Positions 1 to 64,000 of a stretch of DNA of 64,000 nucleotides are shown piece by piece. Position 1 is the stretch's first letter. The number at the start of each line of letters is the position of its first letter. The stretch is taken from the NCBI GenBank assembly GCA_012837645.1, contig DUQU01000063.1:1-64000 (forward strand). Direction: 5' to 3'. Origin of the DNA: Acholeplasmataceae bacterium (lineage in GTDB: Bacteria > Bacillota_I > Bacilli_A > Acholeplasmatales > UBA5453). Position numbers and translations under genes: made by a program. The notes beneath the pieces were generated by a model. The model did not search any database, was not told the origin of the DNA, and saw nothing but the letters and a program-made list of their open reading frames with translations.

Positions 1-1
1 A

Positions 2-2818
2 AGCGAAATCTTTATCTTTGATTGGAGCCAATACTAACATTGCTTCTTTGTCATTATGAGGTGCATAAGTTGAAACATTTATTTGTGCACGATCTTTAAC
101 AACAGTGTATGATACTCCATCACCATTAGTAAATGTTATCTCTCCGGCAGCGTATCCTGTTACTGCTTCTGTGCCGAAATCAATAGTTGTAACAAATTCG
201 AAGTCAGCTTGTGGCCATCCTTTTCCAATATAAGCATTTGGACCAAAACCAAGTTGAGGACCCTTAAACCAGCCAAGAACACCTATATAGTTAACAATAT
301 CATCTTCTTCTAATGCTGCAAGCATTTCTGAATCAACGCCACCTAAAGCTCTTTTATCAAATCTTAATTCGATTTGCATTTCATCTTTTTCAAGAATGAT
401 TGTTCTAAAATTACCGCTTAACTCTGTTACAGATATAACTGTTGCTCCTTCTATAGATATCCAGGAAGACATTAATTTTTCTAATTCATCAACGTCATCT
501 AAAATCTCATCAATTGGAGTTGGATTTGGCATTAATCCATTTTCAACCTTTTCAATCTCTAGACTATCAAGTTGAATTAAGCCATTATATTCTGCTGTTT
601 TACCTATAATTGTATGTTTTTTACCTAGTTCTAATGTGTTATAGGTTCTAATTGTTATTGCACCAGTTTCATCTTGAATAGCATAACTACCATTTGTAAA
701 GTAATCAGTGACTATACCTGCTATTTTAACAGTTAATCCTAATACTAACTCTTCTTCAGCATATACTCCATCATACACTTCGGCAATGCTCATAAATTTA
801 GGTTCACCAATATATATATCAAATACTTTCGTTTCTAATTCTTCTCCGATTGAAATTGTCGCTTTAATTTTAACAATTATTCTTTCACCTTCAACAATTG
901 CTACGTCGCCAGTTCCTAAATCAATTAAAACATTGTTATCATCGTTCTCAACAGCATAATCCCAAGTGATAACAGTATCAAATAATCCTACTGTAGGTAG
1001 TTCAAGTACGCCTTCCTCTTTAAATTCTTGATTAATTTCAAGATTTGTTTTTGCAGCTTCTACTTTTTCAATATCAGATAATTCTGCAAATTTAATATCT
1101 TCCATTGGAAGTAAGTAAGAAAAGTACCAAATATTATAATCGGTTCTATATCCTTCTAATACTACATCAATTTCATCAATCACAAGTCCTTTTAATGCTC
1201 TTAATTCTTCTATTTGTGAAGTATAATAAAACATTACACTGTTTTTATTTGTTCTAGTGTCGGTTTCAGGATCAAAGTCTTTATCCACTAAGAAAGTGTT
1301 ATAGTTGCCAGTTCCATCAATGATAATTTTTACATCTTTAAATTTATATGTATCATGTGCATAAACATTGCTAGCGCTTGGTTGTGGGAATATTTCAGTA
1401 TCAGTAATTTCTTCTAATGTTAAATCTTCATAAACCACTTCAAATTCTGGTGTTTCTCCTTCAATCTCTATAAAAGATACTCCTTTAATTTGTAAAGAAT
1501 TATAATAGTTATCTACTGTTGCGATAATATTATATAACTTACCTTCTTCTGGAGTTGCAGGCTTCTTACCGTGTACAAAGGCTAATATTCCATCCTTTTC
1601 AGTTACTAAATAGTAACCATTTGTTCCTTGTTCATAATAAAGAGCGACATTTCTAACATAAATCTTTTCACCATTATTTTCACCAATAACGAGTTCTCCA
1701 AAACTATCACCATTTAACATCGCTTGGATTAAGAACGTCTTACTCTTGCTTCTAGTAACGCCTTTATAAGTTATTTCAGCAGTTAAAGTAACTTCAGTAT
1801 CTTCATAAATAACTTGGATTTCACCTTTAGCGTTCATAACATCTTCATCGCTTGTTGTCCACACTACATCTACTTCATCTTCACCAAATTTAGTTGTTTC
1901 TAAAACAGTAAAGTTTTCTTCTTGATAACCACTACTAAATACCGGACCAGAAAGAAGCAAATCCAATCTATCATCAATGAGTTCCTCTGTTGTTTGCTCA
2001 AGTGCTTTAACTTTAAATCTAAAAGTATGAGTAGTTCCATCATCTAGTGTTGCTGTTAATACAATATCTTGATCTCCATCACTAAAACTTGGTCGTGTAA
2101 CTTTCCCAGCATTAGTAAAATACTCTACTTTATCTGATGACCAAACAATTCCTGATCCTTCTATTGTTTCAATTAACTCTACATCTTCTTCTGCAAGCCA
2201 TGTATAGTCTCCAAAAGTATCAGCATACTCTGCAATTAAAAGAGTTTTTAATGCTGCATAGTCAATTTCTTTTAAAACTGTTAGAACGAATGTTTTTGTT
2301 TCAGTTTCACCTTTATAAGTTAAAGTGGCAGTTAAAGTTACCTCTTTGTCTTCATCTGCTCTAATAACTGTTCCATCAACATCGACAACATCTTCATCAG
2401 AAGAAGCCCATGATACAACAACTTCGCCAACCTTTAAAACTAAAACTACATCATCGGTTACAGCATCAATTGTATCTCCTTCAGCAAAAGTGATTTTTAG
2501 CGCCTCTTTAGCGTCTTCTAAAGTAGTATCAGTAACAGGCAATTCATCCCATTTAGCTACTAATGTAATATCTTTTTTAACTTTTGTTGTGAATTTATAT
2601 TCTTCACCATCTAATTGCCACTCTACAAACTCATAACCGTCTTTTTCTGGTTCAACGGAAGGGAGTTTTGCTTGTTTTCCTTTTTTAACCTCTTGAACTG
2701 CGGGGACAGGTGCGCCTCCGTCTGTATCAAAGGTTACTTTATATATTTTTGCCTTACAAGCTGATAAAGTAATAAAAGCAAAAACTATAAATAGTATTGA
2801 AAATAGTCTTTTTCTCAT
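2..2818 (-). CDS. Large surface lipoprotein with InlB-like, Ig-like and OB-fold-like domains (C-terminus beyond window)
   Basis: The frame stays open for about 939 codons from ATG at 2818 and runs off the left edge, so the C-terminus is missing. The N-terminus is a lipoprotein signal with an LSAC lipobox, so the protein is probably anchored outside the membrane. An InlB/Listeria-Bacteroides-type repeat follows (a VTFDTDGG start and a VAKW end, about residues 24-90), then several atrophied bacterial Ig-like modules (WASSDEDVV and WTTSDEDV motifs). A later segment with an AIQDETGAITIRTY core looks like the OB-fold modules found in extracellular nucleases and phosphatases. The gene starts 16 bases after the binding-lipoprotein gene and shares its N-terminal repeat type, so it is probably the last gene of the transporter operon. 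A catalytic domain, if any, lies outside the window. Domain calls are by eye. Confidence 0.82.
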   Translation of the reverse strand, partial: MRKRLFSILFIVFAFITLSACKAKIYKVTFDTDGGAPVPAVQEVKKGKQAKLPSVEPEKDGYEFVEWQLDGEEYKFTTKVKKDITLVAKWDELPVTDTTLEDAKEALKITFAEGDTIDAVTDDVVLVLKVGEVVVSWASSDEDVVDVDGTVIRADEDKEVTLTATLTYKGETETKTFVLTVLKEIDYAALKTLLIAEYADTFGDYTWLAEEDVELIETIEGSGIVWSSDKVEYFTNAGKVTRPSFSDGDQDIVLTATLDDGTTHTFRFKVKALEQTTEELIDDRLDLLLSGPVFSSGYQEENFTVLETTKFGEDEVDVVWTTSDEDVMNAKGEIQVIYEDTEVTLTAEITYKGVTRSKSKTFLIQAMLNGDSFGELVIGENNGEKIYVRNVALYYEQGTNGYYLVTEKDGILAFVHGKKPATPEEGKLYNIIATVDNYYNSLQIKGVSFIEIEGETPEFEVVYEDLTLEEITDTEIFPQPSASNVYAHDTYKFKDVKIIIDGTGNYNTFLVDKDFDPETDTRTNKNSVMFYYTSQIEELRALKGLVIDEIDVVLEGYRTDYNIWYFSYLLPMEDIKFAELSDIEKVEAAKTNLEINQEFKEEGVLELPTVGLFDTVITWDYAVENDDNNVLIDLGTGDVAIVEGERIIVKIKATISIGEELETKVFDIYIGEPKFMSIAEVYDGVYAEEELVLGLTVKIAGIVTDYFTNGSYAIQDETGAITIRTYNTLELGKKHTIIGKTAEYNGLIQLDSLEIEKVENGLMPNPTPIDEILDDVDELEKLMSSWISIEGATVISVTELSGNFRTIILEKDEMQIELRFDKRALGGVDSEMLAALEEDDIVNYIGVLGWFKGPQLGFGPNAYIGKGWPQADFEFVTTIDFGTEAVTGYAAGEITFTNGDGVSYTVVKDRAQINVSTYAPHNDKEAMLVLAPIKDKDFA

Positions 2819-2834
2819 CTTTTCCTCTCCTTTT

Positions 2835-5084
2835 TTAATCTACTATTCTTCCAGCCTCATCTAAGGCGTATTGTATTGCATTATTAATTGCATCGCTTAA
2901 ACTAGTCCCTTCTGGCCTCAATATTACTCTTTCAAAAGCAACGCCAACAGCTGTTCTAGTTGCTGAAGATCCGATAAACGGTGTGTCATAAAACAAGTGT
3001 TGTCTATCGTCCTTAACTGCTTGGAAAGCCATCGCTTTAACTTTTAATTCAAAGGCTTCTTGATACTTTGCTTGACTTAATCCTTGCACTGAAGCATTTG
3101 CTTTAATTTCATTATCTGCGTTAGCTAAATATGCTAAAAAGCCATCATTGGAGTAAACTGAGTTTCTAACTGGTGAATATCCAGTTAATATCGCAAAATC
3201 TTCTTGAACTTCATTACTAGTTAAATACTTTAAAAATAACCAAGCAACTAATTTTTGTTCTGGTGTTCCTTCATTAGTTAAAGAAATATTCGTTCCTTGT
3301 TGAATAACCGCTTTTCTATTAGGATGATCTGCATCATAAAACATTGGAGCGACACCTAAATTAAACAATTTAGTTCCTTTTTCATAAGGTGTATTATATC
3401 TTATTCCACCTGTAGAACCAATCGCCATAGCTGTATATCCTTTTTTAATCATATCGCTTGCATAATTAGTTTCCCATCTTTCTGGAATAACAAACAAGTC
3501 GTTATTCCCTCCAAAATACTCTAACATCGATTTTACTGAGCTTGAATCAAACAACAACCTCCCTGATCCATCAGGATTTCTGCCTGTATATTGTCCCCCA
3601 AATTGTCTTGATAAAGTAATAAAAGCATTAGCTTTACTATCATATGCAAAAGGAACAAAGTTTTCTTTAATTATTGTTATTTCTTCTTCATCTAGTGGCG
3701 AACCAGCTGCTTCCCAATTTGCCACAATTGCATCAATAAAACGATCTTTATTGGCGATTAATTCTGGTCCTAAAGCAAATAATTCTTGCCATGTTTCTGG
3801 GAATGGTTTGTCTTGTAAAACAAAATCGAACATATCTTTGTTATAAGCAACAACTTCTGTTGACTTATTAAATGGAAGCGATAAATAATCTCCGTCTAAG
3901 CCCACTGCTCTTTGTTCTTTTCTATATCCTTCTAAAATATCTATGAATGCTTCGCTTTCAACATCTGGGTTCATGCCCCAAACCGGATGATTAATATATG
4001 GCATTAACGAAGAAATAGCCTTATGTGAATTATATTCAACAACATGGTCAGGATAATTTTGCACTAATTGTGGTAACGTTGCTCCTTTAAGTGCGTTAAC
4101 AACTGTTGTCCTTAAATCATCATAAGTTGAAGCTGGTTTTTCAACTAACACTTCAACCTGATAGCCCTTGCTTAACATCATTGCTTCAAAATCTTTTGCA
4201 TATTTTTTTAAGGCGTCTTCGATTGCTGAACCATTAGAATGCCACATTTCTATTGAAATCTTGCTAGATGGTAGCGTGTTAGGAATATTAACTGCTGCTT
4301 TCGTTGTTAATTTAATTGTTGTTTTCGCTTCTCTTCCCTTAGCGTCATAAGCAATAACTTCATAGTTATAGGTTCCTGGTGAGTTGACATAATAATCATC
4401 AAAATCTTCAACAAAGACTTCAACCACTTCATCCTCTTTAACATCATAGGCTGATACTTCTAAAATGGGGTTAAATTCTCCAGATTCGATATAATAAGTA
4501 ACTGCCTCTGGCGCTGTTATAACTATATCATCACTTTCAGCACTTTCAACAACCAAAATAACTGATACTCGAACTCTTTGTCCTTCATCATAAACCCAAA
4601 TATAATATCTATAATTTCCCTTGTTAGTTAACCATTTTTCTTCAAAATCAGTTTCTAAATCAGCTGTAATATCTTCACCGTATTTATCAATAGCTGTTAC
4701 TCCATCAAAAGGATCAAATTCATCTCCAACTGTAATAGTACGTCTTGATAATACACCTTTAATCTCTGCTGTGCCCACAATAGGATCGTCATCGTCATCA
4801 TCTTCTTTCTCTTTTTCCCACTTTGCAACAAGCGTAATATTTTTTACAACCTTTTCAGTGAATTCATATTTTTCACCATCTAATTGCCACATCAAAAACC
4901 GATACCCTTCTCTCGTAGGGTCATCTGGTTTAGTTGCACTTTTATCTTTTTTTATTTCTTGTACTACAGGGGTAGGACTACCGCCACCTGCATCAAAAGT
5001 AACTGAATATACCTTTTTCTTACAACCTGCCAAGAGCAGAATTGCAAAAAACACAAACAAAATTGATAAAACTCTTTTTTTCAT
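2835..5084 (-). CDS. ABC transporter substrate-binding lipoprotein (family 1) with N-terminal InlB-like and Ig-like domains
   Basis: Start chosen at ATG 5084, preceded by AAAGGAGG and opening a clean lipoprotein signal (lipobox LLAGC, Cys21); the longer frame to 5138 lacks both. Of 749 residues, roughly 25-93 form an InlB-type repeat, 100-262 hold two Ig-like modules, and about 275-749 form an extracellular solute-binding domain of the sugar/glycerol-phosphate class (begins ISIEMWHSNG). Ordinary proteins of this class are about 400-450 residues, so the N-terminal half is an addition that may hold the binding domain away from the membrane or attach it to a surface polymer. It follows two permeases and an ATPase and should supply the transporter's specificity. 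The substrate cannot be named; oligosaccharide or glycerol phosphate are guesses by family. Confidence 0.88.
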   Translation of the reverse strand: MKKRVLSILFVFFAILLLAGCKKKVYSVTFDAGGGSPTPVVQEIKKDKSATKPDDPTREGYRFLMWQLDGEKYEFTEKVVKNITLVAKWEKEKEDDDDDDPIVGTAEIKGVLSRRTITVGDEFDPFDGVTAIDKYGEDITADLETDFEEKWLTNKGNYRYYIWVYDEGQRVRVSVILVVESAESDDIVITAPEAVTYYIESGEFNPILEVSAYDVKEDEVVEVFVEDFDDYYVNSPGTYNYEVIAYDAKGREAKTTIKLTTKAAVNIPNTLPSSKISIEMWHSNGSAIEDALKKYAKDFEAMMLSKGYQVEVLVEKPASTYDDLRTTVVNALKGATLPQLVQNYPDHVVEYNSHKAISSLMPYINHPVWGMNPDVESEAFIDILEGYRKEQRAVGLDGDYLSLPFNKSTEVVAYNKDMFDFVLQDKPFPETWQELFALGPELIANKDRFIDAIVANWEAAGSPLDEEEITIIKENFVPFAYDSKANAFITLSRQFGGQYTGRNPDGSGRLLFDSSSVKSMLEYFGGNNDLFVIPERWETNYASDMIKKGYTAMAIGSTGGIRYNTPYEKGTKLFNLGVAPMFYDADHPNRKAVIQQGTNISLTNEGTPEQKLVAWLFLKYLTSNEVQEDFAILTGYSPVRNSVYSNDGFLAYLANADNEIKANASVQGLSQAKYQEAFELKVKAMAFQAVKDDRQHLFYDTPFIGSSATRTAVGVAFERVILRPEGTSLSDAINNAIQYALDEAGRIVD

Positions 5085-5112
5085 ATTATCCTCCTTTAAT
5101 ATTTTATAAAAT

Positions 5113-6573
5113 TTATCCTTTAGTTCCGCTAGTTCCAACGCCTCTAATAATGTATTTCTTTAAAGCTAAAAAGACAATTACGAGTGGCACTGTGACAATC
5201 GCGGTTGCTGCAATTTGTAAATTAAACATCGTTTCTGCAACTCCACCTCCTTTATCTAAAACAAAAGAACTTTCTCTTAAGGCTACAGAAACTAGCCAGA
5301 ATTCTTTCCCAATATTAGGTTCTACACTTGTTATTAAACGTGGCCAAATAAAAGCATTCCAAGAACCCAAAATACTTAATATTGTAATCGTAAATATTGT
5401 TGGTCCCGCAATCGGTAACATTACTCTTCTTAAAAACTTAAAATCACTACAACCATCAACCTTTGCAGCTCGATAAAGTGCATCAGGCACCTGCTTAAAG
5501 GTTTGCCTTAAAAAGAAAATATAAAATATACTAGTCATAAAAGGCAAAATCATAGTAGCGAAATATCCCCAACCAGAGCCAGAACCTGTTCCAATCCAAC
5601 CAAAACCATATTTACTAACTGTTAAATAGTTTGTGATCATATATATTTCTCCAGGAATCATCATCGTCATTAACAATAAAGAGAAAATTGCTTCCCTTCC
5701 TTTAAAATCAATTCTTGCAAAAGCAAAAGCTGCTAATATTGTTGTAATAATAGTTCCTAAAGTAGAAACCACCGCAACTACTAGTGTATTCCTAATATAC
5801 AATCCAAACTTTAATTCTTTAATAACGAACTTAATGTTTACCCATTGAAAGTTTTTAAAGGACATAAAAACTTCTGGAACCGAAGCATTAGCTTGTTTAT
5901 GGGTTTTTAAAGCAGTTAAGATCATCCAATAAAAAGGAATTAAAATAAAGACAGCAAACAACACTAAAGCTAAGTAAGTGAAAAAGTATCTTAAAAACTT
6001 AGTTAGCATTTGGGTTTGAACTCTTCTTTTAAGTTCTTTTTCTTCATGACTTAACTTGTTATTTTTATCTTTGTTTTTATTTATTTCTTTCTTTTCTTTC
6101 CTCTTTTCTAAAGCCTCTTTTGTAAACTCTATTAAACTCTTATTTTCAGCATAGTCCATTACTTCATTAGCTGTATACAGCCTTAATGAAAAACTAACAA
6201 CATTAAGAGTTAACAATGATAAAAAAGCTTTAATAAACATATTACCCGATTCCCATCGGTGATAATCATAAAGATCTCTTGTTAATATGTGTTTAATATT
6301 AACTGTCAACAAACTAATCGCAATAACTAAAAAAATGATAAAAATAGTAATTAATAAGTTAACAGTACTCATTGCATAAACCTTGCCAAACACCGTAGTA
6401 ACAGCAGGTAAGGTCGATTCAGGATATTCCATTTCAGCACTTTTACCTGGAATCGCAACACTAGAAAAGAATAATATTAGTAAGAAGATAAAGCCAACAA
6501 TTGCAATTATATCTACTAAAATAGTTACCCAAGATAATTGTTTAATTTTTTGTAATTGATTTTCTTTAGTCAT
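5113..6573 (-). CDS. ABC transporter permease, MalG/UgpE-like, with extended N-terminus
   Basis: This is the second permease of the sugar-type importer. The C-terminal ~280 residues are a normal MalG-like domain: membrane segments from about residue 200, an EAA-loop (VDGCSDFKFLRRVMLPIAGP) that contacts the ATPase, and a closing GVGTSGTKG. The first ~200 residues are unusual: three extra predicted membrane segments (about 13-41, 70-91, 115-134) and a highly charged Lys/Glu linker of about 60 residues. The family usually has 270-300 residues, this has 486. AGGAGG lies just before ATG 6573. It sits 28 bases before the binding-protein gene and 9 bases after the partner permease, so it is cotranscribed. 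Confidence 0.9.
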   Translation of the reverse strand: MTKENQLQKIKQLSWVTILVDIIAIVGFIFLLILFFSSVAIPGKSAEMEYPESTLPAVTTVFGKVYAMSTVNLLITIFIIFLVIAISLLTVNIKHILTRDLYDYHRWESGNMFIKAFLSLLTLNVVSFSLRLYTANEVMDYAENKSLIEFTKEALEKRKEKKEINKNKDKNNKLSHEEKELKRRVQTQMLTKFLRYFFTYLALVLFAVFILIPFYWMILTALKTHKQANASVPEVFMSFKNFQWVNIKFVIKELKFGLYIRNTLVVAVVSTLGTIITTILAAFAFARIDFKGREAIFSLLLMTMMIPGEIYMITNYLTVSKYGFGWIGTGSGSGWGYFATMILPFMTSIFYIFFLRQTFKQVPDALYRAAKVDGCSDFKFLRRVMLPIAGPTIFTITILSILGSWNAFIWPRLITSVEPNIGKEFWLVSVALRESSFVLDKGGGVAETMFNLQIAATAIVTVPLVIVFLALKKYIIRGVGTSGTKG

Positions 6574-6582
6574 TTTATCCTC

Positions 6583-7896
6583 CTAGTAGTGCACTCTTCT
6601 TTTTCCAACTTGCATCTGAATTATTGTAAGCACTAAAATAAAGCCAAATAAAATCAAAGAAGCCGCTGCCGCTTCTGGCATTTTACCGGTTGTATTAAAG
6701 AAGTCGTAAATGTAAAAGACAATCGTCTTCATCGTATAATTAGCCCCCGCTGGAGCTCCCTCGTTACCAAAAATAGCAATAACCGAAGAATATGACTTAA
6801 AAGCCCCAATCACAGACGTTACGATAATATAAAATATTGTCGGTGATATTAAAGGAGCCGTAATCCTCCTAAACTGTTTAAATCGAGGTGTTGCATCAAT
6901 TGAAGCAGCTTGATAATATTGTTTATCAATCCCTTGAATCGCTGATAAAAACACCATAATTTTAAATGCTAAAGTATTCCACACTTGAAATAACAACAAA
7001 ACAAACATCGCTTTCCATTGAACCGCTCCCATACCAACCCAAGCTCCACCATCAACTCCAAAGATTTTTAAAAACTGATTAAATAAACCACCATCTTTTC
7101 TAAATATATATGCAAAAACAAGTCCCACAGCTAAAGCATTAGTGACGTAAGGCAAGAAAAAGATAGTTTGGAAAAAACCTTTTAAAGGCTTAATCGCGTT
7201 TAAAGAAGCCGCGATTAAGAGCGAAACAGCAATTGAAATTGGAACCGATATGCCAACAATTAATAAAGTATTAATAAGGGCACTAGAACCAGTATGTGTT
7301 GAAGGAAAAATAAAATTAGCGTCGGTAATAACCTTTTTAAAGTTACCTAAAAAAGTATATCCTTTAATCGCTTGTCCAGTAACCTCGCTATAACCATCAT
7401 AAAACACTAGCCGAATTGCATTTATTATTGGATAGAAGGTAAATATACCCAAAAATATTAAGGCTGGAGCTAAATACAAAAGTGCTCTAATAAACTTTCT
7501 ACTCGCCCCTTTAACATCTTCAATTCGGTGCTCTTGTTTGGTTGTTAAAGGAAATTTTTTAAGAAGTTGTTTTAAATAACCAATTTCTTCCTTATTCAAC
7601 TCTTTTTCCTTTGACAATCCAGTAATCTTTTCATTAATCTTTTGTTTTTCCGCTACTATGTCTATATCATATCTAACACTAATACTAGGGTCAGTAATAC
7701 CTAAATATTGTCTTATTTCTTGATAACCTTTTTCTTTTTTCTTTTCCCTTTTATCATAAAATGTTACCACTCTAAAAAGTTTCACAAAAAAGGTTTTAAC
7801 TTTATCCATTGTTTTTTGTAAATAGTTATTAAATTTCCAGAGTCCTGCTCTCATTTTGTTTTTAAAGGAAAAAAAGTATTCTTTAACTTTAGTCAT
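6583..7896 (-). CDS. ABC transporter permease, MalF/UgpA-like, with charged N-terminal extension
   Basis: This is the first permease of the importer. Residues from about 141 onward look like a MalF/UgpA domain with six or so membrane segments and an EAA-loop (ASIDATPRFKQFRRITAPL). The first ~140 residues are hydrophilic and rich in Lys/Glu and have no counterpart in the usual ~290-residue family; they may form a cytoplasmic helical domain. A late internal Met gives no better start. The upstream Shine-Dalgarno is weak (GATGAGAG), and the gap to the ATPase gene is 15 bases, consistent with translational coupling. Both permeases in this operon carry additions, which argues against a sequencing or start-site error. 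Confidence 0.9.
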   Translation of the reverse strand: MTKVKEYFFSFKNKMRAGLWKFNNYLQKTMDKVKTFFVKLFRVVTFYDKREKKKEKGYQEIRQYLGITDPSISVRYDIDIVAEKQKINEKITGLSKEKELNKEEIGYLKQLLKKFPLTTKQEHRIEDVKGASRKFIRALLYLAPALIFLGIFTFYPIINAIRLVFYDGYSEVTGQAIKGYTFLGNFKKVITDANFIFPSTHTGSSALINTLLIVGISVPISIAVSLLIAASLNAIKPLKGFFQTIFFLPYVTNALAVGLVFAYIFRKDGGLFNQFLKIFGVDGGAWVGMGAVQWKAMFVLLLFQVWNTLAFKIMVFLSAIQGIDKQYYQAASIDATPRFKQFRRITAPLISPTIFYIIVTSVIGAFKSYSSVIAIFGNEGAPAGANYTMKTIVFYIYDFFNTTGKMPEAAAASLILFGFILVLTIIQMQVGKRRVHY

Positions 7897-7911
7897 CTCT
7901 CATCAGCACCC

Positions 7912-8979
7912 TTAACTATCTTTTAAAACGACAGCACCAGTTTCATGATCAAACAAGTGAATTTTATCTTCTCTAACTGTTAAAACGATCTTACTAAGGT
8001 TTTCTGCTGACTCAGAATCAACCAAAGCTCTTATTTGTTTATCTTGAATTTCAAACCTAATCATTGTATCTCTGCCGATAATATCAACAAGAGCATCTTT
8101 AGGGACATGAAAACCTTCCTGAGTAGGACTAACTTTAAAATCTTCTGGTCTAATACCAACAACATAATCGCCATCGGCAGCAACCTTTTTTAACATTTTC
8201 ACATCTTCAAAATACAAATAATTGTTTTTAATAGTGCCATTAAAAGTGTTTATTGGGGGATTTCCTAAAAACTTAGCAACAAATTCATTTTTAGGTTTGT
8301 TATAAATATCTTGGGGTTTCCCTCGTTGCATCTCTTTCCCAAAATCCATTATTATTATTTGGTCGGTAATACTCATCGCTTCCTCTTGATCATGAGTAAC
8401 AAAAATAGTAGTAATACCCGTTTCTCTTTGAATCCGTTTTATTTCTTCTCTCATTTGTAATCTTAATCTCGCATCTAAGTTCGATAAAGGTTCATCAAGT
8501 AATAAAACTCTTGGCTTTTTAACTAACGCTCTCGCAATCGCAACTCTTTGTTGCTGACCTCCAGAAAGTTGAGCTGGTTTTCGATCCATCAAATCTCCAA
8601 TACCGACCAAATCAGCCATTTCTTGCGATCTTTTTAATGCTTCTTCTCTCGTGACTTGCAAATTTTCTAGAGGAAACATAATGTTTTGTCTAACTGTCAT
8701 ATGAGGATATAAAGCATAGTTTTGAAACACCAAACCAATGCCTCTTTTATCTGGTGATAATTTCGTTACTTCATCATCACCAAAAAATATTCTACCCGAA
8801 GTTGGATTATGTAATCCTGCTATCATAAAAAGAGTGGTTGACTTCCCGCATCCTGACGGGCCTAACAATCCCACTAATTTTCCTGACTCGATAACAACAT
8901 CCAAATTATCGACAGCTCTTGTTTCTCTTTTTTGCTTATCAACAAATATTTTAGTTAAATTTTCTAGCCTTATTTCCAT
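7912..8979 (-). CDS. ABC transporter ATP-binding protein, UgpC/MsmX/MalK type
   Basis: Cytoplasmic ATPase of a carbohydrate importer, 355 residues, the usual length for the MalK/MsmX class. Visible motifs: Walker A GPSGCGKST (about 40-48), signature LSGGQQQRVAIARAL, Walker B with D-loop LLLDEPLSNLDA, and the switch His in VTHDQEEA. The region after ~240 is the TOBE/OB-type regulatory domain (VVGIRPEDF). AGGAGA lies seven bases before ATG 8979. It is the first gene of the operon behind the promoter at 9120-9148. Enzymes of this class often serve several transporters, so it may also energise the one at 60796-63793, which has no ATPase beside it. That sharing is inference. Confidence 0.94.
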   Translation of the reverse strand: MEIRLENLTKIFVDKQKRETRAVDNLDVVIESGKLVGLLGPSGCGKSTTLFMIAGLHNPTSGRIFFGDDEVTKLSPDKRGIGLVFQNYALYPHMTVRQNIMFPLENLQVTREEALKRSQEMADLVGIGDLMDRKPAQLSGGQQQRVAIARALVKKPRVLLLDEPLSNLDARLRLQMREEIKRIQRETGITTIFVTHDQEEAMSITDQIIIMDFGKEMQRGKPQDIYNKPKNEFVAKFLGNPPINTFNGTIKNNYLYFEDVKMLKKVAADGDYVVGIRPEDFKVSPTQEGFHVPKDALVDIIGRDTMIRFEIQDKQIRALVDSESAENLSKIVLTVREDKIHLFDHETGAVVLKDS

Positions 8980-9119
8980 GTTTTTCTCCTAACATCTTTT
9001 TATATTTATTTAATAAAATTTATTTTCAAAAACAACATTTAAAATCTAAAAAGTTAACCCATCATTTTTAATTCTTACTATGTTTTTTAAAACATATAAC
9101 GTTTTCTTCCATCAAAAAA

Positions 9120-9148
9120 ATTATATCAAACTTATCATCTATAATCAA
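9120..9148 (-). promoter_or_regulatory. Promoter of the ABC transporter operon
   Basis: On the minus strand, TTGATT (9148-9143) and TATAAT (9125-9120) are exactly 17 bases apart, and TGA precedes the -10 box as an extended -10. The expected start near 9113 gives a leader of about 135 bases before the ATPase gene. The 235-base gap between asnS and this gene has no open frame; besides this promoter it holds a short AT hairpin (ATGTTTT/AAAACAT, about 9079-9094). Confidence 0.7.
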
Positions 9149-9226
9149 CTTATCAATACTAAAAATCTCTTTTATTTTTTCGATAACTTTTAAAGCTAAA
9201 AACAATTATTTAAGCAAAGTGGTCAT

Positions 9227-10609
9227 TTAAAATTCCGCATTTCTTGGAGTTCTTGGGAAAGGTATCACATCTCTAATATTTTCAACACCAGTTAAATACA
9301 TAATCATTCTTTCGAATCCTAGCCCGAAGCCTGAACTTGTGGAACCACCAAATCTTCTTAAGTCAAGATACCACCATAAATCTTCTTTTGGAACTTTCAT
9401 TTCTTCCATCCTCTTTAAAAGATAAGGCAATCTTTCTTCCCTTTGTGAGCCTCCAATCAACTCTCCCGAGCCGGGCACTAACAAATCAACTGCCGCAACA
9501 GTTTTATTATCATCATTTAACCTCATATAAAAAGCTTTAATTTCTTTAGGCCAATTAATAACGAAAACAGGGCCGTATTTATCGGTTAAATATTTTTCAT
9601 GTTCACGCGCTAAATCACCATTGTATTGAGGTTTAGTTTCAAATTTAACACCAGAGTTCAATAAGTTGGATATCGCTTCTTCATGCGTTATCATTTTAAA
9701 TTTAGACTCTAATACCTTGGTTAATCTATCTTTTAAACCCTTCTCAACAAAACTATTAAATAGTTCCATTTCTTCAGGACAATTATCAAGGACATCTTTA
9801 ATAATATATTTAACCATTTCTTCAGCTACTTTCATCATCCCTTTTAAATCACAAAAAGCCATCTCTGGTTCTATCATCCAAAACTCTGAAGCATGACGTT
9901 GAGTTTGCGATTTTTCAGCTCTAAAAGTAGGACCGAAAGTATAAACGTCTCTAAAAGCTTGAGCGTATGCTTCTGCTTGAAGTTGACCGGTCACGGTTAA
10001 ATGAGTTTGTCTGGCAAAAAAATCCTCCTTATAATTAACCTTTCCATTTTCTATTGGAACTTTTTCTAAAGGTAACGTCGTCACTGTAAACATCTCTCCG
10101 GCACCTTCACCATCACTCGCGGTTATTAAAGGAGTGTGAACATAAACAAAACCTTGATCTTGGAAAAACTTATGAATAGCGTGGGCAGCTACACTTCTTA
10201 CTCTAAAAACAGCATTAAAGAGATTAGTCCTCATTCTAAGGTGAGCATTTTCTCGTAAAAACTCTCTTGAATGCCTTTTTGGTTGAATCGGATAATCTTC
10301 ATCAACATCTGCAAATAAAGTAACTTTACTAGCCTTTATTTCAAAAGCTTGTTTTCTAGTTGGTGTCGCTATTACTACACCTTCAATTAAAACACTAGCA
10401 CCAACATTTATTTTACCTATCTCTTTAAAGTTAGTTAATTCTTGATCATAAACTACTTGTATAGTAGAAAGAGTTGTACCATCATTAATAGAAAGAAAGC
10501 CAAACTCTTTTTGAGCACGGTTGTTTCTAACCCATCCAGCAATTTTAACCTTTTTATCGATATATTTGTTAGTTTCTTTTTTTAATTCTCTAACTAAGAT
10601 CATTTTCAT
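9227..10609 (-). CDS. asnS: Asparagine--tRNA ligase
   Basis: Charges tRNA-Asn in the cytoplasm. The N-terminal OB-fold anticodon-binding domain (about 1-120, with KIAGWVRNNR) and a class II catalytic core are complete; motif 2 contains FRAEKSQTQRHASEF and motif 3 GFGLGFERM near the C-terminus. Length (460) is normal for bacterial AsnRS, and EPEMAF with the end PFPRTPRNAEF points to Asn rather than Asp specificity. Three starts compete: GTG 10612, ATG 10609 and ATG 10603. AGGAAG at 10620-10615 is best spaced for 10609. The gene overlaps the end of the glycosyltransferase gene, so the two are cotranscribed. No T-box leader is seen. Confidence 0.95.
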   Translation of the reverse strand: MKMILVRELKKETNKYIDKKVKIAGWVRNNRAQKEFGFLSINDGTTLSTIQVVYDQELTNFKEIGKINVGASVLIEGVVIATPTRKQAFEIKASKVTLFADVDEDYPIQPKRHSREFLRENAHLRMRTNLFNAVFRVRSVAAHAIHKFFQDQGFVYVHTPLITASDGEGAGEMFTVTTLPLEKVPIENGKVNYKEDFFARQTHLTVTGQLQAEAYAQAFRDVYTFGPTFRAEKSQTQRHASEFWMIEPEMAFCDLKGMMKVAEEMVKYIIKDVLDNCPEEMELFNSFVEKGLKDRLTKVLESKFKMITHEEAISNLLNSGVKFETKPQYNGDLAREHEKYLTDKYGPVFVINWPKEIKAFYMRLNDDNKTVAAVDLLVPGSGELIGGSQREERLPYLLKRMEEMKVPKEDLWWYLDLRRFGGSTSSGFGLGFERMIMYLTGVENIRDVIPFPRTPRNAEF

Positions 10610-11609
10610 CACTACTTCCTAATAAATTATTATATACCTTTTTAATTTCTTTTCCCACTTCTTTTAAATCTTTTTTAATAACACTTTGATAAGCATTGTC
10701 AACCATTTCATCGATATCTTCGCTTATAACTCTTTTAATATTTTCAATGAACTCGTTATTGTTATTAGCTTTCAAAACTTCTCTACCGTCTTTAAAAACA
10801 TCGTAAACAGGGATATTTCTTAGTAGCACTGGGGTCTTTGACGCCATCGCTTCTAAAACTACTATTCCCTCGGTCTCTTCATAACTCGGAAAGAGCAACG
10901 CTTTTGAAAAAGTAAGAGCTCCTTTAATAACATCCCCTTTAATATATCCCGGCATAATAACATTATCAGGTTTATTTTTAATTGCTTTTCGAATCACTCT
11001 AGTTCTCGCTAGTTTATTTAAAGTGCCAAACCAAATGAAGGTTATCTCTGGAAACGATTTAGCTATTTCAATAAAATCATGAACTCCTTTGCGGGGAAAT
11101 AAAAAACCAATTCCAATAATAACTTTATCTTCTTTTGTTAAGTTAAAATGTTTTAAAAATTGTTGAACCTTTTTATCATCTCTTTGATATTCTTTAATAT
11201 CTAAACCATTACTAATAGCGTATAAAGGCGCTTTAGTCCATCCATAACTGTTTATTAAACCTTTTGCATATGGAGAAACAGTAATTATCACATCAGCACT
11301 AGAATACATCAACTTTAATCTTCTATAAAACCATCTTTTTAAAAGTGGTGCGAAGTTAAATGAATTTAAATAATCTTCTTTCGTAGAGTGTCCATGAACA
11401 ACCACATGTTTACCTAACTTCTTAGCTTTCTTCATACTTTTATAAGCATCTCTAAAAACAGTATTATAATGGACAATATCCGCTTCAACAAGATTATCGA
11501 CTAAAGTAACCCCATTTAAAGTTAAAGCTTTTCTTTGTTGCTTAAAAGCAGTACCAATCCCTGATTTACTCAACATCTTTTGTTTTTTTTGATAAATTAA
11601 TACCTTCAT
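10590..11609 (-). CDS. GT4-family glycosyltransferase, CpoA/diglucosyl-diacylglycerol-synthase-like
   Basis: A 339-residue GT-B enzyme with two Rossmann-like halves. The N-terminal part (KSGIGTAFKQQRKAL, VVVHGHSTKEDYLNSF) resembles the CpoA / A. laidlawii DGS group, which adds a second sugar to monoglycosyl-diacylglycerol at the inner membrane face. The C-terminal half has GIGFLFPRKG and the EX7E-type donor site in YEETEGIVVLEAM. The GT4 assignment is strong; the glycolipid role is inferred from remembered family resemblance. Start ATG 11609 has a GGGGGAAGG Shine-Dalgarno, and an extended -10 promoter lies directly upstream. A glycolipid synthase would suit a wall-poor or wall-less membrane. 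Confidence 0.82.
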   Translation of the reverse strand: MKVLIYQKKQKMLSKSGIGTAFKQQRKALTLNGVTLVDNLVEADIVHYNTVFRDAYKSMKKAKKLGKHVVVHGHSTKEDYLNSFNFAPLLKRWFYRRLKLMYSSADVIITVSPYAKGLINSYGWTKAPLYAISNGLDIKEYQRDDKKVQQFLKHFNLTKEDKVIIGIGFLFPRKGVHDFIEIAKSFPEITFIWFGTLNKLARTRVIRKAIKNKPDNVIMPGYIKGDVIKGALTFSKALLFPSYEETEGIVVLEAMASKTPVLLRNIPVYDVFKDGREVLKANNNNEFIENIKRVISEDIDEMVDNAYQSVIKKDLKEVGKEIKKVYNNLLGSSDENDLS

Positions 11610-11636
11610 ACCTTCCCCCTCAAATCACCAACACTC

Positions 11637-11645
11637 ATTATAGCA
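11637..11645 (-). promoter_or_regulatory. Extended -10 promoter for glycosyltransferase-asnS
   Basis: The minus strand reads TGCTATAAT here, a full extended -10, about 28 bases before the glycosyltransferase ATG. No good -35 box is visible, as expected for extended -10 promoters. It lies just after the rmuC terminator, so the glycosyltransferase-asnS pair appears to be its own unit. Confidence 0.6.
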
Positions 11646-11654
11646 AAACATCAG

Positions 11655-11680
11655 TAAAAAAACGACTTTATCAGTCGTTT
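11655..11680 (-). terminator. Rho-independent terminator of rmuC
   Basis: On the minus strand AACGACT and AGTCGTT form a 7-bp stem with a GATAA loop, followed by a run of T (to about 11655). The stem includes the TGA stop codon of rmuC. Confidence 0.78.
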
Positions 11681-12813
11681 TCTTCATCATCATGCCCTAA
11701 TTCTTTTAAATCTTCAACAAACAGCTCTTTATCTACTTTAGCTATTTGCTTAAACTTTCTTGTTATTTTCCCTGAAGTAATATCGAGTTCATCAGCACTT
11801 TTAGAAATCGTACCGATATTTCTCTTTAGTCGATCCCACCTATCCGCATAACGACCAAATTCTACCGCTAAAAGATTAAGTTGTTTTTGAATTTCTTCAC
11901 TAAATTTACTTCTTTCGATATCTTTAAGAACCACTTGAGCAGTGGATAAAACACTCATTAAAGTTGTTGGCGACGCCAACCACACCTTTTTTTCCTGACC
12001 ATAAATAATAACATTTTCATAGTAAGCATTAATTTCTGCAAAAATAGCCTCTGCCGGCACAAACATAATCGCTTGATTCGCTGTTTCATTAGCAATAATG
12101 TATTTTGACGAGATATCATCAATATGCTTCTTTAAATCACGTTCAAAAAGCTTACCATATCGTTTCTTTTCTTCATCAGTTGTTTCTTTTAAAAACATCT
12201 TTTGGTAATTTTCTAAAGGAAACTTAGAGTCGATTGCTAAACTTCCCATCGGTTTAGGCATATGAAGAATCATATCAACCAAAGTATTATTACTCAATTT
12301 GAATTGTCTTTGATATATTTCTGGTTTGTTCTCTCCAAAAACAGCCTCAAAAATCTTTTCCAATTGAAACTCCCCAAATGTTCCTCTTGCCTTTTTATCA
12401 GCTAAAATATCAGACAAAGAAACAACCTCTAAAGATAACTTTTCAATATTTTTTTGAGCCTCATCTATTTTTGCCAACCTTTCAACAACATTTTGAAAGG
12501 TTTTATTGGTTTGTTCTAGTCCGGATCCTAATTTTTCATCTACCTTTTTATCAATAATTTGCATTTGCTCGTTAATAACCTTAGTTACTTTTTCAGAAAA
12601 GGCATTAAAATCCTCACTACTTTGCTTATCAAAACTAGCAAAGTTTTTTTGGAAATGTTCTTTTAAATTTCCAATTTGTTCCGCTAAATTAATTAAAATA
12701 GTTTGTTTAACATTACTACCATCAGTTTTTTCTTTGTTAATAAACAAATAAATTAAAACAAAAACATTAACTAATAAAGAAACTATCAACAATGCTAATA
12801 AAACATAATCCAC
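11671..12813 (-). CDS. rmuC: DNA recombination protein RmuC
   Basis: A 380-residue RmuC-family protein: one N-terminal membrane segment (about 4-26), a long coiled-coil region (about 35-130) and the conserved nuclease-like core (GTFGEFQLEKIFEAVFG, LPKPMG-like region, AIDSKFPLENY, FVPAEAIFAEI, ASPTTLMSVL). RmuC proteins are thought to limit inversions at short inverted repeats; the biochemical activity is not firmly known. The start is GTG 12813 after a strong AGGAGGAG. Its upstream gap to the YiiX-like gene is 14 bases, so it probably shares that promoter. It ends in its own terminator. Confidence 0.92.
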   Translation of the reverse strand: MDYVLLALLIVSLLVNVFVLIYLFINKEKTDGSNVKQTILINLAEQIGNLKEHFQKNFASFDKQSSEDFNAFSEKVTKVINEQMQIIDKKVDEKLGSGLEQTNKTFQNVVERLAKIDEAQKNIEKLSLEVVSLSDILADKKARGTFGEFQLEKIFEAVFGENKPEIYQRQFKLSNNTLVDMILHMPKPMGSLAIDSKFPLENYQKMFLKETTDEEKKRYGKLFERDLKKHIDDISSKYIIANETANQAIMFVPAEAIFAEINAYYENVIIYGQEKKVWLASPTTLMSVLSTAQVVLKDIERSKFSEEIQKQLNLLAVEFGRYADRWDRLKRNIGTISKSADELDITSGKITRKFKQIAKVDKELFVEDLKELGHDDEEND

Positions 12814-12827
12814 AACATCTCCTCCTT

Positions 12828-13691
12828 TTAATCATCAATAAAATAAACATGCTTGACATCATTTTTATCAGTCCAAACATAATACGCTAAATAAACATCC
12901 TTTGATAAAATTAAATCATTAACAGTAACAGCGACCCCATCCCTATTTAAATTAACCTTTTTTAAACTATTATTGTTAATAATAGTTTCATATGCTCGAC
13001 TCATCAAATCAGTGCAATAATAACGATCTTTTCTATTAAAAATAAATTGAAAATTATATTGAGCTTCCATCTCTTCTAGTCTTTGCATTTCCGCTGTAAC
13101 CAACTTAACTTCTTCTTGACTAACACCTTTGACTCGCAAACCAACCCATTCCTTACGATAATAACTACCATAATAAGAATAAGAATCATCATCTTCATCG
13201 CGACGATCATCATCAAACCAGTAATTACCAGTCGAATAAACAGTTGTTGAATCATTTCCTTTTAAAAATACATCCAGAAAAGTTTCTCCCTCTTCTAAAT
13301 CAGGAATCCCAGCAACCTCGTAAACTCGATTGTTATCATCAAGGTAAGCAGCATGGCCACCGAAATAAAAAGAGATAAATTGATGTATTCCTGGATAGAA
13401 TGGAAAAGGAGATTGTCTGGTAACAAATATATCTCCTTCAGAACCAGGGTTTGTGTAATTATTCTCACCATAAAAAGGGTCGTGTTTAAAAACCTCTTCA
13501 AACCCTAATGTTTCACGTGAAACTTTATAATATTTAACATTGTCATTGCTGATCTCTTCTTGATAGACGCCTAGTTGTTTAAAGTTATTTATTTTTCTTT
13601 TAACGGCTATTGTCTCTGCAGCGGTTTGTCCAGTTAAAAACACTAGGAATCCTGCAAACAGCATTAGCACATATTTTATTATCTTTTTCAT
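12828..13691 (-). CDS. YiiX-like permuted papain-fold (NlpC/P60 superfamily) exported protein
   Basis: A 287-residue protein with an N-terminal signal or anchor segment (about 5-25). The permuted papain-fold pattern is visible: GDIFVTRQS, a candidate catalytic His113 in FGGHAAYLDD, Glu125 in VYEVAG, and Cys226 in RYYCTDLMSRAY near the C-terminus. This order (His before Cys) is typical of YiiX/DUF830-like proteins, which may act on lipids, amides or peptides at the envelope. A very acidic stretch (DDDRRDEDDDS, about 159-170) interrupts the domain. The predicted substrate is unknown. There is no Shine-Dalgarno and the -10 box sits seven bases from ATG, suggesting a leaderless transcript. Confidence 0.72.
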   Translation of the reverse strand: MKKIIKYVLMLFAGFLVFLTGQTAAETIAVKRKINNFKQLGVYQEEISNDNVKYYKVSRETLGFEEVFKHDPFYGENNYTNPGSEGDIFVTRQSPFPFYPGIHQFISFYFGGHAAYLDDNNRVYEVAGIPDLEEGETFLDVFLKGNDSTTVYSTGNYWFDDDRRDEDDDSYSYYGSYYRKEWVGLRVKGVSQEEVKLVTAEMQRLEEMEAQYNFQFIFNRKDRYYCTDLMSRAYETIINNNSLKKVNLNRDGVAVTVNDLILSKDVYLAYYVWTDKNDVKHVYFIDD

Positions 13692-13697
13692 AATTTA

Positions 13698-13706
13698 ATT
13701 ATACCA
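13698..13706 (-). promoter_or_regulatory. Extended -10 promoter giving a probable leaderless transcript
   Basis: The minus strand reads TGGTATAAT at 13706-13698. Only six bases separate the -10 box from the ATG at 13691, so the transcript should begin at or next to the start codon. No Shine-Dalgarno motif is present. Confidence 0.6.
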
Positions 13707-13723
13707 CTTGTTGTTTGTTATAA

Positions 13724-13753
13724 CTAATAAAAAAATAAGGCTTTCGCCCTATT
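13724..13753 (-). terminator. Rho-independent terminator of jag
   Basis: The minus strand forms AATAGGGC / GCCTTATT around a GAAA tetraloop (13753-13734), followed by a T run. It ends the rpmH-rnpA-yidC-jag cluster, directly after the jag stop. Confidence 0.82.
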
Positions 13754-14374
13754 TTATTTTTTTGGTTTAATAACAATCGCTCTTTCTTCCCCTTCGCCTA
13801 CAGAAACAGTGTAAATGTCTCTCCATTCAGAAAGTTTTGTGTGAATTATTCGTCTTTCATATGGAGGCATTGGATCAAGTTTCGCTTCAATCCCTGTAAT
13901 AGCTACTTCTTTAGCGGTTTTAGTTGCGAGGATTTCTAATTGCCTCTTCTTGTTTTCTTTGTATCCCCCAATATCTAAATGAATTCTTACTCTTTCTGGA
14001 GAAATTTTACCTAAAAAAGTTCTTAACACTAACTGGATGTTTTGTAATGTTCGTCCATTAGAACCAATTAATAAGGCGTTTTCATTACTTTGGATGTTGT
14101 AAAAAATTTCCGTTCCTTCTCGTTGTGTTCTAAACTCGATGCTAGCTTCTATTTCTAAATCGTGAAAGATTGTATCTAAATATTTTTTCCCTTCGAATGC
14201 TAAATTAATTTCAAAAATAGCCTCATAAACAGTTGTAGAGCCAATTCCTAAAATTCCCTTTTTCTCTCTAATAACGTTTAAAGTAATATACTCTAAGTCA
14301 GTGTTAAAATGTTCTTTTGCTTTTTCTTCTGCTTCTTTTAGCGTTTTTGCTTCAAATTCAATTCTTTTTGTCAT
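13754..14374 (-). CDS. jag: RNA-binding protein Jag / KhpB (SpoIIIJ-associated)
   Basis: A 206-residue protein with the three expected parts: Jag-N domain (about 1-50, MTKRIEFEAKTLKEAEEKA), a KH domain with IGSNGRTLQN (about 105-145) and a C-terminal R3H domain (ending YERRIIHTKLSEW and a conserved Ser/Gly tail). KhpB binds RNA, usually with KhpA, and affects envelope growth in Firmicutes. GGTGGTGA precedes ATG 14374. The start lies inside the end of yidC (17-base overlap), the classical pairing next to the origin. Confidence 0.95.
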   Translation of the reverse strand: MTKRIEFEAKTLKEAEEKAKEHFNTDLEYITLNVIREKKGILGIGSTTVYEAIFEINLAFEGKKYLDTIFHDLEIEASIEFRTQREGTEIFYNIQSNENALLIGSNGRTLQNIQLVLRTFLGKISPERVRIHLDIGGYKENKKRQLEILATKTAKEVAITGIEAKLDPMPPYERRIIHTKLSEWRDIYTVSVGEGEERAIVIKPKK

Positions 14375-15269
14375 AATTTGTCACCACCAAATCTTTATTT
14401 CTTAATTTATAATACTTCTTTTCGCTAATTTTCCTGTTAACTAAATTTTGCCCAATTGAGTAAATATTACCAACGATCCAGTAAAAAGCTAATGAATTAC
14501 TATTGATTGAAAAAGTCACCATCATTATAACCATAAATATTTGCATATATTTCATCATTTTTTGGCTTTGCATAGCTTCATCTGACTGAACTCCGTGACT
14601 ACCTGTTTGCTTTTGATAACTCGGTTTTTTAGTTGCTAGCCAGTTGAGTAAAAACATTGTTACACCTACTATTAATGCTAATACTAACCCCACCCAAGAG
14701 CCTTTTTCTTTCCAAAAAAGAAAGTTTCCTTTACCGTCAAGGTCGATACCTAAAAAGTTTTTATTAGCTACTTTATCAGTCCATTTTCCACCTGCTAAAT
14801 GGATTCTTTGCACTACTTGATACACAGCAATAAAAATAGGCATCTGTAAAAAAGGTAAAAAACATCCTAAAAGGTTAATGTTGTGTTTTTTATAAATTTG
14901 TTGCATTTCCATTTGCATTCTCTGTTTTGATTCCATATCATCTCTTCCAGCATATTTAGCTTGAAGACGAGCTATTTCTGGTTGTGCGATAGACATTTTT
15001 AAACTTAAGTCATTACTTTTGGCATAAATAGGCCAAGCTATTGTTCTAATTATTATCGTGGTAATGATGATCCCAAAACCAAAATTATTACCCGTTAATC
15101 CTGAAAATAATTGCATAATCCAGGCAACTGGTATTACCAAAATGTAATCGAAAAAGTTGGCGTTGTCAAAAGAAATTGGCATTGTCATTCTTTTACCGCT
15201 ACAACCTGTTAACATTAGTAATAGTACAAAAACCATTAATAATGTTAAAATCTTTTTCTTATTTTTCAT
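14358..15269 (-). CDS. yidC: Membrane protein insertase YidC (Oxa1 family)
   Basis: Inserts proteins into the cytoplasmic membrane alone or with SecYEG. 303 residues, the size of Gram-positive YidC. It starts with a lipoprotein signal (lipobox LTGC, about residue 23). The conserved core has about five membrane segments, including the start of TM1 (FGFGIIITTIIIRTIAWPIY with its Arg), a charged cytoplasmic loop (QRMQMEMQQIYKKHN) and FLPFLQMPIFIAVYQV. GGAGA precedes ATG 15269. It overlaps rnpA by 11 bases and jag by 17, showing tight coupling. Confidence 0.96.
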   Translation of the reverse strand: MKNKKKILTLLMVFVLLLMLTGCSGKRMTMPISFDNANFFDYILVIPVAWIMQLFSGLTGNNFGFGIIITTIIIRTIAWPIYAKSNDLSLKMSIAQPEIARLQAKYAGRDDMESKQRMQMEMQQIYKKHNINLLGCFLPFLQMPIFIAVYQVVQRIHLAGGKWTDKVANKNFLGIDLDGKGNFLFWKEKGSWVGLVLALIVGVTMFLLNWLATKKPSYQKQTGSHGVQSDEAMQSQKMMKYMQIFMVIMMVTFSINSNSLAFYWIVGNIYSIGQNLVNRKISEKKYYKLRNKDLVVTNYDKKN

Positions 15270-15600
15270 TAATTTTCTCCGTTTCTTTTATTTTAGTTAG
15301 TAATTTATTAATATTAGTTTTTATTTCTTGATATTTTAATTTTGTTGCTTCTCTTTTTATCACAATTACAAAATCAAAATTATTTAATGTTATTTCGGAG
15401 ACGATCATCCTAATTTGACGTTTGATTTTATTGCGAGCTACTGCATTTCCATATTTTCTTCCAATTGAGAGTGCAAAGCGGAAATGGTTAAAACTATTTT
15501 CTTTGTAATATATTACAAAGAATCTATTTCCATTACTAACTCTATTATGTATTATCGCATCGATTTCTGAAGTTTTTTTAATTGTATATTTCTTTTTCAT
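15259..15600 (-). CDS. rnpA: Ribonuclease P protein component
   Basis: Protein subunit of RNase P, which matures the 5' end of tRNAs. The start was set at ATG 15600, giving 113 residues beginning MKKKYTIKKTSEID as in other bacteria; the frame extends to a TTG at 15624 but that would lie in the upstream hairpin. The RNR-type motif appears as GRKYGNAVARNKIKRQIR. Neither start has a clear Shine-Dalgarno. A terminator-like hairpin separates it from rpmH, so its transcription may be attenuated or have a separate start. Confidence 0.93.
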   Translation of the reverse strand: MKKKYTIKKTSEIDAIIHNRVSNGNRFFVIYYKENSFNHFRFALSIGRKYGNAVARNKIKRQIRMIVSEITLNNFDFVIVIKREATKLKYQEIKTNINKLLTKIKETEKINEK

Positions 15601-15652
15601 TTTTTTTAAATAAAAAACGACCAAAAATTTTTCTTATTTTATTCTGGTCGTT
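15601..15652 (-). terminator. Terminator/attenuator between rpmH and rnpA
   Basis: On the minus strand, AACGACCA (15652-15645) pairs perfectly with TGGTCGTT (15623-15616) across a 21-base loop, and a T-rich stretch follows. It ends 15 bases before the rnpA ATG, so readthrough would be needed for rnpA expression from the rpmH promoter. Confidence 0.7.
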
Positions 15653-15679
15653 CTAGTTATTATAAAATTAAGTTTTGGT

Positions 15680-15814
15680 TTATGCTGATAGCCTGGTTCT
15701 ATTTTTTGCTCGTCTTCTGGAGAGGACTTGTCTTCCTTCTTTGGTCTTCATTCGAGCTCTAAAACCATGTCTTCTTTTATGTTTGATATTACTTGGCTGA
15801 TAAGTTCGTTTCAT
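15680..15814 (-). CDS. rpmH: 50S ribosomal protein L34
   Basis: A 44-residue protein, short and strongly basic, beginning [20 protein letters not shown] and ending [12 protein letters not shown]: the invariant L34 pattern. AAAGGTGG lies before ATG 15814. It is the first gene left of the origin and opens the rpmH-rnpA-yidC-jag group found beside dnaA in many bacteria. Confidence 0.98.
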
Positions 15815-15944
15815 ATTCATCCACCTTTCTCTAATATTAGAAATCGTGCTCGGTATATTATATAACCATCTTTTCTAAAAGTCAACTCTTTTTTCAGTTA
15901 TTTTTAATTATGAAAATTATCCCTTAATGTAATTTTATAAACAA

Positions 15945-16100
15945 TGCAATTGTGGAAAACTTTTCCACTTTTTTTTATGAATGTGGATATCTTTATAACT
16001 TTTTTATTTCGCTTAACTAGGCTTTGAAAACGTATTTTTTTATCCACAATCGGAATGTGTGTAATTTTTTGTAGAGAAAGTTATCCACATTTTTTGTGGC
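15945..16100. other. oriC, upstream DnaA-box cluster
   Basis: The rpmH-dnaA gap (15815-16167) has no gene. It contains two perfect DnaA boxes TTATCCACA (16040-16048 and 16081-16089) and near matches: TGTGGAAAA (15951-15959), TTTTCCACT (15961-15969) and TGTGGATAT (15982-15990), the first and last on the opposite strand. Long T/A runs lie between them, suited to unwinding. All genes to the left point left and almost all to the right point right, as expected for bidirectional replication from here. Confidence 0.85.
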
Positions 16101-16167
16101 TAAGTTTTCGTTTAATTTTTATTTTTCTATGATAACATATAGTTACGATATTTAAGGAGGTGAACCA

Positions 16168-17523
16168 ATGCAACAATATCAAAGTTTATGGGAACAAATC
16201 TTAGCAGAAATGCATGATCATTTGGATGACGAAATTTATAACGAATACTTCGCTCCTCTTTCTAATGTTCAAAAACTAAACGATAGTTATTTATATGTTG
16301 TTGCTCCCTCACCTTACATTCAAGCACGCATTAATCGTTTGTATTTAAATAAAATCAATTCATTGGCTAAAAACATCTACCAACAAGAGTTAATTGGTTT
16401 TAAGTTTGTCTTAAAAGAAGAACTAGATAAAGATAAAAGAATTATCGGTCCTGAGATCAGTCTAGAAAACAAATACCGTGAAGGGGATTTAAACGCTACT
16501 TTGTCTTTTAATAATTTTGTTGTTGGTAAATCGAATAGATTTGCTTTTCAAATGGCTTTAAAGGTTGCTGATCAACCAGGAATAATCGCGAACCCTTTTT
16601 ATATTTTTGGTGATGTCGGGTTAGGAAAAACACATTTAATGCAAGCTATTGGTAACTTTATTTTAGATAATAACATTTCCACGAATGTCTTATATCAAAA
16701 AGCTTCTGACTTTTTAGAAAACTATATTAATAAAGTTGCTCAAAATAAAATGGATGAGTTTAACGATTTATATCGCAATGTTGATATTTTATTAATTGAT
16801 GATATTCAACAATTATCTGATAAACCAAAAACCCAAATGGAGTTTTTTAAGATTTTTGATTATTTAACCAACCAAAATAAGCAAATTGTGTTAACTAGTG
16901 ATAAGCCTGCTAATGAACTTAAAAACATGATGTCAAGGCTAACAAGTAGGTTCCAACAAGGTATTATTGTTGATATAAGTGTCCCTGATTTAGAGCATCG
17001 AGTTGAGATCTTAAGGAGGAAGCTAGTACTGGAAGCGCCAGAGAGTGATGAGGTTGGGATAGAAATCTTAGAATTTATCGCTTCTTACTTTACCACTAAC
17101 ATTAGAGAATTAGAAGGAGCTTTAAAAAGAGTTTTATATTATGCGATGATTAATAACGTTCCTATTAATTTAAAATTAACTGAAGAAGCTTTAGAACCTT
17201 TAATTCAAACTAAAAGACGCACCGAACAGCTAAGTGAAAATAGTTTTGATAAAATTCAAAGTATTGTTGCTGAGTATTATAATGTAACTGTTCATGATTT
17301 AATTGGTAAATCAAGAAAAGCTATTTACACCTTACCAAGGCATATAGCGATGTATTTAATTAAATTAAAACATGATATCCCTTATAAAACAATCGGTAGT
17401 TTCTTTAATAACCGCGACCATTCAACCGTTTTAAATGCGATTGGAAAAATAGAGCAATTAAGAAAAGATGATATCAGCTTAAATACTGCAATTGAACAAA
17501 TTTTAAAAAAGATGGAAAACTAA
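16168..17523 (+). CDS. dnaA: Chromosomal replication initiator protein DnaA
   Basis: Binds DnaA boxes and melts oriC in its ATP form. 451 residues with all four domains: N-terminal interaction domain (1-~85), short linker, AAA+ core with Walker A GDVGLGKT (148-155) and Walker B LLIDDIQ (about 208-214), and the C-terminal helix-turn-helix with the signature RDHSTVLNA (416-424). The second Walker A residue is Asp where Gly is usual. AAGGAGGTGA precedes ATG 16168. DnaA boxes on both sides of the gene suggest autoregulation. Confidence 0.98.
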   Translation: MQQYQSLWEQILAEMHDHLDDEIYNEYFAPLSNVQKLNDSYLYVVAPSPYIQARINRLYLNKINSLAKNIYQQELIGFKFVLKEELDKDKRIIGPEISLENKYREGDLNATLSFNNFVVGKSNRFAFQMALKVADQPGIIANPFYIFGDVGLGKTHLMQAIGNFILDNNISTNVLYQKASDFLENYINKVAQNKMDEFNDLYRNVDILLIDDIQQLSDKPKTQMEFFKIFDYLTNQNKQIVLTSDKPANELKNMMSRLTSRFQQGIIVDISVPDLEHRVEILRRKLVLEAPESDEVGIEILEFIASYFTTNIRELEGALKRVLYYAMINNVPINLKLTEEALEPLIQTKRRTEQLSENSFDKIQSIVAEYYNVTVHDLIGKSRKAIYTLPRHIAMYLIKLKHDIPYKTIGSFFNNRDHSTVLNAIGKIEQLRKDDISLNTAIEQILKKMEN

Positions 17524-17530
17524 TTAATTT

Positions 17531-17608
17531 TGTGGATAGTTTGGGGATAATATGATATAATAAATAAGGTGGTTTAGACGTTTTAATGAAGTTATCCACT
17601 TTCCCACA
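17531..17608. other. oriC, downstream DnaA-box cluster and dnaN promoter
   Basis: The 143-base dnaA-dnaN gap holds TGTGGATAG (17531-17539, opposite strand), TTATCCACT (17592-17600) and TTTCCCACA (17600-17608), each one or two mismatches from the DnaA box. Between them TGATATAAT (17553-17561) is an extended -10 promoter for dnaN. With the upstream cluster this makes a bipartite origin like that of Bacillus. Confidence 0.72.
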
Positions 17609-17666
17609 GCCCTTTATTATTATTATTAAATAACTTAAAGAGATTTAAAAAAAGGAGAAAAAGAAA

Positions 17667-18791
17667 ATGATTTTTACAATTAAGCAGGATGTTTTATTAG
17701 ACGCTCTCAATATTATTCAAAGAGGATTACCACTTAAAACACCATTACCAATTTTAAATGGTATCAAAGTTGAGGTTTATGAAGATTATTTGATTTTAAC
17801 CTCTAGTAACTCAGACATTGCGATTCAAACGATAGTAAGTGACGATAGTCTAGAAATTAAAGCGACTGGAAAGATGGTAGTCCCGGGAAAGTATCTAATT
17901 GACATCACTAGAAAAATTGATGGTTTTGTAGAGATGACTTTAGTGGAAAGAAAGGTTTTGATGATTAAATCGGACCGAATCGAATATAAACTTCACATTA
18001 TGGACATTGAAGATTATCCTGATATTGATTTTCTTGAAAACGGGCATCATTTAAAATTTAATGTTCAAACTTTAAGATCGATTATTAGAGAAACAAACTA
18101 CGCTACTAGTCAATATGAAAAAAGACCAATTTTAACAGGAGTTAATTTTAAGTTAACAGAAAATCAACTTTATTGTGTTTCTACTGATTCCTATCGTTTA
18201 AGTCAAAAAATCTTACCGTTAGAAAATGTTGAACCATTTAACATTGTTATTCCTAACAAATCATTGGATGAACTTTATCGAATTTTAGATAGTACTCTAG
18301 ATGATGTTGAAGTCTTTATTTCCCCAAACAAAACTTTATTTAAAATGAACAACATTTTATTTCAAACAAGATTGTTAGATGGTGTTTATCCTGATACTTT
18401 AAGAATTATTCCTACTGAGTTTCCACTATCGATTAAATTTAATAAAGAAGAGTTGTTAAGGTCTGTCGAGAGAGTAAGTTTATTATCACCTCGTGATCGA
18501 GAACACAACTATAATATTATTAAACTACAAGTTAGAAAAGATTATTCAATTGAGATTAGTTCAACTAACACAGAAATTGGTGATGCTCAAGAAATAATTA
18601 TTCCAACTGGAGACGTCACAGGGCCTTCGTTAAAAATTGCTTTTAGCTCACGCTATTTGACTGAAGCTCTAAAATCGTTTACTTCTCCAGAAGTGGTCTT
18701 GAATTTTGCAGGAGAGATTAAACCATTCGTAATTAAGGGTGATTTAGATGTCGATATGTTACATTTAATATTACCTGTTAGAATAGAATAA
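17667..18791 (+). CDS. dnaN: DNA polymerase III beta subunit (sliding clamp)
   Basis: Ring-shaped clamp that tethers the replicative polymerase to DNA. 374 residues, normal length, with three repeated clamp domains (about 1-120, 125-245, 250-374); recognisable parts are PILNGIKVEV, RPILTGVNFKLTENQLYCVSTDSYRLS and the C-terminal LILPVRI end. AAAGGAG lies before ATG 17667. It has its own extended -10 promoter after dnaA and a terminator after its stop. Confidence 0.97.
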   Translation: MIFTIKQDVLLDALNIIQRGLPLKTPLPILNGIKVEVYEDYLILTSSNSDIAIQTIVSDDSLEIKATGKMVVPGKYLIDITRKIDGFVEMTLVERKVLMIKSDRIEYKLHIMDIEDYPDIDFLENGHHLKFNVQTLRSIIRETNYATSQYEKRPILTGVNFKLTENQLYCVSTDSYRLSQKILPLENVEPFNIVIPNKSLDELYRILDSTLDDVEVFISPNKTLFKMNNILFQTRLLDGVYPDTLRIIPTEFPLSIKFNKEELLRSVERVSLLSPRDREHNYNIIKLQVRKDYSIEISSTNTEIGDAQEIIIPTGDVTGPSLKIAFSSRYLTEALKSFTSPEVVLNFAGEIKPFVIKGDLDVDMLHLILPVRIE

Positions 18792-18814
18792 ATATAAAAA
18801 CACTAATAAAAGAG

Positions 18815-18848
18815 CCTTTAAACTAAGTTTTAAAGGTTTTTTTTGTAT
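18815..18848 (+). terminator. Terminator of dnaN
   Basis: CCTTTAAA (18815-18822) pairs with TTTAAAGG (18829-18836) and is followed by eight T. It lies 24 bases after the dnaN stop. Confidence 0.8.
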
Positions 18849-18912
18849 TTAATAACTGAAAGTACTATTTTTTAAAATAAAGTTAAATAAAAGAGCCTTT
18901 TTGCTTATATTA

Positions 18913-18921
18913 TGTTATAAT
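18913..18921 (+). promoter_or_regulatory. Extended -10 promoter of the yaaA-recF-gyrB group
   Basis: TGTTATAAT is a full extended -10 box 21 bases before the S4-domain gene. GAGAGGTG follows as Shine-Dalgarno. The S4, recF, gyrB and gyrA genes overlap or are closely spaced, so this promoter probably drives all of them. Confidence 0.62.
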
Positions 18922-18942
18922 ATAACTTAAGAGAGGTGCTTA

Positions 18943-19145
18943 ATGAACGAATTTAAGTTGAAAAAACCATATTTAACTCTAGGGCAATTTATTAAAGCTG
19001 TTAATTTGGTCAGTTCTGGGGGAATGGTTAAAGCTTTTTTAATAACTGCTAACATCACAGTTAACAAAGAAAAAGTAAATCAAAGAGGGAAGAAACTTTA
19101 TAAAGGTGATCTTCTGACAATTGATGGAACTAACTATCAAATTAC

Positions 19146-19149
<4 letters not shown>
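18943..19149 (+). CDS. yaaA: S4-domain RNA-binding protein (YaaA/RlbA type)
   Basis: A 68-residue single S4 domain (LGQFIKAVNLVSSGGMVKAF; VNKEKVNQRGKKLYKGDLL), the small RNA-binding protein found between dnaN and recF in Firmicutes. The family is thought to act in ribosome assembly. GAGAGGTG precedes ATG 18943, and its TGA overlaps the recF ATG by four bases. Confidence 0.92.
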
Positions 19150-22071
<2,922 letters not shown>

Positions 22072-22086
22072 AGGAGATAATTAAAA

Positions 22087-24774
22087 ATGGAAAAAGACTT
22101 AAAAGATAATTTAGAAGAAATTAAAGAAACCACCGAAGAAGAATTAGAAGATGATTTGTTTGAAGCTCAAAAAGGCGATTATATCGATGGTAAAATAAAA
22201 GAAATTAACATTTCAACAGAAATGAAAACTTCCTTTTTAAACTACTCAATGAGTGTGATCGTTTCCAGAGCACTACCCGATGTTAGAGATGGTTTAAAAC
22301 CCGTTCAAAGAAGAATTATTTACGCGATGAATGATCTTAATATGACTGCTAGTAGTCAACATAAAAAATCAGCTCGTATTGTTGGGGAAGTTATTGGTAA
22401 ATATCATCCTCATGGGGATTCCAGCGTTTATGAAGCGATGGTAAGAATGGCCCAACCCTTCAGCTATCGTTACCCGCTTGTTGATGGTCATGGTAACTTT
22501 GGTTCTGTCGATGGTGATGGTGCGGCGGCGATGCGTTATACTGAAGCGAGAATGAGTAAAATTGCGATGGAATTAGTAAAGGATATCGATAAAGAAACTG
22601 TTGATTTTCAAGATAACTACGACAGTACTGAAAGAGAACCAGTAGTGATGCCTGCTAAGTATCCTAATCTTTTAGTAAATGGAGCGAGCGGAATCGCGGT
22701 GGGAATGGCGACTAATATTCCTCCTCATAACTTAGGAGAGGTAATCGATGGTGTCGTTGCTTATATGAATAATAATGAAATAACAACGAAAGAATTGATG
22801 GCTTCCATTAAAGGACCTGATTTTCCTACCGGTGGAATGATTCTAGGCCCTCAAGGTTTAAGTGATGCTTATCATACTGGTAATGGAACAGTTATTATGC
22901 GTGCTAAAACAGAAATTATTGAAGGTAAAAAGCATAAAAATGCCATTATCGTTACTGAAATTCCTTATCAAGTTAATAAATCACGATTATTAGACCGAAT
23001 CGCGGAAGTTGCTAAAGAGAAAATAGTCGATGGTATTACTGACCTTCGCGATGAATCAACCCGAAAAGGGATGAGAATCGTTATCGAATTAAGAAAAGAT
23101 GTTAATCCTGATGTGATGTTAAATAACTTATATAAATATACTCAGCTTCAATCATCGTTTTCTATTAACATGATTTCTTTAGTCAATGGTGAACCTAAAT
23201 CATTAGGAATCAAAGCGATGATTTATCATTATGTTAATCACCAAATTGAAGTTTTAGAAAGAAAAACTGCTTTTGAACTGAAGAAAGCTTTAGAAAGAAA
23301 ACATCTTTTAGAAGGCTTAGTGATCGCACTAGAAAACATCGATGAAGTTATTAAAATAATTAGAGGATCAGAAACCACTGAAATAGCACGGGAAGCCTTA
23401 ATGGAAAATTATCAACTCTCTGAGCTACAAGCTCGAGCTATTTTAGATATGACTTTAAGAAGATTAACTGGCTTAGAAATTGAAAAGGTAAAAGAAGAAA
23501 ACATTGAAGTTGGCAAACGTATTCTTGATTATGAAGATATTTTAGCGAGCGCTGAAAGAAAAGAAACGATTATAAAAGAATCATTATTAGAAGTTAAAGA
23601 CAAATATAATAATCCCCGCCAAAGTGAAATGGCACTTCATATTCCTTTAGATATTGAAGATGAAGATTTAATCCCAGTTGAAGACGTTATTATTACCGTC
23701 ACTAATCGTGGTTACGTAAAGAGAATGACTTTAGATGAATACCGCCTTCAAAATCGAGGTGGTGTCGGCTTGACTTCAATCCGAATGCAAGACTCTGACT
23801 TTGTCGAACATATTCAAATGACTAATACTCATAATTATCATTTATTTTTCACTAATAAAGGAAGAGTTTATAAAGTTAAAGGTTACCAAATCCCTGAAGG
23901 CTCTAGACAAGCAAGAGGACTACCAATTAATAATATTCTCCCCTTTTTAGAAAATGAAGAGATGGTCGCCTTTACAACTGTTAGCGATTTTGATTCAGAG
24001 AATTATCTCTTTTTCACAACTAAAAAAGGAGTTGTTAAAAGAACGAAAGTTAATGCCTTTAAAAACATTAGAGTCAATGGGATCATCGCGATTACTTTAA
24101 GAGAAGATGATGAACTATACGGCGTTAAAGTTACCGATGGAAAACGACAAGTAATTTTAGGTGCTTCCAATGGAAAAGCAATTAGATTTAAAGAAGATGA
24201 TGTCAGATCGATGGGTAGAACAGCCGCCGGTGTAAGAGGAATGTTTTTAGATGAAGAAGATGTAATTGTGGGAATGACTTTTATCGCTGATAAAGAAGAA
24301 GACATTTTGGTTGTTACTGAAAAAGGCTATGGTAAAAGAAGTACCGCTAGCGAATATCGTCTTCAAAATCGTGGTGGTAAAGGTGTTAAAGCTCTTAATA
24401 TTACCGAAAGAAACGGCAATCTCTGTGCTTTAAGAAGTGTTGCTGAAGATGAAGATGTCATTATCGTTAGTAATAGAGGAATGGTTATTAGAACGGAAAT
24501 AACTCAAATCGCCAGAACAAGAAGAGCTACTCAAGGTGTTAGATTAATTAACTTAAAAGGGAATCAAACCGTAATAACTTTAGCAATCGTCCCACATGAA
24601 GAAGAGGAAGAAGAGCAAGAAGAAGTTATTATTCAAGAAGAAATCGCTTTAGAAACCGAACAAGAAGAAGTAGCCGTTATCGAAGTGGAAGCGAAGTTAA
24701 AAGCGGAAGAAGAAAAACCAAAAGAGGATGAAAAAGAGGAAAAAATTCCTCAAGATTTATTCGACTTAAGTTAA
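22087..24774 (+). CDS. gyrA: DNA gyrase subunit A with acidic C-terminal tail
   Basis: DNA-cleaving subunit of gyrase. 895 residues. The catalytic Tyr151 lies in [13 protein letters not shown], and the quinolone-determining segment reads [17 protein letters not shown] with Ser112 and Glu116 at the sites equal to E. coli Ser83 and Asp87, i.e. an unmutated pattern. The C-terminal beta-pinwheel contains QNRGGKG (about 760), a one-residue variant of the GyrA box QRRGGKG, supporting gyrase rather than ParC. From about 836 a strongly acidic Glu-rich tail of ~60 residues follows. The first ~30 residues are also acidic and precede the usual start of the family. Confidence 0.97.
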
Positions 24775-24781
24775 GGTTTTA

Positions 24782-24790
24782 TGCTATGAT
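24782..24790 (+). promoter_or_regulatory. Extended -10 promoter of serS
   Basis: TGCTATGAT lies 30 bases before serS, within the 46-base gap after gyrA; GAGGG at 24811 serves as Shine-Dalgarno. The gap is too short for a T-box leader. Confidence 0.5.
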
Positions 24791-24820
24791 AGTTATTAAA
24801 GTGAGCAACAGAGGGATAAA

Positions 24821-26104
24821 ATGTTAGATATCAAAGAGATTAAAGAAAACTTAACAAGTGTCATTGAAAGATTAAACACGAGGGGTGCTGATTTTAGTTA
24901 TTTAAAAGAAACTGTCTCTCAAGATGAAGAGAGAAGAAAGTTGATTAGTGAAGCGGAAAAATTAAAAAACACCCGCAATCAATTAAGCAAAGAGATTGGG
25001 CTTTTAATAAAGAATAAACAACCAATCGAAGCTCTTAAAGAAAAAGTAAGATTAATCGCACTCGATGTTAAAGAAAAAGAAGAATTAGTAGCTAGTTTAG
25101 AAAAAGCCATTAAAAGCGCACTTTTAAGTACGCCTAACCTCCCCGATTTAGATGTTGTTGTTGGCCTTGATGAAAGCGATAATAAAGAATTATATCGTTA
25201 TGGCAATAGAAGACAATTTGAATTTAAATTAAAAGATCACGTTACTTTAGGAGAAGAGTTAGATATTTTAGATTTTGAAAGAGCGACTAAAATTGCCGGG
25301 CCTCGATTTGTTATTTTAAAAGGAGATGGCGCTAAACTAGAACGTTCCTTAATTCAATTTATGATGGATTTACATGCTGAAGATCATGGTTATAAAGAGG
25401 TTATTCCTCCTTATATAGTTAATGAAAAAGCAATGATAGGAACGGGACAATTACCGAAGTTTAAAGAAGATTCTTTTCAAGTTGGTGAAAAAGAAAAAGG
25501 TTGGTATTTAAATCCTACCGCTGAAGTCCCTACTATTAATATGCATAGCGATGAAATCTTAAAAGTTGAGGATCTCCCCCTTAAATATGTTTCTTATACA
25601 ACCGCCTTTAGAAGTGAAGCCGGTAGTGCTGGAAGAGATACGAGAGGGATTTTACGTCAACATCAATTTAATAAAGTGGAACTTATTATGTTTGCCAAAC
25701 CAGAAGAATCAAGAGAACTTCATGAGAGAATGTTAAAGGATAGTGAAAAGGTATTAAAACTCTTAAAAATACCTTATCGTGTCGTCTTACTTTCAACCGG
25801 AGATCTAGGCTTTTCAATGAGTAAAACTTACGATATTGAAGTTTGGATACCTTCTGAAAGAAAATATCGTGAAATAGCTTCTATTTCCAATGCCTTAGAT
25901 TATCAAGCACGAAGAGCAGGAATTAGATTTAAACGAGATAAAGAAGCTAAAACAGAATATCTTCACACTTTAAATGGTTCTGGTTTAGCAGTAGGAAGAA
26001 CGATGATTGCTATTTTAGAAAACTATCAAAATGAAGATGGCACCATTACAATCCCTGATGTTTTAATTCCATATATGAAACAAACGATAATTAAAAAAAA
26101 TTAA
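24821..26104 (+). CDS. serS: Serine--tRNA ligase
   Basis: Charges tRNA-Ser (and tRNA-Sec where present). 427 residues: N-terminal tRNA-binding coiled coil (about 1-110), then the class II core with TAFRSEAGSAGRDTRGILR (motif 2), VELIMFAKPEES, and the C-terminal motif 3 NGSGLAVGRTMIAILENYQ. Length and motifs are complete. A strong terminator follows immediately. Confidence 0.97.
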   Translation: MLDIKEIKENLTSVIERLNTRGADFSYLKETVSQDEERRKLISEAEKLKNTRNQLSKEIGLLIKNKQPIEALKEKVRLIALDVKEKEELVASLEKAIKSALLSTPNLPDLDVVVGLDESDNKELYRYGNRRQFEFKLKDHVTLGEELDILDFERATKIAGPRFVILKGDGAKLERSLIQFMMDLHAEDHGYKEVIPPYIVNEKAMIGTGQLPKFKEDSFQVGEKEKGWYLNPTAEVPTINMHSDEILKVEDLPLKYVSYTTAFRSEAGSAGRDTRGILRQHQFNKVELIMFAKPEESRELHERMLKDSEKVLKLLKIPYRVVLLSTGDLGFSMSKTYDIEVWIPSERKYREIASISNALDYQARRAGIRFKRDKEAKTEYLHTLNGSGLAVGRTMIAILENYQNEDGTITIPDVLIPYMKQTIIKKN

Positions 26105-26113
26105 AAGCGATCC

Positions 26114-26155
26114 AAAAAGAATAGTTTTTTAGCAAGAAGGACTATTCTTTTTTTT
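26114..26155 (+). terminator. Terminator of serS
   Basis: AAAAAGAATAGT and ACTATTCTTTTT form a 12-bp stem with a 15-base loop, running into eight T. It separates serS from the two-component system. Confidence 0.85.
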
Positions 26156-26226
26156 AACTATCAGAGTTAATGTAGTATAATAACATTAATAATAAAAGCG
26201 GTTTTCTCTGCTAAAGAGGTGATAAG

Positions 26227-26883
26227 ATGAAAATTTATTTAGTCGAGGATGAATTTGATTTAGCTCAAATAGTAAAAAAATATTTAGAAAAAGAAGATTA
26301 CCAAGTAACGATTTTTTCAAATGGAGAAGAAGCGTTAAAACATCTCACTGATGAAGTTGATTTATGGATTTTAGATATTATGTTACCTGGTGATGTTAAT
26401 GGTTATGACCTCATTAAAGCGATTAAAGAAAAAAGGCCTGAACAAGCGATTATCTTTGCTAGTGCTCGCGATCATGAAATAGATAAAATAAGAGGTTTAG
26501 AGCTTGGTAGTGATGATTATATCGCTAAACCTTATTCACCAAGAGAATTAGTACTCCGAGTCAAAGCGGTTTTAAAAAGAATCGTTACTACAACTAGTGG
26601 TGTCGTTGTAAGATATGAAGGTTATGAAATTAACTTAGAAAAAAGGTCGATCAGATTTCAAGAGCGGCATATAAAACTTACTCATAAAGAGTTTGATTTA
26701 TTAGTATTGCTTATCGAAAATAAGAATACTCCTTTTTCCAGAGAAAATATTTTAAGAAAAGTTTGGGGTAATGATTACTTAGGTTCTAATCGTGTTGTTG
26801 ATGACCTTTTAAGAAGAGTAAGAAATAAAATGCCCCATTTGAAAATAGAAACCATTTATGGCTTCGGTTATCGCCTTTTATAA
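26227..26883 (+). CDS. OmpR/PhoB-family response regulator
   Basis: A 218-residue DNA-binding response regulator. The receiver domain (1-~115) has the acidic pair in VEDE, the phosphoacceptor Asp50 in WILDIMLPGD and a conserved Lys in YIAKPYSPREL. A winged-helix C-terminal domain follows (KLTHKEFDLLVLL ... ETIYGFGYRL). TATAAT at 26176-26181 and an AGAGGTGAT Shine-Dalgarno precede it. The kinase gene starts four bases after its stop, so they form a pair. The target genes cannot be told from here. Confidence 0.94.
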   Translation: MKIYLVEDEFDLAQIVKKYLEKEDYQVTIFSNGEEALKHLTDEVDLWILDIMLPGDVNGYDLIKAIKEKRPEQAIIFASARDHEIDKIRGLELGSDDYIAKPYSPRELVLRVKAVLKRIVTTTSGVVVRYEGYEINLEKRSIRFQERHIKLTHKEFDLLVLLIENKNTPFSRENILRKVWGNDYLGSNRVVDDLLRRVRNKMPHLKIETIYGFGYRLL

Positions 26884-26886
26884 ATT

Positions 26887-28224
26887 ATGAAAAAAGTTAG
26901 CCTTTCTACTCAATTACTTTTACTTTATACAACAGTAACAATTTTAAGTGCTGTTGTTTTTGGTTTAATCACTTTTAGAAATTATGATTCTGTTTATTTA
27001 AGTATTGCTGAAGCTGAATTAAACTCTTATTTAGTAGATTTAGTAGGAGAAGGTGTTAAAGAAAGTGCTGATAAGCCTTATTTAGGTTATTTAGAAGCGG
27101 AACTAGTTTTTAATGAATATGAAGAAATGAGTTTTGAGGAAATTAAAGCGTCTAACAACGTTAAAAACTTCTCTTTAGAGGCTAAAGAATATCAAGAGAT
27201 GTTATTAGATATTTATTCTAACCCTGGGAAGTTAGAGTATAAAAGCAAGAAAGAGAATTTCTATTTAATCTTAAAAGAAGTTGAAGAGGGTGAAAATAAA
27301 TTTATCATCGCTCTTATGGAAGGTTCTTATTTAAATGATTTAAAAGGTTCAATTATGACAGAAAATGTTTTTTTATCTTTTTTGGGAACCTTTTTAGCTT
27401 TCGCTACTATTATGTTAGTTGGTAATGTTATTTTAGCGTTATGGAGCAGAGAGATGACCAAAAGAGTGCAAAGGCTCTCTGATGAAGTTTCTTCATTAAG
27501 TAGTTTTGGTTATCAAAGGAAAATTCAAATAAGTGGTAATGATGAAATTAGTGAATTATCGGAAAGAGTGGAGAAGATGCGGTTAGAGATAATCGCAAAT
27601 GAAACTACTAAACAAGAAATGTTTCAAAATCTTTCTCACGATTTTAAAACTCCAATCGCCGTTATTAGAAGTTACGCTGAAGCTTTAGAAGATGGTATTA
27701 TCGATAAAGACGACGCCAAAATAATTATCGCCCAAACTAAAAAACTCCAAAAGAAGGTGGACCGCCTTTTAGAGTATAACAAACTAGAATATATCGCTTC
27801 AGATGCCGAGTTAGAAAAGGTTAAAATGAAAGATATTATTACGACAGTTTTAGAAGATTATAAATTACTTTTAAGGGAATTTCAATTAGTTATCAGTTTA
27901 GATGATTCGGAATTTATCGGTTTAAAAGAAAACTATTTGACTGTTGTTGCTAATATTATTGATAACGCCACTAGGTATGCGAAAACAAAAATAGTTATCA
28001 AATTAAAAGAAGAAGAGTTATCTTTTTATAATGACGGCGAGCCAATTGAAGAAAAATACTTAACCGATCTTTTTAAACCATATGAAAAAGGCACCAAAGG
28101 ACAGTTTGGGTTAGGAATGAGCATTGTCCAAAAAACAGTTAATCGTTTTGGTTATCAATTAACAGTTGAAAATGTTAGTGGAGGAGTAATTTTTAAGATA
28201 AAGAAGCAACAATCTTTTCTTTAA
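26887..28224 (+). CDS. Sensor histidine kinase
   Basis: A 445-residue membrane kinase that should phosphorylate the preceding regulator. There are two membrane segments (about 8-30 and 160-185) enclosing a ~125-residue outer sensor region without a recognisable domain, then a HAMP linker (about 185-235), the H-box NLSHDFKTPIAVI with His251, N-box NIIDNATRYA, and G-box FGLGMSIVQKTV. The end overlaps the 3' end of the convergent HIT gene by 32 bases. The signal is unknown. Confidence 0.94.
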   Translation: MKKVSLSTQLLLLYTTVTILSAVVFGLITFRNYDSVYLSIAEAELNSYLVDLVGEGVKESADKPYLGYLEAELVFNEYEEMSFEEIKASNNVKNFSLEAKEYQEMLLDIYSNPGKLEYKSKKENFYLILKEVEEGENKFIIALMEGSYLNDLKGSIMTENVFLSFLGTFLAFATIMLVGNVILALWSREMTKRVQRLSDEVSSLSSFGYQRKIQISGNDEISELSERVEKMRLEIIANETTKQEMFQNLSHDFKTPIAVIRSYAEALEDGIIDKDDAKIIIAQTKKLQKKVDRLLEYNKLEYIASDAELEKVKMKDIITTVLEDYKLLLREFQLVISLDDSEFIGLKENYLTVVANIIDNATRYAKTKIVIKLKEEELSFYNDGEPIEEKYLTDLFKPYEKGTKGQFGLGMSIVQKTVNRFGYQLTVENVSGGVIFKIKKQQSFL

Positions 28225-28606
28225 GTTTTAAAAAGTCAGCTTCACTATACTCTTTATTATGATTAACACCTTTAATAAGATAATCATCATCTAAGTAGCG
28301 TGGAATTAAATGAATATGATAGTGAAATACTTGTTGATAGGCTATTTCACCATTATTATTGACAATATTAAGGCCTTTTAAGTTAAAGGCTTTTTTTAAA
28401 GCCTTACTAACCTTAACAACCACTTTAAATAAATGTCCTGCAATTTCTTTGTCTAACTCAAAGACGTTTTGATATCTTTTTTTAGGAATTACTAAAGTAT
28501 GCCCCTTAGTAGCTTGACTAATATCTAAAAAAGCTAACGTTAATTCATCCTCATAAACAATATGAGCTGGTAGTTCTCTTTTAATAATCTTTTCAAAAAC
28601 AGACAC
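28193..28606 (-). CDS. HIT-family (histidine triad) hydrolase
   Basis: A 137-residue HINT/Hit-type nucleotide-binding protein. The catalytic triad motif is HYHIHLIPRY (about residues 95-104), and the N-terminus has the family pattern FEKIIKRELPAHIVYED. Such enzymes cleave phosphoramidates of nucleotides, for example AMP-lysine; the real substrate here is not predictable. It is the only minus-strand gene right of the origin and converges on the histidine kinase, sharing 32 bases with it. A short gap with no gene (28607-28825) separates it from pduL. Confidence 0.93.
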   Translation of the reverse strand: MSVFEKIIKRELPAHIVYEDELTLAFLDISQATKGHTLVIPKKRYQNVFELDKEIAGHLFKVVVKVSKALKKAFNLKGLNIVNNNGEIAYQQVFHYHIHLIPRYLDDDYLIKGVNHNKEYSEADFLKLKEKIVASLS

Positions 28607-28769
28607 ATTATCACCTCTTCTTAATTATATAGTTTAAAATCTATTAAGTAAATAACACCTCTTGAGTAGTAGTTTAATGCATGGCAATTTTAATTTACTT
28701 TTATTAGATTGGAGCTAAATAACATTTTGGTTTCTTCAATATTAAGTCTATATCCACTCTTAAAATATT

Positions 28770-28798
28770 TTGAGTTAAGGGTTTAAAAATGCTACAAT
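28770..28798 (+). promoter_or_regulatory. Promoter of the pduL-rnmV-rsmA-ispE operon
   Basis: TTGAGT (28770-28775) and TACAAT (28793-28798) are 17 bases apart, with TGC in front of the -10 box (extended -10). The pduL start is 28 bases downstream. Confidence 0.6.
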
Positions 28799-28825
28799 AT
28801 AAGGGAAGAAAAGAGGTCATAAAAA

Positions 28826-29413
28826 ATGAGAAAAATTCCTGTTGGTATTAGTGGAAGACATGTTCATTTAAGTAAAGAACATTTAGAGGTTTTATTTGGA
28901 AAAGGTTATCAGTTAACTAACTTTCGAGACTTATCGCAACCAAACCAATTCGCAGCGGAAGAAAAAGTAACGCTTGTTTCTAAAGAAGGAAGAAAGCTTG
29001 AAGGAGTCCGTATTTTAGGTCCAGTGAGAAAAGAAACTCAAGTTGAGATTTCTAGAAGTGACGCCATTAGAGGAAGATTTATCGCCCCTGTAAGAAGTAG
29101 CGGTGATATCAAAGGTAGTGGCGGTTGTTTAATAGTTGGTCCTAAAGGAGAAGTAGAAATAAAAGAAGGCGTAATAGTTGCTGATCGTCATATTCACTTT
29201 AATAAAGAAGAAGCGAAAGAGTTTAATGTTAAAGATAGAGAAGTTGTTAGTATTTATATCGATAAAGAAAAATCAGGCATTTTAGGAGATGTCCTATGTC
29301 GGGTTTCTGACGCTTTTAAATTAGATTGTCATTTAGATACAGACGACGGGGCCGCTTTTGGTCTTCAAAATGGTGATTTAGTAACGTTAGTAAAAGAGTA
29401 CATTATTAAATAA
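28826..29413 (+). CDS. pduL: Phosphate propanoyl/acetyltransferase, PduL type
   Basis: Transfers an acyl group between CoA and phosphate, giving acyl phosphate for ATP synthesis by a kinase. 195 residues, normal for PduL. The zinc-binding His pairs are seen in ISGRHVHLS and ADRHIHFN, and the family hallmarks VRILGPVRKETQVEIS and LDTDDGAAFG are present. There is no signal for a microcompartment and no shell gene nearby, so it more likely makes acetyl phosphate from acetyl-CoA in general fermentation, for instance from the ornithine pathway genes in this window. First gene of a four-gene operon. Confidence 0.93.
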   Translation: MRKIPVGISGRHVHLSKEHLEVLFGKGYQLTNFRDLSQPNQFAAEEKVTLVSKEGRKLEGVRILGPVRKETQVEISRSDAIRGRFIAPVRSSGDIKGSGGCLIVGPKGEVEIKEGVIVADRHIHFNKEEAKEFNVKDREVVSIYIDKEKSGILGDVLCRVSDAFKLDCHLDTDDGAAFGLQNGDLVTLVKEYIIK

Positions 29414-29415
29414 TT

Positions 29416-29967
29416 TTGACAAAACAAGTAATTTATCTCGTTGAAGGAGCTCACGATAAAGCAAGATTAAAGGAACTAGATAATAGTCTTAACGTTTTAA
29501 TTACGAAAGGAATTAAAATTAAACATTCCTTTATTGAACAACTAAAACAATTAGAAAAAGAACATCTAATAGTTTTAATGTTCGATCCTGATTATGCTGG
29601 TGAGCAGATAAGAAAAAGGTTGACGAAGGCTCTTAAAAACCCCTATCAAATTTATTTACCTTTAAAACTAGCTACTAATAAAAAAGGCGATATCGGACTG
29701 GAGCATCTTTCTTTAGAAACACTTAAAGAACTAATTAAAATAAAGCCAAGAGAAACACTTAAAAGTGATTTAACTAATGAATTTTTATATCAACGAGGTT
29801 ATTTAAACAAAGCTAATTCTAGACAAAAAAGAACGCAGTTAACGGGTTATTTTAAAATAGGTTATGTTAATGGAAAAGGCTTGTTAAAGAGATTAGAACT
29901 TTTTAACATTCAAGAAGAAGAAATCATCAAATATGAAAAAGAAGTATTACGGTCAACACTTTCTTAA
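29416..29967 (+). CDS. rnmV: Ribonuclease M5
   Basis: Toprim nuclease that matures 5S rRNA in low-GC Gram-positive bacteria. 183 residues. Toprim motifs are VEGAHDKARL (acidic residue near 10) and MFDPDYAGEQIRKRL (about 54-68). It starts with TTG two bases after the pduL stop, without a clear Shine-Dalgarno, so translation is probably coupled. It overlaps rsmA by 35 bases, the usual rnmV-rsmA order in Firmicutes. Confidence 0.92.
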   Translation: MTKQVIYLVEGAHDKARLKELDNSLNVLITKGIKIKHSFIEQLKQLEKEHLIVLMFDPDYAGEQIRKRLTKALKNPYQIYLPLKLATNKKGDIGLEHLSLETLKELIKIKPRETLKSDLTNEFLYQRGYLNKANSRQKRTQLTGYFKIGYVNGKGLLKRLELFNIQEEEIIKYEKEVLRSTLS

Positions 29968-30727
29968 TAATAAAAAAATAATTAACGAAATCGTTAATGT
30001 TTTTGATCTCACTAATAAAACAGTGATTGAAATTGGCCCTGGAGCGGGGGCTCTTTCGAGAGCACTTCTAACAAAGGCTCTTTTTGTTTATGGTTTTGAA
30101 ATCGACACTGATTTAAAAGAAACTCTTCTAAAACTAGAAAGAGAACATCATAACTTTAAAGTAATTTATCAAGATATTTTAACAGTTGACTTAAATACTT
30201 TTATGAAAGAGAAAAAGTTAAAAGAAAGTTATTTAATTGCCAATATTCCTTATTATATTACCGGCCCTATTTTAATGAAACTTTTAGAGACAGAAAAGAT
30301 TACGAAAGCAATTATCATGATGCAAAAAGAAGTCGGTTTGCGGTTGCTTGCGAAAGCTGGTAAAAGTTATAATAGTTTAAGCGTTTATATGCAAACTTTT
30401 TATGAACTTAAAAAGGAGAGACTTGTAAAAAGAACAAACTTTAATCCGCCTCCTTTAGTCGACAGTATTATTATTAGTTTTGTTAAAAAGGATGATTATT
30501 TAAAAAGGATTACCAACCTTGATAATTACTTAGAGTTTGTAAAATTTAGTTTTGTTCAAAAAAGAAAAACTTTAGTTAACAATTTAAGTACGAGCTTTAA
30601 ACTTCCCAAAGATGAAGTTATTAAGAAGTTAATGAGTATAGATTTAAATTATAATCCTCTTACAAGAGCGGAAAGTTTAACTATTGAAAACTTTATTTCT
30701 TATAGCGAGGGGTGGTACCGTGATTAA
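29933..30727 (+). CDS. rsmA: 16S rRNA (adenine(1518)-N6/adenine(1519)-N6)-dimethyltransferase
   Basis: Dimethylates two adjacent adenines near the 3' end of 16S rRNA. 264 residues. The SAM site is IEIGPGAGALSRAL, and the catalytic motif is IANIPYYITGPI (NIPY). The start MKKKYYGQHFLNNK is the family's usual beginning. It overlaps rnmV upstream and ispE downstream (8 bases), so the operon is tightly packed. Confidence 0.96.
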   Translation: MKKKYYGQHFLNNKKIINEIVNVFDLTNKTVIEIGPGAGALSRALLTKALFVYGFEIDTDLKETLLKLEREHHNFKVIYQDILTVDLNTFMKEKKLKESYLIANIPYYITGPILMKLLETEKITKAIIMMQKEVGLRLLAKAGKSYNSLSVYMQTFYELKKERLVKRTNFNPPPLVDSIIISFVKKDDYLKRITNLDNYLEFVKFSFVQKRKTLVNNLSTSFKLPKDEVIKKLMSIDLNYNPLTRAESLTIENFISYSEGWYRD

Positions 30728-31514
30728 AAAGGCTTATGGGAAAGTAAATATTACTTTAGAAATAGTCGGTAAAGAAGGTAATTATCATTTATTAGAAAGC
30801 GTGGTTTCAGCGATTGATATTTATGATACTTTAACTTTTAAAGAAGCTTTTAAAGATGAAGTAAGTGCTAATATCGAAATTAAAGATAACAATATCTTGA
30901 AGGCGATTAAACTCTTTAAAGAAGAGACTAAAGTTGAAAAAGGAGTCGCTATTGAGCTAATTAAAAGAATTCCCATCGGTTATGGCTTAGGTAGTTCTAG
31001 TGCTGATATAAGCGCGACGTTATTAGGCTTAAATGAGCTTTTTAAAACTAATCTTAGTAAAGATAAGTTAAAACAGTTAGCAGGGAAGTTAGGAAGTGAT
31101 ACTGTTTTTAGTTTAGAAAACAAAAGAGCATTTCTAACCGGAAGAGGAGAAAAAGTTTTACTTGCAGATAACTATGAGCCCTTAAGTTTTTTAATTATTT
31201 TACCGAAAGAGCCATTACTGACGAAAACTGTTTTTAACAACTATCAGTTTAGTGATGATTACTTAGGGTTTAAAGAGCATCTTAGCGATAATGATTATTT
31301 AATAAAAAAAGCTAAAAATGATTTATTAAAAACGGCCATCAATTTAAATAAAGAGATTAAAGAAATAATCGCTTTTGGTGAAGCAAACAATATTAAAATA
31401 AATTTAACTGGGGCTGGTAGTGGACTCTTCGTAATCAACCCTACTTTAAAGGAAATAAAGTTATTAAAAACTAATTTTAAGGAGTGTCAGTTTTTAAAAG
31501 CGAAAGAATTATAA
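30720..31514 (+). CDS. ispE: 4-diphosphocytidyl-2-C-methyl-D-erythritol kinase
   Basis: GHMP-type kinase of the MEP isoprenoid pathway. GTG 30720 was chosen: GAGGGGTGG lies just upstream and the product begins VIKKAYGKVNITLEI, matching IspE; the longer frame to 30684 only adds residues antiparallel to rsmA coding. At 264 residues it is slightly shorter than the usual 280-290. The ATP loop is PIGYGLGSSSADISATLL and the third motif is LTGAGSGLFVI. Its place after rsmA is common in Firmicutes. It implies isoprenoids are made by the MEP route. Confidence 0.92.
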   Translation: MIKKAYGKVNITLEIVGKEGNYHLLESVVSAIDIYDTLTFKEAFKDEVSANIEIKDNNILKAIKLFKEETKVEKGVAIELIKRIPIGYGLGSSSADISATLLGLNELFKTNLSKDKLKQLAGKLGSDTVFSLENKRAFLTGRGEKVLLADNYEPLSFLIILPKEPLLTKTVFNNYQFSDDYLGFKEHLSDNDYLIKKAKNDLLKTAINLNKEIKEIIAFGEANNIKINLTGAGSGLFVINPTLKEIKLLKTNFKECQFLKAKEL

Positions 31515-31556
31515 AAGCGTTTTAGTATGAATAATAAAAACATATTTAAAAAATCT

Positions 31557-31565
31557 TGTTATAAT
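31557..31565 (+). promoter_or_regulatory. Extended -10 promoter of prs
   Basis: TGTTATAAT lies 26 bases before the prs ATG, with AAGGGGAAGGA as Shine-Dalgarno in between. It probably drives prs-pth-mfd. Confidence 0.62.
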
Positions 31566-31590
31566 AAAGAAAAGGGGAAGGATATTAAGA

Positions 31591-32565
31591 ATGGAAATTG
31601 CAGGAAAAAAAGTGCAACTATTTACACTCTCGGCGAATTATGATTTGGCGGAAGAGATTTCTTTAGCTTCGGGGATTCCGCTTTCTAAGCTGACAATCGA
31701 AAGATTTGCTGATGGGGAAATCGGAATTAATATTAACGATTCAGTAAGAGGCAATCATGTTTTTGTAATTCAACCGACTAGTAGTCCGGTTAATGAACAT
31801 TTAATGGAACTTTTAATTATGGTCGATGCTTTAAAAAGGGCGAGCGCTACTCAAATTACTTTATTAGTACCTTATTTTGGTTATTCTCGTCAAGATAGAA
31901 AAGCGAAAAGCAGACAACCAATTACCGCTAAGTTGGTCGCGGATTTAATTCAAACAGCAGGAGCGAATAGAGTAGTTTCTATCGATCTCCACGCGGGCCA
32001 AATTCAAGGGTTCTTTGATATTCCTATCGACAATTTTCCCGCCGCACCACTTTTAGCAACTTATTTTAAAAATATTTCTAAAGAAAACTTAATTGTCGTT
32101 TCACCAGATCACGGTGGCACTACGAGAGCGCGTTCTTTTGCGAGACTGTTTGGCGTTCCCATCGCCATCATCGATAAAAGAAGGCCAGAGCCTAATAAAG
32201 CAGAAGTGATGAATGTTATCGGTAAAGTAAGAGGGAAAACTTGTATTTTGGTCGACGATATTATCGATACTGCGGGGACGATAATCGCTGGTGCTCAAGC
32301 TTTAAAAGAAGCTGGAGCTAATAAAGTCTATGCTTGTGCGACACATGGAGTATTATCCTTCGAAGCGGTGAAGAAACTTAGTAATTCTTGTATAGAAAAG
32401 ATTGTTATTACCAATACTATAAAGCATGATAAATTAAAAGACAATAATAAGTTTGAAATTTTATCGATTGGTCATTTATTAGGAAAGTCAGTTTTAAATA
32501 TCGTTAAAGATGAACCAATTAGTCAAATATTTAATGATATTTATAAAGACCCTTTAAAATTATGA
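31591..32565 (+). CDS. prs: Ribose-phosphate pyrophosphokinase (PRPP synthetase)
   Basis: Makes PRPP from ribose 5-phosphate and ATP for nucleotide and amino-acid synthesis. 324 residues, normal length. Motifs: PYFGYSRQDRKAKSRQPI, the signature SIDLHAGQIQGFFDIPIDNF, pyrophosphate-binding SPDHGGTTRARSFA and the PRPP site CILVDDIIDTAGTI. It overlaps pth by four bases at the stop/start, so the two are coupled. Confidence 0.97.
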   Translation: MEIAGKKVQLFTLSANYDLAEEISLASGIPLSKLTIERFADGEIGININDSVRGNHVFVIQPTSSPVNEHLMELLIMVDALKRASATQITLLVPYFGYSRQDRKAKSRQPITAKLVADLIQTAGANRVVSIDLHAGQIQGFFDIPIDNFPAAPLLATYFKNISKENLIVVSPDHGGTTRARSFARLFGVPIAIIDKRRPEPNKAEVMNVIGKVRGKTCILVDDIIDTAGTIIAGAQALKEAGANKVYACATHGVLSFEAVKKLSNSCIEKIVITNTIKHDKLKDNNKFEILSIGHLLGKSVLNIVKDEPISQIFNDIYKDPLKL

Positions 32566-33101
32566 AGTTAATTGTTGGTTTAGGTAATCCTGGTAAGGCT
32601 TATCAAAAAACTAGACATAATGTCGGTTATCAAGTAATCGATTTATATTTAAAAACTAATAGTTTAAAAGAAAAGTATGAAAGTAAGTTTTCTGCTTTTT
32701 TAGCGAAAGATGAGAAAGCGATTTTCTTAAAACCAACTACTTATATGAACTTATCAGGAGAGAGCGTTTTAAAAGTAATTAATTATTATAAGATTGAACT
32801 CGATAATATTTTAATTATTGTCGATGATGTTAATTTAGAGTTAGGAACTTTAAGATTAAGGGAAAACGGCTCTAGTGGGGGACATAACGGTCTTAAAAGT
32901 ATTGAAGCACTTTTAAAGACTCAACAATATAAAAGATTAAGAATTGGTATTGGTAAAAGAGAAAACGTTACTAAACATGTCTTATCGAAGTTTGCCAGGA
33001 AAGAAAGAAAAGAATTAACAGATAGTTATTTAAAAGCAGTTAATATTATCGATGCTTTTATTGAAGGAGCAGAGTTTAGTAATTTAACAATGTATGAGTA
33101 A
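32562..33101 (+). CDS. pth: Peptidyl-tRNA hydrolase
   Basis: Recycles peptidyl-tRNA released from ribosomes. 179 residues. The catalytic His is in GLGNPGKAYQKTRHNVGYQ, and FLKPTTYMNLSGESV, DDVNLELGTLRLRENGSSGGHNG complete the pattern. ATG 32562 overlaps the prs stop, and its end overlaps the mfd start by eight bases: the pth-mfd arrangement known from Firmicutes. Confidence 0.96.
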   Translation: MKLIVGLGNPGKAYQKTRHNVGYQVIDLYLKTNSLKEKYESKFSAFLAKDEKAIFLKPTTYMNLSGESVLKVINYYKIELDNILIIVDDVNLELGTLRLRENGSSGGHNGLKSIEALLKTQQYKRLRIGIGKRENVTKHVLSKFARKERKELTDSYLKAVNIIDAFIEGAEFSNLTMYE

Positions 33102-36100
33102 ACTTAATAACTACTATCAACAATTAAACATTTTTAAACCACTAGAAGAACTAAAAGAAGAGAAAGTGATTAGTGCTTTTTCTTTGTCTTATCTTAGTTT
33201 ATATTTAAAAGAACAGTTTTTAAAAGGGGATCAAACTATTTTTGTTGTTTTACCTAATTTAGCGTTAACAGAAAAGCTTTATGATTTACTCTTTAATTTA
33301 CTTCCTGAGGATGTGCTTTTTTATCCTGAGGATGAGTTTTTAACTTCTTTACTTAATTTAAGTTTAGAAGCTTTTAAAATAGAAAGAATCGCTACTATTA
33401 AAGAACTTTTAAAAGAAGAGAAGAAAATAGTTGTTTTAAATGACGTCGCTGCTTTTAAAAAGGTAAGTGCTAAAAAGTCTTTTAAAAAAGCTTTTATTAC
33501 TTTAAAAGAAGGCGATGACATCGATTTAAATCAGCTTATTAAAAGTTTGGTTGATAATGGTTATAAAAGAGAATATACAGTATTAAATCAGGGTGAGTTT
33601 AGTATGAGAGGTTCAATAGTTGATATTTACCCTTTTAGTAGTAATGAGCCTTACCGTCTTGATTTATTTGATACTTTAATTGAGACCATTAAAGTCTTTA
33701 ATGCTAGCACTCAAATTAGTAGAGGAAGAGTAAGTATGCTCGAAGTGATGCCTGCAGTGGAGTTAATATTTTCTGATGAAGGTAAAAACGAAGCTTTAAA
33801 AACAATTGAAGCAGATTTAGAAAGCTCATCATCCTCTTTAAAAACAAAAGCTTTAATAAATGAAGAAATAGATAAGCTTTACAATAGAGTTGAGTTAGAT
33901 AACTTAAGACAATATGTTAGTTATTTTCCTCATAGTTCGCTCTTTGATTTTAAAGATAAAAAGATAATCTATTATTATGAAAAAGAGAAGATGTTGATTA
34001 ACTTTCAGAGGATGGAAGAAGATTTAAACAATTATAAGAAGGATAACCCGCTTTATAGTTTAAAAGAGTTTTACTATCAACCAGAAAAGTTGTTAGAGCT
34101 TCCTCATTATGAGCTCGATCCTTTTTACAATGGCGATAAGGAACTTAAAGTTGCTAGTAGAGACGTGATTAGTTATCAAGGTAGAGATGACTTATTTATA
34201 GATGAAGTAATTAAGGAAAAGAAAACAGCTATTATTACTTTTAAAAATGAAATTAGATATCAAAAAATGATTTCTTATTTAGAGAGTAAAAAGTTTAAAT
34301 TCTTTTTAAATCCCAATAAAATAACTAAAGATAGTATCAATCTTATTTATCCAGAAGAAAGTTTAAGCTTTGAGCTTTACAACCGCAATATCATCTTTAT
34401 CGATGAAGCTTATTTATATGATTATAAACCGCACTTAAGGGCGGTTAATTATCGTTCGAGTTTAAAAGAAGTTGTTAAAATAGATAGTATTGAAGAGTTG
34501 AAGGTGGGTGACTATGTTGTTCACTATGATTGTGGAATAGGTGTTTATAAAGGGATAAAGACGATGAGCCTTTCCCATGATAAAAGAGATTATATGCATA
34601 TTCAATATCAAGGTACTGATTATTTATACGTTCCCGTTGATCAACTCGATTTAGTTTTAAAGTATTCATCTCGAGAAGGTGTTATGCCTAAGTTAACGAA
34701 ACTAGGAACGAATCAATGGAAAAAGACGAAAAGAAATATTAAAGCGAAGTTAACCGATCTCTCTGACCGGCTTTTTAAGCTTTATCAAGAACGCGAACAG
34801 CAAGTAGGCTTTGAGTTTTTAAAAGCGGAAAAGATGCATGAGGAGTTTGCTAGTGATTTTCCTTATGAAGAAACTTTAGACCAACAAAAAGTTATTAATG
34901 AAGTAATTTTAGATATGGAATCAAGTAAAGTAATGGACAGACTTATTATTGGTGATGTTGGTTATGGGAAAACTGAAGTAGCGCTAAGGGCGGCTTTTAA
35001 GGCAGTCTATAGTAATAAGCAAGTTGCTTATTTAGTTCCCACTACTTTATTAGCGCGGCAACACTATTTGCTTTTTAATGAGCGGTTTAGTAAGTTTGGC
35101 ATTACAGTAAAACTTTTAAGTAGGTTTGTTAGTAAAAAAGAAATTACTAAAACTTTAAGTAATTTAAAGAAAGGGCTAGTCGATATAGTTGTCGGGACTC
35201 ATAGGCTTTTATCTAGTGATGTTGTTTATAAAGACTTAGGGTTACTTATTATCGACGAGGAACAAAGATTTGGTGTTCTTCATAAAGAAAAAATTAAAGA
35301 AATTAAAGTAAATGTCGATACTTTATCTTTAACAGCGACGCCTATTCCGAGGACACTACAAATGGGGCTTACAGGAATTAAAGATCTTTCCATGATTGAA
35401 ACGCCTCCTAAAAATAGGTATCCGATTCAAACTTATATTTTAGAAAGATATGACGCTATTATTAAAGAGGCGATTTTAAAAGAAGTGGCAAGGGGTGGTC
35501 AAGTCTTTTATTTATATAATCGTGTTGATGATATTGATAAAATAGTTTTTAAGTTAACTAGTTTAATTCCCGAACTTAAAATCGCTGTCGCTCATGGCCA
35601 AATGACTAAAGCAAGATTAGAAAACGTTATGAGTGCTTTTATTTCTGGTGAGTTTGATGTTTTAGTAAGCACTACTATTATTGAAACCGGTATTGATATT
35701 CCTAATGCTAATACTTTAATCGTTCATGATGCCGATAGGCTAGGCCTTGCTCAACTTTATCAAATTAGAGGAAGAGTGGGAAGAAGCAATAAGCTCGCGT
35801 ATAGTTATCTTTTTTATGATAAAAGAAAGAAACTAACTAAAGAAGCCCAACAAAGATTAAAGACTATTAAAGACTTTGAAAGTTTAGGTTCCGGATTTAA
35901 GATCGCGATGCGCGATTTAGCTATTAGAGGAGCGGGAGATATTTTAGGTAAGGAACAATCTGGGTTTATCGATAGTGTTGGTTTAGAGATGTATTTAAAG
36001 ATGCTTGAAGAAGTTATAAGTGAGAAAAAAGGTATTATTACCCCACCGAGATTAGATGATGAGGTCTTACTTTCAAAAAGATATATCGATAAAGAATATA

Positions 36101-36528
36101 TTTCTCATGATGAGGTAAGATTAGCGATTCATCAACGTATCGGAGCCGTTAACAATTTAAATGATATCAACAATTTAATAATTGAGTTAGAGGACCGTTT
36201 TGGAAAGTTTGATGAGAGTCTTTATGATTATATGTATGAAAAACTTTTAACTAAATATTTAGAGCGGTTAAGAGTGGAAAAAGTCTTAAAAACACAAACA
36301 GATTTAACTTTAATTTTACCGATAGTAGTAACGGAAAGGGTAAAAGGAGACATCCTTTTTACTTCTTTAGCAGAAACTAATTTTAAAATAAAATTAAGTT
36401 ATATCGATAAACGCTTACAAATCGCTTTAGTTTATGAAGAGGACAAAAATCCTTTATTAGCGATGATTACTTATTTAGATTTAGTAATTAAAAATGGTGC
36501 TTTTAGTGGGATTGTAAAAAGCACTTAA
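33094..36528 (+). CDS. mfd: Transcription-repair coupling factor
   Basis: Removes stalled RNA polymerase and recruits UvrA to lesions. 1144 residues, typical. Parts in order: UvrB-like damage module (about 1-340), RNA-polymerase-interacting (CarD-like) domain (about 460-530, KVGDYVVHYDCGIGVYKGI), SF2 translocase with Walker A GDVGYGKTEVALRAAF (about 620) and DEEQRFGV (about 721), motif VI IRGRVGRSNKLAYSYL, and the C-terminal TRCF domain. It lies directly after pth and overlaps it. Confidence 0.97.
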   Translation: MSKLNNYYQQLNIFKPLEELKEEKVISAFSLSYLSLYLKEQFLKGDQTIFVVLPNLALTEKLYDLLFNLLPEDVLFYPEDEFLTSLLNLSLEAFKIERIATIKELLKEEKKIVVLNDVAAFKKVSAKKSFKKAFITLKEGDDIDLNQLIKSLVDNGYKREYTVLNQGEFSMRGSIVDIYPFSSNEPYRLDLFDTLIETIKVFNASTQISRGRVSMLEVMPAVELIFSDEGKNEALKTIEADLESSSSSLKTKALINEEIDKLYNRVELDNLRQYVSYFPHSSLFDFKDKKIIYYYEKEKMLINFQRMEEDLNNYKKDNPLYSLKEFYYQPEKLLELPHYELDPFYNGDKELKVASRDVISYQGRDDLFIDEVIKEKKTAIITFKNEIRYQKMISYLESKKFKFFLNPNKITKDSINLIYPEESLSFELYNRNIIFIDEAYLYDYKPHLRAVNYRSSLKEVVKIDSIEELKVGDYVVHYDCGIGVYKGIKTMSLSHDKRDYMHIQYQGTDYLYVPVDQLDLVLKYSSREGVMPKLTKLGTNQWKKTKRNIKAKLTDLSDRLFKLYQEREQQVGFEFLKAEKMHEEFASDFPYEETLDQQKVINEVILDMESSKVMDRLIIGDVGYGKTEVALRAAFKAVYSNKQVAYLVPTTLLARQHYLLFNERFSKFGITVKLLSRFVSKKEITKTLSNLKKGLVDIVVGTHRLLSSDVVYKDLGLLIIDEEQRFGVLHKEKIKEIKVNVDTLSLTATPIPRTLQMGLTGIKDLSMIETPPKNRYPIQTYILERYDAIIKEAILKEVARGGQVFYLYNRVDDIDKIVFKLTSLIPELKIAVAHGQMTKARLENVMSAFISGEFDVLVSTTIIETGIDIPNANTLIVHDADRLGLAQLYQIRGRVGRSNKLAYSYLFYDKRKKLTKEAQQRLKTIKDFESLGSGFKIAMRDLAIRGAGDILGKEQSGFIDSVGLEMYLKMLEEVISEKKGIITPPRLDDEVLLSKRYIDKEYISHDEVRLAIHQRIGAVNNLNDINNLIIELEDRFGKFDESLYDYMYEKLLTKYLERLRVEKVLKTQTDLTLILPIVVTERVKGDILFTSLAETNFKIKLSYIDKRLQIALVYEEDKNPLLAMITYLDLVIKNGAFSGIVKST

Positions 36529-36572
36529 ATAATATATACTTATAGCATATATATATGGAGGTTAATTAAAAG

Positions 36573-37421
36573 ATGTCGATATTAAAATTTAATGATGAAA
36601 TACTTGTTTTAAGTGATAGTTTAAAAGTGGAAGAAGTTATTAATAAAGTGATTACTATTACTAGTAAACAATTAGTAAGATTTTTCAAAAAAGAAAATCT
36701 TAGTTTACCAGTAAGATTAAAAAGAGAAGCCTTTTTAAAAGTTTTGTATGAACCAGCTTTATTAAAGTTAAAAGATGAAAAGATTAATTATGAAGAGAAG
36801 ATCTTGTTGGAGCATTTACCAGCTTTAACAATTTACCAATTAACTAAACTTTTAAAATCATTTGATTCTGATTTACTTAATGTTAACTATTTAAAAGAAC
36901 TTTGGTTAAACGTCCTTCATTACCTTTTGACGGATGAAGCGAAAGAAGAGACATTGCTTAAGTTTATTTATTTAAAGAAGGCTAGTAAACCTCAAAAAGA
37001 AGAGATTGCCCTTTATAATTTTAACTTAAAAGAAGTCTTCGTGGATGGAAAGAATTGTTTAGAAGGATTAGGTTTTGATGATTTAAGACTAGTCTTATAT
37101 AAAACTATTAACAAAGAAGATATGATGAATTTAGCTAAACTACACCAAGTAAATATCAAAGAAAAATTAACGATTAAAGAAGCAACTGAAGAGCTTTTAA
37201 AAAATGCGCTTCATACTAAAGCTTATTATCGGCCTTTAAAAGATGAAAGTATTTATGAGAAAGAACTAGAAAAACTAGTTGAAAAAAGAGAAGAAACATT
37301 AACAGCAGAAGAAGAGCTAATAGCTATTATTAATAATTTAAAAGATGAAGTAAAAGCATTGAAAGAAGAGGTTAAGGAAATTCAAAAATTAGAAATTATT
37401 TTAATTGATGAAGAAGACTAA
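36573..37421 (+). CDS. Hypothetical protein, 282 residues, with coiled-coil C-terminus
   Basis: I do not recognise this gene. It is a soluble-looking, helix-rich protein without signal or membrane segment. The N-terminal ~215 residues are rich in Leu/Lys/Glu and suggest an all-alpha fold; from about 230 a Glu/Lys coiled coil runs to the end (EKELEKLVEKREET, NNLKDEVKALKEEVKEIQ). GGAGG stands 11 bases before ATG 36573, so it is really translated. It begins 44 bases after mfd and is followed by a strong terminator, so it is likely the last gene of the prs-pth-mfd unit. A role with DNA or RNA metabolism is only suggested by position. Confidence 0.75.
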   Translation: MSILKFNDEILVLSDSLKVEEVINKVITITSKQLVRFFKKENLSLPVRLKREAFLKVLYEPALLKLKDEKINYEEKILLEHLPALTIYQLTKLLKSFDSDLLNVNYLKELWLNVLHYLLTDEAKEETLLKFIYLKKASKPQKEEIALYNFNLKEVFVDGKNCLEGLGFDDLRLVLYKTINKEDMMNLAKLHQVNIKEKLTIKEATEELLKNALHTKAYYRPLKDESIYEKELEKLVEKREETLTAEEELIAIINNLKDEVKALKEEVKEIQKLEIILIDEED

Positions 37422-37448
37422 TAAGAAGATAATTAGTAGTAAAAAAAG

Positions 37449-37468
37449 AAACCATTTCATGGTTTTTT
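37449..37468 (+). terminator. Terminator after the hypothetical gene
   Basis: AAACCAT and ATGGTTT (37449-37455 and 37459-37465) form a 7-bp stem with a TTC loop, running into T. An extended -10 box TGCTATAAT (37470-37478) follows directly, which would start transcription toward the truncated kinase. Confidence 0.75.
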
Positions 37469-37564
37469 GTGCTATAATGGAGTAAGAAAACAAAAGGATA
37501 TTTTAATAATAAAATAAATATTAAAGGCGAAACTTATTATCATCTTCAAAGTGCTGAAACGATA

Positions 37565-38749
37565 TTGTCTTTATGTAAAGAATCAATTGACTATTTTATT
37601 CAAAAATATGGAGTTGATGCCTTTTCTAGCTTAGGAATAACGGGGCAAATGCATGGAGTTTTATATGTGAATAATGACGGGAAATGTATTTCACCACTTA
37701 TTACATGGCAAGATCGTCGGGCTGAGATTTTTGAAAATGGTATAAATGCAATTCAGGAAATATATAATCGCACAGGTAAGTATGTACCTGCTGGCTATGG
37801 TTTAGCGACTCATTTTTATAATAAATGCCATAATATGGTTCCTAAAGATATTGCAAAAATATGTACTATTCATAGTTTTGTAGCTATGACCCTAACAAAT
37901 ACAAAAAAACCAGTGATGCATGTTTCAGATTGCCATAGTTTTGGGCTTTATGATAGCGAGACAGATGGATGGGATTTCTCATCAATTGCCTTGTTAGGTA
38001 TTAGTGAGGATATTTTACCAAAAATTGTCTCAAATCCATTTATAATCGGAAACTACAAGGGAATATCTGTTTGCGTTGCTATTGGTGATAATCAAGCTAG
38101 TTTTATCGGTTCAGTTAAAAGTTTTGATTCCTTACTTATAAATATTGGAACAGGAGCTCAAGTTAGCGTTTTAGCAGATAATGAGGACAAACATAATATA
38201 GAAATCCGTCCTTTGAGTGGTAAATATCTAATTGCTGTCGGTTGTAGTCTTGCAGGAGGCCTTGCTTATGAGACCTTAAAGAATTTTTTTAGGGATGTCT
38301 ATAAAATGGCTAATTTAATCCCTCCAGAAAATATCTATGAATGTATGAATAAAACTGGAGAACTAAATGATAATGCTCCATTATTTGATACAAGATTCAT
38401 TGGAACAAGGAAAAATCCTGAAATAAGAGGGTCTATAGAAAACCTTGGTATTCATAATTTTACCGCGGCCAATTTCATTTATGGTGTTTTGAAGGGAATT
38501 GCCAATGAACTTTATAGCTTATATAAACAATTAAATGTTGATGTTGATAAAATTGTTGGGTCTGGTAATGCCATCCGTAAAAATCCTTTATTAAGGAAAA
38601 TAATAGAAGAGACATTTCAAATGCAATTAAAAATTCCAATTAATGATGAAGAAGCTGCGTTTGGTGCTGCTATATATGGAATTGTTGCATCTAAGAGATT
38701 TCCGGATATATCATCTGCTGTTAAATCCTTAGTTCATTTGGAAAACTAG
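37565..38749 (+). pseudogene. N-terminally truncated FGGY carbohydrate kinase (sedoheptulokinase-like)
   Basis: The 394-residue frame (TTG start) looks like a sugar kinase of the FGGY family: GITGQMHGVLYV, SPLITWQDRRAE, the C-terminal LINIGTGAQVSVLAD phosphate-binding segment and IVGSGNAIRKNPLLR. The sedoheptulokinase/xylulokinase branch fits best. The first ~50-60 residues, which hold the DxGTT phosphate-1 motif, are missing. In-frame residues resembling the family reach back to about 37517 and a stop lies at 37475, so no proper start exists. An extended -10 and terminator sit where the missing part should be. Codon use (for example more TGT, CAT and ATA) looks different from neighbours. Inactive remnant is the likeliest reading; a sequencing gap or very short active form cannot be excluded. 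Confidence 0.7.
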
Positions 38750-39195
38750 GTTATATACTAGATGCCTCCTTATTAAGGTCTTATAGCTTTTTAATGATTA
38801 ATAAGTAAAATTTCAAATCAAAGTGAAGTAAAGGCTAGAGCTTTAGTAGAAAGAAAAACACACACATAGTATTTATACAGGTGCTATGAAGAGTTTATTA
38901 CTAGTTTTAGGTAGAGAATTCATCAACCAATAAAAGAAATTATTAATAAAGTGTATTAACAAAAATAAAGAATACCATTTTAAGAATATTATAAAAGAAA
39001 AGACAGTTATTAAATTAAGGGCTAAATAATTTTAAGAGCCCTTTTTTAATAAAGGAAATTTTCATTTACTTATTGTGGTGATGGCGAATATATTTTCCTA
39101 AAGATGAAAAAAGCCTTTTATTTTTAAACAAGAACTAATCATCTTTATTTTTTGTGATACCTTATAGTTGGATAACTATAATATCGAGGGATAAA
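38750..39195 (+). other. Mostly non-coding stretch between the kinase remnant and etfB
   Basis: No convincing gene is seen on either strand. One reading (about 38798-38870) stays open for only some 24 codons and is broken repeatedly by stops, so it may be eroded coding DNA. A clear hairpin, GGGCT/AGCCC (39019-39041) followed by six T, acts as a terminator for rightward transcription. At 39163-39180 there is a perfect inverted repeat TATAGTT-GGAT-AACTATA just before etfB. Confidence 0.6.
39019..39047 (+). terminator. Terminator upstream of etfB
   Basis: GGGCT (39019-39023) and AGCCC (39037-39041) with a 13-base AT-rich loop, then TTTTTT. It would insulate the etf operon from the truncated kinase. 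Confidence 0.7.
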
Positions 39196-39987
39196 ATGAA
39201 AATAATTACATGTATAAAACAAGTGCCAGCGTCTAGTAATGTTGGTGTCGATAAAGAGACGGGCGTCTTAATTAGAGATGGCAATAATGTTAAAATGAAT
39301 CCTTATGATCTTTTTAATTTAGAAGCCGCTTTTATTTTAAAAGAAAGCTCCCAAGAGGCCTTGGTTCACGCCATTTCTATGGGACCACCTCAAGCCTTAG
39401 AGGTTTTAAAAGAAGCGCTTTATATGGGCGCTGATGAAGCGACTTTAATTAGTGATATTAAGTTTGCGGGGGCTGATGTTTTAGCGACCTCTTATACACT
39501 TTCTGAACTTATTAAACAGTTAGGAAAGTATGATGTAATCGTTTGCGGGAAACAAACTACCGATGGCGATACTGCTCAAGTAGGTCCGGAGATAGCGGAG
39601 TTTTTAAAAATACCTCATGTGCCTTATGTTAAAGAAATTATTAAAGTAGAAAAAGATAAATTAACGTTAAGATCTGGTTACGATGATTATGAAGAAATAG
39701 TGGCGGTTAAACTGCCTTGTTTAATTACGATTGAAAAAGAAACAAACACTCCAAGGTTACCTTCTTTTAGAAGAAGGCTTTTAAAAGAAGATTATCAAAT
39801 AGCGATTAAATCGCTTCAAGATTTAAATGATAAAAATCCTAAAAATTACGGTCTCTTAGGTTCGCCAACTCAAGTTGAAGAAATCTTCCCACCTGAGAAG
39901 AGTTCAGCGGGAGAAATAATTAAAGGAAAAAAAGAAGAAGTAGTAGAAAGTTTAATTAATATTTTAAAAGAAAGGCGTTATTTATAG
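39196..39987 (+). CDS. etfB: Electron transfer flavoprotein beta subunit
   Basis: Small subunit of a flavin electron carrier. ATG 39196 (GAGGG six bases before) gives MKIITCIKQVPASSNV, the family's standard beginning; the frame to 39154 is too long. 263 residues. Other conserved parts: DLFNLEAAF, CGKQTTDGDTAQVGPEIAEFL and LPCLITIEKETNTPRLPSF. It heads an etfB-etfA-flavoprotein unit like the Etf-lactate dehydrogenase complexes of anaerobes. Whether this Etf bifurcates electrons is not decidable by eye. A perfect inverted repeat lies 16 bases before the start. Confidence 0.95.
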   Translation: MKIITCIKQVPASSNVGVDKETGVLIRDGNNVKMNPYDLFNLEAAFILKESSQEALVHAISMGPPQALEVLKEALYMGADEATLISDIKFAGADVLATSYTLSELIKQLGKYDVIVCGKQTTDGDTAQVGPEIAEFLKIPHVPYVKEIIKVEKDKLTLRSGYDDYEEIVAVKLPCLITIEKETNTPRLPSFRRRLLKEDYQIAIKSLQDLNDKNPKNYGLLGSPTQVEEIFPPEKSSAGEIIKGKKEEVVESLINILKERRYL

Positions 39988-39996
39988 GTAAAGAGG

Positions 39997-41190
39997 ATGT
40001 CATATATTAAAGTTAATAACGATAAAGTAACACCGGAAATAGCAGAAAAATTAATAAAATTGTGTCCTTTTAATGCTTTTGAATACCATAATGGCTATTT
40101 ATCTATTAATAGCCTTTGTAAGGTTTGTAAAATTTGTGTTAATAAAGGACCAAAGGATGTTTGTGAGTTTGTTGAAGAGAAAAAGGAAACCATCGATAAA
40201 AGTGCATACCGTGGTATCTTAGTATATTTGGAACATCATCAAAATGAAATTCATCCCGTCTCTTTTGAACTTATTAATAAAGCTAAAGAACTGGCAGCTA
40301 TCACGAAAGAGCCAGTATATGCACTTTTAATCGGCAGCGAAGTTAAAAGTTTAGCAGAAGAGACTTTAGCTTATGGAGTTGATGAAGTTTTTGTTTATGA
40401 TGATGTCGACTTTAAAGAATTTAATGTTGAAATATACACCAACATTAGCGAAGATTTTTTTAAGAATTTTAAAAACAATATAATTTTATTTGGAGGAACG
40501 CCTTTGGGAAGAAGTTTCGCACCCCGAGTAGCCGCGAGACTAAAAACTGGTTTAACAGCTGATTGTACTAAATTGGAAATTAAAAATAATGGTGATTTAG
40601 TCCAAATAAGGCCTGCTTTTGGCGGTAATATTATGGCTCGTATTATTACACCTAATAATAGACCTCAATTAGCGACGGTTCGTTATCAGACCTTTGCTTT
40701 ACCCGAAAAAGAAAAACCAAGAGGGAAAATTACTTTTTTAAAAACCGATACAATTAAACGTGAAACTAATATCGAACTTTTAAAAAAGATTATTAGTCCT
40801 AAAGTAGAAGAAATTACCGCTGCCGAAGTGATTGTTGCGGTGGGAAGAGGCTTTAAAACAGAAAAAGATTTGGAACTAATTAACCCTTTAGTAAAAGAAT
40901 TAAATGCCTTTGTTGGTTGTACGAGACCATTGGTGGAAAAGGGCTGGTTTGACGTAAAAAAGCAAATTGGAATGTCGGGGAGAACAGTGAGACCGAAACT
41001 AATTATTAATATTGGAATTAGTGGAGCTGTTCAATACCTTGAGGGAATGAAAGAAGCGGATTTAATTATCTCTCTTAATGATGACCCTAATAGTAAAATT
41101 TTTGAAATTAGTGACTATAGTTTTGTTGGTGATCTTTATACTTTATTGCCAGAATTGACTAAAAAAATTAAAGAAATAAGGCAGGTGTAA
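39997..41190 (+). CDS. etfA: Electron transfer flavoprotein alpha subunit with N-terminal ferredoxin-like domain
   Basis: 397 residues. The first ~60 form a cysteine-rich segment (Cys23, 41, 44, 47 and 56; CxxCxxC pattern) that probably binds one 4Fe-4S cluster, as in the LctC subunit of the bifurcating lactate dehydrogenase. Residues 70-390 are a normal Etf alpha: N-terminal Rossmann-like part, and FAD-binding C-terminal part with VGRGFKTEKDLELI, GCTRPLVEKGW, IGMSGRTVRPKL, NIGISGAVQYLEGM and NDDPNSKIFEISDY. It follows etfB after nine bases and precedes the flavoprotein gene by two, so they form one complex. Confidence 0.94.
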   Translation: MSYIKVNNDKVTPEIAEKLIKLCPFNAFEYHNGYLSINSLCKVCKICVNKGPKDVCEFVEEKKETIDKSAYRGILVYLEHHQNEIHPVSFELINKAKELAAITKEPVYALLIGSEVKSLAEETLAYGVDEVFVYDDVDFKEFNVEIYTNISEDFFKNFKNNIILFGGTPLGRSFAPRVAARLKTGLTADCTKLEIKNNGDLVQIRPAFGGNIMARIITPNNRPQLATVRYQTFALPEKEKPRGKITFLKTDTIKRETNIELLKKIISPKVEEITAAEVIVAVGRGFKTEKDLELINPLVKELNAFVGCTRPLVEKGWFDVKKQIGMSGRTVRPKLIINIGISGAVQYLEGMKEADLIISLNDDPNSKIFEISDYSFVGDLYTLLPELTKKIKEIRQV

Positions 41191-41192
41191 AA

Positions 41193-42590
41193 ATGAAATA
41201 TAAGAAAATAACAAATGAAGATTTGCTTTATTTTAAAAACATTTTTGGTGAAGAGAGAGTTATTAGTGAAAATGAAATTAAAAGCGAATATGCTCATGAT
41301 GAATTAGGAACCGTTTTTAACTATCCAGAAGTATTAGTAAAAGCAACTCATAAAAAAGAAATTAGCGCTTTAATGAAATATGCTAATCTCCATAAAATAC
41401 CAGTTACTGTAAGAGGTAGTGGAACTGGATTAGTGGGTGCTTGTGTGCCTATTTATGGGGGCGTTTTACTTGATTTGACTTTAATGAATAAAATTATTGA
41501 ACTCGACAAAACTAATTTAACTTTAACGGTTGAACCGGGTGTTTTAATAATGGATATTTACGAATATGTTTTAAAAGAGGATCTCTTTTATGGACCGGAT
41601 CCTGGTGAAAAGTCCGCTACTATTGGTGGAACTGTTTCTACTAATGCTGGAGGAATGAGAGCGGTCAAATATGGAGTTACTCGCGATTGGGTTAGAGGTT
41701 TAGAAGTAGTATTAGCTAGTGGTGAAATAATAAAGTTAGGCGGTAAGGTGGTTAAAAATGCTAGCGGATATAGTTTAAAAGATTTACTTATCGGCAGCGA
41801 AGGAACTTTAGGAATCGTAACCGAAATCATTTTAAAATTAACTGTTAAACCGGTTAAAATGATTAGTTTATTGGCTCCTTTTAATTCCAAGGAAGAAGCT
41901 ATTTTAGCAGCTCCTAAGTTAATTAGTAATCACGTTATCCCAACAGCAGTGGAATTTTTTTTAAATGATTCACTTTTGTATAGCGAAAGATATTTGGGTA
42001 AAAAGCTTCCTCATAATAATTACCCTGCTTATTTACTATTAAGTTATGATGGTTATCATGAAGAAGTAGTCGATAAAGATGTTAGAAAAGCAAGCGAAAT
42101 GCTAATTAATGAGTTTAATGCTATTGATGTTTTTTTAATTGATACTGAAGAAAGAAGAAAAGCGATTTGGTCGGTTAGAGATGGTTTTTTAGAAGCGATC
42201 AAACTTTCAACGACTCTCATTGATGAGTGCGATGTAGTTTTGCCTAGGGCGAAAATTAATGAATTTTTAACTTATGTTGATAATTTAAGCAGTGAGTTAA
42301 AAGTGAGAATTCCTTATTTTGGACACCTTGGTGATGGTAATCTACATATTTATTTTTGTAAAGATGATTTAGATGAAAAAAAGTGGCAAGAAACCTTAAA
42401 AAGGGGTTTTCTTAAACTTTATGATAAAGCAGCCAGTTTTGGTGGGCTTGTTTCTGGTGAACACGGAATTGGCTTTGCTAAAAAAGAGTATTTAAAAAAT
42501 CAGTTAAAAAGTGAGCAGTTGACAATTATGAGAGCTATTAAAAAAGCTTTTGACCCTCATGAAATTTTAAATCCTGGGAAAGTTATTTGA
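41193..42590 (+). CDS. FAD-binding 2-hydroxyacid dehydrogenase, GlcD/LctD type
   Basis: 465 residues of the FAD-linked oxidase (PCMH) family. The FAD site is seen in VRGSGTGLVGACVPIYGG and GPDPGEKSATIGGTVSTNAG; the C-terminal oxidase domain has FGHLGDGNLHIYF (metal/substrate His) and SGEHGIGFAKKEYL. It is cotranscribed with etfBA, the arrangement of LctBCD, so it likely oxidises D-lactate or a related 2-hydroxyacid and passes electrons to Etf. Substrate could also be glycolate or 2-hydroxyglutarate. AGGTG precedes ATG 41193, and a strong terminator ends the unit before the ornithine operon. Confidence 0.88.
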   Translation: MKYKKITNEDLLYFKNIFGEERVISENEIKSEYAHDELGTVFNYPEVLVKATHKKEISALMKYANLHKIPVTVRGSGTGLVGACVPIYGGVLLDLTLMNKIIELDKTNLTLTVEPGVLIMDIYEYVLKEDLFYGPDPGEKSATIGGTVSTNAGGMRAVKYGVTRDWVRGLEVVLASGEIIKLGGKVVKNASGYSLKDLLIGSEGTLGIVTEIILKLTVKPVKMISLLAPFNSKEEAILAAPKLISNHVIPTAVEFFLNDSLLYSERYLGKKLPHNNYPAYLLLSYDGYHEEVVDKDVRKASEMLINEFNAIDVFLIDTEERRKAIWSVRDGFLEAIKLSTTLIDECDVVLPRAKINEFLTYVDNLSSELKVRIPYFGHLGDGNLHIYFCKDDLDEKKWQETLKRGFLKLYDKAASFGGLVSGEHGIGFAKKEYLKNQLKSEQLTIMRAIKKAFDPHEILNPGKVI

Positions 42591-42612
42591 TCTTTTTTCC
42601 CTCCTTTTTCTT

Positions 42613-42659
42613 AAAAAGACTATTCGCTTATTATTTTGATTAGTTAATAGTCTTTTTTT
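42613..42659 (+). terminator. Terminator of the etf operon
   Basis: AAAAAGACTATT (42613-42624) and AATAGTCTTTTT (42646-42657) form a 12-bp stem, followed by T. It separates the etf unit from the ornithine pathway. Confidence 0.88.
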
Positions 42660-42694
42660 GTTGCTGGTAGTCTTCATTTTAATTTCTTTACTTT

Positions 42695-42733
42695 TTGTAA
42701 ACGCTTTAATACTTAATGGAGACATGTTATAAT
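42695..42733 (+). promoter_or_regulatory. Promoter of the ornithine operon with cre-like operator
   Basis: TGTTATAAT (42725-42733) is an extended -10 box 31 bases before ord. At 42695-42710, TTGTAAACGCTTTAAT matches the CcpA catabolite-response consensus (WTGNNARCGNWWWCAW) at 15 of 16 positions; only the C near the 3' end is A. It sits where the -35 region would be, so it could repress when better sugars are available. The reading is by pattern only. Confidence 0.5.
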
Positions 42734-42763
42734 AAAAACAAGAGAAATAGAAGGGGAAAATAA

Positions 42764-43810
42764 ATGGAAAAAGTAAAGATTTTAATCTGGGGTTTCGGTG
42801 CTATGGGGCGCGGGATGGCGGAAATGTTATTAACAAAAAAAGGAGTTGAGATCGTTGCTATTTGCGATATTGACCCTTTAGTCGTTAATAAAGGCTTTTT
42901 AGATGTCCTTAATGTTAAAACTCAACATGAAAATGTCATTATTAGCGACAATATCGATGAGTTGTTAGCGGATAATAAAATTGATTTAGTGTTGCTGACA
43001 ACCGATAGCTTTACTAAAAATAATTATCCTAAAATAGTAAAAATAGTGGAAAAGGGTATTAACGTTATTAGCACGGCTGAAGAAATGGCTTATCCTTATG
43101 TTAATCAACCAGAATTAGCTAAAAAGATGGATGTTTTAGCTAAAAAACACCAAGCTACTATTTTAGGAACAGGTATTAATCCTGGTTTTGTGATGGATTT
43201 ATTAGTAGTTGCTTTAACAGGTGCGATGATGGATGTTAAAGAAATAGAAGCGAAAAGAGTTAACAGTTTAAGTCCCTTTGGGAAAACAGTAATGAGCGAA
43301 CAAGGGGTAGGACTTAGCTTAGAAGAATATCAAGAAAAAATGAAAAAGGGTGCGTTAGCAGGCCATGTCGGTTTTAAAGAAAGCGTTCATTTAATCGCGG
43401 AAGGTTTAGGAGTAAAATTAACTGATTTTAAAGAACAAATGGCTCCCATTATCACCAAGGTTGATTTAAAAAGCAAATATGGTGAAGCTAAAAAAGGTCA
43501 TTTAGCAGGTATTGATATGAAAGCGCAAGGCTTTCTAAACAACCAGGCTTTTATTAAAATGATTCACCCTCAACAAATAGAGCCTGAAAAGTCAGGCATT
43601 AATACTGGTGATTATATTACATTAAAAGGCACTCCTAATATTAAAATGAGCATTAATCCTGAAATTAGTGGAGGGGTGGGGACGATTGCGGTATGCGTAA
43701 ATATGATCCCCCACGTTATCAATGCGAAGCCGGGCTTAAAAACAATGCTTGACCTTCCTGTTCCGAGAGCGATTTTAGGAGATATGAGAGAGTTAATTGA
43801 AAAAGATTAA
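42764..43810 (+). CDS. ord: 2,4-diaminopentanoate dehydrogenase
   Basis: Third step of oxidative ornithine breakdown: deaminates (2R,4S)-2,4-diaminopentanoate to 2-amino-4-ketopentanoate with NAD(P). 348 residues. Rossmann start ILIWGFGAMGRGMAEMLL, DIDPLVV, LLTTDSFTKNN, GTGINPGFVMDLLVVALTG. The fold is DapB-like, and the family call rests on its position ahead of ortA-ortB-oraS-oraE, the order known from Clostridium sticklandii. AGGGGA lies before ATG 42764. It is the first gene of the ornithine operon. Confidence 0.93.
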   Translation: MEKVKILIWGFGAMGRGMAEMLLTKKGVEIVAICDIDPLVVNKGFLDVLNVKTQHENVIISDNIDELLADNKIDLVLLTTDSFTKNNYPKIVKIVEKGINVISTAEEMAYPYVNQPELAKKMDVLAKKHQATILGTGINPGFVMDLLVVALTGAMMDVKEIEAKRVNSLSPFGKTVMSEQGVGLSLEEYQEKMKKGALAGHVGFKESVHLIAEGLGVKLTDFKEQMAPIITKVDLKSKYGEAKKGHLAGIDMKAQGFLNNQAFIKMIHPQQIEPEKSGINTGDYITLKGTPNIKMSINPEISGGVGTIAVCVNMIPHVINAKPGLKTMLDLPVPRAILGDMRELIEKD

Positions 43811-43825
43811 AAAGGAGTTAAAAAG

Positions 43826-44125
43826 ATGATTTTAAAAGGAAGTTTTGTAGAAATAGAAACAGTTATTTTAACCAAAGAAGAAAGGGCTCCTCAAGTACCC
43901 GTGGACACTAAAAGCGTGCCACTTTTAATGAGGTCAAAAGGCATTCTACTTAACAGTGCTAAACTAGGAGATGAAGTAGTGATAAAAACAATTACTGGGA
44001 GAAAGGAAAAAGGAATTTTAAAAGAACTTAATCCTGCTTATTTACATCATTATGGTAATTTCGTCGCTGAACTCTTAAAGGTCAAAGAAATTATAAAAGT
44101 AGAAACGGGTGATTTAAATGAATGA
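43826..44125 (+). CDS. ortA: 2-amino-4-ketopentanoate thiolase, alpha subunit
   Basis: 99 residues; works with OrtB to split 2-amino-4-ketopentanoate with CoA into acetyl-CoA and D-alanine. Typical OrtA pieces: ERAPQVPVDTKSVPLLMRSKG, GDEVVIKTITGRKEKG, LNPAYLHHYGNFVAEL. AAAAGGAG precedes ATG 43826. It overlaps ortB by eight bases, so subunits are made together. Confidence 0.92.
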   Translation: MILKGSFVEIETVILTKEERAPQVPVDTKSVPLLMRSKGILLNSAKLGDEVVIKTITGRKEKGILKELNPAYLHHYGNFVAELLKVKEIIKVETGDLNE

Positions 44126-45509
44126 TAATTCTTATTTAGCGGTAATGGAAAGAAGAAACAAAATCATTAAAGATTCGATGCAAATAAATTACCAGGATTT
44201 TGAAAACGAAGGTGTCGGTTTTGACTATGAAAAGATGATGGCGAGCACTGGTTTTACTTTAGCAGAAGTAGAAAAAATTCAACTAGAAAATAGAGTAGGA
44301 AAGACGCCACTCGTAGAACTTAAAAATCTTTCTAAATATGCTCGTAAATTCGCACCTAAAGGTCATGGAGCACGTATATTTATTAAAGATGAAGCAAACA
44401 ATTTAAGTGGTTCTTTTAAAGCGAGAAGGGCTGCTGTAAGCGTTTATCAGGCTAAAAGGTTAGGATATAAAGGAGTTATTGCAGCGACTAGTGGTAATTA
44501 TGGAGCGGCGGTAGCTGCGATGGCCGCAAGACTAGGTCTAAAAGCAATTATTGTTCAAGAAGTTTATGATAGTGAATTAATTGGACAACCAGAAATTATT
44601 GAAAAGGCGAGAGCTTGCGAGGCTTATGGAGCTGAAGTCGTTAGGTTAACAGTGGGGCCAGAACTTTTTTATAAGTTTTTACTTTTATTAGAAGAAACAG
44701 GTTACTTTAATGCTTCATTATATTCACCTTATGGAATTTTAGGCGTAGAAACTTTAGGAAAAGAAATTGCCTTAGAAGCTTTAAATAATTATGGTAAATA
44801 CCCTGAAGTTGTAATCGCCACTAACGCTGGTGGTGGTAATTTAACAGGTACTGCGAGAGGGCTATTAAAAGCTGGTGCGACTAAGACAAAAGTATACGCT
44901 GCTAGTGTTAATTTAACAGGGCTTCATATGGCTAGCGATAAAGACTTTAATAAAAAATCATTTACTACTGGTCATACAGGCTTTGGAATTCCTTACTCTA
45001 CTTTTCCTGATAGAAGCGATGTTCCTAGAAGCGCCGCGAGGCCGATGAGATATTTAGATCGTTATTTACTTATCAATCAAGGAAGTGTCTTTTTTATTAC
45101 CGAAGCTTTAGCATTGTTAGAAGGGATGGAAAGAGGCCCAGCAGGAAATACTAGCTTAGCCGTCGCTTTTAAATTAGCCCAAGAAATGAAGGAAGATGAA
45201 ATTATTGTTGTTCAAGAAAGCGAATATACAAGTGCAGGCAAACATCTTAATGCCCAACTTGATTTTGCTAAAAAAAGAGGAATAAAATTAGAATTTGGCA
45301 ATCCTTTATTAGAAATACCAGGCAAAAACATTATTTTTCCAAAAAGTGCCAAAGAAATAGCTTATCAAGAATTAAATTTAGATCGATTAAGACTATCTTA
45401 CTTAAAACATTACAGAGGGGTTACTTTAACTAAAAAAGATAAAGAGTATTTAAAGGATGAATTAAAGTTAACGGAAACTGAAATTGAGGATTTGGTGAAA
45501 AAGCTATGA
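44118..45509 (+). CDS. ortB: 2-amino-4-ketopentanoate thiolase, beta subunit (PLP)
   Basis: 463-residue PLP enzyme of fold type II (threonine-synthase-like). The PLP lysine is Lys101 in NLSGSFKARRA, and the phosphate loop is TNAGGGNLTGTARGLL. With OrtA it forms the CoA-dependent thiolase. Its product D-alanine may explain the alanine racemase gene further down. The start overlaps ortA, and the end overlaps oraS by four bases. Confidence 0.94.
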   Translation: MNDNSYLAVMERRNKIIKDSMQINYQDFENEGVGFDYEKMMASTGFTLAEVEKIQLENRVGKTPLVELKNLSKYARKFAPKGHGARIFIKDEANNLSGSFKARRAAVSVYQAKRLGYKGVIAATSGNYGAAVAAMAARLGLKAIIVQEVYDSELIGQPEIIEKARACEAYGAEVVRLTVGPELFYKFLLLLEETGYFNASLYSPYGILGVETLGKEIALEALNNYGKYPEVVIATNAGGGNLTGTARGLLKAGATKTKVYAASVNLTGLHMASDKDFNKKSFTTGHTGFGIPYSTFPDRSDVPRSAARPMRYLDRYLLINQGSVFFITEALALLEGMERGPAGNTSLAVAFKLAQEMKEDEIIVVQESEYTSAGKHLNAQLDFAKKRGIKLEFGNPLLEIPGKNIIFPKSAKEIAYQELNLDRLRLSYLKHYRGVTLTKKDKEYLKDELKLTETEIEDLVKKL

Positions 45510-45868
45510 AAGCGAGAAAAGACGATTTTGAAAAAAGAAGAAAAGAATTAGCAAAATTAACAGATGAAGAATTAAAGACTTATTTTTTTAAATTAACCGA
45601 TCAATTATTGGACCCAATTATGGAGTTAGCATATAATTACACCTCGCCTTCAATCGAAAGAAGTGTATTACTAAGGATGGGTTTTTCTAGTTTAGAAGCG
45701 AAGGTGATTACAGAAAAATTAAAAGACGCTAATTTGCTATCTTATGGAGCAGGTCACGTTGTTTATTTATACGCTAAAAAGGTTAAAAAAGAGATTATTG
45801 AGGCGGGTCGCTTATTAGCTAAGGGAGAAGGGATAGCCCTAATGAAAGAGGTTTTCGAAAATGATTAA
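45506..45868 (+). CDS. oraS: D-ornithine 4,5-aminomutase, small subunit
   Basis: 120 residues, the usual OraS size. Family parts seen: DEELKTYFFKLTDQLLDPIMELAYNYTSPSIERSVLLRMGF split around position 40, and YGAGHVVYLYAKKV. Partner of OraE in the B12- and PLP-dependent 1,2-shift of the 5-amino group. Overlaps both ortB and oraE, so expression is coupled. Confidence 0.93.
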   Translation: MKARKDDFEKRRKELAKLTDEELKTYFFKLTDQLLDPIMELAYNYTSPSIERSVLLRMGFSSLEAKVITEKLKDANLLSYGAGHVVYLYAKKVKKEIIEAGRLLAKGEGIALMKEVFEND

Positions 45869-48056
45869 AGCAAATCAAAAATTAGATATTAGAAAACTTT
45901 TAGAAGATTTAGAAAACTACGAACCGAAAAGAAGAGGTTGGGTGTGGCGTCAAAAAACTCCTCAAAAAATCGGCCCTTTTAACTATTGTGAAGTAAGCCC
46001 CTCTTTAAAAAACTATCAACCACTTCCAAGCGCGAGGCATTTAAACAATATCGATCCGCAACCAGAAATGGTTATTACCACAGAAATCGCTTCTGGTCGC
46101 TTTGAGGATGATATTAGAAGGATGAGAATGGCTGCTTATCATGGTGCTGATCATATTATGGTAATTAGAACAGCTGGTCAATCTCACATCGATGGTTTAT
46201 TAGAAGGAACTCCTCAGGGTGTAGGTGGCGTTCCCATTACAAGAAAACAATTAAGAGCGCAAAGAAAAGCTTTAGATATTATCGAAGAAGAAGTAGGAAG
46301 ACCGATTAACTATCATTCTTATGTTTCTGGGGTTGCCGGACCTGAAATAGCGGTCTTATTCGTTGAAGAAGGAGTTAATGGTGCTCATCAAGATCCTCAG
46401 TATAATGTTTTATATCGTAATATTAATAGTTTGAGAAGTTTTGTTGATGCAGCCGAGAGTAAAAAGATAATGGCTTATGGCGGGCTCGCTCAAATCGATG
46501 GTGCTCATAATGCAAACGCTACTGCTCGCGATGCGTGGAAAGTGATGCCAGAATTACTTGTTCAACACGCTATTAACACGAGGATGAGTGAAAGAGTAGG
46601 AATTCCAGCCGATTTAATTTGTTTATCGACGGTGCCTCCAGCGGCGCCTCCAAGTCCAGATCTAAAAATAAATCTTCCTTATGCTTTAGCCTTAAGGGAT
46701 TTTTTTGATAACTATAAAATGCGCGCTCAAATGAATACTAAATATATGGATTCATCAACACGAGAAGCGACAGTTACTCATGTTTTAAACCTTTTAATTT
46801 CTCGTTTAACTAGTGCTGATATCCAAAGTACAATTACGCCTGATGAAGGTAGAAATGTTCCTTGGCATGTTTATAATATTGAAGCTTTAGACACTGCTAA
46901 GCAAGCTTTAGTCGGGATGGATGATTTAAAGGCGATGTTAGAGTTTAAGAAAGACAGTGAGCTTTTTAAAACAAAAAGAGAAATAAAAGAAAGAGCGGTT
47001 TTAATGTTAGAAGAAATTATCGCTATGGGCGGGTATTTTGAAGCGGTCGAGGCCGGAATGTTTGTCGATAGTGGTAATTATCCTGAACGAGTTGGTGATG
47101 GTATTAAAAGAAAAATAGCTGGTGGAATAAGTAGTGATACGATTATAAAAAGAGACTCTAAATATTTAGCTCCAGTTACTGCTCATTATGGTTATAATAA
47201 TGTTTCTCAATATTCTAACACTTCTGATCCAGCCACTTTAATTGGAGGCTCTACTTTTGAAAAAAGAATTAAGATTCAATATATAGATGAACTCGATGAA
47301 ACAGATAATGTTTATTTAAGATTAGCTGAAAAAGAGGATTATCGTAGTGGCCATTTATTAAAACCGGAAGTAGAATGGTTAGCTGATGGGGTTGTAATGG
47401 TTGATCTTTTTTTCCCAACCGATATTAACACCGCGGAAGCGGCGGCCTTAGAAGTCGGTAAAAAAATGAACCTCACTAACGTTGAAGTTATTCATAAAGA
47501 GACGATGCATCCTAGCGAAGGAATAAGAATTCAACTTAAAGGAGTTGTCAATTTTGATATCGATTTAAGAAAACTAAAAGTAGTTGAAAAAGAAGAAAAC
47601 TTAAGTGAAGAAGAAATAACTAATTATTTAAAAAAGCACCATCTTAAAATTATTGCCGGTACTGGTGGTAATGATGAACATAGTGTGGGGATGAGAGAGA
47701 TTTTAGATATTAAGCACGGTGGTTTAGAAAAATACGGTATCGAATTTAATTATTTAGGGACGAGCGTTCCCATTGAAAAGTTCATCGACGCTGCGATTGA
47801 AGAAAATGCAAATGTTGTTTTAATATCGCTTATTATTTCTCATGATGATATTCATTATAAAAACATGCAAAAGCTCCATAATTACGCTATTGAAAAAGGA
47901 GTTAGAGAAAAACTTATTTTGGTGGCTGGTGGTACTCAAGTAACGCCTGAACTAGCTCAAAAATATGGGATGGATCAAGGCTTTGGAAGAGGGACTACAG
48001 GAACTGACATTGCGAGTTTTTTAGTAAAAAGGTTAAAGGAAAAAAATGAAAGTTGA
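45861..48056 (+). CDS. oraE: D-ornithine 4,5-aminomutase, large subunit (B12/PLP)
   Basis: 731 residues. The N-terminal ~600 form the TIM-barrel catalytic part (TEIASGRFEDDIRRMRMAAY, HSYVSGVAGPEIAVLFVEEG, STVPPAAPPSPDLKINLPY). The C-terminal Rossmann B12 domain has the base-off motif DEHSVG (605-610, His607) and LVAGGTQVTPELAQ. This converts D-ornithine to 2,4-diaminopentanoate. The enzyme needs adenosylcobalamin, so the cell must import or salvage B12; no B12 gene or cobalamin riboswitch was seen in the window. Overlaps the MutL-like gene by 11 bases. Confidence 0.95.
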   Translation: MIKANQKLDIRKLLEDLENYEPKRRGWVWRQKTPQKIGPFNYCEVSPSLKNYQPLPSARHLNNIDPQPEMVITTEIASGRFEDDIRRMRMAAYHGADHIMVIRTAGQSHIDGLLEGTPQGVGGVPITRKQLRAQRKALDIIEEEVGRPINYHSYVSGVAGPEIAVLFVEEGVNGAHQDPQYNVLYRNINSLRSFVDAAESKKIMAYGGLAQIDGAHNANATARDAWKVMPELLVQHAINTRMSERVGIPADLICLSTVPPAAPPSPDLKINLPYALALRDFFDNYKMRAQMNTKYMDSSTREATVTHVLNLLISRLTSADIQSTITPDEGRNVPWHVYNIEALDTAKQALVGMDDLKAMLEFKKDSELFKTKREIKERAVLMLEEIIAMGGYFEAVEAGMFVDSGNYPERVGDGIKRKIAGGISSDTIIKRDSKYLAPVTAHYGYNNVSQYSNTSDPATLIGGSTFEKRIKIQYIDELDETDNVYLRLAEKEDYRSGHLLKPEVEWLADGVVMVDLFFPTDINTAEAAALEVGKKMNLTNVEVIHKETMHPSEGIRIQLKGVVNFDIDLRKLKVVEKEENLSEEEITNYLKKHHLKIIAGTGGNDEHSVGMREILDIKHGGLEKYGIEFNYLGTSVPIEKFIDAAIEENANVVLISLIISHDDIHYKNMQKLHNYAIEKGVREKLILVAGGTQVTPELAQKYGMDQGFGRGTTGTDIASFLVKRLKEKNES

Positions 48057-49383
48057 TCTATTAGTAGCGGAAATAGGTAGTACAACAACACTTATAAGTG
48101 CCTTTAATTTAAAAAAAGAAGTAGTCTTTTTAGGGAGAAGCTATGCTAAAACGACGATCGATGACGTTATGATGGGTCTTAATGAGGCCATTGCTAATTT
48201 AAAAAAGCACTTAAAAACAACAACGTTAGAATATCAAGAAATGCTCGCTTCTTCGAGCGCTGCTGGTGGTCTTAGAATGACCGTTCACGGCCTTGTTTAT
48301 GAAATGACTGCTAAGGCTGCTAAAGAAGCTGCTTTAAATGCTGGAGCGAACTTAGATTTAGTTACGGCTGGATTGTTAAGTGCTTCAGATATTGAAAAGA
48401 TTAAATCATTAAAGCCTAATATTATTGTAATTGCAGGTGGTACTAACTATGGAGAAAAGGAAACCGCTTATCAAAACTTATTAAAAGTACTTCCCCTTAA
48501 GATTCCAATTATTTATGCCGGCAATATTAGCAATCATGATAAAATTAAAGATTTAAATAATCCTTTTATAGAGATCGTTGATAATGTTTATCCCCGTTTA
48601 GACGATTTTAATATTATTCCTCTTAGAAAAGCGATCTATCGAGTCTTTTCTAGAAATATTATTCACGCTAAAGGGATGGAAAAAGTTGCTAAAATTATTA
48701 AAGGAAAGATTATTCCAACGCCCGGAGCTGTTATGGACGCTACTTTGTTAGCTGATGAGCTTATTAATGGAGTAGTTACCATCGATGTTGGGGGCGCGAC
48801 TACCGATATTCATTCTGTTGTTAGTCCTCAAGAAGAATATGCAATTTATAGTGAAGGAGAACCGCGTTTTAAAAGAACTGTTGAAGGAGATTTGGGAGTT
48901 TTTTTGAATCGTGAAAAAGTGGTTTCAAAATTTAAAGAAAACCAATTAGAAGAATTAGTTCAACTTAACAAGAATGAAATTAGAGAAATTATTATTAAGG
49001 AACCTTTTATTCCTAAAACCATTAAAGGAGCAGAAATTATTAGTGCCCTTACTAAGAAGTGTTTAGAGTTAGCTTGTGATCGTCATGTTGGCGATTTAAA
49101 AAGAATTTATACTAGTAATGGTATTAAAATAATTCCTGAGGGTAAAGATTTGTCGTTAGTGAAGTTGATTGCTTTAACGGGTGGCGCCCTAATAAATAAC
49201 GAAGATGCAATAACGATGGTTAAAAACTATCTTAATAAAAGTAAAACAAAGTTAGTGCCCCAAGGAAAAGTTAAAATTCTTAAAGATCATGATTACCTAT
49301 TTTCCTCAATTGGAGTGATTTCCCATTATTATCCCGAAGAAGCGCAAGTGTTACTTAAAAAGACATTAAGGTGGGAGGATTGA
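48046..49383 (+). CDS. MutL/GlmL-family putative aminomutase-reactivating protein
   Basis: 445 residues with an ASKHA (actin-like ATPase) fold: first phosphate loop EIGSTTTLISAF near the N-terminus and a second IDVGGATTDIHSV about residue 247. Such MutL/GlmL proteins accompany adenosylcobalamin mutases and are thought to exchange damaged cofactor. In ornithine clusters a homologue sits between oraE and orr, as here. Overlaps oraE by 11 bases and is one base from the racemase gene. Confidence 0.88.
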   Translation: MKVDLLVAEIGSTTTLISAFNLKKEVVFLGRSYAKTTIDDVMMGLNEAIANLKKHLKTTTLEYQEMLASSSAAGGLRMTVHGLVYEMTAKAAKEAALNAGANLDLVTAGLLSASDIEKIKSLKPNIIVIAGGTNYGEKETAYQNLLKVLPLKIPIIYAGNISNHDKIKDLNNPFIEIVDNVYPRLDDFNIIPLRKAIYRVFSRNIIHAKGMEKVAKIIKGKIIPTPGAVMDATLLADELINGVVTIDVGGATTDIHSVVSPQEEYAIYSEGEPRFKRTVEGDLGVFLNREKVVSKFKENQLEELVQLNKNEIREIIIKEPFIPKTIKGAEIISALTKKCLELACDRHVGDLKRIYTSNGIKIIPEGKDLSLVKLIALTGGALINNEDAITMVKNYLNKSKTKLVPQGKVKILKDHDYLFSSIGVISHYYPEEAQVLLKKTLRWED

Positions 49384-49384
49384 G

Positions 49385-50437
49385 ATGTATCCAAAATTAA
49401 TAATCGACTTAAAAAAGTATTATCATAATCTTAATAAAATGATTGAAATGACTCGCTTAAATGAACTTTCTTTAGCTGTTGTAAGTAAAGTGTTTTTAGC
49501 TGAACAACCTTTTATAGACGTTATCAATAAAACAACTGTTGAGTATCTCGCTGATTCTCATTTAAGTAATTTAAAGAAGATGAAAACAAATAAAAAGAAA
49601 ATGTTTTTAAGAATTGCTCAGTTAAGTGAAGTTGAAGAAGTGGTTGAGGTTGCCAATATTAGCTTACAATCTGAACTTACAACAATCAAAGCACTTAATA
49701 AAGCAGCTAAAAATAATAATAAAGTTCATGAAATTATATTAATGTTTGATTTAGGTGATTTAAGAGAAGGTATTTATTATGAGGACTCTTATTTAAAACT
49801 AGTTGAAGAAATATTAACTTTTAATAATATTAAACTATTAGGGATTGGAACTAATTTAACTTGTTATGGTGGGGTTATTCCTAGCCTTGAAATTTTAAAG
49901 CGTTTAGAAGTAATAAAGAGTACTATTGAAACAAAATTTAAACTAAAATTAACTCTTATAAGTGGTGGTAATTCTTCTAGTATTTTCTTATTAGAAAAAG
50001 GCAAACTACCAAAATTTATTAATAATCTTCGTATTGGGGAGGCACTTGTTTTAGGGAGAGAAACCGCCTATGGCAATAAAATTAAAGGTTTTTATGATGA
50101 TGTTTTCTTATTGAAAGCTAGTATTGTAGAAATAAAGAAAAAACCATCATTACCCGATGGAGAAACTGGGATGGATGCCTTTGGAAAGAAAGTAATAATT
50201 AAGGACCAAGGAAAACAAAGAAGAGCGATTCTAGCAATCGGTAAACAGAGTGTCGATAAAGATGATTTAATTACTCTTGATAAGAGTGAAATTATCGGAG
50301 CTAGTAGCGACCATTTAATTATCGACATTAAAGATCAAGATTATCAAATCGGTGACGTCTTAACTTTTAAACTAAGATATGGTGGTGTTTTAAGTTTAAT
50401 GACGTCTCCATATGTGAGGAAGAGTTATGAAAAATAG
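49385..50437 (+). CDS. orr: Ornithine racemase
   Basis: Fold-III PLP racemase of 350 residues converting L- to D-ornithine, the substrate of OraSE. PLP Lys35 lies in LAVVSKVFLAE, and ISGGNSSSIFLLEKG and NNLRIGEALVLGRE are visible family parts. It differs from ordinary alanine racemase (shorter loop before the Lys, no AYGHG). Position after oraSE and mutL supports the ornithine role. Stop overlaps the next racemase by 11 bases. Confidence 0.9.
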   Translation: MYPKLIIDLKKYYHNLNKMIEMTRLNELSLAVVSKVFLAEQPFIDVINKTTVEYLADSHLSNLKKMKTNKKKMFLRIAQLSEVEEVVEVANISLQSELTTIKALNKAAKNNNKVHEIILMFDLGDLREGIYYEDSYLKLVEEILTFNNIKLLGIGTNLTCYGGVIPSLEILKRLEVIKSTIETKFKLKLTLISGGNSSSIFLLEKGKLPKFINNLRIGEALVLGRETAYGNKIKGFYDDVFLLKASIVEIKKKPSLPDGETGMDAFGKKVIIKDQGKQRRAILAIGKQSVDKDDLITLDKSEIIGASSDHLIIDIKDQDYQIGDVLTFKLRYGGVLSLMTSPYVRKSYEK

Positions 50438-51503
50438 TTTTAGGAAAACATGGTTAGAAATAAACCTGGTCAATCTTTATAAAAATTACGAACTCGCTTT
50501 AAAAACAGTCGCGCCTAAAAAGGTTATCCCGGTTGTAAAGGCGAATGCTTATGGACATGGTGTGCTTGCGGTGATGGAATATTTGATTAGTCGTGGGGTT
50601 GATGTTTGTGCGGTTTCGTTATTAGAAGAAGCCTTACATTTAAGAAAACACTTTAAAGATTTAAAAATTATTATTTTAGGAGCGGTTTTAAAAGAAGATT
50701 TAGCTGTTATTTCTAAATATAATCTCGATATGACGATTAACGATGAAGAAATGTTAAAAGCAGTTTTAAAGTTTGATAGGCCTCTTAATTGTCATTTGAA
50801 AGTTGATACTGGAATGGCTAGATACGGCATTATTGAAAGCGATAGAATTATTAAAGCAACAACCGAGTTAACTAAAAATCCGCTGATCGATTTAGTTGGT
50901 ATTTATACCCATTTAGCAATCGTTGATGAAAATGAGAGTTATTTGGATAAACAACTTAAAAAGATGGAAAAGATTGTTGCGAGTCTTAAAGAAAAGCCAC
51001 CCTACATTCATATTTCCAGTTCCTCGGCTATTTTCACGAAAGAGAAAGCTTTAGATTATACTACCCATGTGCGTCTTGGAATTTCCTTATATGGACTATC
51101 TATTAATCCTAAAACTCCACCATTATATCCCGTCATGAAGCTTTTTACCACTGTTACTCAAATTAGACTATTAAAGCCTGGTGATTGTGTTGGGTATGGT
51201 GCTGATTATTGTCCAGTAAAGCCTGAATTTATTGCTGTATTACAAATTGGTTATGGAGATGGTTTTTTAAGAAGAAATAAAAATTCTTTTGTAGAAATTA
51301 ACAATAAACGTTATCAATTAGTGGGCAAAATTTGTATGGATGCTTGTTTTGTATTAGTTGATGAAACAATTAAAACCGGTGATATCGTAACAGTTTTTGG
51401 TAATTTAATTACAGTTGATGAAGTCGCTGATTATAATGAAACGATCAATTATGAAATAGTCACTACAATGAGTTTGAGAATCGAAAGAAGATATCTAAAA
51501 TAG
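50427..51503 (+). CDS. alr: Alanine racemase
   Basis: 358 residues with the classical alanine-racemase pattern: PLP Lys38 in VVKANAYGHG and the second catalytic base (Tyr) in DCVGYGADY; C-terminal domain includes LVGKICMDACFVLV. Alr normally supplies D-alanine for peptidoglycan. Here it is inside the ornithine operon, whose thiolase releases D-alanine, so conversion of that product to L-alanine for deamination is a good alternative. Overlaps orr by 11 bases. Confidence 0.93.
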   Translation: MKNSFRKTWLEINLVNLYKNYELALKTVAPKKVIPVVKANAYGHGVLAVMEYLISRGVDVCAVSLLEEALHLRKHFKDLKIIILGAVLKEDLAVISKYNLDMTINDEEMLKAVLKFDRPLNCHLKVDTGMARYGIIESDRIIKATTELTKNPLIDLVGIYTHLAIVDENESYLDKQLKKMEKIVASLKEKPPYIHISSSSAIFTKEKALDYTTHVRLGISLYGLSINPKTPPLYPVMKLFTTVTQIRLLKPGDCVGYGADYCPVKPEFIAVLQIGYGDGFLRRNKNSFVEINNKRYQLVGKICMDACFVLVDETIKTGDIVTVFGNLITVDEVADYNETINYEIVTTMSLRIERRYLK

Positions 51504-51520
51504 AGGGAGTATTTTAAAAT

Positions 51521-52384
51521 ATGACGGTTAAAAAAATTATTTTATCTTATGGAAATGCTGGGGCTGATGAAGGAGTTTTTGAAGGAGCGAAAAAGTTATT
51601 AAAAAAAGGAGAACTTAGTAATTATTGTTTATTAGAACCTATTTTAGTAGCGAAAGAAACTAAAAACAATTTAAAAAATCTTAATGAAGTACTTCTTAAC
51701 ATTGATTTGGTGGCGAAAAAAACTAAAGAAGCATTAATTGAGGGCGCCTTTCCTCTCTTTATTGGCGGCGATCATAGTCTTAGTTTAGGCACCGTTAGTG
51801 CTGTTAGTAGCCATTATGATAATTTAGGTTTAATTTGGTTTGATGCTCATGGTGACATGAACACTAATAAAACTTCACCTTCAGGTAATATTCACGGGAT
51901 GATTTTAGCTGCTCTACAAGGTTATGGCGATGAGAGTTTAACGGATTTTTACTTTCAAGGAATTAAAGTAAAAACAAGCAATGTTTTAATTTTCGGAGTA
52001 AGAGATTTAGATTCAAAAGAAAAAGAACTAATAAAAGAAAAAGGTGTTACTTACATAACATACGATGAAATAAAACAGATGGGATTAAAAGCGGCCTTAA
52101 AAAAAGTTAAAAACTATTTTAAAAATAAGACTAACAACATTCATCTTTCTTTTGATTTAGACGTTTTAGATCCCCAACTTTCTCCTGGTGTTTCAGTACC
52201 GGTGAGAAAGGGTTTTAATTTTCAAGAAAGCAAAGAAATTATTGAAGGTATCTTCAAAGATTTTAATGTTACGAGTATGGATATTGTCGAATATAATCCT
52301 CAATTAGATCAAAACAATCAAACATTAACCTATTTACTTAAAACTATTAAAGAAGTTGAAAATTTAATTAGCAGCGAGAAATGA
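51521..52384 (+). CDS. rocF: Arginase
   Basis: 287-residue ureohydrolase making ornithine and urea from arginine. Metal ligands are visible: His85 in GGDHSLSLG, Asp108/His110/Asp112 in FDAHGDMNT and Asp212/Asp214 in SFDLDVLDP. The SGNIHGM segment (about 121-127) favours arginase over agmatinase. It ends the ornithine operon and would feed it from arginine. AGGGAG stands before ATG 51521. A weak hairpin AAAGG/CCTTT and T run follow at 52384-52410. Confidence 0.9.
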   Translation: MTVKKIILSYGNAGADEGVFEGAKKLLKKGELSNYCLLEPILVAKETKNNLKNLNEVLLNIDLVAKKTKEALIEGAFPLFIGGDHSLSLGTVSAVSSHYDNLGLIWFDAHGDMNTNKTSPSGNIHGMILAALQGYGDESLTDFYFQGIKVKTSNVLIFGVRDLDSKEKELIKEKGVTYITYDEIKQMGLKAALKKVKNYFKNKTNNIHLSFDLDVLDPQLSPGVSVPVRKGFNFQESKEIIEGIFKDFNVTSMDIVEYNPQLDQNNQTLTYLLKTIKEVENLISSEK

Positions 52385-52410
52385 AAGGTGATTTAGGGCC
52401 TTTTATTTTT
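52384..52410 (+). terminator. Probable terminator of the ornithine operon
   Basis: AAAGG (52384-52388) and CCTTT (52399-52403) form a short stem followed by a T-rich run. The stem is only five pairs, so confidence is moderate. Confidence 0.5.
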
Positions 52411-52463
52411 TAAGGAAGTATTTTAATTAGTTTTTATTGATAAATAAGAAGGACAAAGTCGTG

Positions 52464-52492
52464 TTTACTATTTGTAGTAAATATGATAAAAT
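52464..52492 (+). promoter_or_regulatory. Promoter with palindromic operator of the proline operon
   Basis: An 18-base perfect inverted repeat TTTACTA-TTTG-TAGTAAA (52464-52481) lies directly before the -10-like TAAAAT (52487-52492, preceded by TGA as extended -10). The palindrome covers the -35 region, a standard place for a repressor. No regulator gene is nearby in the window. Confidence 0.55.
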
Positions 52493-52526
52493 TTAAGTAA
52501 CAAAAAAGAAAAGATGGGAATAAATT

Positions 52527-52832
52527 ATGCGAATTACAAAACATCCGATTTTAGTCTTTCCAGAAAAGAAAAAAGTCGAGTTTATTTTTGAAGGGAAAAA
52601 GGTAAGCGGTTACGAAGGCGATACAATCGCCTCAGCTTTACACGCTCTTGGAATTATGACTTTAAGTTACTCAATTAAAGCGAAAAGGCCGCGTGGATTT
52701 TATTGTGCGATCGGTAATTGCTCAGCTTGCCAAATGGTCGTCAACGGCGTTCCTAATGTTAAAACATGTATTACTCCTTTAGAGCCAGAAATGGTAGTTT
52801 TTAGACAAGAGGATAAGGGGGTCCTTATATGA
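52527..52832 (+). CDS. 2Fe-2S subunit (HcnA-like) of proline-dehydrogenase-type complex
   Basis: 101-residue ferredoxin of the plant/[2Fe-2S] type: Cys60, Cys65, Cys68 (CAIGNCSAC) and Cys81. Such HcnA-like subunits sit in dye-linked proline dehydrogenases, hydrogen cyanide synthases and octopine/nopaline oxidases. It is the first gene of a five-gene flavin/FeS operon that ends in a glutamate-semialdehyde dehydrogenase, which points to proline. Overlaps the next gene by four bases. Confidence 0.85.
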   Translation: MRITKHPILVFPEKKKVEFIFEGKKVSGYEGDTIASALHALGIMTLSYSIKAKRPRGFYCAIGNCSACQMVVNGVPNVKTCITPLEPEMVVFRQEDKGVLI

Positions 52833-53920
52833 GAACAGTTGAACTTGTTATTGTTGGCGGAGGACCGGCAGGGCTTTGTGCAGCGAAGTTAGCTTTAGAG
52901 GCTGGCTTAGAAGTAGTAATTATTGACCGCGCAGATAAGTTGGGTGGTCAACTTATTAAACAAACGCACAAATTTTTTGGCTCCAAAGCTCAATATGCAA
53001 AAATGCGTGGTATTGATATTGCTAAACTTTTAATTAATGAAATTGAAAACCATCAAAACTTAGAAATTTTCACTAGCACTACCGTAGTCGGTTTATATCC
53101 GGATTTAGTGTTAACAATTTATGATCAAAAGAAGTACCAAAAGATAAAGGCAAAAAGAGTAATTATCGCCACTGGGGCTAGTGAGAAAGTGCTCGCTTTT
53201 GAAAATTCCGATTTACCGGGAATTTATGGTGCTGGAGCGGTTCAAACTTTGATGAATCTTTATGGTGTTTTACCAGGAAAAGAAGTTTTAATGGTTGGCA
53301 GTGGTAATATCGGCCTAATTGTCACTTATCAATTACTTCAAGCTGGTGTAAAAGTTAAAGCGATTTTGGAAGCAGGCTCAACAATTGGAGGATATAAGGT
53401 TCACGCTGCCAAAATCCGGAGATTAGGAATACCGATTATAACTAATACAACCGTTTCTAAAGCACTAGGAACGAGTAAAATTGAAGCGGTAGAAATTGTT
53501 AAACTTGATGAAAATTGGAATAAGATTAGCGGTAGTGAAGAAATAATTAAAACCGATGCGCTTTGTTTATCGGTGGGGCTTTCCCCATTACATCAACTCC
53601 TTTCAATGGTCGGTGCTCAAGTTAAATATATTAGTGAATTAGGTGGTTTCGTAGCAAGGGTTAATGACAATTTTGAATCGACAGTTAAAGGTGTTTATGT
53701 TGCTGGTGATGCTGTCGGAATTGAAGAAGCTTCGGCAGCGATGATGGAAGGATATTTAAGTGGCTTGCATGTCGCTGATTCTTTAAATAAGCCACATCCT
53801 GAACAAGAAAATTTACTTAAGTATTATCAAGACGAGTTAGAACTTTTAAGAAAAGGACCTTTTGGTTTAAAAACAAAAATTGGAATTGAAAAATTAAAAG
53901 TAGGTGAAAGTAATGCTTAA
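52829..53920 (+). CDS. FAD-dependent oxidoreductase, HcnB/PDH-alpha-like (without FeS extensions)
   Basis: 363 residues. The N-terminal Rossmann FAD site is IVGGGPAGLCAAK, the second dinucleotide site (MVGSGNIGLIVTYQLL) and GVYVAGDAVG near the C-terminus are clear. It would carry FAD and electrons to the FeS proteins. In larger relatives the same chain continues with a C-terminal BFD-type FeS segment; here the FeS parts are separate genes. Electrons may come from the DAO-type subunit at 54660. NAD(P)-linked reductase function cannot be excluded. Confidence 0.87.
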   Translation: MRTVELVIVGGGPAGLCAAKLALEAGLEVVIIDRADKLGGQLIKQTHKFFGSKAQYAKMRGIDIAKLLINEIENHQNLEIFTSTTVVGLYPDLVLTIYDQKKYQKIKAKRVIIATGASEKVLAFENSDLPGIYGAGAVQTLMNLYGVLPGKEVLMVGSGNIGLIVTYQLLQAGVKVKAILEAGSTIGGYKVHAAKIRRLGIPIITNTTVSKALGTSKIEAVEIVKLDENWNKISGSEEIIKTDALCLSVGLSPLHQLLSMVGAQVKYISELGGFVARVNDNFESTVKGVYVAGDAVGIEEASAAMMEGYLSGLHVADSLNKPHPEQENLLKYYQDELELLRKGPFGLKTKIGIEKLKVGESNA

Positions 53921-54392
53921 TAAAACAGGAATACCAACTAAATCGCAAACTTTAAGTAGATTTCCTCAAGAAAATATTTTAATTAAACCAAAAGCGGTAA
54001 TCGAATGTTTTGAAGATATTCCTTGTAATCCTTGCGAGACAGCTTGTCCTTTTGGAGCGATTACAATCGGCCCTAACATTAATATTCAACCGCAATTAGA
54101 CTTTGATAAGTGTACTGGTTGTACTTTATGTGTTTCTAGTTGTCCTGGTTTGGCGATTTTTGTCGTTCAAATTAAAGGAGATCAGGCCCTTTTTAAAATT
54201 CCTTATGAATTTTTACCCAAGCCTCAAAAAGGTGAAATTTGGGATGGCGTTAATAGAAAGGGCGAAGTAATTTGTGATGCTTTAATTGAAGGTGTTAGAG
54301 AAACAAATAAAATGGATCACACTGCGATTGTTACGGCCCGTGTTCCGAAAGAGTTTCTACATGATTTTATTACGGTGAGGGAAAGAAAATGA
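53913..54392 (+). CDS. 4Fe-4S ferredoxin-type subunit
   Basis: 159 residues, start ATG 53913 with AGGTG seven bases before; a GTG at 53904 is less well placed. Two 4Fe-4S sets: Cys32/38/41/45 (CFEDIPCNPCETAC) and Cys67/70/73/77 (CTGCTLCVSSCPG). The first set has five residues between its first two cysteines, where two is usual. Probably passes electrons between the flavin subunits. It overlaps the previous gene by eight bases and the next by four. Confidence 0.87.
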   Translation: MLNKTGIPTKSQTLSRFPQENILIKPKAVIECFEDIPCNPCETACPFGAITIGPNINIQPQLDFDKCTGCTLCVSSCPGLAIFVVQIKGDQALFKIPYEFLPKPQKGEIWDGVNRKGEVICDALIEGVRETNKMDHTAIVTARVPKEFLHDFITVRERK

Positions 54393-54670
54393 ATGATGAT
54401 AAAATAATTATTTGTCGTTGTGAGGATGTTACTTTAAAAGACATTAAAGACTTACTTCAACAAGGTTACACTAATTTTGAAGATTTAAAAAGGTTGTTGC
54501 GGGTTGGAATGGGAGCTTGTCAAGGTAATACTTGTGGGCAGTTAATCCAGCGTGAGATTGCTAAATTTTTAAATAAATCAATTGAAGAGATTCCGCTTCA
54601 AAAAGTGCGCCCACTTATTAGTGGCGTCCCTCTTGAAAAGATTAGTGAGGCTAGTAAAGATGAAAGTTAA
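54389..54670 (+). CDS. BFD-like 2Fe-2S protein
   Basis: 93 residues with Cys9, Cys11, Cys44 and Cys49 (ICRCEDVT, GACQGNTC): the bacterioferritin-associated ferredoxin/NifU-middle type. It equals the FeS tail that is fused to HcnB-type subunits in many other organisms. It should bind one 2Fe-2S cluster inside the complex. It overlaps its neighbours on both sides. Confidence 0.87.
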   Translation: MNDDKIIICRCEDVTLKDIKDLLQQGYTNFEDLKRLLRVGMGACQGNTCGQLIQREIAKFLNKSIEEIPLQKVRPLISGVPLEKISEASKDES

Positions 54671-55805
54671 TTGTTTAATTATCGGTGCGGGCATTAGTGG
54701 TGTTAGTATCGCTTATAATTTGGCTAAAAAAGGAATGAAAAACATTCATGTTGTTGATAAAGGTTATTTCACAAGCGGTGCCACTGGTCGTTGTGGGGCG
54801 GGCGTAAGACAACAATGGGCCTCAAAAAGAAATTGTATTTTAACGAAAAAAAGTATGGAGTTTTTTGAAAGAGCGAAAAAAGAACTAGCCTATGAAGGTG
54901 ATTTAGAGTTTAAACAAGAAGGCTATTTAATATTAGCTATAAATGAAGAAGAACATAAACAGTTTACTAAAAATGTTAAACTTCAAAATAGCCTCGGTAT
55001 TCCCTCAAAACAAATTACTAAGGAAGAGGCTTTAAAAATTGTTCCTCACTTAAATAAAGATGCTTTTATAAGCGCGACCTTTTGTAATACTGATGGTCAT
55101 CTTAATCCATTTAAAATGACAGAGGCTTATTATTTAGCAGCGAAAAGATTAGGAGTAACTTTTTCCTTTTTTGAAGAAGTGGTTGAAATGAAAAGAGAAG
55201 GGGAAAAAATCACCAATGTTACAACTACTAAAAATAATTACCAAACAGAAATAGTAGTTAACGCTGCTGGTGGTTACGCTCATGAAGTGGGGATGATGGC
55301 AGGCGTTGATATTCCGGTTTATGCAGAAAACCATGAAATTTTAGTAACGGAACCGGTAGAAAAGATGCAAGGTCCGATGGTTATTTCTTTTGCGAAAAAC
55401 ATTTATTGCCAGCAAGTGCCTCACGGATCTTTTATTATGGGAAGAAGCGATCCTAATGTTCCCAAAGATCATAATATTGAATCAAGTTGGCAATTTTTAG
55501 ATGAAATGTCTAAAACAGTAGCGGATATTTTGCCTCAAGTTAGTAAACTAAGAGTAATAAGACAATGGGGTGGCTCTTACAATATGTCGCCTGACCGGGA
55601 GCCTATTATAAGTGGCACAGATGAAGTTGTTAATTTTTATATGGCTTGTGGTTTTAGTGGACATGGATTTATGATTGCCCCAATGACTGGATTATTGCTT
55701 TCTGAACTAATAATGGGAGAAAAAACAACCTTAGAAATGGATTCTTTTCATTTAAAGAGGTTTAAAGATAAAGATTTTGTAATAACAGAGAAATCGGTCG
55801 TATAG
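54660..55805 (+). CDS. FAD-dependent oxidoreductase of the DAO family (proline dehydrogenase catalytic subunit-like)
   Basis: 381 residues from ATG 54660 (GAGG 10 bases upstream); the longer frame to 54582 runs antiparallel in sense through the BFD gene and lacks family homology. FAD site [28 protein letters not shown] and [15 protein letters not shown] near the end are typical of HcnC / PDH-beta / sarcosine-oxidase-like enzymes. It is the likely amine-oxidising subunit: L-proline to pyrroline-5-carboxylate. Hydroxyproline or another secondary amine is a real alternative. The next gene would take the product to glutamate. Confidence 0.85.
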
Positions 55806-55818
55806 AAGGGAGAAAAAA

Positions 55819-57375
55819 ATGGCAATTTATAGTTATAAAACAGAACCATTAACTGATTTTAGTAAGACAGAAAATGTTTCAAAGTATCAAGAGGGGTTAA
55901 AAATTGTAAAGTCATATTTAGGCAAAACATACCCCTTAATAATTGGTGGGAAAAGAATTGAAAGTGAGAAAAAAATGGTTTCAATTAACCCAGCAAACCA
56001 TCAAGAGGTGGTAGGAACGATTTATCAAGCGGGTCTTAAAGAGGCTGAAGAAGCGATGCAAATAGCATTAAAGACTTTTCAAAGTTGGAAAAATGTCTCC
56101 CCCGAAGTAAGGGCTGATGTATTATTTAAATCAGCGGCGATTTTAAGAAGACGTAAGTTTGAGTTTGCCGCACTAATGACGGTTGAGGCTGGTAAACCAT
56201 GGCCAGAAGCGGATGCGGATGTGGCTGAAGCAATTGACTTTTTAGAGTATTATGGTAGGCAAATGCTTAAAATAGCTACAGTAGATAAAGAAGTATTATC
56301 AAGAAGAAATATTGAAAGAAACGAATACCACTATATTCCTTTAGGAGTGGGAGCGATTATTTCACCTTGGAATTTTCCTTTAGCAATTTTTGCTGGAATG
56401 ACAACTGCAGCGGTTGTTACTGGTAATACTGTTTTAGTAAAACCAGCTTCCACTACTCAAGTGGTTGCTTATAAATTTGTTGAAGTTTTAGAAGAGGCCG
56501 GATTACCAAAAGGAGTAGTAAACTTTGTACCTGGCTCTGGAGCTGTCATTGGTGAATACTTAGTTAATCACCCCAAACTTCGTTTTGTTTCTTTTACGGG
56601 TTCTAAGGCTGTTGGTGCTTCAATTTATGAAAAAGCCGCTAAAGTTCAAAAAGGACAAATTTGGCTAAAACGTGTAATTGCAGAAATGGGTGGAAAAGAT
56701 GCAATTATCGTCGATGATAATGTCGATTTAGATTTAGCTGCTGATGCCATCGTTAAATCGGCTTTTGGTTTTTCAGGCCAAAAATGTTCGGCTTGCTCTA
56801 GAGCAATAATTCATGAAAACGTCTATGATGAAGTGGTTAAAAAGATAACCGCTTTAACAAAAACATTAAAGGTTGGAAATCCTCAAGAATTAGAAACCTT
56901 TGTAGGACCTGTTAATGACATTAACGCTTTTAAAAAGATAACTGGTTATATTGAGATTGGCAAAAAAGAAGGCAGATTAGTAGCTGGCGGAAAAGCTAGT
57001 GATAAAGTAGGTTACTTTATTGATCCTACTGTTTTTGTTGACCTTGATCCTAAAGCAGTCATTATGCAAGAAGAAATATTTGGTCCAGTTTTAGCAGTTA
57101 CTAAAGTAAAAGATTTTGAAGAAGCAATTGAAGTTGCAAATAATACTGAATATGGATTAACAGGAGCTGTAATTTCCAATAATAGAGAGCATTTAGAAAT
57201 GGCGAGAAGAGATTTTCATGTCGGAAATTTATATTTTAACCGCAAATGTACTGGTGCGATTGTTGGTTATCAGCCTTTTGGTGGTTTTAATATGAGTGGA
57301 ACCGACTCTAAAGCTGGCGGACCAGATTATTTAATATTACATATGCAAGGGAAGACGATCTCAGAAGCTTTCTAA
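55819..57375 (+). CDS. rocA: L-glutamate gamma-semialdehyde dehydrogenase (RocA/PruA type)
   Basis: 518 residues, the size of Bacillus RocA. It oxidises glutamate-5-semialdehyde (from pyrroline-5-carboxylate) to glutamate with NAD. Catalytic Cys323 is in [13 protein letters not shown] and the general base Glu289 in [29 protein letters not shown] is a RocA-typical segment. GAAGGGAG lies before ATG 55819. It completes the proline-to-glutamate route begun by the five preceding genes and is followed after one base by the PP-loop gene. Confidence 0.95.
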
Positions 57376-57376
57376 T

Positions 57377-58774
57377 ATGAAATATTATTTACAAACAAGA
57401 TGGCAACTAGAAAATAATAAACTAGAATATTATGGTCTAAGAAATAAGAAAAACTTGTTTAAAAACAGTCTTAAATTAACCGAAAATCAAGTTAAAATAG
57501 TTAAAGAATTACCAAAAGAATTAACAAATCAAGAAATAAGAAAAGTAAGAAGGTTAATTAATACACAAATAGTAAAAAAAGCCGCATTAAAAACGATTCC
57601 TACTTCAATTGAAGAGGCTCGTTTTTGTCAGGGATGTGTTGCTAATGACTTTATTATTCCTGGCATTGAGTTTGATGAAAAGGGCTTTTGCCCTTTATGT
57701 CAAACAGCTGATTTACACGATAAATTGATTAGTGTTCTACCGGTTAAAAACATTATTTCTAGAGCTGAAAATAGCGATTTTGATATTGGACTTTTTTATA
57801 CTGGCGGCAAAGATTCAACTTACTTATTGTATTATTTAAGCAAAGTTTTAAAATTAAGAGTTATCGCGATGACATGGGAAATACCGTTTATGTCCAAGTC
57901 TGCTAAAAGCAGTATTGAAAACGCCAAAAGAAAACTAGATAATGTCAAGTTTGTAACTAAAAAAACTAGTGATGAAGAGTTAAGAAAAATATATAAAAAA
58001 CTTTACCTACTTAATGAGAACACTTGCGCTTGTCCCTCATTAGCGTATCTGCTTTTTTATCCTTTATTAGTTAAATATAAAGTTCCTTATTTTGTGGGAG
58101 GAAACGAACCTGTGCAAATGTTAGGTCTTTATTATAATGGCATGGCCCCAAAGATTGCTTACCGTTTTTCAAATAGTAAACTAGCGCATTTTTTAATTAA
58201 TGTGGGAAGAGTTATTACTTTTAGAAGGCCTTATAAAAGCGGGCAACTGCATACTATTATGACAATGAAACAACTAGCATATGGAGATAATTGGCTAAAA
58301 AGAATTTCCTCATATAAAAACGAGCTAATTGAAAATGTTGTTTTAGCAATTAATGAAGTTCCGGAACTTTTAATACCTTTTAAAAAAGCAATTAAAGAAT
58401 CGATAAAAACAGGAAAGATACCTCGTTTTATTCATATCGATTTGGCCTTTATTGCAGGTGGTAATTATCATTGGGAAACTATTAAAGATTTAATTATTGA
58501 AGAATGTGGATGGGTGGCGCCTGAAAAGATTAATCAAGGGCTTCATACTAGTTGTACCATTGAAAGTTGTAAAGAATATAGTCAATTTCAACGCTTCTAT
58601 TATCAAAGGAGTAAAATGATTCCTTTTAGTTCTTTAGAAATTGCTTTGGCGAGCAAAACTAAAAGTATTACTAAAGAAGAAGCGATTAAAGAATTAAAAG
58701 AAGTGTTAGGATTTTCTTTAACGGAAATTAAAGAATGCCAAATTATGAAAGATTACTTAAGGATAAGTTTGTGA
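57377..58774 (+). CDS. PP-loop ATPase with CxxC...CxxC module, N-acetyl-sugar-amidotransferase-like
   Basis: 465 residues. The ATP pyrophosphatase loop is YTGGKDSTYLLYYL (GGKDS at 143-147). A zinc- or FeS-like module precedes it: Cys84/87 (FCQGCVAND) and Cys105/108 (FCPLCQ). A CAC (217/219) and a CTIESC (393/398) pair lie later, an arrangement also found in thiouridine synthetases such as TtcA/TtuA. GGNEP near 233 recalls WbpG/PseA-type sugar amidotransferases. Adenylation of a substrate and transfer of N or S is likely; the substrate is unknown. It starts one base after rocA and overlaps the next gene by four bases, so it is part of the proline operon transcript. No sugar-nucleotide gene is near. 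Confidence 0.75.
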   Translation: MKYYLQTRWQLENNKLEYYGLRNKKNLFKNSLKLTENQVKIVKELPKELTNQEIRKVRRLINTQIVKKAALKTIPTSIEEARFCQGCVANDFIIPGIEFDEKGFCPLCQTADLHDKLISVLPVKNIISRAENSDFDIGLFYTGGKDSTYLLYYLSKVLKLRVIAMTWEIPFMSKSAKSSIENAKRKLDNVKFVTKKTSDEELRKIYKKLYLLNENTCACPSLAYLLFYPLLVKYKVPYFVGGNEPVQMLGLYYNGMAPKIAYRFSNSKLAHFLINVGRVITFRRPYKSGQLHTIMTMKQLAYGDNWLKRISSYKNELIENVVLAINEVPELLIPFKKAIKESIKTGKIPRFIHIDLAFIAGGNYHWETIKDLIIEECGWVAPEKINQGLHTSCTIESCKEYSQFQRFYYQRSKMIPFSSLEIALASKTKSITKEEAIKELKEVLGFSLTEIKECQIMKDYLRISL

Positions 58775-59481
58775 ATGCAGTAATTTATTTTTCTCCTACT
58801 GGAGGAACAGAAAAAATTGCAAAATACGCTGCTAATTATTTAAACACTTCTTTAATTAGTCTTACTACTTTCAAAGAGATTGAAAGTTTTTCTAAATTAA
58901 AAAGGTTTAATTATCTTGTTTTTTGTTTTCCTGTTTATAGTGAAAATATCACAACGCCTTTAAAAAAAATAATCGCTAATATAAATGCTAATTATTTAAT
59001 CCTTTTAGCTACTTATGGGAAAATGGGAACTGGCAATATCTTAAATGAAGTAAAAAAGAAAGTTAAAGCGGCTGTTATCGGCGGTGCTTATATTCCTACT
59101 AAACATACTTATAAAGAATCATCTTATTTTAATGATTATCAAAGTTTAAATGGTTTGTTAAATAAAGTTATTAACAAAGAAGTAAAAGAAATTACTTTTC
59201 CAAAACAAAGAAAACATCTTTTTGCTAGTTTTTTTCCTCATCTAAGAAGTAAGTTAGGTGTTAAAATAATTAGAACAGAGGCTTGTGTTAACTGTGGAAT
59301 ATGTGACGATGAATGCCCTGTTAAAGCGATTAACAATGGTAAAATAAATGCTGATTGTATTCGTTGTTTAAGATGTTACTATAAGTGCCCAAACCAAGGC
59401 TTAGAAGTAAAATATTCTTTCTTTTTAAGGCGGTATTTAAAAAAAGATAAAGTAATTAAATTAATTATTTTCGAAAACTGA
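58771..59481 (+). CDS. Flavodoxin-ferredoxin fusion (EFR1-like)
   Basis: Start set at GTG 58771, overlapping the previous stop by four bases, with AAGGAT before it; the frame to 58735 lies in the PP-loop gene. 236 residues. The N-terminal ~150 form a flavodoxin-like domain (VIYFSPTGGTEKIAKYAANY phosphate loop; TYGKMGTGN), and the end has two 4Fe-4S motifs (CVNCGICDDECPVKAI and CIRCLRCYYKCPNQ). It should carry low-potential electrons. Coupling to the PP-loop gene suggests it reduces that enzyme or its cluster; alternatively it accepts electrons from the proline dehydrogenase. Confidence 0.85.
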   Translation: MNAVIYFSPTGGTEKIAKYAANYLNTSLISLTTFKEIESFSKLKRFNYLVFCFPVYSENITTPLKKIIANINANYLILLATYGKMGTGNILNEVKKKVKAAVIGGAYIPTKHTYKESSYFNDYQSLNGLLNKVINKEVKEITFPKQRKHLFASFFPHLRSKLGVKIIRTEACVNCGICDDECPVKAINNGKINADCIRCLRCYYKCPNQGLEVKYSFFLRRYLKKDKVIKLIIFEN

Positions 59482-59532
59482 AAGTTAATAAAAAAAGAAA
59501 TCTTTTATAATAACTTTAAGGGGGATTTGGTG

Positions 59533-60603
59533 ATGCGAAAAACGATTAGTATAATAGCGTTAATGTTAATTGTGTTAATAACTTTTTCTTGCAAAAAAGA
59601 AGGTGATAAAATGATTGTTAATGGAACGGAGACATTTAAAAGCGAAGAGCTTTTTAGTAATAGAGACAAAGAAACAACAACTAATTTAATTTACAAAAAT
59701 AAATCTATAATAATTGAAGATAATAGTAAGCGTGCTATTTATCAATCGAAAGCAATTGAGATGGAGAGATTTAGCGAACTTGTTTTAAGTTATAATGTTG
59801 AAGATTTAGAAGATGGTAGTTTAGCTTTTTTAGTAGCGGTTGGTGATGGGACTAATTTTGGTGATTTTTACACAATGGCGATTGCGATGACAGACAACAA
59901 TCGTTCTTCATCTACTAATGGAGATGATTATGGAAAAGTCAGTATCGATACTTTAATCAATAAAGATATCAATAATAACTATATTATATTAAGAGCGGTA
60001 TTTAATCCCGGCAAAAATATCAAATTAAAAAATATCACTATCACATCTGTGAGAGAAAATAGTAGCCTTTCTTTTGATGAAAGTAAACTTATTAATAAAA
60101 CACTCGCTGTTACGCCGATATCTCAATTAGATATTCCCAATATAGGAAATATTATTTGTTCTCCCACTTCGGTGACGATGGTACTTGATTATTACGGTTA
60201 TCAATTTTCTCCCGAAGATGTTGCTAAAAAGGTGAAGGATGTGTCCGCTAACATTTATGGTAATTGGACTTTTAATGCCAGCTATCCCGGCAGTTTTAGC
60301 GATTTGATTAGTTATGTTGAGTATATTGATAATTTTGATAAGGTAGTTGATTACATTAAAAATGATATTCCGGTGATATTTTCGATAAAAACAACTGCTA
60401 TTACTGACTTAACAGGTGCGATCATGTCTTATCCGTCAGGGCATCTGGTTGTTTTAATTGGTTTTGAAAAGATTGATGGTAGTTGGTATGGCATCTTTAA
60501 TGATCCCGCTGAATATAGTGCCGATAAGGTGTTAAGAAAATATTCGCTAGAACAAGTTTTAACCGCTTGGCGTCAATATACGTATATAATTATTAAAAAA
60601 TAA
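59533..60603 (+). CDS. Lipoprotein with C39-like peptidase domain
   Basis: 356 residues from ATG 59533 (AAGGGGG eight bases before; GTG and TTG codons just upstream are worse). A signal with lipobox TFSC anchors it outside. Residues ~40-185 look like a beta-rich module without known name. The rest is Peptidase_C39_2-like: candidate catalytic Cys209 in IICSPTSVTMVLDYYG, His in PSGHLVVLIGF and Asp in IFNDPAEYS. It may be a surface cysteine peptidase or a non-catalytic binding protein. TATAAT at 59506-59511 could be its promoter. No secretion ATPase of the bacteriocin type is nearby. Confidence 0.78.
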   Translation: MRKTISIIALMLIVLITFSCKKEGDKMIVNGTETFKSEELFSNRDKETTTNLIYKNKSIIIEDNSKRAIYQSKAIEMERFSELVLSYNVEDLEDGSLAFLVAVGDGTNFGDFYTMAIAMTDNNRSSSTNGDDYGKVSIDTLINKDINNNYIILRAVFNPGKNIKLKNITITSVRENSSLSFDESKLINKTLAVTPISQLDIPNIGNIICSPTSVTMVLDYYGYQFSPEDVAKKVKDVSANIYGNWTFNASYPGSFSDLISYVEYIDNFDKVVDYIKNDIPVIFSIKTTAITDLTGAIMSYPSGHLVVLIGFEKIDGSWYGIFNDPAEYSADKVLRKYSLEQVLTAWRQYTYIIIKK

Positions 60604-60696
60604 ACACCAAAAAAACTACAATAACTATTACTGACAATTCATTTGCATTGTTTTTTTGATGTCTTAAAAGGTTTAAAGAGGAGGTTGTTGATAAAA

Positions 60697-60744
60697 ATGA
60701 AGCTTTTAAGGTTGACAATAAAACCTTTAAGAATTATAATCTAA
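60697..60744 (+). CDS. Possible 15-residue leader peptide
   Basis: ATG 60697 to TAA 60742 encodes MKLLRLTIKPLRIII. A strong GAGGAGG (60678-60684) lies 12 bases before, with in-frame TTG codons at 60685 and 60688 closer. The frame spans the transporter promoter, so it could only be made from an upstream transcript. No known family; it may be chance. Confidence 0.25.
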   Translation: MKLLRLTIKPLRIII

Positions 60745-60782
60745 ATATATTAAAGTTAAAAATCGTTTTGTAAAGTTAAAAA
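60703..60782 (+). promoter_or_regulatory. Strong promoter and repeat-rich control region of the second ABC transporter
   Basis: TTGACA (60712-60717) and TATAAT (60735-60740) with 17-base spacing: a near-perfect vegetative promoter. The -35 box is flanked by an imperfect inverted repeat (CTTTTAAGGTT at 60703-60713 and AAACCTTTAAG at 60721-60731), a possible operator. After the start site, TAAAGTTAAAAA occurs twice (60751-60762 and 60771-60782), exactly 20 bases apart. The gap 60604-60795 has no other gene. Confidence 0.7.
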
Positions 60783-60795
60783 CGGAGGCGGAGAT

Positions 60796-62064
60796 ATGAA
60801 AAAGATATTCATTAGTGTTTCTTTGTTATTGTTAATGTTGTTTTTAGCTTCATGCGGGAAAAAGGGGAGAGCTGAAAACGAGTTTTTATTTGCGACTTGG
60901 GCTGCAGGAACGGAATTAAGAGAATTTAATGACGTAATTAGAAGAGTTAATGAAAAAGCAGATGGAGAATATACTGTTAGTGTTCAAAGTATTCCAGCTG
61001 ATTATTATATTAAATTATCATCGATGATTAGTGCCAATAATGCTCCAGATTTTTTTTGGTTAACTCAAGAATTGATTTCTAAATATGCTGACTTAGGAGC
61101 GGCATTAGATATTACGTCATGGTTTGAAGATAGTGATGTTCTAGTTCCTGATGATTTTTTTCCTGGCGTTTTAAACTCAGCAACTTATCAAGGTAAATAT
61201 TGGGGTTTACCGTGGATAGCTAATCCCATTATGATTTATCTTAATGAAGATTTATTTAACTTAGCAGGAGTAGAGTTGCCTAGTGCAACCGCTGATTGGA
61301 CTTGGGAAGAGTTTATCGATATTTGTAGAGAATTTAAAGGGATGAAGACTGCAGATGGAAAAGATATTTACGGTTGTATAGTCGATGGTTGGCCTAATAT
61401 TGAAACTTTTATTTGGTCAGGAGGCGGCGATATTTTAGCAGATGACGGGACGGTTTTAATCGATAGTGAAGAATCTTTGCGGGGATTAGCAAATCTTCAC
61501 ACAATTATTACTGAGGGACTGACACCAAAGTATAGCGAAGTCGGAAGTTTAGGTTCTAATAATGTCTGGTTTGAAAAAGGCAGAGTGGCGATGTTTATGG
61601 GAGGAGTTCAGGATAATTTCGAATATAAGCAAACGTTTGTCTCTGAAGAGGAAAGATTTCCTATTAAGTATGCTCCGATGCCTAAAGCACCGGATGGTGG
61701 TCAATGGGCTTTTGATTGGACTGCATCAACTATTGTTAGTCCGAAAGTTAAAAATAAAGATTTAGCTTATAAAGCCTTAGAAGCGTTGACCTTAGAGTTT
61801 TTCACTTGGAAGCTCGCTCCACCGATAATTGGAGGGGAAGAAAAGATTAAAGAGATTGCACCTTTAAAAGAGGATGCATATGAAACCATTGTTTACACTT
61901 TGCAGTTTGCTAGATCAGCTAATTATCTTCCGGAGTGGTCAAAAATAAATGATAAGTTATGGTATGATTTGTATTTGTTAATGTTACAAAACAAACCTAA
62001 TTTTAATTATGAAACAGAAACGAGAAAGATTGCAAATTATACAAGAAACTTACTAAAAGAATAA
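60796..62064 (+). CDS. ABC transporter substrate-binding lipoprotein (family 1)
   Basis: 422 residues, lipobox LASC with Cys20. It is a standard sugar-binding lipoprotein (NEFLFATWAAG, MISANNAPDFFWLTQELI, FEKGRVAMFMGGVQDN), without the InlB/Ig extension found in the left-hand system. It is the first gene behind the strong promoter and overlaps the permease by one base. Trp- and aromatic-rich segments suit a carbohydrate ligand, but the sugar cannot be named. Confidence 0.92.
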   Translation: MKKIFISVSLLLLMLFLASCGKKGRAENEFLFATWAAGTELREFNDVIRRVNEKADGEYTVSVQSIPADYYIKLSSMISANNAPDFFWLTQELISKYADLGAALDITSWFEDSDVLVPDDFFPGVLNSATYQGKYWGLPWIANPIMIYLNEDLFNLAGVELPSATADWTWEEFIDICREFKGMKTADGKDIYGCIVDGWPNIETFIWSGGGDILADDGTVLIDSEESLRGLANLHTIITEGLTPKYSEVGSLGSNNVWFEKGRVAMFMGGVQDNFEYKQTFVSEEERFPIKYAPMPKAPDGGQWAFDWTASTIVSPKVKNKDLAYKALEALTLEFFTWKLAPPIIGGEEKIKEIAPLKEDAYETIVYTLQFARSANYLPEWSKINDKLWYDLYLLMLQNKPNFNYETETRKIANYTRNLLKE

Positions 62065-62927
62065 TGGATAAGAAGAAAAGAAGAGCCGGATTTCTCTTTG
62101 TCTTGCCTTGGATTATTGGAATTTTATTGTTTACTTTAATTCCAATGATTGCGGCTTTATATATTGGGTTTACGGATTGGACAATAATAGGGAATGCTAA
62201 ATTCATAGGCTTAAAAAATTATCAAGATATCTTTAAAAATGAGGACTTTTATCAAGCTCTATGGGTGACGGTAAGGTACGCTATTTTTGCGATTCCATTA
62301 ACAATTATTACGTCTTTGGTAATTTCTATTTTTTTATCTAAGAACCGAAAGGGAGTAGGCATCTATCGAGTTATTTATTATATGCCAGCAATTGTTTCAG
62401 GTGTAGCGGTGGCGATTGTTTTTAAATGGATTTTAGATCCTACCAATGGTTTGTTAAACTCAATTTTAGCAATTTTTAAAATCAAAGGGCCGGATTGGCT
62501 ATATGATGCAAATTGGGTTTTACCTTCATATTTAATTATGGCTGTTTGGGGAGCTGGTGGGGGCATTTTAACTTATTTAGCAGCTTTAAAAGATGTCCCT
62601 CAAGATCTTTATGAGTCCGCTTCTATTGATGGTGCTAACAACTTGCAAAAGATTTGGCATATTACGATTCCAATGTTAACGCCTATTATTTTTTACAATT
62701 TAGTTATCGGCATTATAAGTGCCTTTAGAAAATTTACTGATGCTTATGTTTTAGGTGGGATTGGAAAAGAAGGTAACTTTTATATGATTTATTTATATGA
62801 TCGTGCTTTTAGCCAGTATGAAATGGGTTATGCAACCGCATTGGCGTGGATTTTATTCGCGATTATATTAGCTTTAACTTTGATTGTTAATATTACTAAA
62901 AAGTATTGGGTATTTAAGGCGGAATAA
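62064..62927 (+). CDS. ABC transporter permease, MalF/UgpA-like
   Basis: 287 residues, normal length, about six membrane segments. EAA-loop ESASIDGANNLQKIWHITIP is complete. ATG 62064 overlaps the TAA of the binding-protein gene (TAATG). The N-terminus has no extension, unlike the left-hand permease. Next permease starts two bases after its stop. Confidence 0.94.
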   Translation: MDKKKRRAGFLFVLPWIIGILLFTLIPMIAALYIGFTDWTIIGNAKFIGLKNYQDIFKNEDFYQALWVTVRYAIFAIPLTIITSLVISIFLSKNRKGVGIYRVIYYMPAIVSGVAVAIVFKWILDPTNGLLNSILAIFKIKGPDWLYDANWVLPSYLIMAVWGAGGGILTYLAALKDVPQDLYESASIDGANNLQKIWHITIPMLTPIIFYNLVIGIISAFRKFTDAYVLGGIGKEGNFYMIYLYDRAFSQYEMGYATALAWILFAIILALTLIVNITKKYWVFKAE

Positions 62928-62929
62928 AA

Positions 62930-63793
62930 ATGGAAATAACATTAAAAAAACCTAAAAATATTAAAACTAAAAATATTATTATTACGATTGTATATTATTT
63001 CTTTTTATCAGTAGGAGCGTTAGCGATGCTGTTGCCGTTTTTTTGGATGCTGTCGACTAGTTTTAAGTTTGAGAATGAAATATTTGCGGTGCCTATTAAG
63101 TGGTTTCCTTCAAAACTAACGAATTTCAATTTTAAAAGGGCTTTAGAGGTGCAGCCGCTTTTCTTACAAATGGCTAATACTTTTCTTTTAGCGCTCTTAA
63201 AAATTGTTGGTGAAGTGTTTGTTTCAGCGTTAATTGCTTTTGGGTTTTCAAGATTTGAGTTCAAAGGTAAAAATGTTCTTTTTATGATTTTGTTAGCGAC
63301 GATGATGCTTCCTTATGAAGTAACGATGATTCCTTCTTTTATTATTTGGACAAAACTAGGTCTTACCGATAGTTATGTGCCATTAGCTTTGCCAGCTTAT
63401 TTTGGTTCCGCTACTTTTATCTTTTTCTTAAAAATGTATTTTGAAACTTTTCCAAAGGACTATGAAGAATCGGCGATTATCGATGGGGCTAATTATTTTA
63501 CTATTTTTACAAGAATTTTTATTCCTTTAGCGAAGCCAGCTTTGATAACAATTTCTTTATGGTCCTTTATGGGCACTTGGAATGACCTTTTAGGACAATT
63601 AATTTATATTAATTCCGAAAGCAAATATACTATTCAATTAGGGTTATCAACATTTAGTAGTATGACTGGAGAAGTATTGTGGGGGCCTTTAATGGCGGCT
63701 TCAGCGATTGGATTAGTACCGGTAATTTTTATCTTATTATTTGCTCAGCGATATTTTGTTGAAGGAGTTAAAATGACTGGTATTAAAGGATAA
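62930..63793 (+). CDS. ABC transporter permease, MalG/UgpE-like
   Basis: 287 residues, six membrane segments, EAA-loop ESAIIDGANYFTIFTRIFIP and the usual C-terminal GVKMTGIKG. Partner of the preceding permease. No ATPase gene is seen in the window after it; either it follows the 63976 gene or the ATPase at 7912 serves both systems. An orphan Shine-Dalgarno-like AAGGAGGG (63803-63810) without start codon follows. Confidence 0.94.
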   Translation: MEITLKKPKNIKTKNIIITIVYYFFLSVGALAMLLPFFWMLSTSFKFENEIFAVPIKWFPSKLTNFNFKRALEVQPLFLQMANTFLLALLKIVGEVFVSALIAFGFSRFEFKGKNVLFMILLATMMLPYEVTMIPSFIIWTKLGLTDSYVPLALPAYFGSATFIFFLKMYFETFPKDYEESAIIDGANYFTIFTRIFIPLAKPALITISLWSFMGTWNDLLGQLIYINSESKYTIQLGLSTFSSMTGEVLWGPLMAASAIGLVPVIFILLFAQRYFVEGVKMTGIKG

Positions 63794-63869
63794 TTTATTT
63801 AAAAGGAGGGAATATTTTCGGGATATAACAAGGCATAAAAAAAGAATTAAAGTATTTGCAATATTGATG

Positions 63870-63933
63870 GCTCTAAAGAAAGAGCATTCTCAAAAATGAG
63901 ATTATAGTGTAATAATTTTGCTTAAAAATTATT
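63870..63933 (+). repeat. Hairpins in the leader before the last gene
   Basis: Three inverted repeats: GCTCT/AGAGC (63870-63874/63881-63885), TCTC/GAGA (63888-63891/63898-63901) and a perfect 9-bp AATAATTTT/AAAATTATT with a GCTTA loop (63911-63933). No T run follows, so they look more like leader structure or an operator than a terminator. The 182-base gap has no gene. Confidence 0.45.
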
Positions 63934-63975
63934 TTAAAGGATGCGAAAAATATTTTAAAAATAGAGGAGGATAAC

Positions 63976-64000
63976 ATGAAAAGATTTTTAGCATTGATTT
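63976..64000 (+). CDS. Start of a further gene (truncated by window end)
   Basis: ATG 63976 with a strong GAGGAGG (63964-63970). Only eight residues are visible, MKRFLALI, which look like a signal peptide start. It may be another lipoprotein or binding protein of the transporter locus; nothing more can be said. Confidence 0.55.

Follow-up and report, generated by a model that had tools for sequence, protein, structure and literature searches.

A PP-loop ATP pyrophosphatase-like protein with a constant flavodoxin/ferredoxin partner: a possible Fe-S-dependent sulfur insertase in anaerobic Bacillota

Why would a PP-loop ATPase and a flavodoxin-ferredoxin protein be encoded directly behind proline-breakdown genes? 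The question arises in the window, the whole 64,000-nucleotide stretch of DNA analyzed here (features in Table 1). The initial annotation described the gene arrangement correctly: the GGKDS motif and the four cysteine pairs 84/87, 105/108, 217/219 and 393/398 are all present, and the one-base gap to rocA, the four-base overlap with the partner and the coordinates are as claimed. The rocA stop codon TAA occupies 57373-57375, with the PP-loop ATG one base downstream, and the partner's GTG at 58771 overlaps the stop of the PP-loop gene (GTGA). An upstream ATG at 58735 is an alternative partner start that would give 248 aa.

Table 1. Coordinates of the pair and of its sequence features in the window
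Feature	Position	Strand	Remarks
PP-loop ATP pyrophosphatase-like enzyme	57377..58774	+	465 aa; without Pfam family name
N-terminal added domain	57377..57622	+	residues 1-82; conserved R8, YYG 18-20, R22, N30; RRE/PqqD-like topology suspected
Tetracysteine zinc ribbon	57626..57700	+	C84/C87 and C105/C108; LpNASAT-like
PP-loop TGGKDS	57800..57817	+	residues 142-147; GGKDS = 143-147
C217-x-C219	58025..58033	+	first half of proposed Fe-S site
H390-T-S-C393-x4-C398	58544..58570	+	second half of proposed Fe-S site
Flavodoxin-like + 2x[4Fe-4S] protein, EFR1 ferredoxin family	58771..59481	+	236 aa from GTG
Eight ferredoxin cysteines, C172-C206 of partner	59284..59388	+	invariant in 17 aligned partners

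A two-gene unit and its inheritance

Whole-genome searches for full-length PP-loop relatives covered 395 genomes of the class and 391 Clostridia genomes. An intact gene was found in 17 of the 395, and in G145, G221 and G324 the gene is broken or reduced to fragments; the Clostridia yielded six intact relatives, one of which (L010) was already in the set. The flavodoxin/ferredoxin gene adjoins the PP-loop gene in all 23 intact homologs, from both Bacilli and Clostridia (one locus, L044, is cut by a contig end). The pairing is conserved, so that the lack of conservation which would have spoken against it was not observed. The two genes lie on the same strand in 14 loci (gap -13 to +1) and are convergent in nine. 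Neighboring ORFs were clustered for the window and the first 20 loci, and no third gene was common to the loci beyond small groups or close relatives.

The partner passes the EFR1 ferredoxin model NF038196 narrowly, at 76.4 bits against a cutoff of 75, and the partners of the relatives score 79.6-92.4 bits. It has in common with the EFR1 family a flavodoxin-like domain plus 2x[4Fe-4S], and differs in forming a pair-specific subgroup that is usually the sole full-length copy per genome. No description of the function of the EFR1 family was found in the open-access literature searched.

A profile of the partner, run against the 395 genomes, found it in all 17 genomes with an intact PP-loop gene and in G145. 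The only other matches at E<1e-25 were generic relatives in G119, G129, G155 and G340, at E 3.6e-29 or weaker, whereas complete adjacent partners score E 6e-78 or better. G221 and G324, which hold PP-loop remnants alone, gave no partner match at E<1e-25. The naive hypergeometric value for this co-occurrence is 3e-29, a figure that ignores genome relatedness. In G145, stops or frame changes disrupt both genes of the pair (locus L050, 8888-10651).

Trees of the two proteins are broadly congruent and recover the same main groups: the window with L034/L037, the f11 sets, the f24 pair and a divergent Clostridia trio. Convergent loci split from same-strand loci. In both trees, L035 (from G029, of the window's own order) nests inside the f11 sequences, and the window pairs with f19. 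These placements are consistent with the two genes having moved together by lateral transfer; alternatively, L035, a 9.3 kb contig, may reflect mis-binning. Judged from these sequences, the pair appears to have been gained by transfer and lost together among anaerobic Bacillota. Because they are passed around and lost together, the two genes probably form one machine. Phage or plasmid cargo was considered and rejected, since no relative was found in viral contigs (by a degenerate-pattern scan) or in plasmids.

The proline and ornithine genes upstream

The initial annotation placed the pair behind a proline-oxidation operon. The adjacency to rocA is real, but the label is too narrow, as the genes upstream also include an arginase, a SoxA/HcnB-like flavoprotein set and genes of ornithine fermentation, among them ornithine racemase. 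The ornithine-fermentation set, as read from the sequence of this 1.27 Mb genome, spans 42764-51503 and holds a diaminopentanoate dehydrogenase-like gene, thiolase and aminomutase subunits, a MutL-like reactivase and ornithine racemase, followed by alanine racemase; the NCBIfam check of this set covered Orr and Alr only. From 52527 to 57375, a split SoxA/HcnB-like FAD protein with separate 2Fe-2S and ferredoxin ORFs is followed by a DAO-family oxidase and rocA; these genes probably serve the oxidation of proline/hydroxyproline or of D-amino acids. L145 and L146 retain the DAO/rocA end together with a small BFD-like protein. Downstream of the pair, a lipoprotein-like ORF of 358 aa (59527-60603), matching no NCBIfam family, may by eye resemble a C39-type peptidase.

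A role of the pair in proline or ornithine breakdown, suggested by the single base that separates it from rocA in the window, is extremely improbable. None of the 22 other pair loci adjoins rocA. G029 and G292 carry the pair with no rocA match at E<=1e-100, G002, from the window's family, has rocA with no PP-loop relative, and in G251 the pair and rocA lie on different contigs. G002 and G251 keep the FAD-oxidase/rocA gene order of the window, with the operon ending at rocA, and only in the window's genome does the pair follow it. The pair is therefore conserved without rocA, its position by proline-breakdown genes is an accident of one genome, and the neighborhoods reject a proline-pathway role.

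Fold, cysteines and N-terminal domain of the PP-loop protein

The Pfam scan assigned no family to the PP-loop protein. Among NCBIfam models it matched TIGR03573 (WbuX) below threshold, scoring 65.7 bits where the cutoff is 203.2 and aligning over residues 82-246 only, and the other scanned members of the pair family likewise fall far under this cutoff. A plain sugar amidotransferase was rejected on that ground. The AlphaFold2 model (pLDDT 90.9, pTM 0.89) found LpNASAT (8wex) as its top Foldseek match, with E 3.5e-8 and a TM of 0.47 by query, followed by TtuA with [4Fe-4S], YcfA and LarE. YcfA is an ATP-binding PP-loop protein known as a 6-thioguanine enzyme. The mix of sugar-amidotransferase and thiouridine-synthetase traits noted at the outset is borne out by the matches to LpNASAT, TtuA and LarE, and no one-to-one match to a characterized sugar amidotransferase was found.

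With LpNASAT, WbpG and WbuX (PDB 8WEX, PMC10607449), its best structural match, the protein has in common the PP-loop core and an N-terminal CxxC...CxxC zinc ribbon. The LpNASAT tetracysteine motif, CXXCXn[GN]XCXXC, is a zinc ribbon (PMC10607449), and C84xxC87...G103xC105xxC108, invariant in the 23 homologs, fits this motif. TGGKDS is also invariant in the 23, with Thr in place of the Ser of the NASAT PP-loop SGGXDS. In contrast to these enzymes, the window protein adds an N-terminal domain, C398 and the constant flavodoxin/ferredoxin partner, and is not encoded in a surface-sugar cluster.

All eight paired cysteines are invariant in 23 of 23 homologs, down to about 39% identity, which is far beyond chance; C454 is invariant only in the 20 closer members. 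The cysteines were sorted by aligning the family with nine looser paralogs, themselves weakly similar to NcsA/TtuA models. C217 and C219 align with a CxxC motif of the paralogs (CxC in L067), and C393 with the cysteine of an HxxC motif present in all nine, while C398 and the N-terminal ~80 residues are missing from all of them. The PP-loop Asp lies 71 residues from the Cys in the pair family and 70 in the paralogs, and the second and third Cys are mostly 174-175 residues apart in the former and 128-143 in the latter. No flavodoxin/ferredoxin gene was seen in the 10 kb examined beside three of the paralogs (L067-L069). C217, C219 and C393 probably occupy the place where enzymes of the TtcA/TtuA/NcsA/CtaC type keep a three-Cys [4Fe-4S] site, and we infer a cluster there. 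C398 is perhaps a fourth or catalytic ligand of this putative cluster.

Two of the paralog loci lie in settings of their own. In L067 (4508-5743), the PP-loop paralog directly follows a 1496-residue NRPS-like ORF and carries CxC and HTSC motifs, making it a candidate CtaC-like thioamide synthetase. In L069 (3117-7305), a WbuX-like PP-loop protein (191 bits) lies near E1/ThiF-like, ketosynthase-like and carrier-protein-like ORFs, a putative biosynthetic cluster whose members were named by eye.

CtaC, the Fe-S thioamide synthetase of closthioamide (PMC6772006), also belongs to the PP-loop (AANH) superfamily, has a three-Cys Fe-S motif placed similarly to the proposed site and occurs in anaerobes. 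Its reported residues are D77, C154, C157 and C284 (PMC6772006), a spacing near that of the looser paralogs, with a second-to-third Cys spacer of 127 against 174 in the window protein. Judged by these published residues, the PP-loop protein departs from CtaC in having C-x-C and a longer spacer; the added domain and the redox partner are further differences. CtaC acts on a carrier protein and belongs to an antibiotic cluster, whereas the pair loci hold no carrier or NRPS genes. TtuA, TtcA, NcsA and [4Fe-4S] LarE have the PP-loop and, probably, a three-Cys [4Fe-4S] site in common with the protein, TtuA being the second fold match, but differ in added domains, substrates and Cys spacing and have no dedicated electron donor.

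The N-terminal domain, modeled alone from the 23 sequences (pLDDT 85.8), contains strands at 9-12, 15-18 and 31-33 (and 2-5), helices at 36-43 and 51-56, and a short turn at 58-60. RiPP recognition elements (RREs) are defined by three strands followed by three helices (PMC12710340) and resemble DNA-binding helix-turn-helix domains (PMC7470986). A resemblance of the modeled topology to an RRE is suspected, and we treat it as a lead only. A Foldseek search with the domain returned nothing significant (best E 2.9), with 15 of the 23 weak matches falling on RRE-bearing RiPP enzymes or PqqD (MadB, NisB, MibB, TbtB, ThcOx, McbBCD, MccB, PqqD). An hhalign comparison with 21 PqqD proteins gave the expected register at P 0.26, which is not significant, and the Pfam scan of the domain returned no PqqD match. 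Isolated, weak matches to DUF3294 and a rhabdovirus nucleoprotein were treated as chance. Within 2.5 kb, no precursor-like small ORF is common to distant loci.

A possible mechanism and its alternatives

PP-loop enzymes adenylate an oxygen and then replace it. The proposal of an FeS-dependent adenylating enzyme with its own reductase remains the best reading of this anatomy, with the cluster and the activity both putative. We tentatively propose that the pair uses ATP to insert sulfur (or amide nitrogen), probably with the help of a [4Fe-4S] cluster and with an electron donor of its own, and favor sulfur insertion aided by the partner, at somewhat less than an even chance. The PP-loop protein would use ATP to adenylate a carbonyl or amide oxygen of the substrate, and the activated oxygen would be replaced, most likely by sulfur from a [4Fe-4S] cluster on C217, C219 and C393. 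The partner would supply electrons, for example to reduce persulfide to cluster-bound sulfide or to maintain the cluster in an active state, and the substrate, which may be a peptide or protein, would be bound by the N-terminal domain. What the computation establishes is the conservation of the pair, the invariance of the cysteines, the class of fold and the joint inheritance of the genes, whereas the cluster, the sulfur chemistry, the flow of electrons and the substrate are proposed from these.

Sulfur insertion is favored because of the CtaC precedent, the three-Cys clusters, the reductant need of LarE and the co-inherited flavodoxin/ferredoxin. CtaC, a PP-loop superfamily member whose Fe-S motif has three Cys, installs a thioamide in a peptide bound to a carrier (PMC6772006). 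In NcsA, TtuA and LarE the cluster sits on three Cys and its free iron binds sulfur (for LarE, PMC9283937), and in LarE an additional reductant is presumed necessary for converting persulfide to [4Fe-5S] (PMC9283937). An aminotransferase class V gene, of the cysteine desulfurase class, is present in the window's genome. Against sulfur insertion stand the C-x-C in place of C-x2-C, the far greater distance of the third Cys (174 residues), and a closest solved structure that is an amidotransferase, not a thiolase. Additionally, no conserved sulfur-carrier or desulfurase gene lies beside the pair. To our knowledge, the thiolases of this Fe-S PP-loop class are described as non-redox enzymes, and none has a flavodoxin/ferredoxin dedicated to it.

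N-acetyl sugar amidotransferases are encoded in O-antigen or surface-sugar clusters with a glutaminase partner. An amidotransferase like WbuX, WbpG or LpNASAT would activate an N-acetyl or other amide with ATP and let ammonia replace the oxygen, yielding an amidine, and the partner would serve a later or separate redox step. We consider this unlikely: the NASAT enzymes are the best curated-model and structural relatives and have the zinc tetracysteine in common with the pair family, but all scanned members miss the TIGR03573 cutoff by far, no glutaminase/HisF-like gene or surface-sugar cluster is conserved alongside the pair, and an amidotransferase role does not explain why the enzyme is strictly paired with a redox protein. 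Slightly less likely still is a redox enzyme in which flavodoxin/ferredoxin electrons, passing through the cluster of the PP-loop protein, reduce the adenylated substrate. A dedicated, co-inherited carrier that combines a flavodoxin domain with 2x[4Fe-4S] fits such a reaction, and C398, as a possible fourth Cys, would permit an electron-transfer cluster; we know, however, of no PP-loop enzyme that reduces an adenylated substrate. It seems improbable that the pair is an accessory thiolase of tRNA, akin to TtcA/TtuA/NcsA and equipped with its own electron donor. The three-Cys position appears to be the same, and the looser paralogs lean weakly towards the NcsA/TtuA models; yet the patchy distribution and the decay in several genomes are unlike a core tRNA modification, and no known RNA-binding domain convincingly matches the N-terminal domain.

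Within the preferred reading of ATP-dependent sulfur or amide-nitrogen insertion, the substrate could conceivably be a ribosomal peptide or cellular protein encoded elsewhere, in which the Fe-S PP-loop enzyme, with its RRE-like domain and own electron carrier, would install a thioamide or amidine; we regard this more specific version as doubtful.

The enzyme class is a known one. What sets the pair apart as a new variant is its unvarying redox partner, together with C398 and the N-terminal domain. No paper describing it was found in the open-access full-text literature. It is a small two-gene enzyme system in which the PP-loop ATPase was never found intact without its dedicated electron carrier. 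The co-inherited reductase offers a direct way to ask about the source of the reductant, which the LarE proposal left open. If the extra domain binds peptides, the pair would represent a class of enzyme new to gut anaerobes, one that modifies peptides or proteins; if the peptide-thioamide reading is true, it would also be a route to peptide thioamides that needs neither YcaO/TfuA nor carrier proteins.
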